Origin: Paraburkholderia fungorum
GTDB taxonomy: Bacteria > Pseudomonadota > Gammaproteobacteria > Burkholderiales > Burkholderiaceae
Direction: 5' to 3'
Length of the DNA: 64,000 nt
Assembly (NCBI RefSeq): GCF_900099835.1
Contig: NZ_FNKP01000003.1
Span: 744,001 to 808,000, forward strand
Shown here: positions 1 to 64,000 of the stretch, piece by piece
Position numbering within the stretch: the stretch's first letter is position 1
How the letters are laid out: the number at the start of each line of letters is the position of its first letter
Notes under the pieces: model-generated
What the model saw: only the letters and a program-made list of their open reading frames with translations
Told to the model about the DNA's origin: nothing
Database searches by the model: none
Translations under genes and position numbers: made by a program

Positions 1-236
1 TCGCGCACCGCGCGATTCGGATCGACGAATTGCGTGATCGCCTGGGTGGCCGCGCGCGCGCCGCGCGATTGACGCAGGCTCGGCAGATAGACGGCGAACA
101 GGTACACCACGCTTCCCAGCATCGGGAAGACGAAGAGAATGAAAAGCCAGTAGATGCTCTGCTGATTCCGCACGGCATGCACCGCAAAATAAATCGCGAT
201 GATGACGTGAAGACCGATTCCGAAAAAATATGGCAT
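1..236 (-). CDS. partial membrane protein, N-terminal part only
   Basis: Reading leftward from an ATG at 236, the frame stays open to the window edge, giving about 78 residues. The start reads MPYFFGIGLHVIIAIYF, a hydrophobic stretch, followed by a second hydrophobic stretch (WLFILFVFPMLGSVVYLFAV) and then a basic, Ala/Arg-rich segment. Two membrane segments followed by a cytoplasmic tail is the visible pattern. The second segment faintly resembles the short PLDc_N membrane module, but that is only an impression. The C-terminal part lies outside the window, so no function is assigned. The 128 bases between this start and the neighbouring persulfide dioxygenase stop contain nothing recognisable. 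Confidence 0.6.
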   Translation of the reverse strand, partial: MPYFFGIGLHVIIAIYFAVHAVRNQQSIYWLFILFVFPMLGSVVYLFAVYLPSLRQSRGARAATQAITQFVDPNRAVR

Positions 237-364
237 GTGCGTTTAACTCTCGACCTAGGGAAGCGCCCGCCGGTGACGGTCGCGCCGACTTGAAGCTGAC
301 AATTTTATTACAGCAGGTGCCTTGTGCCGAGGTTCTGCACGCCCCGCAGGGTGTTTTAACCTGA

Positions 365-1438
365 CTACACGCTGCCGTTTTCAACCACCCGCCCTTCGGC
401 TCGCCAACGCAGCATGCCGCCCGCGAGATTCGCCACCGCGTCAAATCCAGCCTGCCGGAGTATGACCGTGGCGTGCGCCGAACGTCCTCCCGCGCGGCAA
501 ACTGTCACGATTGGCTGCGCTTTCTCAAGCTCGCCGGTGCGGTTCGCAAGATCGCCGAGCGAAACCAGTTGCGCATTGGGGATACGCCCGAGCGGTCCGT
601 CGAATTCGTCGGGTTCGCGCACGTCGACGATCTGCACCGAATGCAGATTTTCCTCCAGCCATTCAGGATTGATTTCCCAGATGCCCGCAAACGTGTAGGT
701 CAATGGCGCCCAAACAGGTTGACCCAGTTGCGTCGGGTCGTTTGCCGCGACGCCGCATTTCAGATTCGCGGGCACGGCCACGTCGATCTGTTTGGGATGC
801 GGCAAGCGCAGATTCGACATATACCCCGCGAAATCGTCTGCGCACAACTCTCCGCCGAGCCGTGGATTGAATCGCCGCTCCTCGCCGACGCTCGTCACCG
901 TCAATCCACGGTAATCGTGAGCGGGATACAGCAGGCACTCGGCGGGCAGAGAAAAGATCTTGCCGTGGATTGCCTCGAACATCGCACGCGCGTCGCCATT
1001 CTGGAAATCCGTGCGACCTGTACCCCGGATCAGCAGACAGTCGCCGGTAAAAGCCATGCTCCGGTCGTCGAGTACCAGGCTGATGCAGCCGCTCGTATGA
1101 CCCGGCGTAGCGCGAACCAGCAGATGCCGTGAACCGAATTCGACCCGCTCGCTCTCACTCAGATAGCGGTCGCCGCCTTCGGCCCCGCTCGCGGCGGAGA
1201 TCGCAATCTGGCTACCTGTACCGCGTTTTAGCAACCACGCACCGGTGACGTGATCGGCATGGACGTGCGTGTCGATCGTATAAAGAAGACGCAAGCCAAG
1301 TTCTTCGATCAATGCCGCATCGCGGCGTGCCTGCTCGAATACCGGATCGATCAACACAGCTTCTGCCGTCGAGCTATCGGCAAGCAGATACGTGTAGGTC
1401 GACGATTGCTGATCGAAGAGTTGCCGGAAGATCAACAC
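365..1438 (-). CDS. persulfide dioxygenase-rhodanese fusion (MBL-fold)
   Basis: A 357-residue protein with a metallo-beta-lactamase fold in front and a rhodanese domain behind. The MBL part shows THVHADH (His58, His60, Asp62, His63), His114, Asp133 and His174, the ligand set of ETHE1-type persulfide dioxygenases, which bind one Fe(II) and oxidise glutathione persulfide to sulfite and GSH. Residues 255-350 form the rhodanese domain with active-site loop CRAGGRS (Cys314), which can pass sulfur between thiosulfate and glutathione. The fused architecture is known from Burkholderia phytofirmans (BpPRF), so this is expected for the lineage. The start is a GTG at 1438 with AAGGAG about 7 bases upstream on the minus strand. 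It probably works in cytoplasmic sulfide and persulfide detoxification. No sulfide:quinone reductase gene is next to it. Confidence 0.9.
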   Translation of the reverse strand: MLIFRQLFDQQSSTYTYLLADSSTAEAVLIDPVFEQARRDAALIEELGLRLLYTIDTHVHADHVTGAWLLKRGTGSQIAISAASGAEGGDRYLSESERVEFGSRHLLVRATPGHTSGCISLVLDDRSMAFTGDCLLIRGTGRTDFQNGDARAMFEAIHGKIFSLPAECLLYPAHDYRGLTVTSVGEERRFNPRLGGELCADDFAGYMSNLRLPHPKQIDVAVPANLKCGVAANDPTQLGQPVWAPLTYTFAGIWEINPEWLEENLHSVQIVDVREPDEFDGPLGRIPNAQLVSLGDLANRTGELEKAQPIVTVCRAGGRSAHATVILRQAGFDAVANLAGGMLRWRAEGRVVENGSV

Positions 1439-1765
1439 AATTTGGCTCCTTACAAAGTACCTTTAAAAAAAGCGCCGAAAAGCATCCCGCTCGAACGGCG
1501 ACCGCTCCAAAAACGAAATATCGTCTACCGCAAGTTCTTCCTTTCGCGGTATGCGCGCAAGCGCACAGAGCCGTTCCGGTTGGGGCCATACTCTGCTGGA
1601 CGGCGCAATGACATCCTGGTCCGATGTCCAGAGGCGGCAATTCTGCATATCCTTCATTTGCTCCGCTTCGCGAGCAGCCTCACGAACTTCAATTACAACA
1701 CGACGCCGACCTCGGGGATGTCCCGCTACCGCAAAGCGTAGCGTTTACACCATCAGGTGCCAGCG
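1439..1765. other. divergent intergenic region
   Basis: 327 bases between the divergently transcribed persulfide dioxygenase and FecR-domain genes. Several short open frames cross it on both strands, but none has a good ribosome-binding site or recognisable product. Near 1457-1475 there is a short A/T-rich patch that could belong to the promoter of the dioxygenase gene. No clear operator or terminator was seen. Confidence 0.5.
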
Positions 1766-2233
1766 ATGCGTCTCCCGCCCTTCGAATGCGTACTGATCCT
1801 GATCTGCGGATGCGTGGCCAGCGTCAATGCCGTCGCCGACGACGCGGCCGGCGTCGTTAAAACCGTCAAGGGCAACGTGCAGATCGAGCACGCCGGAGCG
1901 AGCCTGGGCGCCGCCATCGGCAGCGATGTTTATAGCAGCGATCGCGTCGTGACCGGCCCCGAGTCGTCGGTCGGCATCACGTTGCGCGATACGACCCAAC
2001 TGTCTGCTGGTGCCAATACGATTCTCGAACTCAACAAGTTCGCGTTCGATGCCACGACTCACGACGGCGTGCTCGACGCCACCGTCAAACATGGCTCGCT
2101 AGCGGTGATTTCCGGAAAACTGGCCAAGGCGAGACCCGACGCCGTTCGTTTCAGTACGCCGACCACCACGCTCGGCGTACGTGGCACCGAGTTCATTATC
2201 GAAGTCGGCGATAGCAAGGAGAGCGCGCGATGA
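1766..2233 (+). CDS. exported FecR-domain protein
   Basis: 155 residues from the ATG at 1766; a GTG at 1757 is an alternative, but AGG at 1755-1757 sits about 8 bases before the ATG. A signal peptide (MRLPPFECVLILICGCVASV, then NAVA) is followed by one FecR domain: a VKTVKGNVQ opening, a periodic beta pattern, and the typical STPTTTLGVRGTEFIIEVG end. There is no N-terminal anti-sigma region or membrane anchor, so it is not an ECF regulator but a periplasmic FecR-fold protein. It overlaps the next gene by ATGA, and the OmpA and CHASE2 genes follow directly. FecR-domain, OmpA-type and CHASE2 proteins commonly sit together in proteobacteria, which suggests an envelope-sensing set. The ligand is unknown. 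Confidence 0.8.
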   Translation: MRLPPFECVLILICGCVASVNAVADDAAGVVKTVKGNVQIEHAGASLGAAIGSDVYSSDRVVTGPESSVGITLRDTTQLSAGANTILELNKFAFDATTHDGVLDATVKHGSLAVISGKLAKARPDAVRFSTPTTTLGVRGTEFIIEVGDSKESAR

Positions 2234-2847
2234 GAGGCAAGCTTCGACGTGTCCCGCCGATCACCGCTGCGGCATTCGCCGCGCTCGCGTTACTGGGTGG
2301 ATGCAGCACGCCGCCGGACAGAATCATCCTGCTGCCCGACCCGGAAGGCAAGGTCGGCGCCGTCGTTGTGCACAGCGCCAACGGCGAGCAAACAATCGAC
2401 AAGGCGTACGCGGGCGTCGATGTCGCCAGCAACGGCTCGATGGAAAAGACCATGGATAGCTCGTCGAACGTGCAGACGCGATACAGCGCGCTACTTGCCG
2501 CACGCCCGCCTCGCCCGATGACCTTCACGTTATTTTTCCTGTTCGACTCCGCGACGGAACTCGCGCCCGAGTCGCCTGCCACGGTCGAAAAAATGAAGGC
2601 GGTTCTGGCGCACTGGCCCGCGCCTCAGGTTGTCGTGATCGGCCACACCGATCTGGCCGGCTCGCAGGAATTCAACGACAGGCTGTCGATGCGGCGAGCC
2701 CAGAGCGCTGCATCGTTTCTGGTGAAGGAAGGCATTCCTGTTCAGCAGATCGAGACTGCGGGACGAGGCAAGCGTGAGCCGCTGGTTCCAACGGCGGACG
2801 GCGTTCCGAACAAGATGAATCGCCGGGTTGTCATCACGATTCAATGA
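2230..2847 (+). CDS. OmpA-family peptidoglycan-binding lipoprotein
   Basis: 205 residues starting at an ATG that overlaps the upstream stop codon. The signal peptide ends in the lipobox LLGGC (Cys25), so the mature protein should be lipid-anchored. After a low-complexity middle part, residues from about 95 to the end form an OmpA C-terminal domain, with FFLFDSATELAPES, GHTDLAGSQEFNDRLSMRRA and a final NRRVVITIQ. This domain binds the diaminopimelate of peptidoglycan; the conserved Asp (GHTD) and the Arg of the SMRRA helix are present. The likely location is the periplasmic face of the outer membrane, tethering it to the wall or presenting a wall signal to the neighbouring CHASE2 and FecR proteins. 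Which role it has is inference. Confidence 0.85.
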   Translation: MRGKLRRVPPITAAAFAALALLGGCSTPPDRIILLPDPEGKVGAVVVHSANGEQTIDKAYAGVDVASNGSMEKTMDSSSNVQTRYSALLAARPPRPMTFTLFFLFDSATELAPESPATVEKMKAVLAHWPAPQVVVIGHTDLAGSQEFNDRLSMRRAQSAASFLVKEGIPVQQIETAGRGKREPLVPTADGVPNKMNRRVVITIQ

Positions 2848-2872
2848 TCCGCGCCGACAAAATCTCCCGTTG

Positions 2873-4366
2873 ATGAAACGCGTCTACGACCCATGGTTTC
2901 CGCGGATCAGGCGTTGGCTGAAGATGATCCAGGGGCGTCCCGTCGCGCTCATCATGCTGCTCGCGCTGAGCCTGCTCAACCTGTCGAGCGAATGGCCGAG
3001 CAACCTTCCGCGTCCCGCTTTTGTGAACACGCTCGACGAAACTTTGCCGGACTCGTTCAAAACCGCGCGGCAATTGCTATTCGACCAGTTTCAACGTCAC
3101 TATCCGCGAATTCCGACGACTCAGCCGGTCACCATCGTCGAGATCGATGAAGAGACACTCGCGAGCGTCGGCCAGTGGCCGTGGCCGCGCAACCGGCTCG
3201 CCGGGCTGATCGACGCGATTGCGGCACAAAAACCGCTGGCTATCGGACTCGATATTTACATGCCGGAGCCGGACCAGACCTCGCCCGACAAGGTGGCCGA
3301 CAACTTGCCTAAATCGGCGGCGTCGCTCGCTGCCGAATTGCGCACGCTTCCGAGCCACGACGCGATCCTCGCGCGATCGCTGCGGGCCGCGCCAACCATT
3401 CTCGGTGCCGCCGCGCTCGATCACGCCGCCTTCACGACACGCACCGATTTACGCAGCGCGCCGATTCTCGTGCACGGCACCGACCCGCTGAACAGCGTGC
3501 CGCGCTATGAATTCGTGCTCGCCAGTTTGCCGGAGCTGCAGGCTGCCGCTCACGGCCAGGCCATGTTGAGCGTCGCGCTCGAACAAGGCGTGGTCCGTCA
3601 TATTCCGCTCGTCATGGGCCTCGGCGAAAAGTTGGTCCCCAGTCTGCCGATGGAAATGCTCCGCCTTGCCACTGACTCGCCAGCAGTAGAAGTGTTTGCA
3701 AACTCATCGGGCGTGCAGGCAATGGGCGTCGCGGATGTGCTGGTGCCCACGCAACCCGGCGGCGACATCTGGCTGCACTTCGCATCGATTCGCTCGACGC
3801 TGAGCCGCTACATCTCCGCGCGCGACGTTTTGCAGCGCAAGGTCGATCCCGAGCGGATCCGCAACAAGCTCGTGCTGATCGGACTCACCGGTGCCGGTGT
3901 GACGGACATGCGCACTACACCGCTCGGAGAACTGGTGCCTGGCATCGAGATTCAGGCGCAGGTCATCGAGACGATTTTCGAGGGACGTTTTTTGCGTCGC
4001 CCCACATGGCTGAAGTGGGCCGAAAGCGCATTTATCATGATCTTCGGCTTGTTGATCGTCTGGTACGTGCCGCGCAAGGATTCACGATTTGCTGCGTTCA
4101 TCAGGGCGGTGCCGAAAGGAACCGCTTTTGTCGGCCTACTGCTGCATTTTGCGAATCTTCTCTGTTGCTACTACATCTTCATTCGATTCGGTTTGCTGGT
4201 CGATGCCGCGGCTATTTTTATTATTCTGTCTGCGGTTATGGGATGTTTCTTTTCATCTTCGCTGCTTCACGCGCAGGAACAGGTGAAGGCCGAAGCAGCG
4301 CAAGCAGCGGAACGTGAAGCTGATTCGGACAGGAAGCATGGCAGAGGTAACGCACCGCTGCCTTGA
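2873..4366 (+). CDS. CHASE2-domain membrane sensor without output domain
   Basis: 497 residues from ATG 2873; an in-frame TTG at 2828 would overlap the upstream gene and has no ribosome-binding site. One N-terminal membrane segment (ALIMLLALSLLNLS) is followed by a large periplasmic CHASE2 domain, shown by TIVEIDEETLASVGQWPWPR, GLDIYMPEPD, RNKLVLIGLTGAGVTD and the typical RTTPLGELVPGIEIQAQVIE end. Then come three C-terminal membrane segments (about residues 385-470). CHASE2 is an extracellular sensory module normally joined to a histidine kinase, an adenylate cyclase or a diguanylate cyclase. Here the protein ends after a short charged Ala/Glu/Gln tail (HAQEQVKAEAAQAAERE), and no cyclase or kinase gene follows. 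It is therefore either a truncated receptor or one signalling through a partner protein. Confidence 0.85.
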   Translation: MKRVYDPWFPRIRRWLKMIQGRPVALIMLLALSLLNLSSEWPSNLPRPAFVNTLDETLPDSFKTARQLLFDQFQRHYPRIPTTQPVTIVEIDEETLASVGQWPWPRNRLAGLIDAIAAQKPLAIGLDIYMPEPDQTSPDKVADNLPKSAASLAAELRTLPSHDAILARSLRAAPTILGAAALDHAAFTTRTDLRSAPILVHGTDPLNSVPRYEFVLASLPELQAAAHGQAMLSVALEQGVVRHIPLVMGLGEKLVPSLPMEMLRLATDSPAVEVFANSSGVQAMGVADVLVPTQPGGDIWLHFASIRSTLSRYISARDVLQRKVDPERIRNKLVLIGLTGAGVTDMRTTPLGELVPGIEIQAQVIETIFEGRFLRRPTWLKWAESAFIMIFGLLIVWYVPRKDSRFAAFIRAVPKGTAFVGLLLHFANLLCCYYIFIRFGLLVDAAAIFIILSAVMGCFFSSSLLHAQEQVKAEAAQAAEREADSDRKHGRGNAPLP

Positions 4367-4735
4367 CGGATCGACATCGATAAAGTGGCTTTAATAAAGG
4401 CTTATTTTGTTTGCGCCGCCCTGTTCATGTGCACGATTTATTGCACCTGATAGGTGCCTTATCCCTACGCCGTGCACTGCAATTCGCGTTGCCTGGTCTT
4501 TCCTCATTCGAGTTCATTGACTCACGCCGAGCAACAACGTTCATTAACGTTCAATACGAATTAACAGCTGTTTTCCCCTTTGAACGCTACTGCGTCTCAT
4601 CACATTCAGCGCTCGACTCGCTTATGTGTGCTATCGCACACATGCCTTCCGGTTAAGGCTTTTTACATCTTCCCGACAGCCTATTGTCGTCTAGGAAGAT
4701 CAACGTCAAACCGATTGATTGTCGAGGAGCCTCCG
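4367..4735. other. intergenic region
   Basis: 369 bases between the CHASE2 gene and the multicopper oxidase. It is more A/T-rich than the flanks and has no convincing coding frame or clear terminator. A good ribosome-binding site (GAGGAG, 4725-4730) lies at its end and fixes the start of the oxidase. Confidence 0.5.
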
Positions 4736-6994
4736 ATGCGATTCCATCTCATCACTCTCGTCGCAGCGGCTTTTGTTGCTGTGTCCATTGCACCGGCTCA
4801 TGCACAAAGTACGACCACGTTGCGATCCTTCTCCGATTTGAGCGATACAGCCGCTGCGGTTTCCGACAACTCATCGACCGCTACGACTAGTGGACTCGCA
4901 TCGATTCTTGCGCGTCTGCAATGTCTTGCCGGACTCAATCCACTGGGCAATTCAGCATCGGTGACATTGACGGCGAAGATGGGTCAGTACAGCATCTACA
5001 ACCCCGACACGAATTCGTTTGATAACGTGCTGATGCGCTCGTATAACGGCTGCCCGACAGGACCGACCATCACGATCAAACCGGGTGCGACGCTCAATCT
5101 GACTTTAAATAACAATCTGCCGACCACTGATCCGCTGGACGTGTGTCCGGGCGCTCCGAACGACCATACGACGCCGCACTGTTTCAACTACACCAATATT
5201 CACACGCACGGGCTGCATGTGTCGCCGTCAGGCACATCTGACAACGTGCTGCTGTCAGTATTGCCGACCAAGTCACAACGCTACACGTACAACATTCCGG
5301 CCAATCACCCTTCCGGCACATTCTGGTATCACGCGCATCTACATGGATCGACCGCTATCGACGTGGCGAGCGGAATGGCAGGCGTACTGATCGTGCGGGG
5401 TTCGCGCGCGGCTCGCGCGGGTGTCTCGGACGGCACCGCCGATATCGACACGATCCTGCATTACAAATTGTTCAACCTGCCGCTGCGCGAACACGTGATG
5501 CTGTTCCAGCAGATCGAATACGGCTGCTTCAGTAGCGACACATCCGACGTACCGCTCGCCGACCCCACCACGTTCGAATGGATCTGTCCAAAGGGCAGCA
5601 GTGCTGGAGCAATACGCGGCTACACGAATCAGCTCTCGTTTGTGACCGATCCGCGCCCGGGTCATGCCGGTCAATTGAATTCGACATGGGAAATCTCGGG
5701 CCGCTATACGCAGATCAACGGCGTCGTGCAACCCGTATTTCCAAACGCACTTTCGCTCGTTCCTGCCGGCGATATCCGCCGCCTGCGCATGGTTCACGGC
5801 GGCAATCGCGACACGATCAACGTGAAGATCGTGCGTGCGAATCTGTCGGCGCTGGGTCTCGCGGATTCGCAATCGCTAAGCGCCGCGCAGGTCAGTACGG
5901 CGACAACCACAGCGGCAACGAAACTGGCTAACGCGACCTCGAAAGCAACACAAGCGACCACACTCGATGCGCTGTGCAGCGGCGAAACCGTCAATCAACT
6001 GGAGTTCGCCGAAGACGGCATTACGATGCCCGCGATGGTCGAGAAAACCGTCAATTCGATGAACCCCGGTTATCGCAGCGACGTGCTGGTTGCATTTCCA
6101 TCACCGGGTCTTTATTGCATTCTCGACGAAGCCGCCGACAGTTCCGCGACGATCAATTTCCGGCCCAACGCCGAGAAGGTCAAAGACCGTCGGTTGCTCT
6201 CGCTTGCACGCGTCGGTCCTGGCGTGAACATTCCCAATACCACCGTCGGCTCGCATTCGAAGTACTGGCAGTACATTCGCGATCAACTGGTAGCCGCCAA
6301 TCCTTCACTCGCGACGCCTGCAAAGAACGATCTTGCTTCGCTGACTCTCACCGCGTTCGCGCCCGTCGCGCCGGTGGATGGTCAGATCGACAAGGTCGTA
6401 CCGGCTATCTTCGATATCAATGTATTCGTCAATCCGGCGAAGTTCCTGATTAATGGATTGCCATACGATCCGGGCGTAATCGCCTATACAGGTACGCTGG
6501 GCCACATCGACGAGTGGGATGTGCAGGCCACTCCGCTAGCCACGCACGTCTTTCACATTCACACCAACAAGTTCAAGATCATGGACATCAAGAACGCGGC
6601 GAATGTATCGATATTCGATCCCGTCAATGGTGGATGCACCGCAGCGGAAATCGCGACGGGCGATCAGGAGTATTGCAATCTGCGTGGCGTAGTGCGCGAT
6701 ACGTTGTTCATCAAGGCGGGTTATACGCTTGTCATGCGCACCAAGTATGAAGACTTCACCGGCGAATTCGTCATGCACTGCCATATTCTCGATCACGAAG
6801 ATCGCGGCATGATGGAGAACGTCAGCATCGTGTCGCCGACCACGGCCATGTTGCAACGGATTGCAAAGCCGGTCAGGCTCGCATCGGATAAAGCCGGAGA
6901 GTGGTACAACAGAATTACAGGCAGAACGCCCGACCCGACGCAACTGGCGCTGACAGCGTCGATGTGTTCGGCGAAATATTTCGCAGAGAAATGA
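4736..6994 (+). CDS. secreted multicopper oxidase (laccase-like)
   Basis: 752 residues from ATG 4736, preceded by GAGGAG. A signal peptide ending in APAHA-Q directs export. All four copper-ligand motifs are visible: HTHGLH near residue 156, WYHAHLHGS near 197, HVFHIHTNKF near 603 and HCHILDHEDRGMM near 680. The last carries the Cys-His ligands of the type 1 site and a Met at the axial position. Multicopper oxidases take electrons from phenols or metal ions and reduce oxygen to water at the trinuclear centre. At about 750 residues it is clearly longer than typical bacterial laccases or CueO (about 500). Much of the excess lies between the second and third motifs, including an Ala/Thr-rich stretch near residues 385-405. 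The substrate is unknown, and no copper-resistance genes are adjacent. Confidence 0.9.
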   Translation: MRFHLITLVAAAFVAVSIAPAHAQSTTTLRSFSDLSDTAAAVSDNSSTATTSGLASILARLQCLAGLNPLGNSASVTLTAKMGQYSIYNPDTNSFDNVLMRSYNGCPTGPTITIKPGATLNLTLNNNLPTTDPLDVCPGAPNDHTTPHCFNYTNIHTHGLHVSPSGTSDNVLLSVLPTKSQRYTYNIPANHPSGTFWYHAHLHGSTAIDVASGMAGVLIVRGSRAARAGVSDGTADIDTILHYKLFNLPLREHVMLFQQIEYGCFSSDTSDVPLADPTTFEWICPKGSSAGAIRGYTNQLSFVTDPRPGHAGQLNSTWEISGRYTQINGVVQPVFPNALSLVPAGDIRRLRMVHGGNRDTINVKIVRANLSALGLADSQSLSAAQVSTATTTAATKLANATSKATQATTLDALCSGETVNQLEFAEDGITMPAMVEKTVNSMNPGYRSDVLVAFPSPGLYCILDEAADSSATINFRPNAEKVKDRRLLSLARVGPGVNIPNTTVGSHSKYWQYIRDQLVAANPSLATPAKNDLASLTLTAFAPVAPVDGQIDKVVPAIFDINVFVNPAKFLINGLPYDPGVIAYTGTLGHIDEWDVQATPLATHVFHIHTNKFKIMDIKNAANVSIFDPVNGGCTAAEIATGDQEYCNLRGVVRDTLFIKAGYTLVMRTKYEDFTGEFVMHCHILDHEDRGMMENVSIVSPTTAMLQRIAKPVRLASDKAGEWYNRITGRTPDPTQLALTASMCSAKYFAEK

Positions 6995-7041
6995 CATAAA
7001 GCGCGGTACGGGTTCTCGCGCCATCATCCAAGTTCAAACTG

Positions 7042-7080
7042 CGGCCGCACTCTTCTTCGTGAGAGTGCGGCCGTTTCATT
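7042..7080 (+). terminator. terminator after multicopper oxidase
   Basis: A perfect 12-base stem, CGGCCGCACTCT at 7042-7053 and AGAGTGCGGCCG at 7062-7073, with an 8-base loop and followed by TTTCATTT. It lies 48 bases after the oxidase stop and is a good Rho-independent terminator. Confidence 0.85.
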
Positions 7081-7292
7081 TGCGCGCCGTCTACAGATGC
7101 GAATCGCCGCATTGCGATCCATCACGTTCAGTTAGAGAGAAGCCTCAGCGCCCCCATGCAGCCTCATCACGACCGTGTCATATGACATTGGGATGATCGC
7201 GGCACCAACGGGCCCACAGCGTCATGCGGCCTCTCAGGGTAGAAAAAATACGACATCAGCAAGATCACCCACACGACTGAGCCACCACAAAC

Positions 7293-9770
7293 ATGAGAAT
7301 ACGTGCATCGAGACTCGCCTGCCTGGGCGCCATACTTTCGCTCGCCGCCTGCGGCCACGACGACATCACCTCGCCGAACGCCAGCATCGACGCAACCGGG
7401 GTTGTGGCGGCAGGCGCGCCGATTGTCGGCGTGAGCATCACAGTGACCGACAGCAACGGCAAGAGCACGCAATCGGGCGTCACCGATTCGACCGGCAAAT
7501 TCACCGTGTCGATGACCGGCCAGCCGCCATTCATCCTCACCGCGCCGTTCAACGATATCGACGGCACGCCCGCCACGCTCTCGGCCGTGATCGATCCCGC
7601 GCCCACATCGACGAACAATCCCGCGGCTGTGACAGCCAATCTGAATCCGTTCACGTCGCTGATCACGCAACGCGTACTCGGCATCGTGCCGGGCGGCGCA
7701 CCGACCAGCGCGCAAATCACGTCGGCGAAAATTTCGACGAAGACCATCGCGCAAGCGGACGCGGACGTCGCCGCTGCATTGCAGCCGTTGTTCTCCGCGT
7801 TCAACGTGCCGGCCGCCACGGTTGCCGATCCGATCGGCTCGACGTATCAGGCGAATTCGGCCAACGCGCTCGATAACCTGTTCGACATCGCGCACTTCAA
7901 CGTGCATGCCGGCACGGTTGCCGCCGGTACCGACACGAGCCGCGCGCAGGTTTCGATTCCGGCGGCCGGCGCGGTTTCCGGCGTAATGCCGGCCACCGCC
8001 GCGACCTCCGCGCTGGCACTGAGCAACGGCCCGACCACGACGCCGATCCAGCACGTGATCGTGATCGTCGGCGAGAACCAGACGTTCGACGGACTGTTCG
8101 GCGGCTACGTTGCGCCGACTGGTCAGACGGTGAAGAACCTGCTCTCCGAAGGAATCATCAATGCGGACGGCACGCCCGGTCCGAACTTCTCGCAAGCCGC
8201 GCAGAACCAGGGCGCGACGCAGACGGCCTATACGATCGACCCGGCGCGCTCGTCCGCATTTGCGACGCTGCCGCAACCGGAACAGATCGGCATCGAGAAC
8301 CTGCAGACGTTCACGACCGGCGGCGGCACGCCCGACACGCGCTTCCCGGCCACGTTGCCGAACGGCCCGTTCCAGATCACCAAGTACGTGCCGTACGCGC
8401 AGCAGGTCACCGCCGTCGCGCCGTTGCTGACGCTGTACGCGATGACCGGGGACCCGGTTCACCGCTTCTTCCAGATGTGGCAGCAAACCGGCGGCGACAA
8501 CAGCAAGCACGACATGTTCACGTGGGTCGCCACCACGGTCGGCCAGGGCGGCGACACGACCGGCATCACGCCGGCGAATCCGTCGCAGGGCGGCGAGTTG
8601 ATGGGCTTCATGAACATGTCCACGGGTGACGCGCCGTACTTCCAGTCGCTCGCGCAAACCTACGCGGTGAGCGACAACTACCACCAGTCGGTCATGGGCG
8701 GCACGGGCGCGAACTTCTTCTCGATCGCCACCGCCGACTCGCCGTACTTCAACACGGCGGGCGCAGTCGCCACGCCGCCGGCCAACCAGATCGAGAACCC
8801 GAATCCGATGACGGGTACGCCGAACTTCTACACGCAGGACGGCTATGAAGGCGGTTCGTACGTGAACTGTTCGGACACGAGCCAGCCGGGTGTCAGCGCG
8901 ATTCTCAACTTCCTCGCGACGAAGAAAGTCGCGAGCAATTGCGATGCGGGCAAGTACTACCTCGTCAACAACTACAACCCCGGCTATGACCTGAACGGCA
9001 ACGTGCAGCCGATCGGCGCGAACAATTACAACTATCCGCCGCAGACGGTGCCGACTATCGCGGAAGCGCTGGCGGCCAAGGGCGTGTCGTGGAAGTGGTA
9101 TACGGGCGGACGCACCACCGCCGACCTCACCGCCGAGACCCAGCTTCTGGAACTCGCGGACAGCCTGCCCGCTGTGCAGGCGGCAGCACTCGCGCAGTCG
9201 GCGCAGTACAACAACATCGGCGATCCGCTGGTGGCGTCGAGCAACGTGATGGGCACGCCTGCGCTCAAAGCTGGCCTGACCGATCTCACGACCTTCACCA
9301 ACGACATCAAGAACGGCACGCTGCCGTCGGTATCGTTCGTGGTTCCGAAGAACCTGGACAGCGGTCACCCGGGCTACTCGGCACCGGCCACTTACGAGGC
9401 GTTCCTGAAGACCGTAGTGGCGAACGTGCAGGCCAATCCGACGCTGTGGGCGCACACGGCGATCCTGATCACGACCGACGAAGGCGGCGGTCACTTCGAC
9501 ACCGGCGCGATCCAGAACCTCGATTTCTTCGGCGATGGTCCGCGGATTCCGATGCTGGTGGTGTCGCCGTATGCTCGCACGGGCATGGTCGATCACACGT
9601 ATTACGACCACGCATCGGTGCTCAAATTCATCGAGCGCAACTGGCGCATGCAGCCTCTGTCGACGCGTAGCCGCGACCGCTTGCCGAATCCGGTGACGTC
9701 GACGCAGAGCCCGTATTTGCCGGTCAATACGACGTCGATTGGCGATCTGATGTCGATGTTCAACTTCTGA
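7293..9770 (+). CDS. exported phosphoesterase / phospholipase C-like lipoprotein
   Basis: 825 residues. The leader MRIRASRLACLGAILSLAAC has a lipobox (Cys20). Residues 30-250 form an Ala/Thr-rich N-terminal part beginning with a carboxypeptidase-regulatory-like beta repeat (GVVAAGAPIVGVSITVTDSNG). From about residue 250 the phosphoesterase domain begins: VIVIVGENQTFDGLFGGY is the metal-binding and nucleophile region of the phospholipase C / AcpA acid phosphatase family (Pfam Phosphoesterase), with the Thr of ENQTFD as probable nucleophile. TTDEGGGHFD near residue 730 supplies further metal ligands. The family hydrolyses phosphatidylcholine or other phosphomonoesters and diesters outside the cytoplasm. 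Length exceeds the usual 500-700 residues because of the N-terminal extension. The opposite strand also carries a long open frame, which is a codon-bias shadow. Confidence 0.88.
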   Translation: MRIRASRLACLGAILSLAACGHDDITSPNASIDATGVVAAGAPIVGVSITVTDSNGKSTQSGVTDSTGKFTVSMTGQPPFILTAPFNDIDGTPATLSAVIDPAPTSTNNPAAVTANLNPFTSLITQRVLGIVPGGAPTSAQITSAKISTKTIAQADADVAAALQPLFSAFNVPAATVADPIGSTYQANSANALDNLFDIAHFNVHAGTVAAGTDTSRAQVSIPAAGAVSGVMPATAATSALALSNGPTTTPIQHVIVIVGENQTFDGLFGGYVAPTGQTVKNLLSEGIINADGTPGPNFSQAAQNQGATQTAYTIDPARSSAFATLPQPEQIGIENLQTFTTGGGTPDTRFPATLPNGPFQITKYVPYAQQVTAVAPLLTLYAMTGDPVHRFFQMWQQTGGDNSKHDMFTWVATTVGQGGDTTGITPANPSQGGELMGFMNMSTGDAPYFQSLAQTYAVSDNYHQSVMGGTGANFFSIATADSPYFNTAGAVATPPANQIENPNPMTGTPNFYTQDGYEGGSYVNCSDTSQPGVSAILNFLATKKVASNCDAGKYYLVNNYNPGYDLNGNVQPIGANNYNYPPQTVPTIAEALAAKGVSWKWYTGGRTTADLTAETQLLELADSLPAVQAAALAQSAQYNNIGDPLVASSNVMGTPALKAGLTDLTTFTNDIKNGTLPSVSFVVPKNLDSGHPGYSAPATYEAFLKTVVANVQANPTLWAHTAILITTDEGGGHFDTGAIQNLDFFGDGPRIPMLVVSPYARTGMVDHTYYDHASVLKFIERNWRMQPLSTRSRDRLPNPVTSTQSPYLPVNTTSIGDLMSMFNF

Positions 9771-9799
9771 TCGGGCGATGTCGGGCCGTAGATGAATGC

Positions 9800-9830
9800 A
9801 ACGGTGGAGCGCGTAGCCCCACCGTTTTCC
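9800..9830 (+). terminator. terminator after phosphoesterase
   Basis: AACGGTGG (9800-9807) pairs with CCACCGTT (9819-9826), followed by TTCC. It is a modest hairpin 30 bases past the stop of the phosphoesterase gene and upstream of the cytochrome c peroxidase start. Confidence 0.6.
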
Positions 9831-9847
9831 GTTGAAAAGATGCAGGC

Positions 9848-11218
9848 ATGCAGATGATTCGAATTGGCTTCAAACCGGCGACTCGCTTGAGCGTCGCGGT
9901 AATCGCCGCTGTCATATTGATCGCGGGTGCGGGCGTCGGGCTGGCGGCGGCGCAGTCGGCGGGTACGGGTGCTGCTGCGGCTGCGAAGAATGCACCTGCT
10001 GCCGCGAAAGCCGCGCCGGCCAGCGGCAATAAAGTGTCGGTGCAACGATGGGTGCGTTATCCGGCGAGCCCCGCCACGTTGAGCCCGCAAGCGCAGCTCG
10101 GCAAGCAGCTCTTCTTCGATGCGTCGCTGTCGGCGTCGGGAAAAATGTCGTGCGCAAGCTGCCATAGTCCCGAGCATGCCTACGGGCCGCCGAACGGTCT
10201 CGCCGTCCAATTCGGCGGACCAGACATGCGCCGGCCCGGCACGCGCTCGGTGCCGTCGCTGCGCTACCTGAACTTCACGCCGCTATTCAGCCGGCACTTC
10301 TACACGCCAGCCTCCGAAGACACCGAGGACGAAGGCCCAACCGGTGGTTTCATGCGCGACGGCTCCGCTGCTTCGCTGCATGAGCAGGCGTCGATGCCGC
10401 TGCTCAATCCGAACGAGATGGCCAACCTCAATGCTGCCGATGTCGTGGCAAAACTTCAGCACGGCGCATCGGCGGAGAACTTCAGGAAGGTGTTCGGCGC
10501 GCAGATTTTTTCGCAGACAGACCAGGCATTCGTGCGCCTCGGCGAAGCGCTCGAAGCGTTCCAGACCGAGGACGCGAGCTTTCATCCGTACACCAGCAAG
10601 TTCGACGCGGCGATGTCCGGTCACGCGGATTTCACCGCGGCGGAATTGCGCGGCTATGCGCTGTTCAACAATCCCGACAAGGGCAACTGCGCGAAGTGCC
10701 ATCTCGATACGCCGGGACCGGGCGGACGTCCTGCGCAATTCGCGGATTTTTCGTTTATTGCGCTTGGTGTACCGCGTAATCCTGAGATTCCGGTCAATCG
10801 CGACCCGAAGTATTTCGACCTCGGTTTGTGCGGTCCTTATCGCCGCGATCTGGCGAAGGAAACGGATTTTTGCGGCATGTTCAAGTCGCCGACGCTACGC
10901 AATAGCGCGACGCGTTCGGTGTTCTTCCACAATGGCCGCTTTCATAATCTCGAGGACGTGATGCACTTTTACGTCGAACGGGATACGAATCCGGGCAAGT
11001 GGTATCCGAAGCGCGCCAACGGCAAGGTCGACAAGTTCGACGATCTTCCGCCGCGCGATCGCGACAACGTCGACTTTGCAGACGCACCAATGGATCGCAA
11101 ACTCGGCGGCAAACCCGCGTTGAACGAGACGGAGATTCGCGACGTGATCGCGTTCCTGCAGACGTTGAACGACGGTTACTCGGCAACGGCAGGTGGATCG
11201 AAAGTGCAAGCGCGATAA
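9848..11218 (+). CDS. di-haem cytochrome c peroxidase family protein
   Basis: 456 residues, with an N-terminal hydrophobic segment (SVAVIAAVILIAGAGVGLAAAQ) that is a signal peptide or anchor and then an Ala/Lys-rich linker. Two c-type haem motifs are present: CASCH near residue 102 and CAKCH near 282. Both, with the flanking SPEHAYGP and FKSPTLRN stretches, fit the bacterial di-haem cytochrome c peroxidase / MauG superfamily. CcpA-type enzymes reduce hydrogen peroxide in the periplasm with electrons from small cytochromes, whereas MauG-type members oxidise proteins. The sequence does not separate these roles. It is about 100 residues longer than classical CcpA. The start could also be the second ATG at 9854. 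It stands downstream of two other exported enzymes, each with its own terminator, so it is probably transcribed separately. Confidence 0.85.
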   Translation: MQMIRIGFKPATRLSVAVIAAVILIAGAGVGLAAAQSAGTGAAAAAKNAPAAAKAAPASGNKVSVQRWVRYPASPATLSPQAQLGKQLFFDASLSASGKMSCASCHSPEHAYGPPNGLAVQFGGPDMRRPGTRSVPSLRYLNFTPLFSRHFYTPASEDTEDEGPTGGFMRDGSAASLHEQASMPLLNPNEMANLNAADVVAKLQHGASAENFRKVFGAQIFSQTDQAFVRLGEALEAFQTEDASFHPYTSKFDAAMSGHADFTAAELRGYALFNNPDKGNCAKCHLDTPGPGGRPAQFADFSFIALGVPRNPEIPVNRDPKYFDLGLCGPYRRDLAKETDFCGMFKSPTLRNSATRSVFFHNGRFHNLEDVMHFYVERDTNPGKWYPKRANGKVDKFDDLPPRDRDNVDFADAPMDRKLGGKPALNETEIRDVIAFLQTLNDGYSATAGGSKVQAR

Positions 11219-11230
11219 CAGCAGAGGGGG

Positions 11231-11258
11231 TGAGTCCGCGTAGCCTTCGGCGGACTCA
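11231..11258. terminator. hairpin between convergent genes
   Basis: TGAGTCCGC (11231-11239) pairs with GCGGACTCA (11250-11258) around a 10-base loop. It lies between the convergent peroxidase and Fur-family genes and may end transcripts from both sides, though there is no long T run. Confidence 0.5.
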
Positions 11259-11273
11259 TCGATCCAAAGCACT

Positions 11274-11732
11274 CTAACGCGCGATGCTGCTCGGAATCGC
11301 CCGCTTCACGTGCGCGCCGCGATCCCGGCATTCCGCGCACAGACCGAACACGACGAGTTGTCGTCCCGACACGGAGAAGTCGAGGTCTTCCGCCACCGCT
11401 TGCTGTCGCGCCTCGATCTCGGGATCGAAAAATTCGCGGATGCTGCCGCACACCGTGCACACGATATGGTCGTGCCGGGCACCGTCATTCAACTCATAAG
11501 CCATGTGGCCGCCTCCGAACACGAGGCCGGACAGCAGCTTCGCATCCGTGAGTTCATTGAGCACACGGTAGACGGTAGACAAACTCACATTACGGATTTC
11601 TTCGTTCAGAAGGCTGTAAACCCGATCGGCGCTAAGGTGGTCATGAGCATGCTGTTGAAAGAATTCCAGCACCAGCACGCGCGCGCGCGTGGAGCGCAAA
11701 CCGGCGCGCTTAAGGGTTCGGTGAATGTTCAT
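11274..11732 (-). CDS. Fur-family metal-responsive repressor
   Basis: 152 residues. The N-terminal winged helix (LKRAGLRSTRARVLVLEFFQ, then SLSTVYRVLNELTDAKLL) and the His/Cys-rich dimerisation part (ARHDHIVCTVCG, later LCAEC) are typical of the Fur superfamily. Cys92/Cys95 and Cys132/Cys135 make the structural zinc site, and HDH before CTVC is part of the regulatory metal site. The family includes Fur (iron), Zur (zinc) and PerR (peroxide); the sequence alone does not decide, and nearby genes offer both iron (siderophore receptor) and peroxide (cytochrome c peroxidase) themes. A near-perfect 18-base palindrome lies 48 bases upstream of the start and is a candidate autoregulatory site. The main Fur of Burkholderiales is usually on chromosome 1, so this is probably a paralogue. 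Confidence 0.88.
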   Translation of the reverse strand: MNIHRTLKRAGLRSTRARVLVLEFFQQHAHDHLSADRVYSLLNEEIRNVSLSTVYRVLNELTDAKLLSGLVFGGGHMAYELNDGARHDHIVCTVCGSIREFFDPEIEARQQAVAEDLDFSVSGRQLVVFGLCAECRDRGAHVKRAIPSSIAR

Positions 11733-11779
11733 GAACTTGGTGGAGGGAGCGTCAGAAAGCCGACGTCCTGCGTCAGTCG

Positions 11780-11797
11780 GGCGAATTGCAATTTGCC
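11780..11797. promoter_or_regulatory. candidate operator of the Fur-family gene
   Basis: GGCGAATTGCAATTTGCC is a palindrome with 8 of 9 base pairs matching. It lies 48 bases upstream of the Fur-family start codon, where a repressor would overlap the promoter. It does not look like a classical Fur box, so it may mark a different metal specificity. Function is inferred from position only. Confidence 0.4.
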
Positions 11798-11909
11798 GAA
11801 CTATGTAGGGAGGCTGCTTAAGGCAACCTTAAGGACGGCCGGATCACCGGCTGCGGTCAGCCGGGAATAGATAGTGCGGGCTCTGCGGCACAGCATTGCG
11901 CGATGCCGA

Positions 11910-12218
11910 TCAGGCCTTGAACGTTTGCTCGGTGTTGCCCTGCGTATCCGCTGCGTCATTTTTCGGGCCTTGCAGGGACAGCAGCTGATCGATAAACGCG
12001 TGAGCGCGGCCCTCACCATAGGCGATCGCGTCGAATTCGGAAATGAAGATGGGCTCCTCCGCGAAGCTCACCACGTCATCGTTCGGAGCACCCGGCGGCG
12101 ACACCCTCCAGCGAAGCGCGTAACCGGCTAGGTTGGCGCCCAGCGTCCCCGATTCATCAGGGCTCACGTGGACCTCGATTCCGTATCCGCGATACGGGGC
12201 GCAGGAGTGGCTGGCCAT
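11910..12218 (-). CDS. conserved small protein of unknown function
   Basis: 102 residues, start ATG 12218 with AAAGGAAAGG just upstream on the minus strand. No signal peptide and no membrane segment. The visible pattern is a compact mixed alpha/beta sequence with YRGYGIEVHV near the start, YALRWRVSPPG, a central FAEEPIFISEFDAIAYGEGRAHAFIDQ and a polar C-terminal tail. The good ribosome-binding site and ordinary codon use make it a likely real gene. I do not recognise the family. It lies alone between the Fur-family regulator and the iron-signalling sigma factor, 177 bases upstream of the former in the same orientation, so it may be transcribed with it. Confidence 0.65.
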   Translation of the reverse strand: MASHSCAPYRGYGIEVHVSPDESGTLGANLAGYALRWRVSPPGAPNDDVVSFAEEPIFISEFDAIAYGEGRAHAFIDQLLSLQGPKNDAADTQGNTEQTFKA

Positions 12219-12426
12219 GGCCTTTCCTTTTTAATCACGCATCGCGCAAAGACCGGTCTGCTTTGCGCTGCGCGGACCTTCGCAGACTACCGCCCGCTGC
12301 AATGCATCATCCGTCTGATAGTAGGATTAATAAGCCATGTGCAACATGCGTGTCCCGCCGTAAAACGTTGCAAATCAAGCACACTTCCCTTTCAGCGCGT
12401 TGCGGAAATATGCCGATTGAGTTATA

Positions 12427-12445
12427 AATGAGAATGGTTCTTATT
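12427..12445. promoter_or_regulatory. Fur box upstream of ECF sigma factor
   Basis: AATGAGAATGGTTCTTATT: AATGAGAA and TTCTTATT are inverted with 7 of 8 pairs around TGG, the arrangement of a 19-base Fur box. It ends 26 bases before the sigma factor start codon. It implies that the iron-signalling operon is repressed by Fur when iron is plentiful. Confidence 0.7.
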
Positions 12446-12470
12446 CCAATCGATGCAAGAGGATTGTGCG

Positions 12471-12998
12471 ATGTCTTCCGTTCCACTCGACGCGCAGCAG
12501 GGGGTGCGCGCGCTGTACCGTGATCATCACGGGTGGTTGCAATCCTGGCTGCATCGCAAATTGGGCAACGCGTTTGACGCCGCCGATCTGGCGCACGACA
12601 CGTTTCTGCGCATCCTCTGCGCGCGTGACCGGCAGAACGCGCTCGATCCCGACCTCGATCTGCGCGAACCGCGTGCGTACCTGACCACGGTCGCCGGACG
12701 GCTCGTGCTCAACCATTACCGGCGGCTTTCGCTGGAACGCGCTTACCTCGACGCGCTCTCCACGCTGCCGGAATCGCTGGTGCCGTCGCCGGAAGATCAG
12801 GCGGTGATTCTCGAAACGCTGCACGAGATCGACGCGATGCTCGACCGTCTCAGTGCCAAGGCCCGCACGACGTTCCTGCTCGCGCAACTCGAAGGGCTGA
12901 CCTACGCCGAGATCGCCGAACGGCTTCAGGTAAATATCCGCACGGTGAAACGCTACATGGCCGCGGCCTACGAAGAATGCATCCTGCTGACGACCTGA
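12471..12998 (+). CDS. FecI-type ECF sigma factor
   Basis: 175 residues from ATG 12471, chosen over the ATG at 12453 because AAGAGG (12457-12462) is well placed for it. Region 2 (DAADLAHDTFLRILCARD, then REPRAYLTTVAGRLVLNHYRR) and region 4 (LSAKARTTFLLAQLEGLTYAEIAERLQVNIRTVKRYM) are complete. This is the iron-starvation class of ECF sigma factor, which directs RNA polymerase to a TonB-dependent receptor gene. Its stop overlaps the FecR start by 22 bases, and the receptor follows, so this is a complete cell-surface signalling set. The Fur box just upstream gives the first layer of control. Confidence 0.92.
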   Translation: MSSVPLDAQQGVRALYRDHHGWLQSWLHRKLGNAFDAADLAHDTFLRILCARDRQNALDPDLDLREPRAYLTTVAGRLVLNHYRRLSLERAYLDALSTLPESLVPSPEDQAVILETLHEIDAMLDRLSAKARTTFLLAQLEGLTYAEIAERLQVNIRTVKRYMAAAYEECILLTT

Positions 12999-14023
12999 AG
13001 TCCGCGCGAGCCGCTACCGACGATTCCGACAATTCCAACGATTCGCGTCCGCTCGAACGCGCGGTTGCGCGCGCCGCCGCCGGCTGGCTCGTGCGTCTGC
13101 ACGACGACGCGACGCCGGAGAATCTCGCGGCCTGCGCACGCTGGCGCGCGGCCGATCCCGAGCATGAGCGGGCATGGCAACGGGCACAGAAAATCGACCG
13201 GAAATTCAGCATGCTTCAGCCCGGCGTGGGACTGCCTGCGCTCGGGCGCGAAAACCGTTTCGACCGGCGCGCGGCGATCAAGACGCTGAGCGCGTTGCTC
13301 GTCGCGGGGTCGGCGGGTTATATGGCGTATCGGGTGGCACCTTGGCGCGAGTGGACCTCGGACGAACGCACCGCCACCGGCGAGCGCCGCACCGTCGTGC
13401 TCGCGGACGGAACGCGCGTCGATCTGAACACGTCCACCGCTTTCGATATCGCGTTCAGCGACACCGAACGCCGGGTCGTGCTTCACACCGGCGAGATTCT
13501 GGTCGAGACCGGTCCGGACGCGAATCGCGTATCCGGTAGTTACCGGCCGTTTATCGTGCAGACCTCTCAGGGTGACATTCGCGCGCTCGGCACGCGTTTC
13601 GACGTGCGCCGCGAACCGGACGACGCGACGCGCGTCGCCGTCCTGCACGGAGCGGTGGAGATCACACCGGTTTCGATGCCAGCGTTGAAACGCGTGATCG
13701 CGGCGGGCGAGCAGACCCGCTTCACCGCCACATCGATCGACCCCGCTTCCGCTGTGGATCGCCATATCGCCGACTGGTCGCGCGGCGTGCTGTTCGCCGA
13801 CAGCGTGCGCCTCGACGACTTTGCCGCGGAACTCAGCCGCTATCGGCCAGGCGTATTGCGCTGCGACCCGGCGGTGGCGAATCTGCGGATCACGGGTGCT
13901 TTCCAGATCGGCAATACCGACAACATCCTCGCCGCGCTGCCAGACACCTTGCCGGTGCGGGTTATCTATCGAACCCGCTACTGGGTGACGATCGCCGCCG
14001 GCCATCAAGCAACTGAGACCTGA
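12977..14023 (+). CDS. FecR-type anti-sigma/sigma-regulator
   Basis: 348 residues. The cytoplasmic N-terminus (about residues 20-75) carries the DUF4880-like pattern with AAGWLVRLHDDATPENLAAC and WRAADPEHERAWQRAQ, which binds the sigma factor. One membrane segment follows at about residues 100-118 (TLSALLVAGSAGYMAYRVAP). The periplasmic part is the FecR domain (RRTVVLADGTRVDLNTSTAF, VQTSQGDIRALGTRFDV) and a C-terminal receptor-contacting domain (DFAAELSRYRPGVLRCDP, LRITGAFQIGN). In this class the receptor's N-terminal signalling domain touches FecR when a ferric siderophore binds, and FecR then activates or releases the sigma factor. The start lies inside the sigma factor gene, implying translational coupling. 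Confidence 0.92.
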   Translation: MHPADDLKSARAATDDSDNSNDSRPLERAVARAAAGWLVRLHDDATPENLAACARWRAADPEHERAWQRAQKIDRKFSMLQPGVGLPALGRENRFDRRAAIKTLSALLVAGSAGYMAYRVAPWREWTSDERTATGERRTVVLADGTRVDLNTSTAFDIAFSDTERRVVLHTGEILVETGPDANRVSGSYRPFIVQTSQGDIRALGTRFDVRREPDDATRVAVLHGAVEITPVSMPALKRVIAAGEQTRFTATSIDPASAVDRHIADWSRGVLFADSVRLDDFAAELSRYRPGVLRCDPAVANLRITGAFQIGNTDNILAALPDTLPVRVIYRTRYWVTIAAGHQATET

Positions 14024-14174
14024 ACGCGTCTGCCTGATCGTCGCCGCTGTTCGCCGCTCAATCCCCCGCTGCCGTCACGTCCGGAAAAATTTCGCGTTTG
14101 CATGTCCCCTTTCCCGATCTCGCGTGTCATCGATATAGGAGCAACAAACAGCAACCGCCTGACCAGGAACATTC

Positions 14175-16688
14175 ATGTCCGCACGCCGTCTTCGTAAAAC
14201 CGCAGTGACTTCCCGCCGAACCGTTTCCCGCAGTCGTGCCGCTTCACTTTCCCGCCAAGCGATGGTGATCGCGTTGCGCGGCGTCCCCGCCGCGCTCGCG
14301 TTGTCGAGCATCGCGGTGGCCCCCGCCAGCCGCGCGGCCGATGCCACGTCCGTCGCCCCTGCGGTCTCCGCTAAATCCGCGCAACAGGCGTTCACCGTGT
14401 CGGCGGGACCGCTCGGTGCGGCGTTGGCCGACTTCGGCAGTCAGGCCGGCGTGACCGTGCAACTGGACTCGCGTCTGGTCGACGGCTTGAGCACGAAGGG
14501 CATCAGCGGCAATTTCACGGTCAGCGGCGGCCTCGCGGCGCTGCTCGCGGGCACGAAGCTTGAGGCAGCGGAAAACAGCCCCGGTGTGTTCACGGTCAAG
14601 TCGCGTCCCGCCAATACGAGCGACGCAACCGACGGCGAAACGCTTCCTGCCGTCAAGGTCTCCGGGCAGAGCGTGCAGGACAGCTCCTATGGACCGACCG
14701 TCGGCTATGTTGCATCGACGACCAACTCCGCGACCAAAACCGGCACGTCGCTGCTGGAAGCGCCGCAATCGGTCTCCGTCATCACGCGCGATCAGATGAC
14801 CCAGCAGAACGCGCAGACGTTGAACGCGGCCGTGCGCTACACATCCGGCGTCACCGCGGAAACTCGCGGCGGCGTCGCGACGCGTTACGACATGCTGACC
14901 GTACGCGGCTTCGACGCGGACACTTACTGGAACGGACTCAAGCTGCTCGGCAACGGCATGTATTCGGTGCCGCAACTCGATCCGTTCATGATGGACCGCA
15001 TCGAAGTGCTGAAGGGTCCGGTGTCGGTGCTGTACGGCCAGGCATCGGCGGGCGGTGTGCTGGATCAGGAAAGCAAGCTGCCGACGCGCACGCCGCTTCA
15101 TGAAGTGGGCGTCGAGTTCGGCAACTACGCGCACAAGCAGGCGACCTTCGATTTCTCCGGCCCGCTCGACGCGGACGGCCACTACCTGTACCGCCTCACC
15201 GCCATCGCGCGCGACGAGGAAGGCCAGGTGAACACCACACGCAACGAACGCATCGCGATTGCACCGTCGTTCACATGGCGTCCCGACGACAAGACCACGC
15301 TGACGCTGCTGGCGCTTTATCAACGCGATCCGCGCAGCACGTCGTATGGCAGCGTGCCGCCGCAAGGCTCGGTTCTGTCGAGCCCTTACGGCCAATTGCC
15401 GTCCGACTTCTACGACGGCGACGCGGGCTTCGAGCGATTCAGCCGCACGCAGGCATCGGTCGGCTATAAGTTCGAGCACAAGTTCGATCCGAACTGGACG
15501 GTGCGCGCGAACGGCCGCTACTACCATTTGAGCCAGGACTACGCGAGCGTGTACGGCAGTGGTCTGGAAGCGGACAACCGCACCCTCGACCGCTATTCGA
15601 TTGCATCGACGGATCAGATGAACACCGTCGCGCTCGATAACCAGCTCGAAGGCAAGTTCTCGACCGGTCCGATTCATCACACGGTGCTGACCGGCTTCGA
15701 CTATCAGCACGTGGGCAGCTCCTATCTGATCGGCTACGGCTCCGCGCCTTCGCTCGACATTCTCGCGCCCGACTACTATCAATCGGTCGCCGATCCCGAC
15801 CGCACGCTGTACCAGGTCCGCAACAATCAGTTCGGCGTCTATGCGCAGGATCAGATGCGCTGGGATCATGTCGTGTTCACGATCAGCGGACGCCAGGACT
15901 GGTCGAATTCGTCGACCCGTGATGTCACCGACAACACCAACACCACGCAATCCGCTCGCGCGTTCACGAAGCGTGCCGGTCTGACCTACGTGTTCGACAA
16001 CGGCATTGCGCCATATGTGAGCTACACCGAATCGTTCGCGCCTCAATCCGGCTTCGACGTGAACGGCAAGCCGTTCGACCCCGAGCGCGCGCGTCAGTAT
16101 GAGATCGGCGTCAAGTATCAGCCCAACGACTGGGACGCGATGTTCACGGTCGCGCTATTCGATCTGACCCGCAAGAACCTGCTGACCACCGACGCCAGCA
16201 ATCCGGCCTTCCAGAGCGAAGCCGGTGAAGCGCGTTCGCGCGGTGTCGAAGTCGAAGGCAAGATGAGCCTGACGGATTCGCTGAATGTGACCGCGAGCTA
16301 TACGTTCCTCGATACGAAGTACACGAAGGACAACAGCGGTCTGCAAGGGCAATTCCTGCCTTCGGTGCCTCAGCATCAGGCTTCGGCGTGGGCGTATTAC
16401 ACGCTGCATCGCGGTCCGCTGGCCGGACTTTCCGGTGGCGCGGGCGTGCGTTTTACAGGCACCACTTACGCTTATGAGGACGCGTATAAGGTCAGCAGCT
16501 TTCTGCTCGTCGACGCGACGCTGCGTTATGACCTCGGGCGTCTTTCGTCGCGTATGAAGGGTTCGGAGTTGTACGTCAACGCGCAGAATCTGCTGAACAA
16601 GCGTTATGTGGCGTCGTGCAACTTCACGACTGCATGTTTCTTCGGGTATGGGCGCCAGGTGTTCGCCGGCGCGAACTATCGCTGGTAA
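14175..16688 (+). CDS. TonB-dependent siderophore receptor with signalling domain
   Basis: 837 residues starting at ATG 14175 behind CAGGAA. After a long signal sequence, residues 60-130 form the STN signalling domain (TVSAGPLGAALADFGSQAGVTV). A TonB-box-like LPAVKVSG follows, then the plug (SVSVITRDQMTQQNAQTLNAA; LDPFMMDRIEVLKGPVSVLYG) and a 22-strand barrel ending in an aromatic residue (GANYRW). Barrel signatures such as FDPERARQYEIGVKY and LNKRYVASCNFTTACFFGYG match the FhuA/FhuE/FoxA hydroxamate receptor branch. The likely cargo is a ferric hydroxamate siderophore, but the exact ligand cannot be read from sequence. The STN domain pairs with the FecR and sigma factor immediately upstream. 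No siderophore biosynthesis genes are near, so it may take up foreign siderophores. Confidence 0.92.
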   Translation: MSARRLRKTAVTSRRTVSRSRAASLSRQAMVIALRGVPAALALSSIAVAPASRAADATSVAPAVSAKSAQQAFTVSAGPLGAALADFGSQAGVTVQLDSRLVDGLSTKGISGNFTVSGGLAALLAGTKLEAAENSPGVFTVKSRPANTSDATDGETLPAVKVSGQSVQDSSYGPTVGYVASTTNSATKTGTSLLEAPQSVSVITRDQMTQQNAQTLNAAVRYTSGVTAETRGGVATRYDMLTVRGFDADTYWNGLKLLGNGMYSVPQLDPFMMDRIEVLKGPVSVLYGQASAGGVLDQESKLPTRTPLHEVGVEFGNYAHKQATFDFSGPLDADGHYLYRLTAIARDEEGQVNTTRNERIAIAPSFTWRPDDKTTLTLLALYQRDPRSTSYGSVPPQGSVLSSPYGQLPSDFYDGDAGFERFSRTQASVGYKFEHKFDPNWTVRANGRYYHLSQDYASVYGSGLEADNRTLDRYSIASTDQMNTVALDNQLEGKFSTGPIHHTVLTGFDYQHVGSSYLIGYGSAPSLDILAPDYYQSVADPDRTLYQVRNNQFGVYAQDQMRWDHVVFTISGRQDWSNSSTRDVTDNTNTTQSARAFTKRAGLTYVFDNGIAPYVSYTESFAPQSGFDVNGKPFDPERARQYEIGVKYQPNDWDAMFTVALFDLTRKNLLTTDASNPAFQSEAGEARSRGVEVEGKMSLTDSLNVTASYTFLDTKYTKDNSGLQGQFLPSVPQHQASAWAYYTLHRGPLAGLSGGAGVRFTGTTYAYEDAYKVSSFLLVDATLRYDLGRLSSRMKGSELYVNAQNLLNKRYVASCNFTTACFFGYGRQVFAGANYRW

Positions 16689-16784
16689 CGAGCGCGCTTG
16701 AGCTTTACGACTGCGTGACGCAGGCCGCGAGTGTGTGCGTGGTCGTCGTCATGCAGGCGGTGAAGAATGGCGGAGCGAACCGTT

Positions 16785-16979
16785 TCACATCCGCCGCAAG
16801 CGTTTGCGCCATTCAATGTAGCCGCTAACGCCGCCGTAAAGTATCAACGTGCCGAGCAATGCCGCTTTTACGTCGGGTAGTGTAATGACGTGGTGCCATG
16901 CAAAAATGACGGCAAGATAAATGATCGTAGCGGGAACGCCGAACTTCAGAATGCCGTGAATGAAGATGAAACGCAGCAT
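16785..16979 (-). CDS. small membrane protein
   Basis: 64 residues from ATG 16979 (MLRFIFIHGILKFGVPATII). Two membrane segments are visible (about residues 10-28 and 38-55), with a basic C-terminal tail (EWRKRLRRM). The longer upstream in-frame extension is basic and Pro/Ser-rich and is unlikely to be translated. It lies 82 bases after the chromate transporter pair on the same strand and could be part of that transcription unit. I do not recognise a family with confidence. Confidence 0.6.
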   Translation of the reverse strand: MLRFIFIHGILKFGVPATIIYLAVIFAWHHVITLPDVKAALLGTLILYGGVSGYIEWRKRLRRM

Positions 16980-17060
16980 AGATTTTTTTCTAACGTTGAT
17001 TGGATGTGGTCGGGGTGATCTTAGCGGTGAGCGTGGCCGATCGGTCACGTACTCAATGCC

Positions 17061-17597
17061 CTAAAGCAAACCCGCAAAATGCGCGCCGACAAACACGGCC
17101 GCGCCACCTGCAATCAGAAGCAGTGGATTGATGCGGGTCGTCATCACGAGCACGGTTGCAATTGCCGCTGTGACCCACGCAATCCAGCCGCCGTCGAGTT
17201 CTTTTACCAGTACGTACACGGCTGCGAGAATAAGCCCCGCAGCGACAGGCCGCAGCCCCGCCTGCAAAGCATTCAGCCAGCGCGCGCCTTCATGGCGGTT
17301 CCACACATGCGCGACGCCGTACATCAGGAACGCGGTCGGTCCGAACAATGCCAGAGTCGCCACCACGGCTCCGCCAAAACCACCGACCTGCCAGCCGATC
17401 AAGGTCGCCAGCAACGACCCGGGACCTGGAGCGAGACGTGCAATTGCGAAGTCGCTGAGGAATTGGGCGTGCGTCATCCAGTGATGAACATCGACGACTT
17501 GCCGTTGCACCTCGGGAATAATCCCCTGGCCGCCGCCGACCGTCACGATCGACAGAGGCGCGAATAGCGAAAGGAGTGCGATAAGGGATCGGGACAC
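17061..17597 (-). CDS. chromate transporter, C-terminal-type half subunit
   Basis: 178 residues. It shows the CHR-domain motifs SIVTVGGGQGIIPEVQRQVVD and FAIARLAPGPGSLLATLIGW with five to six membrane segments. It is a short-chain chromate transporter: in this subfamily two half-length proteins encoded side by side form the functional chromate/sulfate carrier, replacing one long ChrA. Its partner is the gene just upstream at 17637-18266, 39 bases away. The role is export of chromate or a related oxyanion across the inner membrane; the true substrate in this organism is not known. Confidence 0.85.
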   Translation of the reverse strand: MSRSLIALLSLFAPLSIVTVGGGQGIIPEVQRQVVDVHHWMTHAQFLSDFAIARLAPGPGSLLATLIGWQVGGFGGAVVATLALFGPTAFLMYGVAHVWNRHEGARWLNALQAGLRPVAAGLILAAVYVLVKELDGGWIAWVTAAIATVLVMTTRINPLLLIAGGAAVFVGAHFAGLL

Positions 17598-17636
17598 TTC
17601 GTCTGACTCTCCTGAACTTGATCGACGGACTTAACG

Positions 17637-18266
17637 TCACTGCGATGAACGGGCTGAACGCGCGTATTCGTAGCCGACGCTCAACACCCCGGCTATCAGC
17701 ACGGTCCACACGAGCGACACCCTGAATAACGCGACGGCTGTGAAGGTCGAGATCAACACGAGATACGGGAAAAAGCGTCGCGGCAATCTGCGCGCGGCAG
17801 TTATCGCCATCGATAGCGACAGCCCGATTGCACCGGCGGCGGCGCCGGCTAAAGCGATATGCGTGAGCGGGAAATAGGCGATTGCCGAGAAGAACACGCC
17901 GAGCAATACGATAAAGATCGCCGGCGGAAAGATAATGCCGCAAAAGCCCGCAAGCGCGCCGCGCCAGCCGAGCAGACGATAGCCAATCCAGATTGCCAGG
18001 TTCTTGATATTGACGCCCGGCAGCGCTTGCGACAAGGCGAGTCCGTTAAGGAATTCTTCTTCTGAGAGCCAATGCCGGTCGTGCACGAACTCACGCATGA
18101 ACCAGCCGCTCAAGCCGCCGCCGAAACTCGTGAGGCCGATGCGCGCGAAGATCAGGAATAGCCCTGTTGCGGTGACTTTTCCTGCAAGGCTTCCGCTGTC
18201 CCCTTGTGGGTTATCGCGGGCCGATGGAGAGTTTTCGAACTCTCGCTCGCCGGTATCTTTTGCCAA
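17637..18266 (-). CDS. chromate transporter, N-terminal-type half subunit
   Basis: 209 residues. After a hydrophilic N-terminus of about 30 residues, the CHR pattern appears: FARIGLTSFGGGLSGWFMREFV and FLNGLALSQALPGVNIKNLAIWIGY, then several membrane segments. It forms a pair with the downstream half-length subunit and differs from it enough to be a true heterodimer rather than a recent duplication. The order (this subunit first) is the usual one for paired short-chain chromate transporters. 139 bases separate it from the M24 peptidase gene upstream on the same strand, so a separate promoter is possible. Confidence 0.85.
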   Translation of the reverse strand: MAKDTGEREFENSPSARDNPQGDSGSLAGKVTATGLFLIFARIGLTSFGGGLSGWFMREFVHDRHWLSEEEFLNGLALSQALPGVNIKNLAIWIGYRLLGWRGALAGFCGIIFPPAIFIVLLGVFFSAIAYFPLTHIALAGAAAGAIGLSLSMAITAARRLPRRFFPYLVLISTFTAVALFRVSLVWTVLIAGVLSVGYEYARSARSSQ

Positions 18267-18405
18267 TGCGCCTCCTCACGAACTCGATGACTTGGCCAGA
18301 GGTCACGGGTGTCTTTCAGAGAGCCTTCAGCACCGCGGACCGCGACAAGCACAGAATGATATCTGCAACCTGTCAGCGAGTCTCCTGCTTCGCGCAGCGG
18401 CGACG

Positions 18406-19080
18406 TTACACCAGCAGATCTTCGTAGAATGCGCCGAAAGGCCGTGTCGGATGTGCCAGTTGAATCTCGAGAATCCACACGCCCGGATTCAGCGACGCGT
18501 CGAAATCGCCGAGATTGCCGGCTTTATAAATTGCATGCGGAAAATCGCTGACGCGATGACCTTTAATGTCGAGATTCAATCGCCAGCCAAGTGCGGTAGC
18601 ACGTTGCTCCGCGTACTCGTATAACGCCTTGCCGCCCGCGCCCGTTGTGCGCCAGTGCTGCTCGACTTCGTCGAACACGGTTTTGGCGGCGTCTGCGCAG
18701 GCTTGCATTTCTTCATCGCCGCCGACCACGAACGTCGCGCCCGCATCTCCCTCGTGCCCGTCCCACACTACCCCGAGATCGACAAAGAAAATGTCGCGCT
18801 CCTGCAAACGCGGGTCGCCTTGCGAGCGTTGCTTGAATGTCTTCAACGTATTTTCGCCGAACCGGATCAGCACCGGATGCCAGATGCGGTCCATGCCCAT
18901 CTCTTTCATCACGGTCATGCACTGCGCGTTTGCTTCAGATTCAAGCATGCCCGGTTGAATAATCGATGCCATACGCTCGACGACTTCCCACGTCCTGTCG
19001 CGAGCGACAAGCATCGACTCCAATGAGAATTTGCTGCCTACTGCCTGCTTCATATCGACTTCCATCTGCCACTCCTGCAT
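18406..19080 (-). CDS. M24-family metallopeptidase-like protein
   Basis: 224 residues from ATG 19080 (MQEWQMEVDMKQAVG) with AAGGA about 8 bases upstream; a longer frame exists but lacks a good start. The pita-bread fold of the M24 family (methionine and Xaa-Pro aminopeptidases, creatinase) is suggested by MASIIQPGMLESEAN, the metal-ligand region FFVDLGVVWDGHEGDAGATFVVG with Asp residues spaced as ligands, HRVSDFPHAIY, and a glutamate in WILEIQLAHP. It is shorter than creatinase-type enzymes because the N-terminal domain is missing. It lies 67 bases downstream of the ferredoxin reductase on the same strand and probably belongs to the Rieske oxygenase operon, where it may hydrolyse an amide or peptide-like intermediate. 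That role is inference. Confidence 0.75.
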   Translation of the reverse strand: MQEWQMEVDMKQAVGSKFSLESMLVARDRTWEVVERMASIIQPGMLESEANAQCMTVMKEMGMDRIWHPVLIRFGENTLKTFKQRSQGDPRLQERDIFFVDLGVVWDGHEGDAGATFVVGGDEEMQACADAAKTVFDEVEQHWRTTGAGGKALYEYAEQRATALGWRLNLDIKGHRVSDFPHAIYKAGNLGDFDASLNPGVWILEIQLAHPTRPFGAFYEDLLV

Positions 19081-19104
19081 CGCTATATCCTTATGAATAT
19101 AGCG
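19081..19104 (-). promoter_or_regulatory. inverted repeat covering the M24 ribosome-binding site
   Basis: CGCTATAT (19081-19088) and ATATAGCG (19097-19104) are perfect 8-base arms around an 8-base spacer. The spacer contains the Shine-Dalgarno AAGGA (minus strand) of the M24 gene, and the repeat abuts its start codon. It may be an operator or an RNA hairpin that presents the ribosome-binding site in a loop. Confidence 0.45.
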
Positions 19105-19147
19105 ATGGAAGCCGCAGACGTCTAGCGAAGATGGTCCAGCGTAAGGA

Positions 19148-20107
19148 TCAGAGCGCGAGAACGATTCGTGAAGTCGTCGATCTGGAGCAGCAGATTGCAA
19201 TCTGCGTGTGCGCGTCCCGTTCATCGCCGGACAACACCTCGTCGCGATGATCGGCGCGGCCTGAGACGATTCCCGTCAGGCACGCGCCGCAAATACCCTG
19301 CTCGCACGACAACGAAACCGCGACATCTCCCGCTTGCAACACACTCGCAATCGTTTCGCCGGGCGGCACGACGAACACCTGTCCAGTCGATTCGATTTCC
19401 ACTTCAAACGCAGCGTCGCCGTGTTGCGCAACAACGGGCTGCGCGTCGAACGCTTCGCTCTTTATCTGCGACGGCGACCAGCCACGTTCCAACGCACCGC
19501 CGCGCAAACACTCCATGAAGCCCGACGGTCCGCACAAATAGATCATCGAGTCGGCAAGCGGCGCGTCGAGTTCGGCCGGCATCGCGTGACGCAAGCTGTC
19601 GCCGCTCTCGCTAAAATGCAGCGTCACCGTGCCCGTTTCGAATCCTGCGCGCAGTTCCTTCAGATAAGGCGTGTCGCTCTCGCTACCGCCGTAGTAGTGC
19701 AGCGCGAACGGAATCCGCTGCGCCGACAAATTCTGCGCCATCGCCAGCAGCGGCGTAATGCCGATCCCGCCCGCAACCAGCACATAACGCGCGGCGCGTT
19801 CGAGCGCGAAGCAGTTACGCGGTCCGGAGATATCGAGCACGTCGCCGGGCGACAGCACATCGTGCAGATAAGCCGACGCCCCACGCGACTGCGCATCGCG
19901 CCGCACGCAGATCTCATAGCCGTCGCGATACCACGGCGCGTTGACCAGCGAGTATTGGCGAACCATGCCGCCCGGCAACTTCACGTCGATGTGCGCGCCC
20001 GCATCGAACGCGGGCAGCGGCGAGCCGTCGGCGGGAACGAGACAGATACGCCGGTTCCCTGTGCCTTGCGCGTCGATCGACGCCACCGTCACGCGTAACG
20101 AGTTCAT
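19148..20107 (-). CDS. VanB-type oxygenase reductase (FMN, plant-type 2Fe-2S)
   Basis: 319 residues from ATG 20107. Residues 1-100 are the flavin domain (RQYSLVNAP at 50-58 binds FMN), residues 105-230 the NAD(P)H domain (VLVAGGIGITPLLAM, YLCGPSGFM), and the C-terminal domain holds a plant-type ferredoxin cluster with CEQGICGAC (Cys268, Cys273, Cys276) and a final Cys near 306. This is the phthalate dioxygenase reductase/VanB layout. It passes electrons from NADH to the Rieske oxygenase encoded 37 bases upstream. Some longer in-frame extension upstream overlaps the oxygenase gene and is not used. Confidence 0.9.
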   Translation of the reverse strand: MNSLRVTVASIDAQGTGNRRICLVPADGSPLPAFDAGAHIDVKLPGGMVRQYSLVNAPWYRDGYEICVRRDAQSRGASAYLHDVLSPGDVLDISGPRNCFALERAARYVLVAGGIGITPLLAMAQNLSAQRIPFALHYYGGSESDTPYLKELRAGFETGTVTLHFSESGDSLRHAMPAELDAPLADSMIYLCGPSGFMECLRGGALERGWSPSQIKSEAFDAQPVVAQHGDAAFEVEIESTGQVFVVPPGETIASVLQAGDVAVSLSCEQGICGACLTGIVSGRADHRDEVLSGDERDAHTQIAICCSRSTTSRIVLAL

Positions 20108-20144
20108 GATTGCTCCGTAGTCAAATGCGCGTTGGCGTGAACGC

Positions 20145-21197
20145 TCACGCGGCAAAAATCGGGCTGAGCCCAAGCTTGCGGAGCCCCTTGCGATACGCAA
20201 TCGAGCTTCGATCTGCAGGGATGTGCGCTTCGAGCGACGGGTCGAGCGGCAGGCATTCCGGCTTCTGCGTTTCGACCACGATGCGGTCCTCCTCGAACAC
20301 ACGCAGATTGAATTCATGCACGGCTTCGACAGGCTGGTCCTTGTCGAAATTACGCGCAATCGGCGCAAACAGGCGCGTTTTGCGTGCGGACACCGGCGAC
20401 GCCGCGTTCATGATCACGAGCCGGCCATCGTTCGGAAAATGAATCGTCAACGTTGCCGTGAACGGCAGATGCACCTCGAAATGACGCAGCCATTCAAAGC
20501 CTTCCTGACCGCGTTGAATCGCGCCGATCGGATAGTTGCCGACATTGCTGCGATAGTCCGCGAAGAAGCCCACCGGTGTTTCGACCGGCGTATAGGCGGG
20601 CACCTCGGTGTTGTCGGGATCGCCGAAAGTGTCGGTATGTACCCAGCCAAAATGCGCGACATCGAGAAAGCCTTCCATCTGACGACCCGCAAATCCGCCG
20701 ATATCGACGGTCGGGCAAACGATCTGCTGGAAATTCGCGTCGTCCCAGAACGGCATCGCGGGAATCACCGGCTCCACGGCCTCAGCGCCAATCGGTTCGC
20801 CGATGCAGGTCCACACCAGGCCATAGCGTTCGACGGCCGGATACGTGCGCAAATGCAGCTTGGCCGGAATCGGGATAGTCGGGCTGGCGGGAATACGGTT
20901 GCAACGACCACCCTCACCGAAACGCAAACCGTGATAGCGGCATACCACGCCTTCTCCATCATGTTTGCCAATGCTCAACGGCACGCCGCGATGCGGGCAC
21001 ACATCACGCGCGACCACCAGTTTGCCGTCCACGCGATACACCACGAGCGGTTCGTCGAGCAGCATCGCGGCGACGGGCGCGTCGCGCACGCTGTCGCTCA
21101 AGGCTATCGGATACCAGTGCATCGCGAGACGCTGCCAGTCTTCAGCATCGAACGTGCAATTGGGCGGGGGCGAGACGATGGCCTTGGTCGGTGTCAT
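20145..21197 (-). CDS. Rieske non-haem iron oxygenase (VanA-like)
   Basis: 350 residues from ATG 21197, preceded by AAAGGACGCCCCC on the minus strand. The Rieske 2Fe-2S motif is Cys67-x-His69 and Cys86-x2-His89 (CPHRG, CRYHG). The mononuclear iron ligands appear in GFLDVAHFGWVHTDT (Asp179, His182, His187). Size and motif spacing match the VanA/phthalate oxygenase single-component alpha subunits that demethylate or hydroxylate aromatic or heteroaromatic acids. Electrons come from the adjacent reductase. A LysR regulator is divergently transcribed 143 bases away, the usual arrangement for an inducible catabolic operon. The substrate is unknown; nothing adjacent encodes a ring-cleavage enzyme. 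Confidence 0.9.
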   Translation of the reverse strand: MTPTKAIVSPPPNCTFDAEDWQRLAMHWYPIALSDSVRDAPVAAMLLDEPLVVYRVDGKLVVARDVCPHRGVPLSIGKHDGEGVVCRYHGLRFGEGGRCNRIPASPTIPIPAKLHLRTYPAVERYGLVWTCIGEPIGAEAVEPVIPAMPFWDDANFQQIVCPTVDIGGFAGRQMEGFLDVAHFGWVHTDTFGDPDNTEVPAYTPVETPVGFFADYRSNVGNYPIGAIQRGQEGFEWLRHFEVHLPFTATLTIHFPNDGRLVIMNAASPVSARKTRLFAPIARNFDKDQPVEAVHEFNLRVFEEDRIVVETQKPECLPLDPSLEAHIPADRSSIAYRKGLRKLGLSPIFAA

Positions 21198-21340
21198 GGG
21201 GGCGTCCTTTTTGTGTGGGCGAGGCCCGCATTCCGCAGCAATGCGGTTTGCGAAATTTGATGACTTGATTTTTACGGACGCCGCCGTTCCAATAAACAAG
21301 CAAATTGTCGTCACCCCGTTGCAAAAAACTCAACACCCTC

Positions 21341-22249
21341 ATGATTACGTTCTCACGCTTCACGAATTACTTCAGCGCTATCGTCGAACACGGCAGCATT
21401 CGCAAGGCAGCGGAAGCGCTGCATGTGTCGGCTTCCGCGATCGACCGCCAGGTGCTTCAGGCGGAGAAGGAAATTGGCGCGCCGCTGTTCGAGCGCGTAC
21501 CCGGCGGCTTGCGTCTGACCGCCGCAGGCGAAGTGTTCGTCAATCTCGTGCGCGGCTGGCAGCGCGACTATCGCCGTGCGCTGACGCAGATCGACGAGCT
21601 ACAGGGATTGAAGCGCGGCCACATCGAAGTCGCGATCATCGACGCGCTAACGGAAGGCTTCGTCGCGGAAGTCATCGCGAAGCTCGCGGTGGATCATCCG
21701 GGTTTGACGGTCGGCGTGCAGGTGCTGGACAACGACGAGGTGGCGCGAAAAATAGTCGCCGGTGACGTGGATTTCGGCTTGCTGCTGGCGTCGGAATCGA
21801 CCAAAGATTTGCAGATCCGCGCGTCCGCGAATGCGCCGTTGGGCGTGGCGTTCCAACCTGGCCACTCGTTGCGTGATAACGCCGATGTGCGAGTGAGCCA
21901 TACGCTCGATCACAAGCCGATTCTTCCCGCGCCGCCGCTGGTGATCAGCGAACGCGTGACGTCGTTATTCGATCGGCACGATGTCGACGCGCAGCGCTTC
22001 ATGGCATGCAACAACACGCAGATGATGCGCTCGCTGGTGCGCCAGGGCGTGGGCGTCGCGGTGCTGTGCTGGCTCGATGTGGCGGTCGATGTCGCAGCCG
22101 GTCAGATGGAATTCCGGCCGCTCAAAGACACGCATCTGAAGCCGCTGCAACTGCATCTCTGCGTGGCCGCGCGGCGGCAGTTGTCGCACGGCGCGCGTGA
22201 GGTGATCCGTTATTTCGAAACGGGCATGGCAGGTATCGGGCTAACGTGA
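21341..22249 (+). CDS. LysR-type regulator
   Basis: 302 residues from ATG 21341. The N-terminal winged helix (FTNYFSAIVEHGSIRKAAEALHVSASAIDRQVLQAEKEIGAPLFERVPGGLRLTAAGE, read in parts) is characteristic. The C-terminal part is the periplasmic-binding-protein-like effector domain (VQVLDNDEVARKIVAGDVDFGLLL; MRSLVRQGVGVAVLCWL). It is divergent from the Rieske oxygenase operon, so it is likely to be its activator, responding to the substrate or an intermediate and binding the 143-base region between the two starts. A longer upstream extension of the frame lacks a ribosome-binding site. Confidence 0.88.
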   Translation: MITFSRFTNYFSAIVEHGSIRKAAEALHVSASAIDRQVLQAEKEIGAPLFERVPGGLRLTAAGEVFVNLVRGWQRDYRRALTQIDELQGLKRGHIEVAIIDALTEGFVAEVIAKLAVDHPGLTVGVQVLDNDEVARKIVAGDVDFGLLLASESTKDLQIRASANAPLGVAFQPGHSLRDNADVRVSHTLDHKPILPAPPLVISERVTSLFDRHDVDAQRFMACNNTQMMRSLVRQGVGVAVLCWLDVAVDVAAGQMEFRPLKDTHLKPLQLHLCVAARRQLSHGAREVIRYFETGMAGIGLT

Positions 22250-22336
22250 GATCGCCGGTCCGATTGCGATTCGGCGACACGCTCCGCTCAACTCGACGAG
22301 ATGGGTCATTGCATCGACGATGCCGCCATCGGCCGT

Positions 22337-23749
22337 TCAACGCCGCGCCATTCGTGGCCGCCGTCTGCGCGTCAGCAGAAACAGCAGTATCAACACGATA
22401 ACGGCCGCCAGCACCAGCCCGGCACGCGCAATCAACACCAGCGGCGATGCCTCGCCACCCGCGCGCAAAGTCTTCACCTGCTCGGCCGTCACGTGCGCTT
22501 GCGGATTGCCATACTGTGCCAGCAGATAATTGCCGAGCGTCGTTATCTGCTGGTCGGAAAGCAGGTTGCCGAACGCGGGCATCAGCACATCCGGTGCACT
22601 GGCTTGCCGGTGCACGCCTTCGAGCATCACCATCACGAGATTGTTGGTGTTCGCGTGACCGAGCGCCGTGTTGTGAAACAGCGAAGGCAGCCCCGGACCG
22701 TCGATACCCTGACCCGCCCCCTCTCCTTTCGCCTGATGACAACTCGCGCAATACGCGTCGTAGAGTTGCGGACCGCTCATCTGGTTGGCGTCGGCGGGCA
22801 AAGCTACGCCGCGAATCTCGTCGAAGCTGCCTTTCGGACCACCCCACGTATGCGCGGCCTGCACATCGCCGGCATTGCGGATTGGCGGCGTCGACTTGAG
22901 GTAAGTCGCCATCGCGCTCAGATCGCCGGCGTTCAGATGACTCAGGCTGTTATCCACCGCTTCGGCCATCGGGCCGGCCGCCTGGGCGCGGTCGATCACA
23001 TGACCCGTGCGCAGATAGTCCGCAATCTGCGCTTCGCTCCAGGAGCCGATGCCGCTGACCGGATCGGAAGACACGTTCGGTGCGTACCATGTGCCGACCA
23101 CGCTGCCGGCGAGACCCATCGCACCGTTCTCGGCCATCAGCACATTGCGCGGTGTATGGCACGTGCTGCAATGGGCGAGGCCGCGCACCAGATAAGCGCC
23201 GCGATTCCATTCAACACCTTTCGACGAATCCGGCACGAACGGCCCATGATCGAGGAACAGCAGATTCCACACAGCCATCGAAAGACGCACGTTGAACGGG
23301 AACGGCAACGCAGTGGCCTGCGGCGATTCGTCGACCGGTGTCACGCCCTGCATGAAGTACGCGTAGAGCGCTTTCACGTCGTCGTCGGTCACTTGCGTGT
23401 ACGACGTGTAGGGCATCGCCGGATAGAGATGCTGGCCATCCGCGCGAATCCCGCGTCGCAAGGCCGCGCTGAATTGTTCGAGCGTGTAGTTGCCGATACC
23501 GTGCGTTTTCGAAGGCGTAATGTTGGTCGACACGATATTGCCAAGCGGCGTGGATAACGACAAACCGCCGGCAAACGGCTTGCCATGCGGTGCGGTATGA
23601 CACGCCACGCAATCGCCGGCTTTCGCGAGATATTCGCCCTGTTTGATGAGATCGTCGTCCGCTGCGTGCACTGCCAGCGAAAACCCGGCCGACACGAGCA
23701 GCGCCGTGCCAAGACGACGCATCAATTTCATGGTCTGTAATTGAGTCAT
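22337..23749 (-). CDS. tri-haem cytochrome c subunit of a membrane dehydrogenase
   Basis: 470 residues with a signal peptide and three c-type haem motifs: CVACH near residue 48, CSTCH near 194 and CASCH near 334. A membrane anchor lies at the C-terminus (LVLIARAGLVLAAVIVLILLFLL followed by RRRRPRMARR, cited in two parts). This is the standard cytochrome subunit of the three-component gluconate, sorbitol, 2-ketogluconate and alcohol dehydrogenases of acetic acid bacteria, pseudomonads and Burkholderia. It takes electrons from the FAD subunit and gives them to ubiquinone. It begins 2 bases after the GMC stop, so the two are co-translated. An internal ATG at 23731 is another possible start. Confidence 0.92.
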   Translation of the reverse strand: MTQLQTMKLMRRLGTALLVSAGFSLAVHAADDDLIKQGEYLAKAGDCVACHTAPHGKPFAGGLSLSTPLGNIVSTNITPSKTHGIGNYTLEQFSAALRRGIRADGQHLYPAMPYTSYTQVTDDDVKALYAYFMQGVTPVDESPQATALPFPFNVRLSMAVWNLLFLDHGPFVPDSSKGVEWNRGAYLVRGLAHCSTCHTPRNVLMAENGAMGLAGSVVGTWYAPNVSSDPVSGIGSWSEAQIADYLRTGHVIDRAQAAGPMAEAVDNSLSHLNAGDLSAMATYLKSTPPIRNAGDVQAAHTWGGPKGSFDEIRGVALPADANQMSGPQLYDAYCASCHQAKGEGAGQGIDGPGLPSLFHNTALGHANTNNLVMVMLEGVHRQASAPDVLMPAFGNLLSDQQITTLGNYLLAQYGNPQAHVTAEQVKTLRAGGEASPLVLIARAGLVLAAVIVLILLFLLTRRRRPRMARR

Positions 23750-23751
23750 CG

Positions 23752-25350
23752 TCAGGCGTTCGCGTGAATGTGTTCGGCCGACCGCAGCGCGAGCGCGACG
23801 CCCGTCAGCGTGGAGTTCACCGTGGCGGCGGTGGGCATCACACCGGTACTCGCGATATACAGATTCTCGTGATCGTGTGCGCGTCCGAATGCGTCGACGA
23901 CGGAGTCTTTCGGGTCGCTGCCCATCGCCATCGTGCCGGTGATGTGCTGATTGTTGCCGTACACGCCGTCCGGGCTATAACGCAGGTTCGTGCCGCCCAT
24001 CAATCCGGCGATCTGGGTGTACGCCTCGCGCGCCGCCGCCATGCCTTTATCGACGTAATCGTTCATCGCGTAGTGCATTTGCGGAGTGGGAATGCCGAGC
24101 GCGTCTTTTTTGTCGCTGAGCGTCACGCGATTATTCGGATCAGGCAGGATCTCCAGCACGTTCTTCAGGCTGCACTGCCGCGCCGCGTGATAGCGGATCT
24201 GCTCTTCCAGTTCTGCGCCGTACACGCCCTTCGCGATCAATGCCTGCGTCACCGATTGCACCTGCGACGAGTTCGAAATGTCGATGCGGAACGCCGCGTG
24301 CTCAGAGCGGAATGCGCCGTCGCGAAGCGAGTTGATCGAACTCGGACTCATCGGGCCACGGCCAGGCCAGAGTTCCTCTTCGGCGTCGAATACGAGGCCG
24401 TTGCTCGGGTGATCCATCAGAAAGCGGCCCACCGTATCGGAGCTGTTCGCGAGCCCGTTTCTGTATTTATCGCTCGCGGACAGCAACAACAGCTTCGGAC
24501 TTTCAATACCGTTCGCGGCCAGAATGAACGTCTTTCCCGTCACACGATGCGTGGTCTTGTCCGGGTCGTAGTAATGGACCGCTGCGATAAGGCCGCGCTC
24601 GTCGTGTTCGATGCGGTACACCACCGCATTCGCGATCAGTTTTGCTCCCGCTTTTTCCGCTGCATCGACAGCGAGACCGCCGTGATATTGCGCGTCGATT
24701 GGACAGATCGGCATGCAGTTGTTGTTGCCGCAGCAGGCCGGGCGGCTGTCGTAGGTGCGGCTGTTGCGCGCGGTGGTATTGGTGACGACTTCGAAGCCGC
24801 CCGGCGCGAGCCGTTCGCGAAAACGCTGTTCGAGATACGACTCAGCGACCGGCTCCATCGGGAACGGCTGCGTGCGCGGCGAGCCGGTATTCGGCGCGCC
24901 CGAGACGCCCATCTTCACTTCCGCTTCCTGATAGAACGGATCGAGATCGTCGTACGAGATCGGCCAGTCGCGACCCACACCGTAAAGCGTCTTGATGCGC
25001 AAATCGTTCGGCAGGATCCGCCACGCCTGCGCGGCCCAATGCCAGGTCGTGCCGCCTACTATGCGGATGTACTCCGGTTTGTACGGATACGGCCCGGCCT
25101 GCACGAGGTAACCATTGTCCTCGGGCTGATAGACCGGATGCGGCGCCCACGACGAAAACGGATACGGCGACATGAAATCGCTCTTGCGCGGCGAATTGCG
25201 GAAATTCGCGACGATGCGTCCGCGATCCAGTCGCGGGCCGGCTTCGAGAATCAGCACCGAAGCGCCCTGCAACGCAAGCCGTTGGGCCGCGAGTGCACCG
25301 CAAATACCCGAACCGATCACGACGATGTCCGCTGATTGCTGATCAGGCAT
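23752..25350 (-). CDS. GMC-family FAD dehydrogenase large subunit
   Basis: 532 residues. The FAD-binding beta-alpha-beta motif GSGICGALAAQRLALQG is near residue 12, and the C-terminal GMC signature shows NNQHITGTMAMGSDP and PTAATVNSTLTGVALALRSAEH. A Cys-rich segment (PACCGNNNCMPICP) near residue 205 is typical of membrane gluconate and sorbitol dehydrogenase large subunits, which carry a 3Fe-4S cluster. It oxidises a sugar, sugar acid or alcohol at the periplasmic face. The small subunit upstream has a Tat-type leader and would carry it out. The exact substrate (gluconate, 2-ketogluconate, sorbitol or fructose) cannot be read from sequence. Confidence 0.92.
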   Translation of the reverse strand: MPDQQSADIVVIGSGICGALAAQRLALQGASVLILEAGPRLDRGRIVANFRNSPRKSDFMSPYPFSSWAPHPVYQPEDNGYLVQAGPYPYKPEYIRIVGGTTWHWAAQAWRILPNDLRIKTLYGVGRDWPISYDDLDPFYQEAEVKMGVSGAPNTGSPRTQPFPMEPVAESYLEQRFRERLAPGGFEVVTNTTARNSRTYDSRPACCGNNNCMPICPIDAQYHGGLAVDAAEKAGAKLIANAVVYRIEHDERGLIAAVHYYDPDKTTHRVTGKTFILAANGIESPKLLLLSASDKYRNGLANSSDTVGRFLMDHPSNGLVFDAEEELWPGRGPMSPSSINSLRDGAFRSEHAAFRIDISNSSQVQSVTQALIAKGVYGAELEEQIRYHAARQCSLKNVLEILPDPNNRVTLSDKKDALGIPTPQMHYAMNDYVDKGMAAAREAYTQIAGLMGGTNLRYSPDGVYGNNQHITGTMAMGSDPKDSVVDAFGRAHDHENLYIASTGVMPTAATVNSTLTGVALALRSAEHIHANA

Positions 25351-25380
25351 GTTGGATTCCCTGGATTGGCTGCACGAACT

Positions 25381-25926
25381 TCAGGCGGCCAGGGGATTGC
25401 GCCCCCAGCTTCCGTACGGACCATACGCATAGCTCGGCGGCTTCAGGCGGTCCGCGACCACGATGTTCATCAAGCTCGACTCGTAGGTGACGCAGCGCGC
25501 CGCCGCGCCCGAGCCGACCACGCCGATGTACCAGGCGGTGGCGATCTGCGCGGGCAGTTTGGCGAATGGCGCATTGGCCGCATCGAGCGATGTTTGCAGA
25601 TCGTGGGCGGCGGGTTTGTTGCTGGCAACAAATGCTGCCAACGCGCTCAACTGTTCCGCGAATGACGGCATCGTCGCAACGAGGCCGTCATGCAGACGCT
25701 TTGCTTGCGCCGCGTCGAGCGTCGCATGGCCGGTGATGAGTTGCGACACGCTCAGGAAGTCGTCGAGCACGTTCGCGGATGCCGGCGCCGACGCAGGCGT
25801 CTGTGCCCCGGCAAGCGTCCATGGAATGAACGAACTGGCATAGCTCGCCAGAATGCTGGTCAGCAGAAGGCGTCGCGTGGAATTGGGCGCGGGTGGGCGC
25901 GCGCCGGAGTCGAGCGGAGTCGTCAT
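25381..25926 (-). CDS. small subunit of sorbitol/gluconate-type dehydrogenase
   Basis: 181 residues. The N-terminus STRRLLLTSILASYASSF resembles a twin-arginine leader, as expected for a subunit that carries the FAD subunit across the membrane. The rest is helical, with the C-terminal VTYESSLMNIVVADRLKPPSYAYGPYGSWG pattern, where YGPYGSWG is the hallmark of the sorbitol-dehydrogenase small subunit family. It is first in the operon, 30 bases before the large subunit. No signal for regulation is seen. Confidence 0.85.
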   Translation of the reverse strand: MTTPLDSGARPPAPNSTRRLLLTSILASYASSFIPWTLAGAQTPASAPASANVLDDFLSVSQLITGHATLDAAQAKRLHDGLVATMPSFAEQLSALAAFVASNKPAAHDLQTSLDAANAPFAKLPAQIATAWYIGVVGSGAAARCVTYESSLMNIVVADRLKPPSYAYGPYGSWGRNPLAA

Positions 25927-26092
25927 GATCTATCCTGATCTTCCAATGCCGATGAACAGTCAACGGCCAGGCGCCGCAATCCCATTCGCGCGATGGGTTC
26001 CCGCCCGACAGTTCCACGCAATAAAGTTCGCCCTCAACCTTTTCTGACGACACCCGGCGAGCCGCTACACATAACGCCCAGCAAAATCACGA

Positions 26093-26530
26093 CTAGTGAT
26101 GCGGATACTCCGAGCGCGGCGTTGGAGTCGCCTTCACCCTGGTGTACTCGAATACGGGGAGCGCCTTGATCGCGGCCTTGGTCGCGCCAGCCAGGATCAG
26201 CTTGCCGTCCTGGTAGTCGAGCTGTTCGACCGGAATGGCGACGTCGTGATGAGACACGCCAAGGAACTGATTGGCCGCGACGATCGCGAACGAAACCGAA
26301 TGATCGGGCGCAACGATGATGTCGTGGATAACGCCCACTTTCTCGCCGTTTTCGTTGTACACGGCCTTATTCAGGATCGACTTCTTGGCGCTCCAGCCGA
26401 GAATCAGATCGGTAGATTGCGTGACGGTTACACCAAGCGGCTGAGCGCCCGCGACTTGCGCAAAAGAATGGGACGACAGCATACCGAGCGAGGCAGACAT
26501 AATCACGAGTGCGGCGACTTTTGATTTCAT
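26093..26530 (-). CDS. exported PRC-barrel domain protein
   Basis: 145 residues from ATG 26530, preceded by AGAGGAAGTC on the minus strand. A signal peptide (MKSKVAALVIMSASLGMLSS ending HSFAQ) is followed by a PRC-barrel fold: GWSAKKSILNKAVYNENGEKVGVIHDIIVAPDHSV (cited in parts) and a later IPVEQLDYQDGKLILAGATK repeat. PRC-barrels often occur in photosystem and RNA-processing proteins; secreted ones in Burkholderia are abundant, of unknown function and often stress-linked. It is a single gene here. Confidence 0.8.
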   Translation of the reverse strand: MKSKVAALVIMSASLGMLSSHSFAQVAGAQPLGVTVTQSTDLILGWSAKKSILNKAVYNENGEKVGVIHDIIVAPDHSVSFAIVAANQFLGVSHHDVAIPVEQLDYQDGKLILAGATKAAIKALPVFEYTRVKATPTPRSEYPHH

Positions 26531-26946
26531 GACTTCCTCTGGAGGTATCGTTCTTCGGGGGAGGGCGATGCGGGACGCTCTCATTAAAGGCTACAGAAAA
26601 GAAAAAGTAAAGAATTCGATCCTTGAAAACATCTATCGAATTTCCGTCGAATTTTTTCTATTCGATGCGCGAGGCGAGAAGAAGAACAGGTTTTCTTTTA
26701 ATAAAGAACGCCACGAAAAATATAAAAACGTCAATCCGTTTCGGCGGTGTTGCGCCAACGGCGCGAATAGACATGTTCGCGCAGCGAGGACGTGAAAGCA
26801 GTCCGTAAAGGCGAAATTAATTCACGCGAATACGCACACTTTGCTTAACACGATAAAAAGAAGCGTTGCCATCCGGCCGAATAAAATATTTTCACAGCGA
26901 GTTGCTTCTAGGTAGAAGCGAAGGCCGCGCAAATCGGCATAGGTAA
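26531..26946. other. A/T-rich intergenic region
   Basis: 416 bases between the PRC-barrel and the membrane protein genes. It is visibly richer in A/T than the flanks, with runs such as AAAGAAAAAGTAAAG and AATTTTTTCTATTCG. No gene is seen. It should contain the promoter of the PRC-barrel gene near 26550-26620. It may be foreign or an old insertion site. Confidence 0.45.
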
Positions 26947-27741
26947 TCATTCCGCAGCGACAACGGCTGGCTTCTCGTTCTCTGGATTCTTCATCGTGGC
27001 AAGCCGTTTGGTACACCACTGCACAAACATCGCGACGAATGCGGCCTCTGCAAAAGCGGGCAATGGATGCTGGTGAGGCAACACGAATACCAGTACCAGA
27101 CAGAACGCTGCAAACGAGAACCTGCCGAGCACCATGCCCCGCAGCAGCGAGATCACGAACGCCGGTCCATGCGCGCGATGAGACGACACCGACAGCACGG
27201 AGCCAAGCAGCGGAAATACGGCAAGCAAACCGCTCCACGTCGCACCGGCCCATCCAGATAACGATGTGACGACGATCGTGAGCGCTGCACCGGCCACCAT
27301 CCGGCCGACGAGATCGGCGCGCGAAAGCGGCGCACCTGCAGCAACCGCGGAACTACGGGGCAGGAACGACTGGCCGAAACATACGGCGGACAAAGCGGCG
27401 ATTGCGGCCCATAACGGCGAGGTCGGCAACATGGACAAAGCGAAGGCCGCGATCAACCAGGTGGCGAGTCCCGCAAGCAACGCAATCGGCCACGAGCGTG
27501 AACGGCAGGTCCACGCATAGGCGAAATTGAATGCTTCGGACGCGAGGATCGCAGAGAGGGAAAGCGTGGCGGCACGCGCGCCGAAATCCGGGCCATGCGC
27601 GAGTACCAGCAGATACAGAATCGGACCGGCTACGACCGGCAAACCCGCCAGCCACCCCGCGATGGATGGCCCCCACCATTTGCCCGACATCGAAACGATC
27701 AGCAGGAACAATGGGACAAGCGTGAGTTTGAGCGCGAGCAT
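26947..27741 (-). CDS. polytopic membrane protein
   Basis: 264 residues from the ATG at 27741 (MLALKLTLVPLFLLIVSMSG); a longer frame to 27834 would run through a hairpin. About eight hydrophobic segments span the sequence. A pattern GPSIAGWLAGLPVVAGPILY near the start and GWAGATWSGLLAVFPLLGSVLSVSSH in the middle look like two halves of a repeated fold. The loops are short and the C-terminal tail is charged (KRLATMKNPENEKP). No family is recognised with confidence. It follows the amino-acid permease on the same strand. Confidence 0.6.
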   Translation of the reverse strand: MLALKLTLVPLFLLIVSMSGKWWGPSIAGWLAGLPVVAGPILYLLVLAHGPDFGARAATLSLSAILASEAFNFAYAWTCRSRSWPIALLAGLATWLIAAFALSMLPTSPLWAAIAALSAVCFGQSFLPRSSAVAAGAPLSRADLVGRMVAGAALTIVVTSLSGWAGATWSGLLAVFPLLGSVLSVSSHRAHGPAFVISLLRGMVLGRFSFAAFCLVLVFVLPHQHPLPAFAEAAFVAMFVQWCTKRLATMKNPENEKPAVVAAE

Positions 27742-27794
27742 GCCGGGGGCGAGCGGATTTAAAGCGAAATCATACCCTCGTCGCCGGAAAGGAA

Positions 27795-27811
27795 GGCTCG
27801 TCACGCGAGCC
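27795..27811 (-). terminator. hairpin after amino-acid permease
   Basis: GGCTCG (27795-27800) and CGAGCC (27806-27811) form a 6-base stem, followed on the minus strand by TTCCTTTCC. It lies 35 bases past the permease stop and just upstream of the preferred start of the next gene. It is a weak terminator candidate. Confidence 0.4.
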
Positions 27812-27845
27812 CTCCACAACCGACCAGCAAACAATTACCCGCCGC

Positions 27846-29294
27846 TTAACTCGCCTCTTCGGCAATGCGCACCGTCTGATCAGACAACGAACGCCGACGA
27901 TAACCGACGAAATAAATAACGCTCAGCACCGTCAGGAAAGGCACGCCGAAAATCAGCGTCATGCGGAACTCGGGGGTGAACAATGTCGTGACGGTCACCG
28001 CGAGCGTCAGGCCCGCGCCAAGCAACGTCAGCACCGGGAAGCCCCGCATCCTGAAGCGCAGCGTCGGCCGACCGCTTGCCACCCAATGTCGGCGGAAAAA
28101 ATAGTGCGTGACGAAAATCATGGTCCACGTGAACAGCGCGCCGAACATCGAAATCGCCATCATGATCGTGAACGATGCATCCGGATACACGACGCTCAGA
28201 ATGGTCGCCAGCGCAATGCCGCTCGTGGACAGCAACAGCGCGCCCATCGGCACACCGCGCCGGTTCACTTCGCCCAGACGGCGCGGCGCATGTCCGGCGC
28301 GCGACAGGCTGAACATCATCCGCGTGGTGATGTAGAGCTGGCTGTTCATCGCCGACAATGCCGCGACCAGCACCACGAAATTGATGACGCCCGCAGCGCC
28401 CGGAATGTGCATGGCTTCCATCACCTTGACGAACGGGCTTTGGTCCTTGCCGGCTGCAGTCCAGGGCACGATGGCGAGCATCAGTGCCAGCGTCACCAGA
28501 TAGAACAACACAAGGCGGACGATCGTGGAGCGGAACGCTTTGGTCACCGCGCGCTCCGGGTCCTGCGCTTCGCCTGCGGCAACCGCGATCATCTCAATGC
28601 TGAGATAGCTGAAGATAGCCACGATCACCGCGACCCATGTTCCCCACGCGCCTTTAGGGAAGAAACCGCCATCCGCGAAATAGTGATGGAAGCCGGCAGC
28701 CGAAGCTTCCTGCCCCGGCTGCGCGACCGCGACCAGTGACGGATTGATGAACACCACGTAGGCACCCAGCACGATGAACGCCGCGATAGCCGAAATCTTG
28801 ATGAGCGAAAACCAGTACTCGACCGAGCCGAACACGTCGACACTGCGCGCGTTGACGATCACGAGCACGCTCGAAAAGCCGACGATCCACAGCCATCCCG
28901 GCACTGTCGGGAACCAGTACTTCATGTACAGCGCAATAGCCGTCACTTCGGTACCGACCGCGAGTACGATGCATGCCCAATACGCGTAGCGAACCAGAAA
29001 ACCCATCCACGGACTGACGTAATGCTCGGCATATGCGCCGAACGACCCGGAGGTGGGATGCGCGACGGTCATCTCCGCAAGACAGCCCATCAGCAGCAAC
29101 GAAATCAGTGCGCCGATCGCGTAGCTGATCAGCACGCTCGGGCCCGCGAAGCTGACGGCGAATCCGCTGCCGAGGAACAGACCCGTGCCGATCGCGCCGC
29201 CAATCGCGATCATCGACATTTGTGTGGCGCTCAGGCCGCGACGCAAACCGCTTTCCCGCTCGACGATTTTCTGGAACTGATCTTCGTGTCTCAT
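27846..29294 (-). CDS. APC-family amino-acid permease
   Basis: 482 residues from ATG 29294, preceded by GGAGGG. About 12 membrane segments follow. The amino-acid permease signature appears at the start (SMIAIGGAIGTGLFLGSG), and the AEMTVAHPTSGSFGAYAEHYV stretch is typical of the GabP/AroP/LysP branch. It imports an amino acid with protons. The neighbours (porin, RidA, aromatic aminotransferase, Lrp regulator) suggest an aromatic or branched amino-acid substrate, but the specificity is not decided by sequence. All of these genes lie on the same strand and may be transcribed from the aminotransferase side. Confidence 0.88.
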   Translation of the reverse strand: MRHEDQFQKIVERESGLRRGLSATQMSMIAIGGAIGTGLFLGSGFAVSFAGPSVLISYAIGALISLLLMGCLAEMTVAHPTSGSFGAYAEHYVSPWMGFLVRYAYWACIVLAVGTEVTAIALYMKYWFPTVPGWLWIVGFSSVLVIVNARSVDVFGSVEYWFSLIKISAIAAFIVLGAYVVFINPSLVAVAQPGQEASAAGFHHYFADGGFFPKGAWGTWVAVIVAIFSYLSIEMIAVAAGEAQDPERAVTKAFRSTIVRLVLFYLVTLALMLAIVPWTAAGKDQSPFVKVMEAMHIPGAAGVINFVVLVAALSAMNSQLYITTRMMFSLSRAGHAPRRLGEVNRRGVPMGALLLSTSGIALATILSVVYPDASFTIMMAISMFGALFTWTMIFVTHYFFRRHWVASGRPTLRFRMRGFPVLTLLGAGLTLAVTVTTLFTPEFRMTLIFGVPFLTVLSVIYFVGYRRRSLSDQTVRIAEEAS

Positions 29295-29340
29295 CAATAC
29301 CCTCCGTGATGCATTTAACCCGCGTGACTGGATTCTGAAT

Positions 29341-29373
29341 GGCCGGATCTACGCGGACCCGCGCTGTCCGGCC
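29341..29373 (-). terminator. hairpin after porin
   Basis: GGCCGGA (29341-29347) and TCCGGCC (29367-29373) form a 7-base stem with an internal CGCGGACCCGCG hairpin. It lies 35 bases after the porin stop on the minus strand. There is no T run, so it may be a Rho-independent terminator of low strength or only a stable RNA end. Confidence 0.35.
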
Positions 29374-29407
29374 TACTGTTCAATCAAGCTCTTATCGCAC
29401 GCGGCAA

Positions 29408-30481
29408 TCAGAAAATGTGACGAAGCCCCACCGCGACGCCCGTCTGATTGCTGTTGCCAGGCAATTCGGTTTGTGCGCCGCCCGAGACCTTGTTGTAGTC
29501 GACCGTACCGTACACCTGCGTGGCTTTGGACAACGCGTATTCTGCCTCGACCACGCCGGTATAGCGCTTGCCGCTGTTGCCGCCGATCCCGTTCACATTC
29601 TTGATGCTGTCGTAGTAGAACGCGCTCGTCAGCGAAACGGCCGGATTGATCTGCCAGGTGAAGCCGGTATAGCCGATCGTGTCCTTGCGCGGGTTATCCG
29701 CAAACGAGCCGTACGTGACGGTCCGGCTGCTGTCGTTGAGGTAGTCCTCGTCGATCATTCCAGTGGCGTCATTACCGCCGATATAGCCGAGAAACAGCGT
29801 GGCGGTGCCGATCGCGTAGCGGCCGGCTGCGCCCCACATCTGCTGCGATTTGCCTGCGGCGTCGCGGGTGTTCTGGTAGACGGCGCCGACCATCAGCGGG
29901 CCATGTGCATACGACGAGCGCACTCCCCAGTACGAATCGGCGCTGATGCTGCCCGGCTGACCGCCAAAGCCATAACTTGCGCCGACGCTCACGCCCGCTG
30001 CGGAACCCGCATAGCTGACGGTATTGCTCACGCGTCCTTGCGTCAGGAAATACGGCCACATGTTGGCGGTATAGTTGCCGATAGTCAGCGGATCGAGATC
30101 GCCGAACAGATTGAAGCCCTCGGTCGCCTGACGGCCGAGTTTCAGCGTGCCGTAGCCGCTTTCGAGACCGACATACGCATAGCGGCCGAACAGCAGGTTC
30201 TGATCCATCTTGCCGTTCTGCGGTTCGAAGCCGTTTTCCAACTGGAAGATTGCCTTCAGATCGCCGCCGAGCGATTCCGATCCTTTCATGCCCCAGCGGC
30301 TATTGGTGATCGCGCCGTTGGTCATCTGCACGCTGCTGTTGTTCGCGGCGTCCGCGTTCGTCGTGAAGCGCACGCTCTGATCGAGAATGCCGTACAGCGT
30401 CACCGAGCTTTGTGCGAAGACACTACTTGACGCCGCGATTCCGATAATAGTTGGCAATGCCAATCTTATTGATTTCTTCAT
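29408..30481 (-). CDS. outer-membrane porin (Gram-negative porin family)
   Basis: 357 residues. The leader MKKSIRLALPTIIGIAASSSVFA ends in AQSSVTLYGILDQ, the classical start of Burkholderiales general porins. The 16-strand barrel repeats are visible (WGMKGSESLGGDLKAIFQLENGF; GRYAYVGLESGYGTLKLGR, cited in parts) and the C-terminus ends GLRHIF with the terminal Phe needed for barrel assembly. It forms trimeric channels for small solutes. Its place between an amino-acid permease and aromatic amino-acid enzymes suggests uptake of the same solutes. Confidence 0.93.
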   Translation of the reverse strand: MKKSIRLALPTIIGIAASSSVFAQSSVTLYGILDQSVRFTTNADAANNSSVQMTNGAITNSRWGMKGSESLGGDLKAIFQLENGFEPQNGKMDQNLLFGRYAYVGLESGYGTLKLGRQATEGFNLFGDLDPLTIGNYTANMWPYFLTQGRVSNTVSYAGSAAGVSVGASYGFGGQPGSISADSYWGVRSSYAHGPLMVGAVYQNTRDAAGKSQQMWGAAGRYAIGTATLFLGYIGGNDATGMIDEDYLNDSSRTVTYGSFADNPRKDTIGYTGFTWQINPAVSLTSAFYYDSIKNVNGIGGNSGKRYTGVVEAEYALSKATQVYGTVDYNKVSGGAQTELPGNSNQTGVAVGLRHIF

Positions 30482-30546
30482 TGGACTTCCCCTTTGTGGT
30501 TATGGTAAATCTCACGACGTGTCTGCCGGACGTTTTGCGTTTCGCC

Positions 30547-30581
30547 AAACACCTGCCGTCAACGTCCGACAGCAGGTGTTT
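30547..30581 (-). terminator. hairpin after RidA gene
   Basis: AAACACCTGC (30547-30556) pairs perfectly with GCAGGTGTTT (30572-30581). It lies 13 bases after the RidA stop on the minus strand and upstream of the porin. It separates the aminotransferase-RidA unit from the porin gene. Confidence 0.55.
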
Positions 30582-30594
30582 CGTTCCGGCTCGA

Positions 30595-30987
30595 TTAAGG
30601 CGACGGCGTACCCGATGGCAGCGCCACATACGCCACCAGTTCGATCAACATGTCTGGATGCGCGAAGCCCGCCACCGCAACACTCGTGCGATTCGGATAA
30701 GGCGCGGCGAAAAACTTGCGGTACTCGGCGTCGATGGCCGGCATGTCTTTCGCGTTCGCCATGTAGATCAGCACCTGCGCGACATCCTGCATTTGCGCGC
30801 CTGCCGCCATCACTGCCTGAGCGAGATTCTGCAAAGTCAGACGCGTCTGTTCGGCGATGCCGTCACCGGCAATTTCGCCGTGTGCATCGACGGGACCGTG
30901 CGCGGTGAACATCAGGCCGCTCGCGTGCGTGGCCCATGAAAACGGCTGACGGGGTTCGGGAAGACCCGTTGAAATAAGGTTTGGCAT
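30595..30987 (-). CDS. RidA-family enamine/imine deaminase
   Basis: 130 residues with the YjgF/YER057c/UK114 fold: GLMFTAHGPVDAHGEI, QTRLTLQNLAQAVMAAGAQMQDVAQVLIYM (cited in parts) and a final NRTSVAVAGFAHPDMLIELVAY. RidA hydrolyses reactive enamines released by PLP enzymes to ketones and ammonia. The conserved Arg appears in the PNRTSV segment. It sits 15 bases downstream of the aminotransferase and probably disposes of its imine by-products. Confidence 0.88.
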   Translation of the reverse strand: MPNLISTGLPEPRQPFSWATHASGLMFTAHGPVDAHGEIAGDGIAEQTRLTLQNLAQAVMAAGAQMQDVAQVLIYMANAKDMPAIDAEYRKFFAAPYPNRTSVAVAGFAHPDMLIELVAYVALPSGTPSP

Positions 30988-31002
30988 GGCTGATACCCGA
31001 AG

Positions 31003-32226
31003 TCAGGAAAGAGACGCACACGCGTTGCTACGCGCGTTCAGCACGGTGCCGATTGCGTCAGCGACGAGATCGAGATTCGCGTCGTTCAACCCCGCGACGC
31101 ACAGACGCCCCGAACGCAGCAGATAAACGCTGTAGCGTTCGCGCAGCACATCGACTTCGGCCGGGAGAATTCCCGTGTAGCTGAACATTCCGCGCTGCGT
31201 CGTCAGGTAATCGAACGACATGCCGGGCACCGCCGCTTCGAGACGCTCACGCAACGCCGCACGCATCCGCTTGATGCGGCTGCGCATACCGGCCACTTCA
31301 GCATCCCATTGAGCGGTCAGTTCGACATCGTTCAGCACCGTGGAAATCAACTGTGTGCCGTGCAGCGGCGGACTCGAATACATCCGGCGCACGCCCGCCT
31401 GCACCTGACTCAGCACGCTCGCGGCTTCACGCTCGCCCGCGCAGACGAACGACAAACCGCCGCACCGCTCGCCATACAGCGAGAAATTCTTCGAGAACGA
31501 ATTGCTGACGAGAAACGCGAGTCCCGCATCGCATAGCGCGCGGATCGGCCACGCGTCTTCGGCGAGGCCGTCGCCAAAACCTTGATAGGCCATGTCGATG
31601 AACGGGATCAACTGGCGCTGCGTCAGGCGGGCGATCACCGCCTGCCATTGCTCGCGCGTCATGTCGATGCCCGTGGGGTTATGGCAGCACGGCTGCAACA
31701 GCACCACGCTGCGGGCGGGCAACGTGTCCAGCGTCGCGAGCATGTCGTCGAAACGGATGCCGTTGGTCTCGCGGTCGTAGTACGGATACGAATGAACGTC
31801 CAGCCCCGCACCGACGAACAGCACGCGATGGTTGTCCCACGTCGGGTCGCTCAGCCAGATCGCGCTATCCGGGAAATAACGCTTGATGAATTCGGCGCCC
31901 AGCCGCAGCGCGCCGGAGCCGCCGAGCGTCTGGATCGTCGCCACGCGTTTTTCGCGGACCGCCGCGCAGTCTTCTCCGAACACGAGGCGCTGCACCGCTG
32001 CGCGAAACGCTGGCGTGCCTTCCATCGGCAAATAGGTATGCGGCGCACCCGTTTCGGCGACGCGCGCGGCGGCGCTGCGAACGCTCGACAGCACTGGAAT
32101 CGCGCCCTTCTCGTCGTAGTAAAGACCGATGCTCAGATTGACCTTGCGCGGCGCGGCGTCCTTCTGGAAGTCCTGAAACAGCGAGAGGATGGGATCGCCG
32201 GGATAAGGCGTGACGTGCTCAAACAT
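31003..32226 (-). CDS. aromatic/aspartate aminotransferase (class I, PLP)
   Basis: 407 residues. PLP-binding Lys246 lies in SNSFSKNFSLYGERCG. Asn183 (CHNPTG), Asp211 and Tyr214 (DMAYQGFGDG) are the other cofactor residues. This is the AspC/TyrB subgroup, with the N-terminal VTPYPGDPILSLFQDF. It transfers the amino group between aromatic or dicarboxylic amino acids and 2-oxoglutarate. It starts at an ATG preceded by GGAGCGCAC. A divergent Lrp-family regulator lies 133 bases away, so expression probably responds to an amino acid. Being first in the minus-strand run, it is probably the head gene of the ridA unit. Confidence 0.92.
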   Translation of the reverse strand: MFEHVTPYPGDPILSLFQDFQKDAAPRKVNLSIGLYYDEKGAIPVLSSVRSAAARVAETGAPHTYLPMEGTPAFRAAVQRLVFGEDCAAVREKRVATIQTLGGSGALRLGAEFIKRYFPDSAIWLSDPTWDNHRVLFVGAGLDVHSYPYYDRETNGIRFDDMLATLDTLPARSVVLLQPCCHNPTGIDMTREQWQAVIARLTQRQLIPFIDMAYQGFGDGLAEDAWPIRALCDAGLAFLVSNSFSKNFSLYGERCGGLSFVCAGEREAASVLSQVQAGVRRMYSSPPLHGTQLISTVLNDVELTAQWDAEVAGMRSRIKRMRAALRERLEAAVPGMSFDYLTTQRGMFSYTGILPAEVDVLRERYSVYLLRSGRLCVAGLNDANLDLVADAIGTVLNARSNACASLS

Positions 32227-32359
32227 GTGCGCTCCGTAAAAAATGTTGCGTGCATGTTATCGAGGAAAAAATAGAATTGGCTTCGGTATTCGTGTGCCGG
32301 TAAAGCCGTGCGTGATAGAGTCTGTGAATTCCAACCTGAAAATTGAATGATCCTTCGAC

Positions 32360-32836
32360 ATGGACCTCGACCGAACCGATATGCGTATCCTGCGCGTCCT
32401 CGAAAAAGACGGGCGCATCAGCAATCAGGACCTGGCCGACGCGGTCAAGCTATCGCCGTCCGCGTGTCTGCGGCGCGTGAAGATACTGGAGGAGCAAGGC
32501 GTGATCGCAGGCTATCGCTGCGTGATTGCGCCGAAAAAGATCGGCGTCGAATTCGAAGCGCTGGTCCACGTGTGCATGCGGCCGGAAATCGACCAGTGGC
32601 ACGAACGCTTTATCGAGGCCATCAACGAATGGCCCGAAGTGATTTCCGCGCGAATCGTGACCGGCACGTCGAACTACGTGCTCGTCGTGCGCGCGCGCAA
32701 CCTCGACCACTATTCGGACTTCGTGATCAACCGGTTGCACCGAATGCCGGGCGTGCTATCGACCAATTCGAACATCGTTCTGTCGACGCTCAAGCCGGAA
32801 GGCTCGATTCTCGATCTGGCCGACAAGGTGTCCTGA
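32360..32836 (+). CDS. Lrp/AsnC-family regulator
   Basis: 158 residues. The N-terminal helix-turn-helix is in MRILRVLEKDGRISNQDLAD and SPSACLRRVKILEEQGVIAGY; the C-terminal RAM domain shows EVISARIVTGTSNYVLVVRARN. These proteins bind amino acids and form octamers that wrap DNA. It is divergent from the aromatic aminotransferase and is its most likely regulator; the 133-base gap should hold the binding sites. The PutR/BkdR-like subgroup is usual for such local Lrp proteins. It ends 22 bases before the stop of the convergent CREST-type gene. Confidence 0.92.
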   Translation: MDLDRTDMRILRVLEKDGRISNQDLADAVKLSPSACLRRVKILEEQGVIAGYRCVIAPKKIGVEFEALVHVCMRPEIDQWHERFIEAINEWPEVISARIVTGTSNYVLVVRARNLDHYSDFVINRLHRMPGVLSTNSNIVLSTLKPEGSILDLADKVS

Positions 32837-32857
32837 GTCAGTCGCGCTCGCGGCGGT

Positions 32858-33610
32858 TCACGCCGATACACCGCGAGCCACGTTTGCCCGCGACCGGCTC
32901 GCAATCAGCATGATCGACGCACCGGCAAAACCACTCGCGATATGTTTGAGCGCATGGCCTGCGAACAGGTGATCGGTGAGCGCCCAGATCTGCCAGTCGA
33001 GCGTTTCGAATACCTTGGCCAGTGCATAGAAACCGATCACCATGCCCCAACCGAGCGGCGCGTCGACCTTGCGAATGAGGGTCATCACGACGATCACCGC
33101 GAGGCCGCCAAACTGCAGTTCGGCATATGGCCAAAGGCTGTCGAATGCGAGCCAGTAGCCGATGGTGCCCACCGAAACGATCACGAGTATCGCGATCGGC
33201 ACCCAGCCCACCCGCTGTCCGGTGACCGACGTCCACAGCATCGCCAGAATGCCGGCGAAGACGATCGTCATGGGAAGCCGGTCCCACACGAGCGTCGCGT
33301 CCGACGGTGCAAAGTGATAGTAAGCCGAGCCATAAGCGGTGAGGATCAGCCCGATGGCCACGACCAGCATGCCCGGAAACTGCGCTGGCTGGTGCCTCGC
33401 GTGACGCGCGACCCATCGGAGATTGATCAGGCCCGCGACCAGAATCACGATATTCGACAACACGTCCGCTGCGTTGGGCAACATGCCGAGCGAGCGCTCG
33501 TCGGCGAAGTGATGGTAGGACGCAGGTTGCGGTAACGGCCAGATGAATTGCAGCGCCGTGCCAACTGCGAAGATCAGGACGCTGGCAACCAGCAAACGGG
33601 CAATGTTCAC
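32858..33610 (-). CDS. CREST-superfamily (ceramidase-like) membrane hydrolase
   Basis: 250 residues from a GTG at 33610 with GGAG 8 bases upstream; the frame is open further to 33781 without a good start. About seven membrane segments. The residues of the CREST family (alkaline ceramidase, PAQR, Per1) are visible: Ser95 and His99 in YGSAYYHFAP, Asp110 in VWDRLP, and His219/His223 in AGHALKHI. These residues bind a zinc ion in alkaline ceramidases, which release sphingosine from ceramide. In bacteria the natural substrate is unknown and could be another amide- or ester-linked lipid. The next gene is a divergent phospholipase D lipoprotein, so a lipid-remodelling role is plausible. Confidence 0.7.
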   Translation of the reverse strand: MNIARLLVASVLIFAVGTALQFIWPLPQPASYHHFADERSLGMLPNAADVLSNIVILVAGLINLRWVARHARHQPAQFPGMLVVAIGLILTAYGSAYYHFAPSDATLVWDRLPMTIVFAGILAMLWTSVTGQRVGWVPIAILVIVSVGTIGYWLAFDSLWPYAELQFGGLAVIVVMTLIRKVDAPLGWGMVIGFYALAKVFETLDWQIWALTDHLFAGHALKHIASGFAGASIMLIASRSRANVARGVSA

Positions 33611-33942
33611 GTGCTCGACTCCGGTAAGACGAAACGCTAGTAGACCTGGCTCCGTCGATGCACGGTCGGGACGGGCCAGGGTTGGTCCTCGTTCGAATTT
33701 GCCCGGGCCGCCGCTACCATCGGGCGAGCCGGTCGCTGTAATGAAATACCGGTTTGCGATTAACGGCCATCCTCCGGCCATAGTATTCTGGGCAAGCCGC
33801 GCAATTCAGGAAGCCATTCGGCGGCGGCAAAACGTCGTTGCGATATTGCCATGTTTGCCGTCCCAAGGGTCATCTCCCAGGCCGGTTCATGTGACGTCTC
33901 CATTGTAAAACCGGGCGGCCGATTCCGAGCCCCGAGGATATC

Positions 33943-35544
33943 TTGGACCGAATGCAAGCGTTGAAAGCTCATCCGTTTTCGTTGCGCGTGATGCGTCGTT
34001 CGGTCGGCAGGGCGTCGGCGTGGCTGCTTTGCGCGAGCGTGCTGTCGGGCTGCGCGCTGCCGTCGCTGGAGAATCGCACGGAGTCGGTGTCGCTGAGTCC
34101 CGCGGACGCCGCATCCACGAAACTCGGCCGCGCGGTCGCCCCCGAACTGGCGACGCACGCGGGCCTCGCGGGCATCTATCCGCTGTCGGACGCGCACATG
34201 GCGTTTGCCGCGCGCATGGACCTGATCCGTTCTGCGCAACGCACGCTGGACATCCAGTACTACATCTGGCGCAACGATCTGACCGGCACTCTGCTGCTTG
34301 AGGAAATTCACGAGGCCGCCGATCGCGGTGTGCGTGTGCGCCTGCTGCTGGACGACCTCGGCATTCCCTCTTCGCTCGACCCGACGCTGGCGGCACTGGA
34401 TGCGCATCCGAACATCGAAGTCCGGCTGTTCAATCCGTTCACGGTCCGTCGACCCAAATTCATCGGCTTCCTGACCGACTTCTCGCGCGCCAACCGGCGC
34501 ATGCACAACAAGTCGATGACCGCCGACAGCACCGCGACGATTCTCGGCGGCCGCAACATCGGCGACGAATACTTCGACGCCACCGACGGCATCGTCTTCG
34601 CGGATCTCGACGTGCTCGCGGTCGGTCCTGCCGCCGCCGATGTCGCTCGGGACTTCGACCGCTATTGGGCGAGCGCGTCGTCTTATCCCGTCGACCGGAT
34701 CGTGCCGCACGTGAGCGCCGCGCAACTCGATGAACTGGCGCGCAAGGCGCAGGCAATCGAGCGGGACCCGGCCGCCGAAGCCTATATGAATGCACTGCGC
34801 GGTCCGCATATCGTGCAGAACATGCTCGACGCGACGTTGCCGCTCGAATGGGCGAAGACGGAGATGATCAGCGACGACCCGGCGAAGGGTTTGAACAATG
34901 CGCCGCCGGAAGCGCTGATTTCTCATCAGTTGAGAGAAGTGTTGGGCGACCCTGAACACGAGATCGATCTGGTTTCGCCGTACTTCGTGCCCGCCACTTC
35001 GGGCACGCAATATCTGACTGGCCTGGCGGCTCGCGGCGTGGAAGTTCGCGTGCTGACCAACGCGCTCGAAGCCACCGATGTCGCCGCCGTTCACTCCGGC
35101 TACATGAGGCGGCGGGTCGAATTGCTCAGGAGCGGCGTCCATCTTTACGAGTTGCGGCGTGATCCTGCCGTGGCTCAAAAGAAGGAGCAGTCGCCGGGTC
35201 CTTTCGGTAGCTCGGGGTCGAGCCTGCACGCCAAAACTTTCGTGGTGGACCAGCAGCGGGTATTCGTCGGCTCGTTCAATTTCGATCCGCGCTCGGCGCA
35301 TCTGAATACGGAGTTGGGTCTCGTGATCGACAGCCCGGAACTGGCGACGCAGATCGAGACCAAGTTCCTCGCGTTGCTGCCGAAGGTCGCGTACGTCGTG
35401 CAGCTTGACGAGAATGGCAAGCTCTACTGGATCGAGCGAAACGGCGACCAGGAAATCCGCCACAACACGGAGCCTAATACGACGTGGTATGGGCGGATGG
35501 GCGTGTGGATGCTGTCGATTCTTCCTATTGAATCTCTTTTGTAG
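33943..35544 (+). CDS. phospholipase D-like lipoprotein
   Basis: 533 residues from TTG 33943 with GAGGA 5 bases upstream; ATG 33952 is the alternative. The signal peptide ends in a lipobox (LCASVLSGC), so it is an envelope lipoprotein. Two HKD motifs are present: HNKSMTAD near residue 187 and HAKTFVVD near residue 429, each followed by the Gly-Gly-Ser-like GGRNIG or GSFNFDPRS. Both halves are needed for phosphatidyltransfer or hydrolysis in the PLD superfamily. The layout (DIQYYIWRNDLTGTLLLEEI; NTELGLVIDSPELA) matches cardiolipin-synthase ClsC-like PLD lipoproteins. It may make cardiolipin or cleave phospholipids in the envelope. Its neighbour is the divergent CREST-type hydrolase. Confidence 0.88.
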   Translation: MDRMQALKAHPFSLRVMRRSVGRASAWLLCASVLSGCALPSLENRTESVSLSPADAASTKLGRAVAPELATHAGLAGIYPLSDAHMAFAARMDLIRSAQRTLDIQYYIWRNDLTGTLLLEEIHEAADRGVRVRLLLDDLGIPSSLDPTLAALDAHPNIEVRLFNPFTVRRPKFIGFLTDFSRANRRMHNKSMTADSTATILGGRNIGDEYFDATDGIVFADLDVLAVGPAAADVARDFDRYWASASSYPVDRIVPHVSAAQLDELARKAQAIERDPAAEAYMNALRGPHIVQNMLDATLPLEWAKTEMISDDPAKGLNNAPPEALISHQLREVLGDPEHEIDLVSPYFVPATSGTQYLTGLAARGVEVRVLTNALEATDVAAVHSGYMRRRVELLRSGVHLYELRRDPAVAQKKEQSPGPFGSSGSSLHAKTFVVDQQRVFVGSFNFDPRSAHLNTELGLVIDSPELATQIETKFLALLPKVAYVVQLDENGKLYWIERNGDQEIRHNTEPNTTWYGRMGVWMLSILPIESLL

Positions 35545-35995
35545 CATTTGAATGCGTCGGGTTGATAGGCCAAGAGTTCGTGGAGAAAGATGGCTTGTAA
35601 ATCGACGGCACCGCAGCAGCATTCTCCGCAGAGAAAGAACGCTTTCGATTCGTTAAGAGAAGATCCGAAAATGGCGCTCAACGCGAGTAGGCTCGCCCTC
35701 CGCTTTCTGTAAGCCAGCAGTAGCGAGAACATAAAACTTGCTGCCGCGCGTTTTCAATTTATGGTCGCTAAACGGCGCGGACGGTTAGTTGCGTTATATT
35801 GACCGAATCGTTGAAGCGAACTCAAAGGCTTCGCGCTTGTTTCACCCGTCAACAACGACACAGATTTGCGATGTCAGAGCGCCGGGCTTTGCTTATGTTT
35901 TTCCATTGAAGAATCACCGCCCAGTCGAACTGCCTGCGCCGCCTGTCGGTTGATTTGCCACAGGTTGTCACCTAGAATTTTTCTGGGACCCTCTT
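35545..35995. other. intergenic region
   Basis: 451 bases between the phospholipase D gene and the Mrp/Mbh-like operon. A 40-codon frame at 35590-35712 (plus strand) starts behind GGAGAAAG, but the product (MACKSTAPQQHSPQRKNAF...) is low-complexity and unsupported. The rest should contain the operon promoter; no convincing -35/-10 pair stands out. Confidence 0.45.
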
Positions 35996-36538
35996 TTGGA
36001 AACTGAAGACGTGGCTTCGCACAACGAAAAACCTGTCTCGTCGTTATTTCCTCAGGGGATGTTCGGCCTCTGGGTCATCCTGTTTGCAATCTGGATGGTC
36101 GCCAACGCGTCGTTGGCCATCGCACCCGCGCTCGTGGGCGCAGTGATCACACTGGTGCTGGCCCATGTGTTTGCGTCGACATGCGACGCATGGCGGCAGG
36201 TGCGCTTGACGCCCCGCTCGCTCTATCACTTTCTCGCTTATAGCGGCACCTTCATCGTCGAACTGGTGCGCTCCAATCTGAACATGATGGCTTATGTCTA
36301 CGCGCGCCGTATCGACATAACGCCTGGCATCATCAAGGTTCGCACCAACCTGAAATCGCCCATGGGCCGCCTCGCGCTCGCTAATTCGATTGCGCTCACA
36401 CCAGGCTCGCTCGTGATGGATATTCGCGACGACATCCTGTTTATTCACTGGCTCGACGTCAAGACTACCGATATCGATGAAGCCACCGAGGCGCTGGTCA
36501 CGCCTTTTGAAAAGCATCTGGAGAAAGTCTTTGGCTGA
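35996..36538 (+). CDS. mnhE: Mrp-type antiporter subunit MnhE/MrpE-like
   Basis: 180 residues if it starts at TTG 35996; the GTG at 36011 (MASHNEKPVS) is an alternative. Two or three membrane segments near the start (FGLWVILFAIWMVANASLAIAPALVGAVITLVLAHVF, cited as one hydrophobic run) are followed by the MrpE cytoplasmic part with NLNMMAYVYARRIDITPGI and GRLALANSIALTPGSLVMDI. MrpE is a non-pumping assembly subunit of Mrp Na+/H+ antiporters and of the Mbh and Mbs membrane arms (MbhA, MbsA). First gene of a run of seven overlapping or nearly touching genes, with the stop overlapping the next start. Confidence 0.85.
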   Translation: METEDVASHNEKPVSSLFPQGMFGLWVILFAIWMVANASLAIAPALVGAVITLVLAHVFASTCDAWRQVRLTPRSLYHFLAYSGTFIVELVRSNLNMMAYVYARRIDITPGIIKVRTNLKSPMGRLALANSIALTPGSLVMDIRDDILFIHWLDVKTTDIDEATEALVTPFEKHLEKVFG

Positions 36539-36791
36539 GATCATGCTTCAGCTCGCCACTGTCCTGATCTTTTTCGCCATTCTTTTCGCTGTTATCCGCC
36601 TCGTGCTCGGCAAGACGCTCATCGACCGGGTCGTCGCCATCGACACGCTCACCGTCATCTCGCTTTCGCTGATTGCGCTGTACGCGCAAACGTCGGGCCG
36701 TATCGTTTATATCGATGTCGCGCTCGTCTACGGATTGCTCAGTTTTCTGGCCGTTCTCGCGATTGCACGCTTTCTCGAAAGGGGCCTTTGA
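36531..36791 (+). CDS. mnhF: MnhF/MrpF-like subunit
   Basis: 86 residues. The TTG at 36531 has GGAG 7 bases upstream and lies inside the last codons of the MnhE gene; ATG 36543 is an alternative. Three membrane segments with the MrpF pattern ATVLIFFAILFAVIRLVLGKTLIDRVVAIDTLT, here shown in fragments. MrpF (MbhB/MbsB) is a small core subunit next to the antiporter-like subunits and may take part in sodium movement. Its stop overlaps the next start, indicating coupled translation. Confidence 0.82.
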   Translation: MAEIMLQLATVLIFFAILFAVIRLVLGKTLIDRVVAIDTLTVISLSLIALYAQTSGRIVYIDVALVYGLLSFLAVLAIARFLERGL

Positions 36792-37036
36792 CCGTGTTGA
36801 AACTCCTGCTTCTGCTGATGTGCGCCAGTATCCTCGTCAGCGGAATATTGGCGGTGTGCCTGAAAAACATCATGGCGGCGATGGTCAGTTCGGGACTGGC
36901 GAGCCTGTTTGCAGCAGTCGCGTTTCTGCTGCTCGCCGCACCCGACGTTGCAATGGCCGAGGCCGCGATCGGGTCGGGACTCGCTACCTTCATCTTTCTC
37001 TACGCAATCCGCAAAACCGGTTACGAGAGGGGCTAA
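36788..37036 (+). CDS. DUF4040 subunit (MbhD/MrpA C-terminal-like)
   Basis: 82 residues starting at TTG 36788 (overlapping the upstream stop) or GTG 36794. Three membrane segments with the DUF4040 pattern: LVSGILAVCLKNIMAAMV, LFAAVAFLLLAAPDVAMAEA and GSGLATFIFLYAIRKTG. In canonical Mrp antiporters this unit is part of the long MrpA protein. In the archaeal membrane-bound hydrogenase and sulfane reductase it is the separate subunit MbhD/MbsD, as here. Asp and Glu in APDVAMAEAAIG are the conserved acidic residues. The separate gene is one sign that the operon follows the Mbh/Mbs plan. Confidence 0.78.
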   Translation: MTVLKLLLLLMCASILVSGILAVCLKNIMAAMVSSGLASLFAAVAFLLLAAPDVAMAEAAIGSGLATFIFLYAIRKTGYERG

Positions 37037-37039
37037 CGC

Positions 37040-37384
37040 ATGATCGAGCTGATCGGCAGTGTATTTATTCTGGCGGGCGCGATCTTTCTGTTCTCGGCCG
37101 GTCTCGGCCTGTTGCGCATGCCCGATGCCTATACGCGCATCCAGGCCGGCACCAAGGCGTCGACGCTCGGTAACATGCTGGTGCTGATCGGCCTTGCGTT
37201 CTATCACCCGGGCTGGACCTTCCAGCTGATCCTCGTCGCGTATTTCGTGCTGGTGACCAATCCGGTGTCGTCGCATGCGTTGTCGCGTGCGGCATGGTTG
37301 ATTCGTACTCCGATGGCATCGACCACGATGACCGATGCGCTGGTCGACGAAGAAGAGCGCGGCGCCGGGGAGAAGCAGGCATGA
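37040..37384 (+). CDS. mnhG: MnhG/MrpG-like subunit
   Basis: 114 residues. Three membrane segments and the conserved GLLRMPDAYTRIQAGTKASTLG motif (cited in parts) of MrpG/MbhC. The C-terminal tail is charged (DALVDEEERGAGEKQA) and longer than needed for the fold. It is a small non-pumping core subunit. It begins 3 bases after the DUF4040 gene and its stop overlaps the next start in ATGATG. In Mbh and Mbs operons the MrpG-like gene comes before the DUF4040 gene; here the two are swapped. Confidence 0.87.
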   Translation: MIELIGSVFILAGAIFLFSAGLGLLRMPDAYTRIQAGTKASTLGNMLVLIGLAFYHPGWTFQLILVAYFVLVTNPVSSHALSRAAWLIRTPMASTTMTDALVDEEERGAGEKQA

Positions 37385-38076
37385 TGCGCCGCGTCTTCGC
37401 GCTGCTGGTCGTCGCGCTGTTCGCCGTGGTGTTCTGGCGCATTGTCGGCGGCTATCAGGAGTTGCAGGCGCTGCGGCCGCTGGCCGAATACTACGTCGTA
37501 CGGGGGCCAATCGATCTCGGCGCACCGAACATCGTCACCGGCATTCTGATCACGTATCGCGGCTTCGATACGCTGGGTGAAGTCGCCGTGCTGTTCATGG
37601 TTGCGGCGAGCGTCGGCCTGCTGTTGAAAGAAGAAAGCACAACGGCTGAATCGGCGGACGAAGACAGCCCGCGCCGCAAAGCCGGCGAGATTGTCAGAAC
37701 TGGCACACAGGTATTGCTGCCCATGATCCTGACCTTCGGCGCGTATGTGATCGTGAACGGGCATCTGTCGGCGGGAGGCGGCTTTCAGGGCGGCGCAATC
37801 GTAGCATCGGGCGTAATGCTGATGCTGCTCGCGCGACCCGGCGCCACGCTGAACGTCGCGTTGCTGAGCATCGTCGAATCGTTCGCGGGCGTGATCTATG
37901 TGTTGATCGGCATTCTCGGGCTGGTGCTGGCAGGCGGCTTTCTCGATGCACGCTTTCTGCCGCGCGGCCAGTTCGGCGCGTTTTTCAGTGCGGGCGCCAT
38001 TCCGTTGATCTCGGCATTGCTCGGCGTCAAAGTAGGCGCGGAGCTGAGTGTCATCCTCGACCGGTTCAGAAGCTGA
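37381..38076 (+). CDS. MbhE-MnhB fusion subunit
   Basis: 231 residues from ATG 37381. The N-terminal part (residues 1-90) looks like MbhE: one membrane segment, VRGPIDLGAPNIVTGILITYRGFDTLGEVAVLF (in parts). The C-terminal part (residues 110-231) is MnhB/MrpB with PMILTFGAYVIVNGHLSAGGGFQGGAIVASGVM (in parts) and four membrane segments. In Mbh and Mbs operons these are separate proteins (E and F) and in Mrp the MbhE part belongs to MrpA; here they form one protein. A linker with ESTTAESADEDSPRRKAGE separates them. The role is as a membrane-core subunit next to the antiporter-like protein. Confidence 0.8.
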   Translation: MMRRVFALLVVALFAVVFWRIVGGYQELQALRPLAEYYVVRGPIDLGAPNIVTGILITYRGFDTLGEVAVLFMVAASVGLLLKEESTTAESADEDSPRRKAGEIVRTGTQVLLPMILTFGAYVIVNGHLSAGGGFQGGAIVASGVMLMLLARPGATLNVALLSIVESFAGVIYVLIGILGLVLAGGFLDARFLPRGQFGAFFSAGAIPLISALLGVKVGAELSVILDRFRS

Positions 38077-38092
38077 CGAAGGAGAACAGCGC

Positions 38093-38467
38093 ATGACCAC
38101 GGGCCTACCGGTTTCGACCATCCTTCTGATCACGGGCTTCTGTCTCTCGTTGATCGGTCTATGGGGAATGCTGACCCAGCGCAACATTTTGCGCATCATC
38201 ATCGGCTTCGCGGTGATCGACACGGGGTTGCATATCGTGATGGTCGCGACCGGCTATATCACCGGCGGCACCGCGCCGATCATCGACTCGGCCTTGAGCA
38301 AAGCGGACGCCGCGCGGCGCGCGATCGATCCGATTCCGTCCGCGCTCGTGGTGACCGCGATCGTGATCGGACTGTCGGTAACGGCCGTGATGCTGTCGTT
38401 CGCGATTCGCCTTTACGCGGCCAAAAAGACGCTTTCCATCGACGCGTTCTCCGAGTCGAAATGGTAG
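38093..38467 (+). CDS. mnhC: MnhC/MrpC-like subunit (NuoK family)
   Basis: 124 residues from ATG 38093 with AAGGAG upstream. Three membrane segments with the NuoK/MrpC pattern: ILLITGFCLSLIGLWGMLTQRN, RIIIGFAVIDTGLHIVMVATGYI and IPSALVVTAIVIGLSVTAVMLSFAIRLY (in parts). The usual conserved Glu in the middle of NuoK's second segment is replaced here by Asp (VIDTGLH). It couples the antiporter subunits in complex I, Mrp and Mbh (MbhG). The stop overlaps the start of the large fused subunit. Confidence 0.87.
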   Translation: MTTGLPVSTILLITGFCLSLIGLWGMLTQRNILRIIIGFAVIDTGLHIVMVATGYITGGTAPIIDSALSKADAARRAIDPIPSALVVTAIVIGLSVTAVMLSFAIRLYAAKKTLSIDAFSESKW

Positions 38468-41400
38468 CCGGGCTGTTTCATCCGCTGAACATCTTCATTC
38501 TCGGGCTGGGTGGCGGCTTCGTGATGCCGCTGCTGTACCGGCTCGGCAAGCCGTGGCTGACGGGCGGATTCTTCGTCGCACTCGGCGGAATCGTGCTGGT
38601 CAGCGGCGTGTCGTTTTTCGGACTGATCGAAGGCGGCGACACCATCGAAGTCCTCACGGCGGGCGCACTGCCGCCTGCGTCGATCAATCTGCGCTTCGGC
38701 ATCTGGGAAGGCTTCTTCGCGTTCAGCGTGAACATGGTGGCGCTGCTTGGCGCGCTGCATCTGTGGGACCGTCTGCGTGGCAATTACGCGGCGTTGCTGC
38801 TGTATCTGATTCTCGTGATGGGCATCGACGGCATGGTGATGACCCGCGATCTGTTCAATCTCTTCGTGTTTCTCGAGATCGTCTCGATTGCTACGTACGG
38901 CCTGCTCGGACTGGATCGCACACCGGCCGCGTTATCGGCGGCGTTCAAGTACATCATCGCAACGGTCATTGCGTCGACCTTCTTCCTGCTCGGCGCGGTG
39001 CTGCTCTATTACGTGAGCGGCACGCTGAACATCGACGACCTGATCGCGGTCCGCGCCCAACTCAACGGACCGATTGCGGTCACTGCCGTACTGCTCGTTT
39101 TCGCCTGCCTTGTCATCGAGCTCAAGCCGTTTCCGGCGAACGGCTGGGGACTCGACGTCTACGAAACCGCGCCGAGCGGCATCGCGGCGATGGTGTCGGT
39201 CGGCGTATCCGCGGGCGTGTTTTTCGCGTTGCTCAAGTTGCTGCCTTTGTTCGAAGGTCAACTCGGTCTGATCGCGATCTCGGGCGGGTTGACCTTCCTG
39301 TTTTCAAATCTGCTCGCACTTAAACAGACGAAGCCTCAACGTGTACTCGGCTATTCGTCGATTGGACAGATGGGACTTTTGATGCTCGCGCTCTCACTGC
39401 TTCGGCAAGTCGGCGCGGAAGCTTCGATTCCACTGGTGGTCGGCGGTCTGTTCATCAATCACCTGTTCGCGAAGGCGGGACTGTTCTGGCTCGTCGGCAT
39501 ATTGAAACGACACGGCGACGACGCGTTCGCGATCCTGTCGCGCAGTCCGTTGCTGATCGGGCTGCTCGGGCTCTTTCTCGTAGCGATTGCCGGGCTACCG
39601 CCCTTCCCCGCTTTTTGGGCGAAGTGGGAACTCGTAATGCAGTTGACCATTGCCGGCAAGCCCTATTGGATCGCGCTGATTCTGACCGGCTCGCTGCTCG
39701 AAGCCGCCTACATGTTTCACTGGTTCGTGCGCGCACTGCGTCCATCGGATGACGAGGTGAAAGCCGGTCCCGATCTGGTTGCGCTATTCCCGCTCTTTTG
39801 TGTCGCGGCCCTTCTGATTGCGGCTGGTTACGCCGCCGCGTCGTTCTCGGGCGCGGGATCGCTATGGCTCTTTTCTCCGCTGATAGCCGGTGCGCTGTTC
39901 TACGCAGCGGACCGTTTGCCGGGCCGCCTGAAAGGCATCTTGACGTTGATCGTGCTCGCACTCGTGGGCTCATGGCTCGCGTCGGACGCGCACGGCATCG
40001 CCGGACTTTTCGCATGGCTTTTGCTGGCGGGGAGCTTCGTGATCGCGGCGGCCAGTCTCTATCGCGACGATATTCGCGCAGGCTTTTATCCGATGCTCGT
40101 GGTTCTTCTGCTTTCGATCCCCGCGTTGCTGCGTGCGACGACCACGCTCGAATTTTTCTATAGCTGGGAAATCGTCACGCTGTCATCGTGTTTCCTGATC
40201 GCAAAATGCAGGAATGCTGGACCACATGTACTGACCTTCCTGCTGTTTTCGCTGCTGTCCGCGTTCTGCCTGCTTGCCGGTTTCGCGGAAGTCGCGGCGC
40301 TCGACGGCAGCATCCAGCTCTCCGCGCTGATCCGGTCGGGACCGGACGCAAGCCGCGCGTTTGTGCTGCTGGCAGCGGGTTTTCTGATCAAGGCGGGCGC
40401 AATCGGCGTGCATGTGTGGCTGCCCGGCGCGTACACCGAAGCCGAAGACGACGTGACCGCGATGCTATCGGCAGTAGTCAGCAAGGTGTCGATGTTCGGG
40501 TTGCTGATCTGCACGTATCTGACGATACGCTCGGAAGTCGGACTGGAACTGGCGCACGTGATGGCGTGGATTGGCATGCTCACCACCATTGCAGGCGCGC
40601 TGATGGCGGTCAGACAAAACGACTTCAAGCGACTGCTCGCGTTTTCGAGCATGAGTCAGCTTGGCTACATCGTCACCGCGATTGCGTTGATGAGTCATCT
40701 CGGCTGGGTCACGGCGCTTTATCTGGTTGCGAATCACATGCTGGTGAAGGGCATTCTGTTTCTCGCGCTCGCCGGGATCATCATGCGCACGGGTACCCGC
40801 AACTTCGCGGAAACCGGTGGACTCGCGCGCGCCATGCCGTTCACGTTCGCGACGGTGCTGATCGCGATTGTGTCGATGTCGGGCTTGCCGCCGCTGATGG
40901 GTTTCGGCGGAAAGTGGCTGCTGCTGAGCGCGATGACCGACAAGGGCTGGTACGGACTCGCCGTGTGCGGCGTGCTCGCAACGTTCGTCGGCTTTCTTTA
41001 TATGGCGCGGATTGTCGGCGGACTTTTTTTCGGGCCGCGCCGCGCGGAACAAGCCGATGTCGTCGAAGCACCGCTTCTGCTGCTTTTGCCGCAATTCGTC
41101 CTGGTGATCGGCATCGTGATTCTTTCGTTTTTCCCGAAGCTACTGATCGAACCGGTGTCGGCGGCAATCGACCCGCAGTTCGCTTCGACACTGGTATGGG
41201 GAGGGATGTCGCTCGAAAGCATTTACGGATTCTGGAACCCGACACCTGTCGTGCTTGTGGTGCTCGCCGTGGTCGCCGTACTGTTCGCTATCGTCGTGCT
41301 GTTCTATCGCAGCCGACGCCGCCAGGCCGAAAGCCTGTCGGGCTTTTTCAGCTTCTATCGGCCGATATTCGGTCGCGCATTGCCGCCGATTGCGCAGATC

Positions 41401-41556
41401 TTCTGGCGCGGCGTTTCACACGGCGCACTCGCGGCAGCGGCGAAAATACGCCTCGTGTACACCGGCAATGCGCAAACTTACGCGCTCTATGTATTCGGCT
41501 ATTTCCTTGTGCTCTATTTCGCAAGCACAGGATTCGGTGGCGGCGCTTTGCGATAA
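38461..41556 (+). CDS. tandem fusion of two antiporter-type (MrpD/MbhH-like) subunits
   Basis: 1031 residues from ATG 38461, overlapping the MnhC stop. It consists of two Proton_antipo_M (MrpD/NuoM/MbhH-type) units, roughly residues 1-500 and 520-1031. In the second unit the proton-path residues are in place: Glu570 (TM5), Lys644 (TM7, FLIKAG), Lys675 (TM8, VSKVS), His759 and Lys818 (TM12, GGKWL). In the first unit Glu139 (TM5), His334 and Lys388 are present, but the TM7 Lys is replaced by Glu220 (VIELKPF, with Lys222 two residues on) and the TM8 Lys by Ser250. The two halves are therefore unlikely to have equal roles. Archaeal Mbs complexes use two separate antiporter-like subunits, H and H'. 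No hydrogenase, sulfane reductase or NADH-oxidising gene follows, so the complex may act as an antiporter only. Confidence 0.88.
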   Translation: MVAGLFHPLNIFILGLGGGFVMPLLYRLGKPWLTGGFFVALGGIVLVSGVSFFGLIEGGDTIEVLTAGALPPASINLRFGIWEGFFAFSVNMVALLGALHLWDRLRGNYAALLLYLILVMGIDGMVMTRDLFNLFVFLEIVSIATYGLLGLDRTPAALSAAFKYIIATVIASTFFLLGAVLLYYVSGTLNIDDLIAVRAQLNGPIAVTAVLLVFACLVIELKPFPANGWGLDVYETAPSGIAAMVSVGVSAGVFFALLKLLPLFEGQLGLIAISGGLTFLFSNLLALKQTKPQRVLGYSSIGQMGLLMLALSLLRQVGAEASIPLVVGGLFINHLFAKAGLFWLVGILKRHGDDAFAILSRSPLLIGLLGLFLVAIAGLPPFPAFWAKWELVMQLTIAGKPYWIALILTGSLLEAAYMFHWFVRALRPSDDEVKAGPDLVALFPLFCVAALLIAAGYAAASFSGAGSLWLFSPLIAGALFYAADRLPGRLKGILTLIVLALVGSWLASDAHGIAGLFAWLLLAGSFVIAAASLYRDDIRAGFYPMLVVLLLSIPALLRATTTLEFFYSWEIVTLSSCFLIAKCRNAGPHVLTFLLFSLLSAFCLLAGFAEVAALDGSIQLSALIRSGPDASRAFVLLAAGFLIKAGAIGVHVWLPGAYTEAEDDVTAMLSAVVSKVSMFGLLICTYLTIRSEVGLELAHVMAWIGMLTTIAGALMAVRQNDFKRLLAFSSMSQLGYIVTAIALMSHLGWVTALYLVANHMLVKGILFLALAGIIMRTGTRNFAETGGLARAMPFTFATVLIAIVSMSGLPPLMGFGGKWLLLSAMTDKGWYGLAVCGVLATFVGFLYMARIVGGLFFGPRRAEQADVVEAPLLLLLPQFVLVIGIVILSFFPKLLIEPVSAAIDPQFASTLVWGGMSLESIYGFWNPTPVVLVVLAVVAVLFAIVVLFYRSRRRQAESLSGFFSFYRPIFGRALPPIAQIFWRGVSHGALAAAAKIRLVYTGNAQTYALYVFGYFLVLYFASTGFGGGALR

Positions 41557-41576
41557 ATCGCCGCTCTACGATGAAC

Positions 41577-43013
41577 TCAGACCACAATCGCGCCGCTGAC
41601 CAAACCGATCAGCGCTGAAAGCGCGCCGCAGACAGCAACGACGAATATGATCCACTCAGCCTTCGTGAAAACGGCCAGGCCACGCTCGCGCCTTGCCAGA
41701 ATAAACAACATGCTGCCCGGCGCGTAGAGCAACGCCGACATCATCAGAAATTTGGCTCCGCCTGCGAATAGCAGGAACACCGTGTAAAGCGTCGCAAACG
41801 CGGCGATCAGGTAGTCGCGGCGTAATGCACGTTGCGGCTCGATACCTTTTTCGATATCGCGACGCGCAGCCTTGATGCCGAATGCAGCTACCAGAAAATA
41901 GGGAATCAGCGCCATTGAACTGGTGAGATTCAACATCAACGAAAACGCGTCGTTCGACCAATACGTGCTGATGACGAATAGCTGCACCACGCTACTGGTC
42001 AACCAGATTGCGGCCACCGGCAATTTGCGCTCGTTCTGACGCGAGAATATTGTCGGCATCGTGCCGGTGCGCGCAGCGGCGAATAACACCTCGGCGCAGA
42101 TCAGCGACCACGCGAGATACGCACCGAGAATCGAAACGATCAGACCGCCGCCGATAAAGACCGTGCCGAACGGACCGAGCAGCGCACCCAATACGGCAGC
42201 CATCGAAGGCTGACGCATCACGGCGATATCCGCGCGCGGGAGCACCGCATACGGCAACAGCGTGACCAGCACCAGCAGACACAAAACGGCGATAAAACCG
42301 GTGATCGTCGCCGCGCCGACGTGCGAGCGCTGTTTTGCATAGCGGGAATAAACGCTCGCACCTTCAATGCCGACGAACACGAATACGGTAATCAGCATCG
42401 TCGAACGAATCTGCGAAAACAGGCTTGCCGGAAGCGCGTTTTCGCCGCTCTCCCAGAAGTTCGCATGAAACATATCGAAGCGGAATAGCACGATCAGGAT
42501 GCCGATGAACAGGATGATCGGAATCACCTTCGCGACGGTTACGATTGTGTTGATCAGCGTGGCCGATTGCACGCCTCGCAACATCACCAGATGAAATAGC
42601 CAGATGCCGACAGACGACACGGCGATCGCTGTCGCGGTATTGCCGTCGCCGAATGCGGGGACGAATGCGCCGAGTGTCGATTTGATCAACACCCAGTAAG
42701 ACACGTTGCCGAAGCATCCCGCCATCCAGTAGCCAAATGCGGAGAGGAAACCTGCGTAATCGCCGAAGCCTTCTCTCGCGTAGGCGAACACGCCTGCGTC
42801 GAGTTCGGGGCGTCGCTCGGCCAGCGCCTGAAAAACCCGCGCCAACGCATACATGCCGATGCCCGCCACACACCACGCGATGATCGCGCCGAGCGGTCCC
42901 GTAGCGCGCGCAAAATTACGCGGCAACGAGAAGATTCCCGCACCGACCATCGATCCGACGACCATTGCGGTCAATGCAGGCAGCGATAGTTTTGTCTCGA
43001 CTTGAGATGACAT
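41577..43013 (-). CDS. basic amino-acid/polyamine antiporter (APC, ArcD-like)
   Basis: 478 residues, 12 membrane segments. The N-terminal TAMVVGSMVGAGIFSLPRNFA and VFVGIEGASVYSRYAKQRSHVG regions belong to the arginine/ornithine and arginine/agmatine antiporter branch of the APC superfamily. It exchanges a cationic amino acid for its product across the membrane. The gene is convergent with the Mrp/Mbh-like operon with 20 bases between the two stops and no terminator hairpin there. The exact substrate pair is not determined from sequence. No arginine deiminase genes are adjacent. Confidence 0.85.
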   Translation of the reverse strand: MSSQVETKLSLPALTAMVVGSMVGAGIFSLPRNFARATGPLGAIIAWCVAGIGMYALARVFQALAERRPELDAGVFAYAREGFGDYAGFLSAFGYWMAGCFGNVSYWVLIKSTLGAFVPAFGDGNTATAIAVSSVGIWLFHLVMLRGVQSATLINTIVTVAKVIPIILFIGILIVLFRFDMFHANFWESGENALPASLFSQIRSTMLITVFVFVGIEGASVYSRYAKQRSHVGAATITGFIAVLCLLVLVTLLPYAVLPRADIAVMRQPSMAAVLGALLGPFGTVFIGGGLIVSILGAYLAWSLICAEVLFAAARTGTMPTIFSRQNERKLPVAAIWLTSSVVQLFVISTYWSNDAFSLMLNLTSSMALIPYFLVAAFGIKAARRDIEKGIEPQRALRRDYLIAAFATLYTVFLLFAGGAKFLMMSALLYAPGSMLFILARRERGLAVFTKAEWIIFVVAVCGALSALIGLVSGAIVV

Positions 43014-43571
43014 TGTTCACCATTCAGGGAAGCAGATTGCTTTCAGAAGTGACTGACGCGTCGGCTTGATGACTGGAACACCGGGCCGTTGTGTGCGAGA
43101 AATTCCGGCCGGACATCAGTATGTTTTATTTCGTTGGAAGCCGGAGTTCGCTGCACCTACGTGCCATCAACTTTCGCCGATGGCGACAATGCCGCAGGTG
43201 GTCTCGTTTGTCGTTTTTTCACTTTACGCCTTGTTGTCATCATAGGATAACTTCGCTATGGGGTCAGGTGATTTGTGCCCGCGAGACGGATTGCACCACC
43301 GACACATGACAGACGCAAAGCCATGAAATCATTGTGGACGACTACAGAGATTTTGCACGCCATCTATTTTCAAAGGGTTAGCCCTGGTGCATGGCACGCT
43401 TCCCCCTTGGTACTAATCAGGTCAATGATTAAAGCAACGCACCTCAAAGTTGCCAAAGAGAATTCGACGACACGAGGAAGGTCGACTCAAAAGGAAGACC
43501 CGGGGTCCACGAATGGCGTGAATTCGGAAGGTGTTTTACATTGTTTAATCATGTTGGTTAATGGAGCACAA
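43014..43571. other. intergenic region
   Basis: 558 bases between the divergent APC transporter and small secreted protein genes. It is less GC-rich than its flanks. Open frames here have no supporting start or family. The ribosome-binding site GGAG (43563-43566) fixes the next start at 43572. It should contain promoters in both directions. Confidence 0.5.
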
Positions 43572-43880
43572 ATGATGGCACGCACTACTTTCAAATTCGC
43601 CACTGCATTGGTGGTATTCAGCGTCCTGACCTCGGGCGCAGCAATTGCACAGCAACCCGCAGCCGATGCACCGGCCATGGCCAGCGCCACTCACAGCGAC
43701 CCGATTGTCCAGAAGCGGATGGAGGTTCGCAGCGCCAATCAGAAGCAGCGCGCGGCGAATGCAAAGACCAGGCAGCAGGCGAAGCAGCAGCAAGCTCAGG
43801 CTAAAGCCGAACGCGACAAGTCGGTATCGCAATCGCGTGCGCGTGCGACGGCGGCGATGAGCGCATCGGCTCCGCAATAA
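43572..43880 (+). CDS. small secreted Ala/Gln/Lys-rich protein
   Basis: 102 residues from ATG 43572 (or the next codon), behind GGAG. A signal peptide (FKFATALVVFSVLTSGAAIAQ) is followed by a mature part of about 75 residues that is rich in Ala, Gln, Lys and Arg. It is mostly predicted helix (EVRSANQKQRAANAKTRQQ, then AKQQQAQAKAERDKSVSQSR). Such small basic periplasmic proteins are common in Burkholderia and have no agreed function. A strong terminator follows it. No further homology is recognised. Confidence 0.75.
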   Translation: MMARTTFKFATALVVFSVLTSGAAIAQQPAADAPAMASATHSDPIVQKRMEVRSANQKQRAANAKTRQQAKQQQAQAKAERDKSVSQSRARATAAMSASAPQ

Positions 43881-43956
43881 TGTGAATAGCTTGCCGCTGG
43901 CAGTGTTGCGGGTTGATGCTGTCAGCGAAGCGCGACTGTTCTGTCGATGAGATTCA

Positions 43957-44000
43957 AAAAAAGCGCTGCTGCTGTGACATTCCGGCAGCAGCGCTTTTTT
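43957..44000. terminator. strong bidirectional terminator
   Basis: AAAAAAGCGCTGCTGC (43957-43972) pairs with GCAGCAGCGCTTTTTT (43985-44000), a 16-base perfect inverted repeat with A on the left and T on the right. It lies between the convergent small secreted protein and NodT genes and serves both. Confidence 0.93.
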
Positions 44001-44043
44001 CGTGAGAGGGGAAATGCCGTTTGACGAGTCGCGCGCGACTCAC

Positions 44044-45585
44044 CTACTGACTAACAGGCGGCATCGGATACGGCGGCGATGCGCTAACGGCAGACGTTGC
44101 CGGCTGCCAGCCGCCGCCCATCGCACGGAACAAGGCGACCTGCGCCTGCAACTGCCCGACCTGCTCCCGCACCAGCGTCGCCTGGCTTTCGAGCAACGCG
44201 ATACGCGCCTGGTCGATATCCAGACGCCCCACGTCGCCTACCGTGAACTGACGCGTGGTTTTTCGCAGCACTTCGCCGCGACGTGCGACCTCTTCATTGC
44301 GTGCCTGCTGCAATTGCTCCTGGCGCTTCAATCTCGACAATGCCTGCTCGACATCGAATAGTGCACCGGATGCCGCTTTCTCATACGCACGGAGCGCCTG
44401 TTGCGCCTGCGCATCCGATGACTCCACCTGCGATTCGCGCGCGCCGAAATCGATCAACGGCATGGCGGCGGCTGCGCCGAACAGCCAGAACGTACTCGGC
44501 CCCAGCCCCTGTCCAGCGATCTCCCAACCATTGCGTGCGAGCAGCGCGCTCAACGAGAAGGTCGGCCAGTAATTCAGACGCGCCGCATCCGATTGCTTCA
44601 CGCTTGCGAACAGGCGGTCTCGCGCGGCGATCAGATCGGGTCGCCGCATCAACAGATCGACAGGTTGTCCGGGAACGATATCCGGTAAAGGCTTCGGCAA
44701 ACCGCTGGCCGAACTCAACGTCGTAGTCAGTTCACCGGGCTGGACGCCGCATAGATTTTCGAGCCCAAGCTGCGAAGCAGCGATAGCGGTCTCGACATCC
44801 TGTTGACGCGCCTCGACTTGCGCGAGCCCTGCGCTTGCGACATCGATATCCGTGCTCAACACCACGCCCGCCTTGAAACTGTGCTCGGCAATCGTGACGA
44901 AGTCAGCGGCGATCTGACGGCTTTGCGCAAGCAGTTCCCGCTGTTGCAACAGCCCGCGATACGTCATATAAAGATCGGCCACTCCACCGATCACACCAAG
45001 CCGCACGGCCTCCGCATCACCGGCTGCTGCAAGCGTCGAGGCTCGCGCTGCCGCAAGACGTGCACGTCCGCGTCCGAACACGTCGATCTCCCATTGGGTC
45101 TGAAGACCGATTCGCCAGAATTGCGCATCGAGATCGTTGATGCCGAGAAACTCCTGAAACTCCAGCGCCGTTTCTCCGCCGTGATATGACGCGGCCTGCG
45201 CACCCACGCCCACCGACGGCAACAATTGCGAGCGAGCGAGACGTATGCCCGCGCGCGCCTGATCAACCCGCGCCGCGGCAATGGCAATGTCGTAGTTGTT
45301 CCTGATCGCCGTTTCGATCAACTGCGTCAACGCCGGGTCGTTGAATTGCATCCACCACGTGGCGAGTTGTTCGTCGGTTAGCGATGCGTGCGTGTCCGTT
45401 GCCGCCGACAAGCCTTCGTTGAAATTCTGCGGCAGCGTCTTCGGCGAATCCAATCTCAGCGAACCGGAGCAACCCGATACGATCGCGACGAACAGCGAAG
45501 CCAGCGACGCATGGCAAGTGGCACGCAAGATCGAACGAAAAGCGGTAGGCGGCACTGAGCGGTTCCGGTTATCAAGGCTTGCCAT
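44044..45585 (-). CDS. NodT-family outer-membrane efflux lipoprotein
   Basis: 513 residues from ATG 45585, inside the end of the RND gene. The lipobox is in SLFVAIVSGC. The mature protein has the two OEP repeats typical of TolC/OprM-type trimeric channels (TQLIETAIRNNYDIAIAAARVDQARAGIRLARSQLLPSVG in parts; later AALLARNGWEIAGQ and the second repeat ALSRLKRQEQLQQARNEEVARR). It forms the outer-membrane exit duct of the RND pump. It is the last gene in the three-gene efflux operon, overlapping the RND gene by 14 bases. Confidence 0.93.
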   Translation of the reverse strand: MASLDNRNRSVPPTAFRSILRATCHASLASLFVAIVSGCSGSLRLDSPKTLPQNFNEGLSAATDTHASLTDEQLATWWMQFNDPALTQLIETAIRNNYDIAIAAARVDQARAGIRLARSQLLPSVGVGAQAASYHGGETALEFQEFLGINDLDAQFWRIGLQTQWEIDVFGRGRARLAAARASTLAAAGDAEAVRLGVIGGVADLYMTYRGLLQQRELLAQSRQIAADFVTIAEHSFKAGVVLSTDIDVASAGLAQVEARQQDVETAIAASQLGLENLCGVQPGELTTTLSSASGLPKPLPDIVPGQPVDLLMRRPDLIAARDRLFASVKQSDAARLNYWPTFSLSALLARNGWEIAGQGLGPSTFWLFGAAAAMPLIDFGARESQVESSDAQAQQALRAYEKAASGALFDVEQALSRLKRQEQLQQARNEEVARRGEVLRKTTRQFTVGDVGRLDIDQARIALLESQATLVREQVGQLQAQVALFRAMGGGWQPATSAVSASPPYPMPPVSQ

Positions 45586-48500
45586 GTTGATCCCCGGCTT
45601 GTTGGCCCTCTTCCCACTCGTTGCTCTTGATCGAGAAGAGCAGCACGTAAAGCGCTGGAACGGCAACCATGGTCAGGACCGTCGCGAACGCGAGACCTGC
45701 CATCATCGTGATTGCCATGTCTTTGAAGAACGGGTCCCATAACAGCGGCACCATCCCGAGAATCGTCGTGCCCGCAGCGAGCGCAACCGGGCGCAGACGA
45801 CTCATCGAGCCGAAAATGACCGCCTGCATTCGCGGCACGCCCGATGAAATCTGGCCGTCGATCTCTTCAACCAGCACCACGCCATTCTTGATCATCATGC
45901 CGATGAGACTGAGCAGGCCGAGCAGCGCCATGAAGCCGAACGCGCCACGGAACAGCAGCAGGCCGACCGTCACGCCGCAGATCGACATCGGCACGACAAG
46001 CAGCACCACCAGCGCAGGCTTGAGCCGGCCGAACATGAACAGCACCAGCAGGATCATGCCGATGAACCCCATCGGCAACTGGCGGAACAAACTTTCCTGC
46101 GCGATGGTCGACGATTCGTGTTCACCGCCCCACTCGAAGCTGTAACCGGGCGGCAGCGGAATCGATTCGATATCGTGCCGCACGCGATTGAACGCGGCCA
46201 CGCTGTTGCTGCCATACGTGACGCCAGCGGATACGGTGATCGTTCGAATGCGATCGTTGCGCGAGATGTTGGCTTCTTCCGTCTGCGGCGAGACGCCGTC
46301 GAGCACGTCGCCGAGCGGAACATAACGGCGTTGCCCGGCGCTGAAAACCTGCATCGTGAGCAGGCGCTCCATGCCTTGCTCGCTATCGGGTGCGCGCAGT
46401 ACGATCGGCAGCAACTGGTCGTGCTCGCGGAAGATGCCGGCCGTGAGGCCTTCTGTCCCATACGCGAGTACGTCGTTCACCTGCCGACGCGTAACACCGG
46501 CAGAGCGCGCGCGTGACTCGTCGAATATCGGCCGCACGACGTTGATAGGCGTTTCCCAGTCGTCGCGGATCGATATCATGCCGCCATCGTTGTGCAGAAT
46601 CGCCTGCGCCTGACGACTCAAACCACGTAACACGCCAGGATCGGAGCCCATGAAGCGCGCCTGAATCGGCGTGCTACCGCCGGGGCCGAAGCTTGGTCGT
46701 ATCACCGTCCAGCTCGCATTGGGAAAACGTTTCTCGAGTTGCTCGGTCACGGTGGGAATCATCGTGTCGATATCGCGCTGATCCTTCACCGTGACGATGA
46801 ATTGCGCGTATCGCGGGTCGCGCGTTTCAGGGTCGTAGACAAGGAAGAAGCGCGTCGCGCCACCGCCGATATAAGTGCCGACGTTCGCCACGCCATTTTG
46901 CGCAAGCAGGAATTTTTCCGCGCCACGCGTCTTTTCGGCGACCGCGCGAATGTCGGAGCCGAGTGGCAAGCGCATGTCTACATAAAAGATAGGCGTGGTC
47001 GAATTGGGAAAGAAGCTTTGCTCAACGAAACGAAATCCCCACATGCATACGCCGGTGAGCACCGCCAGCGAAATCACCACCGGCACCCGGCGGCCCGCTA
47101 CCCAGTTCAAAAGACCCCGATACTTGCGATACAGCCGTGACTCGAACGGATCGGGTTGGTCGCCTTCATCGGCTTTAAACAGGTACGAACCAAACAGCGG
47201 CGTCAGGCCGATGGCGATCACCCAGCTAAATAGCAGCGATATCGCCGCAACCGCGAACAGTGACGCGCAGAATTCGCCGACCGCGTCCGGTGAAAGACCA
47301 ATGCCCGAAAATGCCAGAATGCCAACCACGGTCGATGCCAGCAGAATCCACTGCCCCTGCTGCAGCACTTCGTTGGCGGCATCGATATGCGACATGCCCT
47401 TCTGCACGCGAACCAGCATGCCTTCACACACGACAATCGTATTGTCGGTCAGCATCCCCATCACGATGATCAACGCGCCGAGCGAGATTCGCTGTAACTC
47501 GATGCCGGCGGCGTACATCACGAACAGGGTGCCGAGAATCGTCAGGAAGAGTTCGACGCCGAGCACGACACCTGCGCGCCAGCCGAGTCCGATACCGAGC
47601 GCAACGCCGACAATGACCACCGCCAGCATCACGTCGAACACGAAGCCTTTGACGGCCGCATCGACGGCCTCCGGCTGATCGTAAAGCACATGCAGTTCCA
47701 TGCCGAGCGGACGACTGCGCTCAAGCTCGCGCATTCGCGCCTTCACTTCCTCGCCCACTTTCACGACGTTTACGCGTGACCGCGCGCTGATGCCGATGGT
47801 GAGCGCGGGCTCGCCGTTATAACGAATCAGATTATTTGGAATCCTCGCGTAGCCATACGACACATTACCCAGATCGCCGAGTAGAACCGGACCTGCGGTC
47901 GAACCCACGGGCACTGAGCGAACTGCGTCAAGCGAATCCAATGTACCGGTTGGCGCAACCCGCAACAGCAGATCGCCGACGCGCTCGCGTCCCGCCGGGC
48001 GGATTTCGTTTTGCAGCGCGAGTGTTTGCGCGAGGTCGTCGGTGGAAAGATTGTTGGCGACCAGTTTCGCCTGATCGGCCTCGACCGTAATCTGTTCCTG
48101 CTGATTTCCGGCGATCACGATATCGGCGACATCGGGCATCGTCAGCAATTGCTTGCGCAATTCGCGCGCGTATTCAAAAAGCTGCGCCTGCGTATAGCCC
48201 TTGCCGGTGATCGCGTAAAACATCCCGTAGACATCGCCGAACTTGTCGAGAACGACCGTTGGACCTGCGCCGGGAGGTAGCCGCGCTTGCACGTCGCCGA
48301 CCTGGCGGCGCAGTTCGTCCCACACTTGCGGCAAATCGGCGGAGGTGTAGCGGTCGCGAATCTGTACACGAACTTCCGAGTAACCGGGCATCGAGCGCGA
48401 ACGCAGAAAGTCGACCTGCTCCATCTGCTGGATCGAGCTTTCGAGCCGGTCGGTCACTTCGTTCTCGACTTCCTTCGCGCTGGCGCCGGGATAGAACGTG

Positions 48501-48643
48501 ACGACCACGGCCGTCTTGATCGTGAACTTCGGATCTTCGAGCCGCCCGATGTTGATATACGCGAACAGTCCGCCGAATAGCGACACGAGCGTGATCACCC
48601 ACGCGATCAACGGCTTCTCGATAAGAGGGCGCGCGAGGTTCAT
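45572..48643 (-). CDS. RND efflux pump inner-membrane subunit
   Basis: 1023 residues, the usual RND length. Twelve membrane segments in the AcrB order, with N-terminal MNLARPLIEKPLIAWVITLV. The proton-relay region near TM4 is LRI-like but shows LIIVMGMLTDNTIVVCEGMLVRV, where the Asp of the relay is present. Two large periplasmic loops hold the porter domains (YPGASAKEVENEVTDRLESS; VRVQIRDRYTSADLPQVWDELRR, cited in parts). The sequence resembles TriC/VexF-type pumps rather than AcrB or metal CusA pumps, which would fit an organic compound substrate. It sits between adaptor and outer-membrane genes in the normal order. Confidence 0.92.
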   Translation of the reverse strand: MNLARPLIEKPLIAWVITLVSLFGGLFAYINIGRLEDPKFTIKTAVVVTFYPGASAKEVENEVTDRLESSIQQMEQVDFLRSRSMPGYSEVRVQIRDRYTSADLPQVWDELRRQVGDVQARLPPGAGPTVVLDKFGDVYGMFYAITGKGYTQAQLFEYARELRKQLLTMPDVADIVIAGNQQEQITVEADQAKLVANNLSTDDLAQTLALQNEIRPAGRERVGDLLLRVAPTGTLDSLDAVRSVPVGSTAGPVLLGDLGNVSYGYARIPNNLIRYNGEPALTIGISARSRVNVVKVGEEVKARMRELERSRPLGMELHVLYDQPEAVDAAVKGFVFDVMLAVVIVGVALGIGLGWRAGVVLGVELFLTILGTLFVMYAAGIELQRISLGALIIVMGMLTDNTIVVCEGMLVRVQKGMSHIDAANEVLQQGQWILLASTVVGILAFSGIGLSPDAVGEFCASLFAVAAISLLFSWVIAIGLTPLFGSYLFKADEGDQPDPFESRLYRKYRGLLNWVAGRRVPVVISLAVLTGVCMWGFRFVEQSFFPNSTTPIFYVDMRLPLGSDIRAVAEKTRGAEKFLLAQNGVANVGTYIGGGATRFFLVYDPETRDPRYAQFIVTVKDQRDIDTMIPTVTEQLEKRFPNASWTVIRPSFGPGGSTPIQARFMGSDPGVLRGLSRQAQAILHNDGGMISIRDDWETPINVVRPIFDESRARSAGVTRRQVNDVLAYGTEGLTAGIFREHDQLLPIVLRAPDSEQGMERLLTMQVFSAGQRRYVPLGDVLDGVSPQTEEANISRNDRIRTITVSAGVTYGSNSVAAFNRVRHDIESIPLPPGYSFEWGGEHESSTIAQESLFRQLPMGFIGMILLVLFMFGRLKPALVVLLVVPMSICGVTVGLLLFRGAFGFMALLGLLSLIGMMIKNGVVLVEEIDGQISSGVPRMQAVIFGSMSRLRPVALAAGTTILGMVPLLWDPFFKDMAITMMAGLAFATVLTMVAVPALYVLLFSIKSNEWEEGQQAGDQHGKP

Positions 48644-49761
48644 TGATTCTCATCCAGTGGCCGCACCGCCTGCCCTTCGGCGACGAACTGCGAGCCGCCC
48701 CCCACTACCTTGTCGCCGACATGCAGGTCGCCTGCCACGATGGCCGAGTTGTCGCGAATCTCGCGCAGATCGACCGGCACCGCGTGGACCTTGCTCGATC
48801 CGGGGTCGTAACGCCATATCCTGTGCTTGCCGTCGGGCGTGACGGAAAGCGCGGCGACCGGCACCGACAGGGCGAGGTTCGTCGTGGGCGCCTGGGTTGC
48901 GCCGATGCGCACGCGCATCGCCATGCCCGGCAGCAGCGAAAGCTGCGTGGGCTGTTTGACACTGAACAACAACCGGTAAGAACTCGAGATGGGCGAACTC
49001 TGTGTCGAATGCTCGCGATAAACCAGCGGGAACACGTTGTCGGGGCGGTCCGGCGTCCACGCTTCCGCGTGCAGGGTGTTATTGAGCGGCAAGCTTTCGG
49101 CGATACTTTGCGGCAGCTCCACGCCGATCTCGATTCGCTCCGCGTTCTCCAGGTTGAATACAGGTGCACCGGCCTGCACCATCTGCTGGGTTTCAATGGT
49201 GCGTCGTGCAATCCGCCCATCGAACGGCGCGATCAGGCGGGTATTGCGTAAATCGCGACGCGCCAGATCGCGCTGCACTCCGGCGACGTCCACCGCAGCC
49301 TTCAGCTGATCGAAGGCGCCGCCCGACAGGATGTTTTCGTTATGCAGTACGGCCTTGCGCTTGAGGTCGTCGGCGAGTTGCGTGTATTGCGCTTCGGCGC
49401 GGCGCACCACCAGTTCATAAGGCTCGGGATCGATTCGCGCGATCAGTTGACCTTTGCGCACGCGGCCGCCGTCGAGCACGGCAATCTGGACGACGCGCCC
49501 GGACACCTCGAAAGCCAGCGGCGAAATGCTGGTCTGCTCGACGCGGCCGGTGAACTCGCGCAACTCGTTGGCCCCTTCCTGCGTGACAGGCACCAACTGC
49601 ACCATACGCGGCCCGGTATCGGTTGCGACTTCCTGTTGTCGCCCGCATGCACTCAATGCGGCGAGTGCCAGAACGATGACTATTCGCGACCGGCGTACCG
49701 GCCGCTCTACCTCGTGCAGCACACAGGACCGCACTGCGGGGCGGCTTTCGTGAGCGGTCAT
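48640..49761 (-). CDS. RND periplasmic adaptor (membrane-fusion) lipoprotein
   Basis: 373 residues with a lipobox (LALAALSAC). The HlyD-type barrel-sandwich pattern is clear: FEVSGRVVQIAVLDGGRVRKGQLIARIDP near residue 80, the alpha-hairpin with YELVVRRAEAQYTQLADDLKRK, and TRLIAPFDGRIARRTIETQQMVQAG returning to the lipoyl domain. It links the RND pump and the outer-membrane channel. First gene of the operon, overlapping the pump gene in ATGA. A small possible open frame lies 115 bases upstream on the same strand. Confidence 0.92.
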   Translation of the reverse strand: MTAHESRPAVRSCVLHEVERPVRRSRIVIVLALAALSACGRQQEVATDTGPRMVQLVPVTQEGANELREFTGRVEQTSISPLAFEVSGRVVQIAVLDGGRVRKGQLIARIDPEPYELVVRRAEAQYTQLADDLKRKAVLHNENILSGGAFDQLKAAVDVAGVQRDLARRDLRNTRLIAPFDGRIARRTIETQQMVQAGAPVFNLENAERIEIGVELPQSIAESLPLNNTLHAEAWTPDRPDNVFPLVYREHSTQSSPISSSYRLLFSVKQPTQLSLLPGMAMRVRIGATQAPTTNLALSVPVAALSVTPDGKHRIWRYDPGSSKVHAVPVDLREIRDNSAIVAGDLHVGDKVVGGGSQFVAEGQAVRPLDENQ

Positions 49762-49875
49762 TCAGGCCTCTCGTATGGTTAACCCACTACGCTTATGAGC
49801 GATATGACGAAACCTGCCGACCTTTTGCGACGATCTAAAACCGTGCATTTCAGGTAGGCGACACAAAGTGAAGGT

Positions 49876-50019
49876 TCAGCCGCAATGAGAGTGTCCGGCG
49901 TGGCGACAGTCGACACTCGCGATGGTCGCGGCATCGACCTCCTCCTTGCTTGGCGAGATGTGCGAGTGTGTTGTGTTCGGGCTATCGAGGGCTGCTTTAC
50001 CCTGCTTGATATCGTTCAT
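49876..50019 (-). CDS. possible small Cys/His-tailed peptide
   Basis: A 47-codon frame from ATG 50019 (GAGGTG about 8 bases upstream). The peptide starts MNDIKQGKAALDSPN and ends DCRHAGHSHCG, with two Cys and three His in the last ten residues, a metal-chelating or modified-peptide-like tail. It lies 115 bases upstream of the RND adaptor on the same strand and could be a leader or small protein of that operon. No radical SAM, MNIO or other peptide-modifying gene is near. A longer reading from an ATG at 50112 is also possible. No family recognised; the frame could be chance. Confidence 0.3.
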   Translation of the reverse strand: MNDIKQGKAALDSPNTTHSHISPSKEEVDAATIASVDCRHAGHSHCG

Positions 50020-51277
50020 GTCCGCACCTCGGATTGAAAATTTAATCCTGCCCGTCGCGACAACGAAAATGATGGCCGGACCGCCGACCATGCGACCGCG
50101 AGGGTGAGCCATTTGGGGTGGAAGACAATGACCAGAACCTGAGTGTTCCAGTCGATGCGCCAGCCTGCCCCGTAGCACCGGCGAAAGATAAACGAAGGTA
50201 ACTGGCCAACGAAATCTCTTGCGAATTGTCTGCGCATAACGCGGGACACCCGTTCATGATTTTCAGGCTACCTGACAAAGTATTTAAGTTCCCAAACAAT
50301 TCATTGTCAAGCGCTTAACTACAAGTGCGGAACCGAGCGAAGTATGGCGTTGCCAATCCCGGCACTGATCCAATTGCTCCGCTTCGCTAACGGTAAGCAC
50401 ATCATGCATTTTCTGCGAGCGAATCCTGAATGTTTGCGCGTGGCACGTACAAACAATGTCATGAGCACGTCATTGCCCTCACCCATATTGCACGATTGCC
50501 TGCGCTGTGCTCGGGGCACCGTACGTTCTGGCGATCATGCAGCGCACCCGCTACGATGCATGATGGCCGATCGATACTAAGTCCGTCAATTGCTTGATTG
50601 CCTTATGCAAATAATTAGCGCGCGGCGCGACATTTGACAAATTGAGGCCGGAAATTCACACGCTCATTTTCTATCATGATCAGGATACCGATCTTCAGTC
50701 TCCGATCATGTCAAAAGAAAATAGCTGAATGGACGGACTGTAAGGGGACATCAAGGCGGGTTGTTTTCAGCTTCATATCATGACTGCAGACGTCGATGTG
50801 CCGTTTTTTCGGTCGTGTGAAAATGTTAATTCTCGCCATCTATGTACAAGCGAAGACCGTGATATCGATCAGGCATCCCCAGCTTCATCAACTTCATGGT
50901 TCATGCGTGAGCGCTTCGCCAACTGCGTTTCTCGCGCGAGAGTAACAACGCGCAAAGCGCTCTGCGATGAAGCAGATATAGTTTCCCCTGCTGAGGTCGC
51001 ATAGGGCGAATAGACTGCTGTCACCGTGGTGGTCTTTCTGGTCGACCGGAGGTTGGGTCAGTGAAGCCACATTGCAGCGTATCCTCCAATTTCCTATGTC
51101 TGCGCACATGGGTAGCGCGGCTCAACTGACTCGCGCAAGCGGTCCCGTCAACCACGCAGATGAGGTAATCGCCCCAATGCTTCGACGCAATCGTTCGAGA
51201 AGTCGGTGTGCTGCGCAGCTATCATCAACGCGAATCGTTTGTATAGTTAAACGGATCGGCAATCTGGAGATACCCAG
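50020..51277. other. gene-free region
   Basis: About 1.26 kb between the RND operon and the lipase-like gene. Short frames on both strands overlap each other and none has conserved content that I can recognise. The base composition is lower in GC than the flanks. No repeat or hairpin stands out. It presumably contains promoters for both neighbours. Confidence 0.5.
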
Positions 51278-53344
51278 GTGCATGGCGTGGGCGAATTGAC
51301 AATGGCGCGCACTCGGTCACTGCGTATGCCGTGGCGCCTTACGTTCGCCCTACTGGTCGCCAGCCTCCTCTCCGGGTGCGCGATGGTGACCGTCAGCTCG
51401 CTCGGCCCCCAGCAATACATCGCCATGCGACGCGGCGATATTCTTTCCACGGGTCGGTTGAGCGCGGCGACTCGCGACACGTTGCGCATCGCGGCGCTCG
51501 ATGAAGGCGCATGTCAACAAAACCCGCAAGCGTGCATCGATTCGATCGCGACCGTTCCGGGTATCAATATCGACCAGCGTCTTGCCAGCCTGGCCGAGCT
51601 TTCGCTTCAGATGGCGATGGCTCAAACGCCGGCCAACAACGCGTCCTGGAGTGACGCCCAATTCGATCTCTGGCTGAGAACGGTCAGATACGCTTATGCC
51701 TATCTCTTCTACGGGCAGCGCACGGCGGGTGAACGTGCGTTCGAAGATCGGCAGACGCAGGTGCGTGACTATTACAACTACGCGGCGCAGGAACTCGCGA
51801 CTGCCCTATTCCGCCGAGGCGCGGTCGGCACCGACGCGGACAATCGGGACCCCGCCAAGCAGGTGATAGGAAACTGGACAATTCACATCGACTTAAGCCG
51901 GTTTCGATTGCCTGAAGGTGTGCGCGAACCACGCGAAGTTATACCGGCATCAAGGCTTTCTTTTGCAGGACTGCGCAGTATTTATCGCCGCGACGGTTTG
52001 GGCGCGGAGCTGGTCGCGGTGATGAACACTCCCTCGCCAGCCGAACGCGCCGAACCGGGTCATGCCGACGACGCGGCCAGCGCGACCGAAGCCGCAGAGG
52101 ATTCCACGAGCGGCACGACAACTACCGGGACATCGGGACGTCCCACGTCGGCCCCGGTCTTTCGTGAAATGCCATCGCCGAACGTCACCGCGCTGTTTCT
52201 GTTCAACGTCGAGACGCTGGAAGAATTGCGCGACACACGTGATGTGATTCTGGCGGTCTACGACCCCTATCGCGAAGCAAGTGTTCAGCGGCATGACCAG
52301 ACCGTGCCGCTAGCGGCCAACTTTAGTGCGGGTTACGGGATCTGGCTCGCGCGCTCGGGTTTTGCCGGACAGTCGTTACGCACGCTGTTTGGCCGCGCAC
52401 GCGGCATTGATACTCCGCGCATTTATATGATGCAGCCATTCGATCCCGATCGACGCATCATTCTGATGCTGCACGGGCTGGCGAGCAGTCCCGAGGCGTG
52501 GGTCAATGTCGCGAACGACATTCAAGGCGACGATGTGCTTCGTCAGCATTTTCAGGTGTGGCAGGTTTATTACCCGACCAACGTGCCGATTCTCGTTAGT
52601 CTCGCGCGAATTCGCAGAGCCGCGCGGCAGACCTTGCAACACTTCGACCCGGACGGCACGTCGACGGCATCGCACGGCATGGTGTTGATCGGACACAGCA
52701 TGGGCGGCGTTATCGCGAGGCTGTTGGTTTCGACATCCGATGAAGAACTATGGACCACGTTCCAGGACAAGTATTTACCCGAGGGCGCCGAGTTAGACCG
52801 CGAGGATGAACGGCTGAACCGGCTGCTACGCTTTTCGCCGATGCCGCAGGTCGAGCGGGCGATTTTCATTGCCGCGCCTCACCGCGGCACGCCGTTCGCG
52901 AGCAATCGCATCGCTCGCTGGGCGGCGAACCTGGTGCGCCTGCCGCTTGCGCTGCTGCACGAATTCGAAGAAGTGATGCAGAGCGCGACCAACATTGAAA
53001 GCGGGGACAAGGAGCGGCAGACGTTCCATGTGCCTAACAGTATCGAGCAGTTGCGTGAGAGCGATCCGCTGATTCAGGCGACTGCGCAGTTGCCGATCAG
53101 CCCCGAAGTCTGCTTCCACTCGATTATCGCGAGGCGTAGGGAAACGGGCCCGCTTGAAGATTCCGACGATGGTGTGGTGCCGTATCGGAGCGCGCATCTC
53201 GCCGACGCACGATCTGAAATGGTGATCGTCTCGGGACATAGCGTGCAGGAGACGCCGCAGGCCATCCGGGAAATTCGGCGGATTTTGCATGAGGATATTG
53301 CGGAAGTGGCGAAGGAAGATGGGGCGGTGGGGTGTGGGCGGTGA
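51278..53344 (+). CDS. alpha/beta-hydrolase (lipase-like) lipoprotein
   Basis: 688 residues from ATG 51278, or 680 from ATG 51302. The lipobox is in LLVASLLSGC. The C-terminal half has the alpha/beta-hydrolase fold: HGLASSPEAWVN near residue 400 (oxyanion region), GHSMGG with the nucleophile Ser near residue 475, and a His near residue 660 (VSGHSVQE). The Asp of DSDDGVVPY can complete the triad. The N-terminal half (residues 30-300) is a helical domain without known family, with a Thr/Ser-rich linker near 270. It is larger than simple lipases and may act on envelope lipids or polymers. It is the last gene before the gene-poor region. Confidence 0.8.
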   Translation: MHGVGELTMARTRSLRMPWRLTFALLVASLLSGCAMVTVSSLGPQQYIAMRRGDILSTGRLSAATRDTLRIAALDEGACQQNPQACIDSIATVPGINIDQRLASLAELSLQMAMAQTPANNASWSDAQFDLWLRTVRYAYAYLFYGQRTAGERAFEDRQTQVRDYYNYAAQELATALFRRGAVGTDADNRDPAKQVIGNWTIHIDLSRFRLPEGVREPREVIPASRLSFAGLRSIYRRDGLGAELVAVMNTPSPAERAEPGHADDAASATEAAEDSTSGTTTTGTSGRPTSAPVFREMPSPNVTALFLFNVETLEELRDTRDVILAVYDPYREASVQRHDQTVPLAANFSAGYGIWLARSGFAGQSLRTLFGRARGIDTPRIYMMQPFDPDRRIILMLHGLASSPEAWVNVANDIQGDDVLRQHFQVWQVYYPTNVPILVSLARIRRAARQTLQHFDPDGTSTASHGMVLIGHSMGGVIARLLVSTSDEELWTTFQDKYLPEGAELDREDERLNRLLRFSPMPQVERAIFIAAPHRGTPFASNRIARWAANLVRLPLALLHEFEEVMQSATNIESGDKERQTFHVPNSIEQLRESDPLIQATAQLPISPEVCFHSIIARRRETGPLEDSDDGVVPYRSAHLADARSEMVIVSGHSVQETPQAIREIRRILHEDIAEVAKEDGAVGCGR

Positions 53345-56300
53345 GTGCAGTGGGGTTGCGTGCTCGGGTTGGTGGCCTGGTGATTGCGAGGGGCAGTTTT
53401 TGGGGAGACCTGGGATTCGGCCGGTTTGTGGTTTGCGTGGGCGTGACTGCTAACTGAGGTTATCGCTGTCTTTGTCCATGAAGGAGGCACCATGGCATTT
53501 GCAAAGTCCGAGCGTGCCTGATAAACATGTGGGCCGATAATTCGCTCACGGATGAAGGTGCGGGTTGCCTCATTGGCAATGCCTTCAGGCTCTCATTCTG
53601 TCGACGCGCGTCTTTGACGAAACATCTTATGGAAGATGTCCAATTGATTAGGATTGCAGTTCATATCGTCGACTGAGAAGCCGAGCGAACGCTTTATCGG
53701 GGGAAGTCTGATTGAGGGGAATCGGGCGGACGTGTGGAGCCAGATGAATTACGGGGATGGCTGTGGCTGACCTGGTCGTTGCGACCGCGCCTGGGTTCGG
53801 CCATGCGCCGTTGTCTGGCAGATCAGCATAGTCAATGAATCGAACGCGGAATTGGCTTCCCGCGAATTGGCAAGCACACCTAGATCGTCTTCGTGACCGA
53901 CTCCGCCGCTCGCTTCTGACTCCGGTTCGGTTCGGTTCGGTGAGACGTGGCCTATAAGTTATCACGCCCTTAAGGGCCGCTCCGCGCCGGTCGCGCTCTC
54001 AGCGAGTTGCTGGTGGGCGAGCGTCCGCAAACGCAGAACGGTGCGCTGGAAATCTTTGCAGACCGGCAATGACCGTTGGTGCGGCGAGTAGCTGAACCTA
54101 AGTAGCGCGAGGGTCTGCGGCGTGCGTGCCAATGATTGCGAATTTCTACTTGCACTAGCGTATGTTGGTCCGCGTCTGCGCCACCCGGCGTGTCCCAGGT
54201 TGCGAAGATGCGCGTTATATCGCGACGCGGGGCGGGATTTCCTTTGCAGATCTTTCGATTCCGTTGCGCAGGTGTTTGCCAACTATGTGGTCGCCCGGAA
54301 TATGAAATTGATCGGCAAGTGCGATTCGGCGTGGATGCTCTGTCGCGTGGACGGCGCGGTCAAAGTTGACTGCCTCAGTGAGGCTTTGAAACTGGCGGCA
54401 CGGCAGTGCGAATGAGTCGGCTTCCGCCGGTTCTAGTTATGGCTAACCTCTTACGCAGAGCACTGTCGAGTCGTGAATGATGGCACTCACGGTTGTCGCC
54501 GAAGCGAGCCAAAGGCGCTGACGATGCTAATAAAAGTTGGCATCTTTCAAAAGCCACTTCTTGCGATAAAAACTCCTTTACCCCCCCCCACTACACATTA
54601 CGTAGCAAATAATACAAATCGCCAAGCATGATCCTAGTTCTGATTGGAAAAGAACGGATTTCAAGGAAACAAGCTGACGCGGGTTATCAAAGCATCTATT
54701 TTCGTGAAACATATGCTCTAAACTTAAAGAAAAACCATATTAAACAATAAGTTATTTTGGCAAACAAATATTCACTAATGTTTCACAGAATCAAAGACGA
54801 ACGAAGTAGCCCGCGAGACGATATTTGTCGTAGACGCTGATCGGATTGCTCCACATTTGGGAGTCGGGTCCGTCAAGCTTCGCTCTGCAGGAGGTTCCGA
54901 TACTCATAACAACAGGTTTCGTACTGATTGCGAACCGATAAAGATTCGATTCCTGAAGCGATTCGATATGTCCCTATATTTTTATGGTACGAGAGTTTTT
55001 GTTTCAGACAGTTGGGCGACTGTTTGTGATTCCGTGCGCGGCGTTGGCGTATCTCGTATGGTTGATTGAAATAGCCGTGTCGAGCTAACTGCAAGTGCCG
55101 TCTGAATCACTCGCTCCAACGTGATCAAGCGAATCGCTTACGTCTGAGCAAGACAATTAGCATCGCCGCGGCATTGGTAATTTGTGTCGTTGTCCAGCTT
55201 AGGCCGGTACTCTCCCCTAGCTGCTCCCCAGGCATGGCCGCTAGCGGCCTCGCTTGACAACAAGGCGTTTAGTTAAAGCGAGCAACCGATCTGGACCCCG
55301 TATGTCTCCAGCTTAAGAGCAGACCATTAAAGGCATAGGCCAGCTCGTCTGAATGCGTACAGGTAAGCTGTTCGTACACGAGAGAGATATGCAAACTCGA
55401 TCGGCGTCTAAGCAATTCTTCCGAACTACTGCCTCGCGCGCATTAGAAGTAGAAAGCGCTATGACTGCAGGGAGTTGTTGACACTCTACTCCGGTTAGAA
55501 GGGTCCGAGTTTCCTGGCGGTTACAAACGCTAAAGGAAGGGCGAGGTTGCGGCCGTGGTAGGGCGTGGACAAATGAGGATTGCGGGCATTCGACAATGGG
55601 CCGATGACCTGCTTTGACCACCGTCGACTCGATCACGCGTCGCTTCGCTGATGCGATATACACGTCGATTTTAGGTGAGATCTCAAGAAACCCAACGCGA
55701 TGCGAGAAATATGCCTCGCGGTGACGCGACTACTTCGGTTCGCTGCGAGGGCGGAGCAAAATCTTTGGCGCATCGGGTTCACATAGACGGCGACAGCAGC
55801 AGCCACAAAAAAGGAGCGATGGCGATTTCACCGCTAAGCTGCTCCTATGAGCCGCTCTCCATGACAAAGTTGAAAACTGAGGTTTTTCACTAAAACCGGT
55901 ACTTCATCGGGCATCGAGTCCAGCGGTATCCGGCTTTCGATTGCAGGTCGGTTTGTCTGCCTACCGCTCGGCTATTCCCGAATGAAGATTTATCAACAGC
56001 GGATATAGCTCTGTCGCTACCCTCGCGAATAAGCAAGCCGAGAGGCAATTCAGCATTTTACAAGCCGACGACAACTGCGATGGGCTACTAGCCACATCCC
56101 CTAACAATGAAAATATGCCGCGGCAGACGTTATGCATTGCTCGGTGGACACCACTATTGGCGGTACTCAAGCAGATAGGGGAGTTTCTGTCTGAGAGGCC
56201 CCGTCGCCTTCCTCCAATAGTCAGCGTGATCCTGGCCTAATAGGTCATGTGATCGCCGTCCGGTTGTACTGGGGCGTATTGGGATGAAAACACGATAGCG

Positions 56301-57029
56301 ATCACGCTAAAAAACGTATGGCCGCTAAATTGGCATCTTTTTTAACCGTAACGCGGCTAGCTTCGCCGCCTCTGTAAAGCAGCACGTGCAGACGCCCTCT
56401 GAGGGTAATGCAGATAATTCAAATTAGGTCTCAGATTACATGGCCCCGAACGAAAGCCCATCGTCACCAAGATGTCACCTGTGCGCTTTTTACTCATTGG
56501 TCAAACTCCACGGACGATGCTAACGGCCCTTCCTAGGCTGGAGATAGCTTCGATTGCCCCGGTTCAAGGTTCGACGTGAATGACAAATTAGGGTGCAGGA
56601 GGGATGCGACCTAGTAGCTGTACGGCAGCTATATCAATGCCCGAGCCGATTTAAAGGCAATCCAAATGACGGCGCGAAAGCAACTGCAACCGTTAGACAA
56701 AAGTTCGCCGGATGACTTAGCGGCGACACTGGCACCCTCCGCGGATGGAGTGCAGGCGTATAGTTGACGCTCAAAATCACAATTGAGAATACAAACCGGT
56801 GTTCTCACGTGAAACTTAAGTATTCATCCCCTTGCCTCTACTGACCCGGTCCTGTCAGAGGCTCTACTTTTGCGTGAGCGACGCCCTACGATTTTAAAGA
56901 CCAGGCAAAATATTGAGCCGTTTTAATTTTTGAGTGACGCAAGTACGTGTTGCACCTATTTCGATTACCTCAATGGTCGCCGTCTGCCTTATCTACCTTA
57001 GTTAGCCGACGGATGAAAACGTTGTTAAG
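53345..57029. other. gene-poor, lower-GC region beside the replication locus
   Basis: About 3.7 kb with no gene I can support. Short frames are scattered on both strands, none with a family match, and from about 54.5 kb the composition is visibly lower in GC than the rest. A short frame near 53493 (ATGGCATTTGC...) has an excellent ribosome-binding site (GAAGGAGG) but stops after nine codons and may be the head of a decayed gene. A C run follows 54575. It separates the chromosomal-type genes from parB and could be an old insertion or a non-coding part of the replicon origin. Confidence 0.55.
53923..53941. repeat. short CGGTT tandem repeat
   Basis: CGGTT repeated three times, followed by CGGT. 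A minor microsatellite inside the gene-poor stretch, of no evident function. Confidence 0.6.
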
Positions 57030-57082
57030 GTGTCTAGACTCTAGACACTCACCCCATACAGGTGTCTAGACTCTAGACACCT
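57030..57082. promoter_or_regulatory. paired long palindromes, candidate parS centromere
   Basis: Two copies of the 19-base palindrome GTGTCTAGACTCTAGACAC lie at 57030-57048 and 57062-57080, 32 bases centre to centre (about three helical turns). The second extends to a perfect 23-base palindrome at 57060-57082. They lie just beyond the terminator of parB. ParB proteins bind inverted repeats of this size, so these are the best parS candidates in the locus. Binding is inferred from position and symmetry. Confidence 0.65.
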
Positions 57083-57111
57083 CGTCAGCAAAGCAAATCT
57101 CCCCGCAGAGC

Positions 57112-57138
57112 GAAAAATAAAGCCCGCATTATGCGGGC
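57112..57138 (-). terminator. terminator of parAB
   Basis: GCCCGCA (57122-57128) and TGCGGGC (57132-57138) form a stem with a 3-base loop. On the minus strand it is followed by TTTATTTTT (57113-57121). It lies 23 bases after the parB stop and separates parB from the palindromes. Confidence 0.85.
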
Positions 57139-57160
57139 CGTATTTTTGAATTCAGTTCTA

Positions 57161-58135
57161 TCAGCTTGTTTTTGGCTGTGTCTGAAACATTTCGCCGATG
57201 AGTTGCCGTATCTGCACCTCTTGCGCCTCGGTCAGCACACCCGCTTTAATCTTAATGGTGAAGTTGCTAACGTCTTTGGTGATGCTTCCGGCCTGCTCTC
57301 GTCCCGAGAAAAATTTATCGATGCTACGTCCAGTGGTCGCCTCTGACGAGGTCTTTCGCGTCGCCAGCGCGGCAATAGCAGCGGCTGCCTTGCCTTGGTC
57401 CATTTCCCCTCTCGCTACAAGCGGCCAAATCTCCGTGGCGGCTTTGACGCCATCTTCACCATGCTTTTTGATACTGGCGGCGATAGCTTGTGCCGCTGTT
57501 CCCCCAAGTAAGCGAGGCTGAATGTCGAGGTCTTTTTTTACAAAATCAGGCAAATTTTCAAACGCTAGAAATTGATAGAGACCCGCGCGCGACAAACCCA
57601 TCGCCTCTGCCAATCGCTTACGGTTAGGAAACTCTGATTCCGATCGTCGAATGGCAACACCGATTTCGTAATCAGCCAAATCGTCCCGACTAATATTCTC
57701 AACCATCGCAAGCACGGCCATGTCTGAATCAGTACATTCCGCGACGACGGCTTTGATTGCATCAATACCCAACATCTTGTGGGCACGCCAACGGCGTTCG
57801 CCAGCAACAATCTGATAGTCATCCCCGGTACGACGGACGACGATAGGCTGCATCAAACCCACCTCGCGGATGGATTCCGCGAGTTCTGTCAGCTTGGCTT
57901 CGTTGAACACGCGTCGAGGTTGCCAAGGATTCGGCAAGATTCCACCCACCTGCAACAGCGACGCTACGCCTGTTGACTCCAACTCCTGTACGCGAAGTTG
58001 CGCGACGGCCAAAGCACCGGCGAGGCCTGGCGCAGTCTGCGTACGATTGCTACGCTTAACTTCCTCTTCATTGATAGACGAAGTCTTACGGATGCCAGAC
58101 GTCTTTGCCAGCAGTTGTTCTCGCATATTGCTCAT
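57161..58135 (-). CDS. parB: ParB-family partition protein
   Basis: 324 residues from ATG 58135, overlapping the parA stop (ATGA). The N-terminal ParB/CTPase motifs are present: NPWQPRRVFNEAKLTELAESI, then VAGERRWRAHKMLG, with VENISRDDLADYEIG. The central helix-turn-helix (KRLAEAMGLSRAGLYQFLAF) reads parS. The C-terminal part is mostly helical with an EVQIRQLIGEMF end for dimerisation. ParB spreads around parS and stimulates ParA to separate daughter replicons. It is more like plasmid/secondary-chromosome ParB than the main-chromosome form. Both genes are transcribed away from repA, and the paired palindromes lie just past its 3' end. Confidence 0.92.
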   Translation of the reverse strand: MSNMREQLLAKTSGIRKTSSINEEEVKRSNRTQTAPGLAGALAVAQLRVQELESTGVASLLQVGGILPNPWQPRRVFNEAKLTELAESIREVGLMQPIVVRRTGDDYQIVAGERRWRAHKMLGIDAIKAVVAECTDSDMAVLAMVENISRDDLADYEIGVAIRRSESEFPNRKRLAEAMGLSRAGLYQFLAFENLPDFVKKDLDIQPRLLGGTAAQAIAASIKKHGEDGVKAATEIWPLVARGEMDQGKAAAAIAALATRKTSSEATTGRSIDKFFSGREQAGSITKDVSNFTIKIKAGVLTEAQEVQIRQLIGEMFQTQPKTS

Positions 58136-59343
58136 TGCGCATTCCTCCATTTTTCCGAATAGATCTCATCGATCCATCGGCAGTAGTCGACGAGTGGCTG
58201 CTTGACTCGTTGCAGCGACTTGGCCGCACTATGGGTACTGCTAATATCGAAGACCGTCGAGAAGGCTAAAGCTCCTGTGCTCATTACCGAACTCGCCGGA
58301 ACCTCAATTGAATGCAGCCAGTTTTCGTAAGCACTTTGCGCCCAGGCGCGCACAATCGGCGCGGATGAGTTTCGCCCGTAGTCCACTCGCGAAAGCACGA
58401 GTGAAACGAAGTCGTACTTCTTATCCTTTTCATATTTGATAAAGCTTTTCGATACGTCTGAAAAAAGCCTCCAGAACGACAGCGAACTAATGAAATCCAG
58501 GTTTTCAGGAACCATCGGCATAATCATTGCATCGGCGGCCATCAGCGCATTCAGATTTAGATACGAGAGCGAAGGTGACGTATCCATCAGAATGTAGTCG
58601 TACTTCTTTCGCAGAGGTTCGAGACCCTGGCGAAGCACAGTCCAGAATCGGAAGCCTGGCTTCATCTTTTGCATCGCAGGCAGATGAAACTCCGCCCCAA
58701 TCAACTCAGTGTGAGCAGGGATCACGTCGATGCCATCCCAATAAGTTGACTGCACTCGAGCCTCCAGACCGCCCTCAATGTCCTGATCGTAGACAAACGG
58801 CAGCACCGTGTCCTCGGGCGTCACGTCTTTTTCTGCATACAGTCCACAAAGCTCCGACAGTGACGCCTGCGGATCGAGGTCGACCACCAACACCTTTCGA
58901 CCGCGTAGTGACAGCCCTTGCGCCAGACACATAGTCGTGGTCGTCTTGGCGGACCCGCCTTTTAACTGCGCCGTTATGACGATTTTTCCATCGGGCTCTT
59001 TCAGACGCGTAACGAGCGATGTCTGATATATGTCCGACACCTTTTGCACCCAGATCCGCGCTTCTTCCAAGGTAAAAGTTCGCGTCCGGCCGGTGCCGGC
59101 TGCGGTACCCGGGGGCAATTCACCATCGCCTTTGGTGGCGAGATATTGAACCTGCGAGTGGGAGATATTGCACATCTCGGCGATTTCTCCCGTTTTGAAA
59201 ACGGGAGCCGTCTTTCGCGGACGAGGAGCCAGAATCGTGTCACGCAGTTCATTTGTGAAAATCGTGACCTTTTCCGCAAACTGGCTAATCTGCTCAAAAT
59301 GCACTGTTCGGTCTACGGCAGGGAGTTGGCTCGTTCTGACCAT
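58132..59343 (-). CDS. parA: ParA-family partition ATPase
   Basis: 403 residues. An N-terminal helix-turn-helix extension (TGEIAEMCNISHSQVQYLA, residues 51-70) precedes the ATPase, so it is a type Ia ParA, able to bind its own promoter. The deviant Walker A is KGGSAKTT (128-135); Walker A' and B appear in VLVVDLDPQ and YILMDTSPSL. It forms a dynamic gradient on DNA that moves ParB-parS complexes. The start ATG lies inside one arm of a 12-base inverted repeat that is probably the operator. It is divergent from repA with the iteron region between. Confidence 0.93.
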   Translation of the reverse strand: MVRTSQLPAVDRTVHFEQISQFAEKVTIFTNELRDTILAPRPRKTAPVFKTGEIAEMCNISHSQVQYLATKGDGELPPGTAAGTGRTRTFTLEEARIWVQKVSDIYQTSLVTRLKEPDGKIVITAQLKGGSAKTTTTMCLAQGLSLRGRKVLVVDLDPQASLSELCGLYAEKDVTPEDTVLPFVYDQDIEGGLEARVQSTYWDGIDVIPAHTELIGAEFHLPAMQKMKPGFRFWTVLRQGLEPLRKKYDYILMDTSPSLSYLNLNALMAADAMIMPMVPENLDFISSLSFWRLFSDVSKSFIKYEKDKKYDFVSLVLSRVDYGRNSSAPIVRAWAQSAYENWLHSIEVPASSVMSTGALAFSTVFDISSTHSAAKSLQRVKQPLVDYCRWIDEIYSEKWRNAQ

Positions 59344-59381
59344 TCTGAGGTTTTTCCATAAAATTCTAGAAACCTCAGAAT
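59342..59381. promoter_or_regulatory. inverted-repeat operator at parA start
   Basis: ATTCTGAGGTTT (59342-59353) and AAACCTCAGAAT (59370-59381) are perfect 12-base arms around a 16-base spacer. The first arm overlaps the parA start codon. The spacer holds a possible minus-strand -10, TAGAAT. Each arm contains the 7-base core TGAGGTT that is shared with the iterons, so RepA as well as ParA might bind here. Confidence 0.65.
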
Positions 59382-59551
59382 ACAGGAAATACTCGAAGAT
59401 AGCTTTCCAAATCGCTGTTTATACGTGGATTTTTTTGCAAATCTACCGCATTTTTGCATTTTCTCGGCGGGTAGACATGACTTCGGACTTCGAGCGCTCC
59501 AATGCATCCAACTTCATATACCTGCAGAGCCGCGAGTTGAGAATCAAATTT

Positions 59552-60339
59552 GCACAAATGACCTCACCGTCCTTGTTTAAACATCGTAAAAATACAGAAA
59601 AATGCTCAAAAAATAACCACAAGGTGAGGCCCGTTGTGCAGATCAGCCCGTTGTCCAAATGCGTGGAACGACAATCAGCACAACCAACCTCACCTTCGTC
59701 CACTGAACGGTTGGATCCTCGGTGCATTTCTGCCGAAATAGGATAGTCTCGAGCACACGCACAATGAACCTCACCATCCTCCAGGTTAAAAACCGGTGAT
59801 CGATTCAAACCTAGCGAACCAATCACTGCCTCGTAAGCCACGCGCAGCACAATGAACCTCACCATCCACGCTACATTCGTTCCCGGCACAACAAACCTCA
59901 CCTTGATGTCCGGCTCTCACATTCATGTCTGAACGCTGGTTTGTTTGTTTTTTTTAAATCGTAAACAAGCCAACCAACAAACAGGGAATCTCTATCCCAA
60001 TTAAATTCAAGTACTTAATGGTCTCAAGGTGAGGTTATATGTGTAAAAGGTGAGGTTGGCTGTGCCTGAAGGTGCGGTTGAATGTGCAGCAAGGTGAGAC
60101 CTGTTCCGCACGTTGGTGAGGTTAGATGTGTTTAGACGCGGCTTAAACGCACAGGGTGAGGTGCATTGTGCGAACGCGATGGAATTACCCTTCGAGCCCG
60201 TCTACAAGGGATTTCCACCGAGAAGACGCTACGTAAAAGGTGAGGTTAATTGTGTCAACGGTGAGGTTTAATGTGCGCGCCCGGGATTCGGCCACCACCT
60301 CAGCCTTCCAGTCAGACTTGATGGTGAGGTTCTGTGTGT
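59552..60339. repeat. iteron array of the replication origin
   Basis: At least fifteen copies of a 17-base repeat with consensus GGTGAGGTTNANTGTGC. Minus-orientation copies start at 59552, 59678, 59759, 59847 and 59886. Plus-orientation copies start at 59623, 60028, 60049, 60071, 60093 (degenerate), 60115, 60155, 60239, 60260 and 60323. The five copies from 60028 to 60115 are spaced 21-22 bases, two helical turns. The array ends in front of repA. Direct iterons bound by the initiator are the normal origin and copy-control element of Rep_3-type replicons. The two orientations largely diverge from an A/T-rich centre at about 59940-60020. Confidence 0.92.
59938..60020. other. A/T-rich centre of the iteron region, likely DNA-unwinding element
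   Basis: A stretch with GGTTTGTTTG, a run of eight T and AAATTCAAGTACTTAATGG (cited in parts) lies between the left, mostly inverted iterons and the right, direct iterons. An A/T-rich element next to iterons is where initiators melt DNA. No clear DnaA box (TTATCCACA) was seen near it by eye. Confidence 0.5.
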
Positions 60340-60367
60340 TGACAGCTCACCACCGCATGCTTAAAGT
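60339..60367 (+). promoter_or_regulatory. repA promoter
   Basis: A perfect -35 TTGACA (60339-60344), a 17-base spacer and TAAAGT (60362-60367) as -10. The last iteron (60323-60339) abuts and shares one base with the -35. RepA bound there should block the promoter, giving autoregulation. Confidence 0.65.
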
Positions 60368-60388
60368 CCCGAAAGCAAAAAAGAGTGG

Positions 60389-61801
60389 ATGAAAAACATG
60401 GCGGCGGACAGTCCGGAAGAAGGCAAGTCGAAGGTAACGTCGCGACAAATGGCACTTGCGCTATTTGAGGACATGTTCGACCTGGGACTGCGCATCAACG
60501 AGGCCAATCGCGAAATCGGCTATCAGCGCAACGATTTCTTCACCGAAATCGTCAATATGGGGCTACCGGCGCGTCGCTTCCTCGACGCCGCATATTTCAT
60601 CGTTGCACAAGAGCCCGAACAGCGCGACCAGTACGACGTCGAGCTGAATTACTTCAAGTGGTTGATGCGCTATGACAGCCGCAATCTCAAGCACTTGCGC
60701 ACCATTGCAGACGAAGCTCAGAACGCCAAGGTTCGGGTAACGAATACGCCTATGGACCGGGACCCCAATGAGAATGATCTGTGGGTTCAAGTCCAGCTCA
60801 TCGGCATGGTTGGTTTTCATCGCGGGCGGATGCGCTTCGACGTCCACCCTCGTCTTGTTCCGCATATCCGCGATCCGCAAAAATCTCATTGGCTGAGTCT
60901 GCGCATTTCAACTGCGTTCACGCGCAGCCTCGCGCGCGCAATTTACGACAAGGTGATGCCGCACGTCCCGGCGGGCCGTACGGATTGGATTCAGCTCGAT
61001 GAGATGCGCAATTGGCCCGGCAGAATGGGCGCGAATGCCGCTATCTTCAAATATTTCAAGCGTGACTGGCTTGAACCGGCCGTGCGTGAGATCAACGATG
61101 TGTCAGACATCGAGTTGACGTACGAGACGAGGACTGCGTCGACGTCGTCAAAAAAAATTGACCGCATCCGGTTCTTGCTCAAACGTAAGGACACGGCTGA
61201 TGCCGTGCTGGCGAGCTTGGCCGACGCCAGCCATCTCTATAAGACCCTTACAGACGAGTTCACGCTCTCCACCAAGCAGTTCAGCGAAATCTCGGAAAAC
61301 CGCGACGTCTGGACCGACGAGCGTATCCAGCAGGCGATCGAATACACGCGATTCAGGATTAACCGAGGCCAGGTTAAAAAGAGTCCGGCCGGCTATCTGA
61401 TGAGAGCGCTCCGCGATAACTGGAAAATGTCCGACGCCGAGCGGACCATGGTCGATGTGCAGGCAAAGCTTTTAGCCGACGAAGTACAGGAGCAGGTCGC
61501 AAAAACCGAAGTGAGAAACTCGGTGGCGCGGAGCGTGGCGTCGCGTGAGGAAGAAGTTCGTGCGCGCATGAACGAGGATTCGGGTAAGGGGCGCGATTTC
61601 TTCAACGCTGCCGACGCGAGAACGCGGAACGAACTTTTGCACGCGTGGACGACGTCGCGGGAAGGCAAGCTGATGCTTCGGCGCATGAAACTCGAGCCGT
61701 CAACGGTGACTGAAGACGTTGTTCTGGCGAACACCGAATTGGTCTGGTATCTCGGGCAGTTCGTATTTGGGCGGATGAATTCGTCGCGTGCATTGGCTTG
61801 A
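60389..61801 (+). CDS. repA: RepA/Rep_3-family replication initiator
   Basis: 470 residues from ATG 60389. The N-terminal part (residues 20-180) and middle (SHWLSLRISTAFTRSLARAIYDKVMPHV, in parts; WIQLDEMRNWPGRMGANAAIFKYFKRDWLEPAVREIN) have the two winged-helix pattern of Rep_3/RepB initiators, ending with residues such as IDRIRFLLKRK. The C-terminal region (residues 370-440) is charged and helical (EEVRARMNEDSGKGR). It binds the iterons just upstream to start replication. It is longer than typical plasmid RepA (about 300 residues), as is common for Burkholderia secondary chromosomes and megaplasmids. It is divergent from parAB. Confidence 0.88.
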   Translation: MKNMAADSPEEGKSKVTSRQMALALFEDMFDLGLRINEANREIGYQRNDFFTEIVNMGLPARRFLDAAYFIVAQEPEQRDQYDVELNYFKWLMRYDSRNLKHLRTIADEAQNAKVRVTNTPMDRDPNENDLWVQVQLIGMVGFHRGRMRFDVHPRLVPHIRDPQKSHWLSLRISTAFTRSLARAIYDKVMPHVPAGRTDWIQLDEMRNWPGRMGANAAIFKYFKRDWLEPAVREINDVSDIELTYETRTASTSSKKIDRIRFLLKRKDTADAVLASLADASHLYKTLTDEFTLSTKQFSEISENRDVWTDERIQQAIEYTRFRINRGQVKKSPAGYLMRALRDNWKMSDAERTMVDVQAKLLADEVQEQVAKTEVRNSVARSVASREEEVRARMNEDSGKGRDFFNAADARTRNELLHAWTTSREGKLMLRRMKLEPSTVTEDVVLANTELVWYLGQFVFGRMNSSRALA

Positions 61802-62104
61802 ATGGCAAGTTGCGTCGGGCGCGCGATTTCGTTTTCTCACACCGCCGCCAGCAGTAACGACTGTGCGACTGCTTTCGCTCACAAGGCTACCGTTTTTTTC
61901 AATTCCTGTCCGTGATACAGCTGGGAACCTGGAGCGACATGAGATCGCGTCCAGGCAACGGATATTTCAAAGTCATCGCGTAGGACTTAACCCGCGCCTC
62001 GCGATGGATGAGCATTACTCATGCCCTTGCCAGTATCGCTTCGAGAAGAGGGCGGGTACGGACTCTGCCGGCGCCGTGGCGCCAAACATTTACATTCCTG
62101 CTCG
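61802..62104. other. intergenic region after repA
   Basis: 303 bases with no supported gene. A run of seven T near 61892 has no hairpin in front of it. The right end merges with the adhesin remnant. Confidence 0.45.
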
Positions 62105-62416
62105 GTGAACAACCTGCTGCCGCAAGGAATCGCACAAGGTGTGCAGCAGTCCAATCAGGCGAATCACGCGATCAATCAGGTGGCGCGCAGTGCGTATGCC
62201 GGTGTCGCTGCAGCGATGGCGATGCCGAACATGACGTCGTCGGGTCCCGGCCGTACGATCGTTGCCGCAGGCGTGGGCAATTACAAGAACGGCAGCGCGT
62301 AGGCAGCAGGTATGACGTATCGTTCGCAGGGCGGTAACTGGCTGATGAACGGCGCTGTATCAGTGACGTCCACGGGCGATGCCGGCGGACGTGCCCGGGT
62401 CGGCTGCGAGTTCTAA
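62105..62416 (+). pseudogene. remnant of trimeric autotransporter adhesin anchor
   Basis: In one frame, translation reads VNNLLPQGIAQGVQQSNQ, NHAINQVARSAYAGVAAAMAM, TIVAAGVGNYKNGSA, then a TAG stop at 62300-62302, then AAGMTYRSQGGNWLMNGAVS and finally RVGCEF before TAA. This is the YadA-type C-terminal anchor domain (neck helix plus four beta strands, ending in Phe), broken by one nonsense codon, and lacking the whole passenger and stalk that should lie upstream. It is therefore a decayed gene; the terminator downstream still stands. The anchor domain inserts as a trimeric barrel in the outer membrane. Whether the TAG could be read through is not known. Confidence 0.8.
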
Positions 62417-62444
62417 CTACATACGAAGCGACAACAGAAGTGTT

Positions 62445-62482
62445 GCACGGTCTTGCCCGCCCTGGCAGACCGTGCTTTTTTT
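62445..62482 (+). terminator. terminator of the adhesin remnant
   Basis: GCACGGTCT (62445-62453) pairs with AGACCGTGC (62467-62475), followed by seven T. A strong Rho-independent terminator. It also lies 87 bases past the stop of the convergent GntP gene. Confidence 0.9.
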
Positions 62483-62568
62483 GTGCCTCACTAACGTATC
62501 CGTATTCCAGTCGTCGGTTGATGAAATCAGTAACGTGCGCAGAAAAACGCCAGCCGCGCGAGCGCGAA

Positions 62569-64000
62569 CTAGAACGACCCAACAATCGATCCGAGAACGA
62601 TCACCACAACCAGCGCAAGCAACGCCCCGAGAATGCCGACGATCACAATGTCGCGATAGCTCTCGCGATGAGTCGATCCGCACACCGCCAGCAAGGTGAC
62701 CACCGCGCCGTTGTGCGGCAGGCTGTCGAGCGTGCCCGATGAAATTACCGCGACCCGATGCAGCAGCGCAGGGTCGATGCCGTGTTGCGCGGCCAGTTGC
62801 AGATAGGTGCCACCGAGTGCATCGAGTGCAATCGTGAGACCGCCAGATGCCGATCCGGTCAGCGCGGCCAGCAGGTTGGTCGCGACCGCAAGCGACACCA
62901 GCGGGCCGCCGCCCACGCCGAGCACCCATTCCCGCACCAGCGCAAACGCCGGCAATGCCGCGATCACTGCGCCATAACCCACCAGACTGCCGACGCTCAA
63001 CACCGGCAGCACCGATGCGTTCGCGCCGGCGTCGACGGTATCGCGCAAGGCAGGCAGGCGACGGCGGTTGAGCAGCACCAGCGCGACAATCGCCACCGCG
63101 AGCGCCACGCACACGCCCCACACACCGCCCACCGCGGCCAGCGACGTCTCGCCCCAACGGATATCCGACAGATAGTCGGCGTCCAGTCGCGGCAGCACGA
63201 TCATGCTCATGATGAAGTTCACGACGACCACCAGCACGAGCGGCGTCATCGCGACACCGAACGACGGCAGGTCGCTGCTGATATGTCCGTGCTCGATTTC
63301 CTCCGGATCGAAACTCTGCGAAACGGTGGCGCGTTCACGCACGAGGTTTGCATTGAGTGCGGGCTTCGCTTCATTCACGGCGACATTCGCCGCCGCGCCG
63401 AATCCCTCGAAACCTTCGTTCGCCGCCTTCGCGCGCGATTGCTGAAGCGACAGCCACCAAAGTCCGAAGCCCACCATCACGATGCTCGCTATCACGCCGA
63501 GCCCCGGCGCGGCAAACGGCGTCGTGCCGAAGAACGGCATTGGGATCGCATTCTGGATCGCGGGCGTGCCGGGCAACGCGGACATCGTGAAGGTCGACGT
63601 GCCGAGCGCAATCGCCGCCGGCATCAGTCGACGTGGAATGTTCGCCGCCTGGAACAGTGCGGTCGCCATCGGTGCAATCACGAAGAAGGCGACAAACAGG
63701 CTGACGCCGCCATACGTGACCAGCGCGCCACCGATCACCACCGCGAGAATCGCCCGATGCGCGCCGAGCTTCTCCGTCATGTAGCTGGCGATGGCCTTGA
63801 CGGACCCGCTGTCCTCCATCAGCTTGCCGAACAGCGCGCCGAGCAGGAACAGCGGGAAGAACTGCGCGACGAATCGCGCGGCGCTGATCATGAAGGTTTG
63901 CGTCCAGTGCGCGAGTACGGGCTCGCCGGAAATCGCCGCGGCGAGCATCGCGGCAAATGGTGCGAGCAGCAACACGGTCCAGCCGCGATATGCAAAGCCG
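62569..64000 (-). CDS. GntP-family gluconate/organic-acid permease, 5' end missing
   Basis: At least 477 residues; the frame is open through the window edge, and the segment before the GTG at 63975 (FAYRGWTVLLLAPFAAML) matches the expected N-terminal part of the family, so the true start is outside. Many membrane segments in the GntP/CitMHS-like pattern: GALFGKLMEDSGSVKAIASYM, IGGALVTYGGVSLFVAFFVI, SSGTLDSLPHNGAVVTLLAVCG. GntP proteins import gluconate or related hydroxy acids with protons. The three-subunit dehydrogenase at 22-26 kb could act on related sugar acids, but the two loci are far apart. Confidence 0.88.
   Translation of the reverse strand, partial: GFAYRGWTVLLLAPFAAMLAAAISGEPVLAHWTQTFMISAARFVAQFFPLFLLGALFGKLMEDSGSVKAIASYMTEKLGAHRAILAVVIGGALVTYGGVSLFVAFFVIAPMATALFQAANIPRRLMPAAIALGTSTFTMSALPGTPAIQNAIPMPFFGTTPFAAPGLGVIASIVMVGFGLWWLSLQQSRAKAANEGFEGFGAAANVAVNEAKPALNANLVRERATVSQSFDPEEIEHGHISSDLPSFGVAMTPLVLVVVVNFIMSMIVLPRLDADYLSDIRWGETSLAAVGGVWGVCVALAVAIVALVLLNRRRLPALRDTVDAGANASVLPVLSVGSLVGYGAVIAALPAFALVREWVLGVGGGPLVSLAVATNLLAALTGSASGGLTIALDALGGTYLQLAAQHGIDPALLHRVAVISSGTLDSLPHNGAVVTLLAVCGSTHRESYRDIVIVGILGALLALVVVIVLGSIVGSF

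What the first reader, a model, noticed from the sequence alone, without database searches (positions are those of the whole stretch)
59552..60339. Large, mostly divergent iteron array with helically phased spacing
At least fifteen 17-base copies of GGTGAGGTTNANTGTGC are visible. All left-hand copies except one (59623) run on the minus strand and all right-hand copies on the plus strand, diverging from an A/T-rich centre. Five successive starts (60028, 60049, 60071, 60093, 60115) are 21-22 bases apart, two helical turns, so initiators would bind on one face. Iterons are usual for Rep_3 replicons, but this number in two opposing orientations is unusual and may indicate two functional modules: origin on the right, handcuffing or copy control on the left.
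Basis: partly seen in the sequence, partly recalled or inferred. Interest (0 to 1): 0.7.

Follow-up and report, generated by a model that had tools for sequence, protein, structure and literature searches.

The report
Two-part iteron origin of a megaplasmid
The repeats are most likely the landing sites of a plasmid replication protein, split into an evenly phased start-of-copying module and a loosely built, mostly opposite-facing module that probably limits copying; this layout is normal for a family of large plasmids in soil bacteria, not a freak of this one.

Summary
Fourteen clear copies and one half copy of GGTGAGGTTNNNTGTGC lie between divergent parA and a Rep_3 initiator gene (about 1 expected by chance in 64 kb). 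Left copies are 5 of 6 minus, right copies all plus. The array is not unusual in its family: I compared 105 distinct parA-rep gaps from relatives. A plus-strand right cluster with further copies upstream recurs in clades A-D, with iteron words that differ by clade. The minus bias of the left copies is clear in A and B, weak in C, absent in D; clade Bx was poorly resolved. In clade A the right module is rigid (nearly fixed positions, AT-rich element at a near-fixed distance); the left module varies. Where the iteron half-site differs between clades, the predicted DNA-reading helix of Rep differs too. The last iteron touches the rep -35 box and, in clade A, faces an inverted half-site, as in known autoregulatory operators. 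Best reading: origin and autorepression on the right, control (titration or handcuffing) iterons on the left, as in F incC or Vibrio ori2-inc. Binding and function are untested. Most novel detail: slot 4 keeps GGTGAG (38 of 42 relatives) but lost TGTG (38 of 42), a candidate weak Rep site.

The parts
57161..58150 (-). parB (ParB/RepB/Spo0J family), 329 aa
   Evidence: Pfam ParB_N E 3e-29; TIGR00180 above cut-off
58132..59343 (-). parA (Walker ATPase with N-terminal extension), 403 aa; read away from the array
   Evidence: Pfam AAA_31 E 6e-34; parA on the minus strand upstream of rep in 100 of 105 distinct loci, none detected in the other 5
59343..59380 (.). inverted repeat TTCTGAGGTTT-N16-AAACCTCAGAA touching the parA start codon: probable parA operator
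   Evidence: sequence; present in 11 of 15 aligned rows, several with a changed base; the other 4 rows do not reach this part; sequence differs between clades. Function inferred
59552..59568 (-). left-module iteron
59623..59639 (+). left-module iteron, the one plus-strand copy
59678..59694 (-). left-module iteron
59759..59775 (-). left-module iteron
59847..59863 (-). left-module iteron
59886..59902 (-). left-module iteron
59938..59984 (.). central AT-rich element GGTTTGTTTGTTTTTTTTAAA..AAACAAGCCAACCAACAAACAG, candidate DNA unwinding element
   Evidence: a T-rich/ACC-type element matched in 90 of 95 loci of clades A-D; its last AAC-type word lies 43-45 nt before the first right iteron in 81 of 95 (others 38-56 or not measured); block more AT-rich than the rest of the gap in 93 of 95. 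Against: the single most AT-rich 45 nt of the window's gap lie in the left module
60006..60018 (+). TTCAAGTACTTAA, conserved box between the AT-rich element and the first right iteron
   Evidence: TCAA-type word in the same stretch in 86 of 95 loci (A 42/42, B 18/18, C 14/22, D 12/13)
60028..60044 (+). right-module iteron, slot 1
60049..60065 (+). right-module iteron, slot 2, exactly 21 bp after slot 1 in 42 of 42 clade A loci
60071..60087 (+). right-module iteron, slot 3
60093..60109 (+). right-module half-iteron, slot 4: GGTGAG kept, TGTG lost
   Evidence: GGTGAG exact in 38 of 42, TGTG exact in 4 of 42 clade A loci; same pattern in an independent alignment
60115..60131 (+). right-module iteron, slot 5
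60155..60171 (+). right-module iteron
60239..60255 (+). right-module iteron
60260..60276 (+). right-module iteron
60323..60339 (+). promoter iteron; its 3' end overlaps the -35-like box of rep
   Evidence: iteron end next to TTGA in 42/42 A, 18/18 B, 25/25 C, 13/13 D, 5/7 Bx
60339..60351 (+). TTGACA (-35-like, 60339-60344) and inverted half-site CTCACC (60346-60351): probable autoregulatory operator
   Evidence: inverted half-site in 42/42 A, 19/25 C (GCACC in 5 of the 25), 5/7 Bx, 0/18 B, 0/13 D; CACCCC in 4/13 D
60389..61801 (+). rep: Rep_3-type initiator, 470 aa, two winged helices (about 47-268) plus an all-helical C-terminal part (about 269-470)

Best explanation
This is the replication control region of a Rep_3 (iteron-type, presumably theta) megaplasmid, built of two modules that share one Rep-binding word. 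RIGHT (59938-60351) is the origin: Rep monomers fill plus-strand iterons on one face of the helix and melt the AT-rich element at its left edge. The last iteron and the inverted half-site let Rep (probably as a dimer) repress its own promoter. LEFT (59552-59902) is a control module: mostly minus-strand, irregularly spaced, strong iterons that bind Rep and reduce initiation by titration and by pairing (handcuffing) with right iterons of the same or a sister plasmid; being next to parA it may also link Rep level to partition. Shown by sequence: the anatomy, its conservation, and the co-variation of iteron and Rep helix. Inferred from homologous systems: binding, melting, repression, handcuffing.
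For: Rep family and fold. Array beyond chance and confined to the origin. In 42 clade A loci the right module is nearly fixed in position and all plus (337 of 337 sites), the left one mixed (185 minus, 65 plus); slot 2 lies exactly 21 bp after slot 1 in 42 of 42. In the window right copies are in phase (R 0.87, p 0.0004), left minus copies not (R 0.65, p 0.17). AT-rich element at a near-fixed distance from right iteron 1 (43-45 nt in 81 of 95 loci). Left sites score higher than right with a matrix built on the other sub-clade (26.65 against 23.05 bits; left above right in 36 of 42 loci). Rep residues 220-228 go with the clade's iteron half-site: FKYFKRD with GGTGAG in 74 of 74 (A, Bx, C), FKHFR[PQ]KY with GGTAACG in 18 of 18 (B), VKEFKK[RH]F with GGGRCGG in 13 of 13 (D). 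In a tree made without that region A and B group together (support 1.0) with Bx and C outside, so helix and iteron changed on the same branch. Pi also reads FKRD at the aligned place, and its second winged helix contacts GAG (PMC4980987, passage).
Against: No binding or replication data. Iteron and helix changes amount to about two events on the tree, words were assigned by clade (locus L124 gave none de novo), and the support printed for A as a clade without B is only 0.40. Other Rep columns (24, 135, 161, 166) separate the classes as well. Clade B's ParA is also more diverged from the window's (51-60% identity) than that of C or D (62-67%), so B alone cannot separate Rep from Par; D argues for Rep. 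The pi and RepE sequence alignments are not significant alone (E 0.15 and 0.76-0.86), and the Rep model is of middling confidence (mean pLDDT 75, residues 211-220 under 50). The most AT-rich 45 nt of the window's gap lie in the left module (78% AT), not in the central element; over the 27 loci printed it fell on the central element in about 15 by my count. In clades C and D the upstream copies are few (medians 3.5 and 3) and in D not strand-biased, so a big reversed control module is not essential. The inverted half-site is absent in clade B (0 of 18). Across loci right-hand phasing reaches p < 0.05 in 25/42 A, 5/18 B, 0/5 Bx, 10/24 C and 10/13 D (left 1/35 A, 2/18 B, 0/4 Bx, 0/2 C); in B and C 10.75 bp fits better than 10.5. 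The window has no convincing separate DnaA box: its one exact 9-mer overlaps iteron 60028.
Confidence: 0.7

Rival explanations
1. The left iterons chiefly regulate parA: Rep bound there represses or activates the parAB promoter, tying partition to Rep level, with little effect on initiation.
For: They lie directly upstream of parA and mostly point at it, as right copies point at rep. In several clade C loci an iteron-like GGTGAGG, in some with an inverted CTCACC, sits near the parA start.
Against: In the window the nearest copy is over 200 bp from parA, and parA has its own inverted repeat at the start codon. Left copies vary in number, place and strand, unlike a fixed operator.
Confidence: 0.15
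2. The left copies are relics or a passive reservoir of an older array, kept by drift.
For: Number, position and orientation vary between relatives.
Against: In 36 of 42 loci left sites match the consensus better than right ones, scored with a matrix from the other sub-clade. Relics should decay first.
Confidence: 0.09
3. The left copies form a centromere (parS-like) bound by ParB, as reported for repeats upstream of parAB in Deinococcus secondary replicons.
For: Position beside parAB; precedent in PMC7671480 (abstract and section list seen).
Against: Left and right share one word, and its half-site goes with the Rep helix in three clade groups.
Confidence: 0.04
4. The left half is a second origin working in the other direction.
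For: Mirror-image orientation; the most AT-rich 45 nt of the gap lie between the two outermost left copies.
Against: No 21-22 bp run and no significant phasing. The AT-rich element found at a near-fixed distance from iterons belongs to the right module.
Confidence: 0.02

Closest known systems
F plasmid oriS/repE/incC (Rep_3, RepE)
   Same: AT-rich region, iterons, initiator gene with inverted-repeat operator, and a further iteron cluster (incC) that lowers copy number (PMC13028717, passages seen); RepE is the closest fold
   Different: incC lies downstream of repE; here the extra copies lie beyond the AT-rich element, mostly in the opposite orientation, next to parA
Vibrio cholerae chromosome 2 ori2-min / ori2-inc (RctB)
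   Same: adjacent replicating and inhibitory parts, both with initiator sites; head-to-tail iterons at regular spacing in the replicating part (PMC6090056, passages seen)
   Different: there a second site class (29/39-mers) is central to inhibition and 12-mers contain GATC; here one 17-bp word serves both modules and it contains no GATC
P1 plasmid incC origin iterons and incA control iterons
   Different: P1 incA lies on the far side of repA (recalled)
Burkholderia cenocepacia c2, c3 and p1 origins
   Same: iteron clusters of 19-21 bp near rep and par, some copies marked as reverse; the c2 word contains CTCACC (PMC4948915, passages seen; its supplement was not read)
   Different: the words differ overall; no two-module analysis appears in the passages seen
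Cupriavidus necator NH9 chromosome 2
   Same: repA and parAB homologues with 20 iteron-like repeats, so large numbers have precedent in the family (PMC6379261, passages seen)
   Different: another iteron word; arrangement not described in the passages seen

Membership tests
Rep_3 initiator | two winged-helix domains Rep3_N and Rep3_C | tested here: met
Iteron-type origin | direct repeats of about 17-22 bp beside the initiator gene, regularly spaced | tested here: met
Iteron-type origin | AT-rich unwinding element next to the iterons | tested here: met
   composition, position and conservation only; not the most AT-rich stretch of the window's gap; melting not tested
Iteron-type origin | DnaA box | tested here: inconclusive
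   window: only TTTTACACA, overlapping iteron 60028. TTATCCACA in some relatives; 21 exact TTWTNCACA in 105 loci against 5.2 in shuffles, some of them overlapping iterons
Iteron-type origin | initiator binds the repeats | not testable with these tools
   co-variation of Rep residues 220-228 and half-site only
Initiator autoregulation | inverted partial iterons over the rep promoter | tested here: met
   sequence level: 42 of 42 clade A; repression not tested
Control iterons (incC / incA type) | extra iterons outside the origin core | tested here: met
   left module in 42 of 42 clade A loci
Control iterons (incC / incA type) | lower copy number and exert incompatibility | not testable with these tools
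   needs experiment
Vibrio ori2 (RctB) type | Dam site (GATC) inside each iteron | tested here: not met
   none of the listed copies contains GATC; the whole parA-rep gap has 3

The most novel reading that the evidence does not exclude
Slot 4 of the origin is a selected half-iteron. It keeps only the half that the second winged helix probably reads, at a fixed place among full iterons, and serves as a built-in weak Rep site (for example a dimer or handcuffing dock, or a cooperativity switch). Two reviews (2016, 2024) state that weak Rep sites had been predicted but not shown in plasmid origins.
Probability: 0.3. Interest if true: 0.65.

Novelty: new member of a known kind. Interest (0 to 1): 0.42.

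Why it matters
It gives a compact natural case in which origin and putative control iterons can be told apart by sequence alone (rigid, phased, plus strand against loose, mixed strand). Its relatives have changed the iteron word together with the Rep helix, so initiator specificity and plasmid compatibility can be tested by swaps. If the half-iteron binds Rep weakly, it would answer a stated gap about weak initiator sites in plasmid origins.

Tried and rejected

Loci: 119 identifiers examined; 114 had a Rep match and a gap of at least 200 bases; 105 remained after dropping those whose last 400 bases were identical to another. They are a chosen sample of the hits, not all of them. Clade labels A (42), B (18), Bx (7), C (25), D (13) are mine. 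On checking the draft I added the AT-rich stretch in the left module as a result against my reading and lowered the main confidence from 0.72 to 0.70 for it.

Full report
OBSERVATION. The window is bases 744001-808000 of contig C3 of a 4-contig, 8.58 Mb genome. Fourteen copies of GGTGAGGTTNANTGTGC within 3 mismatches lie in 59552-60339, against 1.27 expected in the whole window. Strand separation and the 21-22 bp run are as described. The copies are not scattered: genome hits up to 2 mismatches number 75 against 52 for the reversed-pattern control, and the only other cluster I see is a sibling array on contig C4.

RELATIVES. 94 of 398 genomes sampled from the family have a Rep hit at E <= 1e-100. 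From these and from plasmid records I took 105 distinct parA-rep gaps. parA lies upstream on the minus strand in 100 of 105, with none detected in the other 5. A motif finder run on each locus separately found iteron words that differ between clades: clade A (42 loci, Rep 75-100% identical to the window) GGTGAGGTTnnTTGTGC; B (18) GGTAACGnTTTTTGTGC; C (25) AGGTGAGGTGnTTTGTG; D (13) about GGGGCGGTTTTTGTGC; Bx (7) poorly resolved; one clade C locus (L124) gave no word. Upstream of the right cluster, copies are minus/plus 199/71 in A, 137/53 in B, 48/29 in C and 21/17 in D, with medians of 6, 11, 3.5 and 3 per locus. So the gap with its right cluster and further upstream copies is a family trait, while the strong reversed bias is a trait of A and B.

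TWO MODULES. In clade A all 337 right-hand sites are on the plus strand and their positions relative to the promoter iteron are nearly fixed; slot 2 follows slot 1 by exactly 21 bp in 42 of 42. Of 250 left-hand sites 185 are minus and 65 plus, and their number and positions vary. In the window the nine right copies sit 28.1, 26.1, 24.0, 21.9, 19.8, 16.0, 8.0, 6.0 and 0 turns from the promoter iteron at 10.5 bp per turn (R 0.87, p 0.0004), while the five left minus copies do not phase (p 0.17); the five-copy run alone fits 11.0 bp better. Over all loci right-hand phasing reaches p < 0.05 in 25/42 A, 5/18 B, 0/5 Bx, 10/24 C and 10/13 D, left-hand in 1/35 A, 2/18 B, 0/4 Bx and 0/2 C; in B and C 10.75 bp fits better than 10.5. 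An AT-rich element (GTTnGTttGttttTTnaaa..AAACCnaCcaACnnACnAACag) followed by a TCAA..ACTTA box precedes the first right iteron: the element was matched in 90 of 95 loci of clades A-D, its last AAC-type word lies 43-45 nt before the iteron in 81 of 95, the TCAA-type word was found in 86 of 95, and the block is more AT-rich than the rest of the gap in 93 of 95. Against this, the single most AT-rich 45 nt of the window's gap lie in the left module (78% AT), and over the 27 loci printed it fell on the central element in about 15 by my count. I take the conserved, distance-fixed element, rather than the AT maximum, as the mark of the origin core. Left sites score higher than right sites with a matrix trained on the other sub-clade (26.65 against 23.05 bits; left above right in 36 of 42 loci); the weak right slots contribute to that difference.

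OPERATOR. The last iteron (60323) runs into TTGACA. This contact is seen in 42/42 A, 18/18 B, 25/25 C, 13/13 D and 5/7 Bx. An inverted half-site (CTCACC here) follows in 42/42 A, 19/25 C (GCACC in 5), 5/7 Bx, 0/18 B and 0/13 D, with CACCCC, partly matching D's own word, in 4/13. By analogy with F, whose RepE dimer binds inverted repeats at repE (PMC13028717, passage), this is an autoregulatory site; repression is inferred. A separate inverted repeat (59343-59380) touches the parA start.

REP READS THE WORD. Among the ten Rep columns that best separate the iteron classes, four lie in residues 222-227 and six in 213-227; the others are 24, 135, 161 and 166. Residues 220-228 are FKYFKRD(W/N/S) in 74 of 74 loci of the GGTGAG clades (A, Bx, C), FKHFR(P/Q)KY in 18 of 18 of clade B (GGTAACG) and VKEFKK(R/H)F in 13 of 13 of clade D (GGGRCGG). 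In a tree built without that region A and B group together (support 1.0) with Bx and C outside, so word and helix changed together on the branch to B; the support printed for A without B is 0.40. In the alignment with the PDB the region falls on FRRRF of RepE and FKRD of pi (E-values 0.76-0.86 and 0.15); the second winged helix of pi contacts GAG (PMC4980987, passage). A confounder is that clade B's ParA is also more diverged (51-60% against 62-67% for C and D), but D has an ordinary ParA identity and a different word. About two independent events support the link.

HALF-ITERON. Slot 4 (60093) keeps GGTGAG exactly in 38 of 42 clade A loci (within one mismatch in 42) but has TGTG in only 4 of 42; slots 1, 2 and 5 have TGTG in 42, 42 and 40, slot 3 in 35. 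An independent alignment shows the same block conserved at slot 4 while its other half varies. Reviews of 2016 and 2024 say that weak Rep sites were predicted but not shown in plasmid origins (PMC4980987; PMC10797057; passages seen). Partial iterons as such are known: a lactococcal theta origin is described with three and a half iterons (PMC6458302, passage). A search for 'half-iteron' and similar words found two Lactococcus papers only. The equivalent slot was looked at in B, C and D only by eye and not counted.

MECHANISM. Most likely: Rep monomers load cooperatively on the phased right module and open the AT-rich element; Rep represses its own promoter; the strong, irregular left copies hold Rep and pair with right copies, limiting initiation. 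F incC and Vibrio ori2-inc are described as acting by iteron pairing or titration (PMC13028717; PMC6090056; passages). The anatomy and conservation are shown here; binding, opening, repression and pairing are inferred.

NOVELTY. Iteron origins with extra control iterons are known, and 20 iteron-like repeats are reported for a Cupriavidus second chromosome (PMC6379261, passage). Here the control copies lie beyond the AT-rich element, mostly reversed, in the same gap as the origin, and the layout recurs in a Burkholderiaceae replicon family. In the searches (open-access papers only; listings, plus passages of a few) I found no description of it; the closest is the iteron listing for B. cenocepacia with reverse-marked copies (PMC4948915, passages; supplement not read). 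I file it as a new member of a known kind, with the half-iteron as the part most worth testing.

Noticed in passing
L042 (contig C4, 168500-176500) of the same genome: A sibling replicon with the same Rep residues FKYFKRDW and related iterons; its sites score 17-20 bits with the window's matrix, like weak native right sites of relatives, so the two plasmids may cross-talk.
   Followed up: partly
window 52306-52317 and 55237-55248: Palindrome GCCGCTAGCGGC occurs only at these two places in the whole genome, near parB; candidate parS. One site lies inside an open frame (51278-53344) and none of 148 fetched loci has it.
   Followed up: partly
window 61193-61801 (Rep residues 269-470): Conserved all-helical C-terminal domain not covered by the RepE or pi matches; no convincing family or fold match found.
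   Followed up: partly
parA start in clade C loci, e.g. L056, L117, L123: An iteron-like GGTGAGG near the parA start, in some loci with an inverted partner, hinting that Rep may regulate parA there.
   Followed up: no
clade B loci, e.g. L089-L106: ParA is more diverged here than in clades C and D although Rep is closer to clade A, suggesting that rep and par modules may have been exchanged.
   Followed up: no
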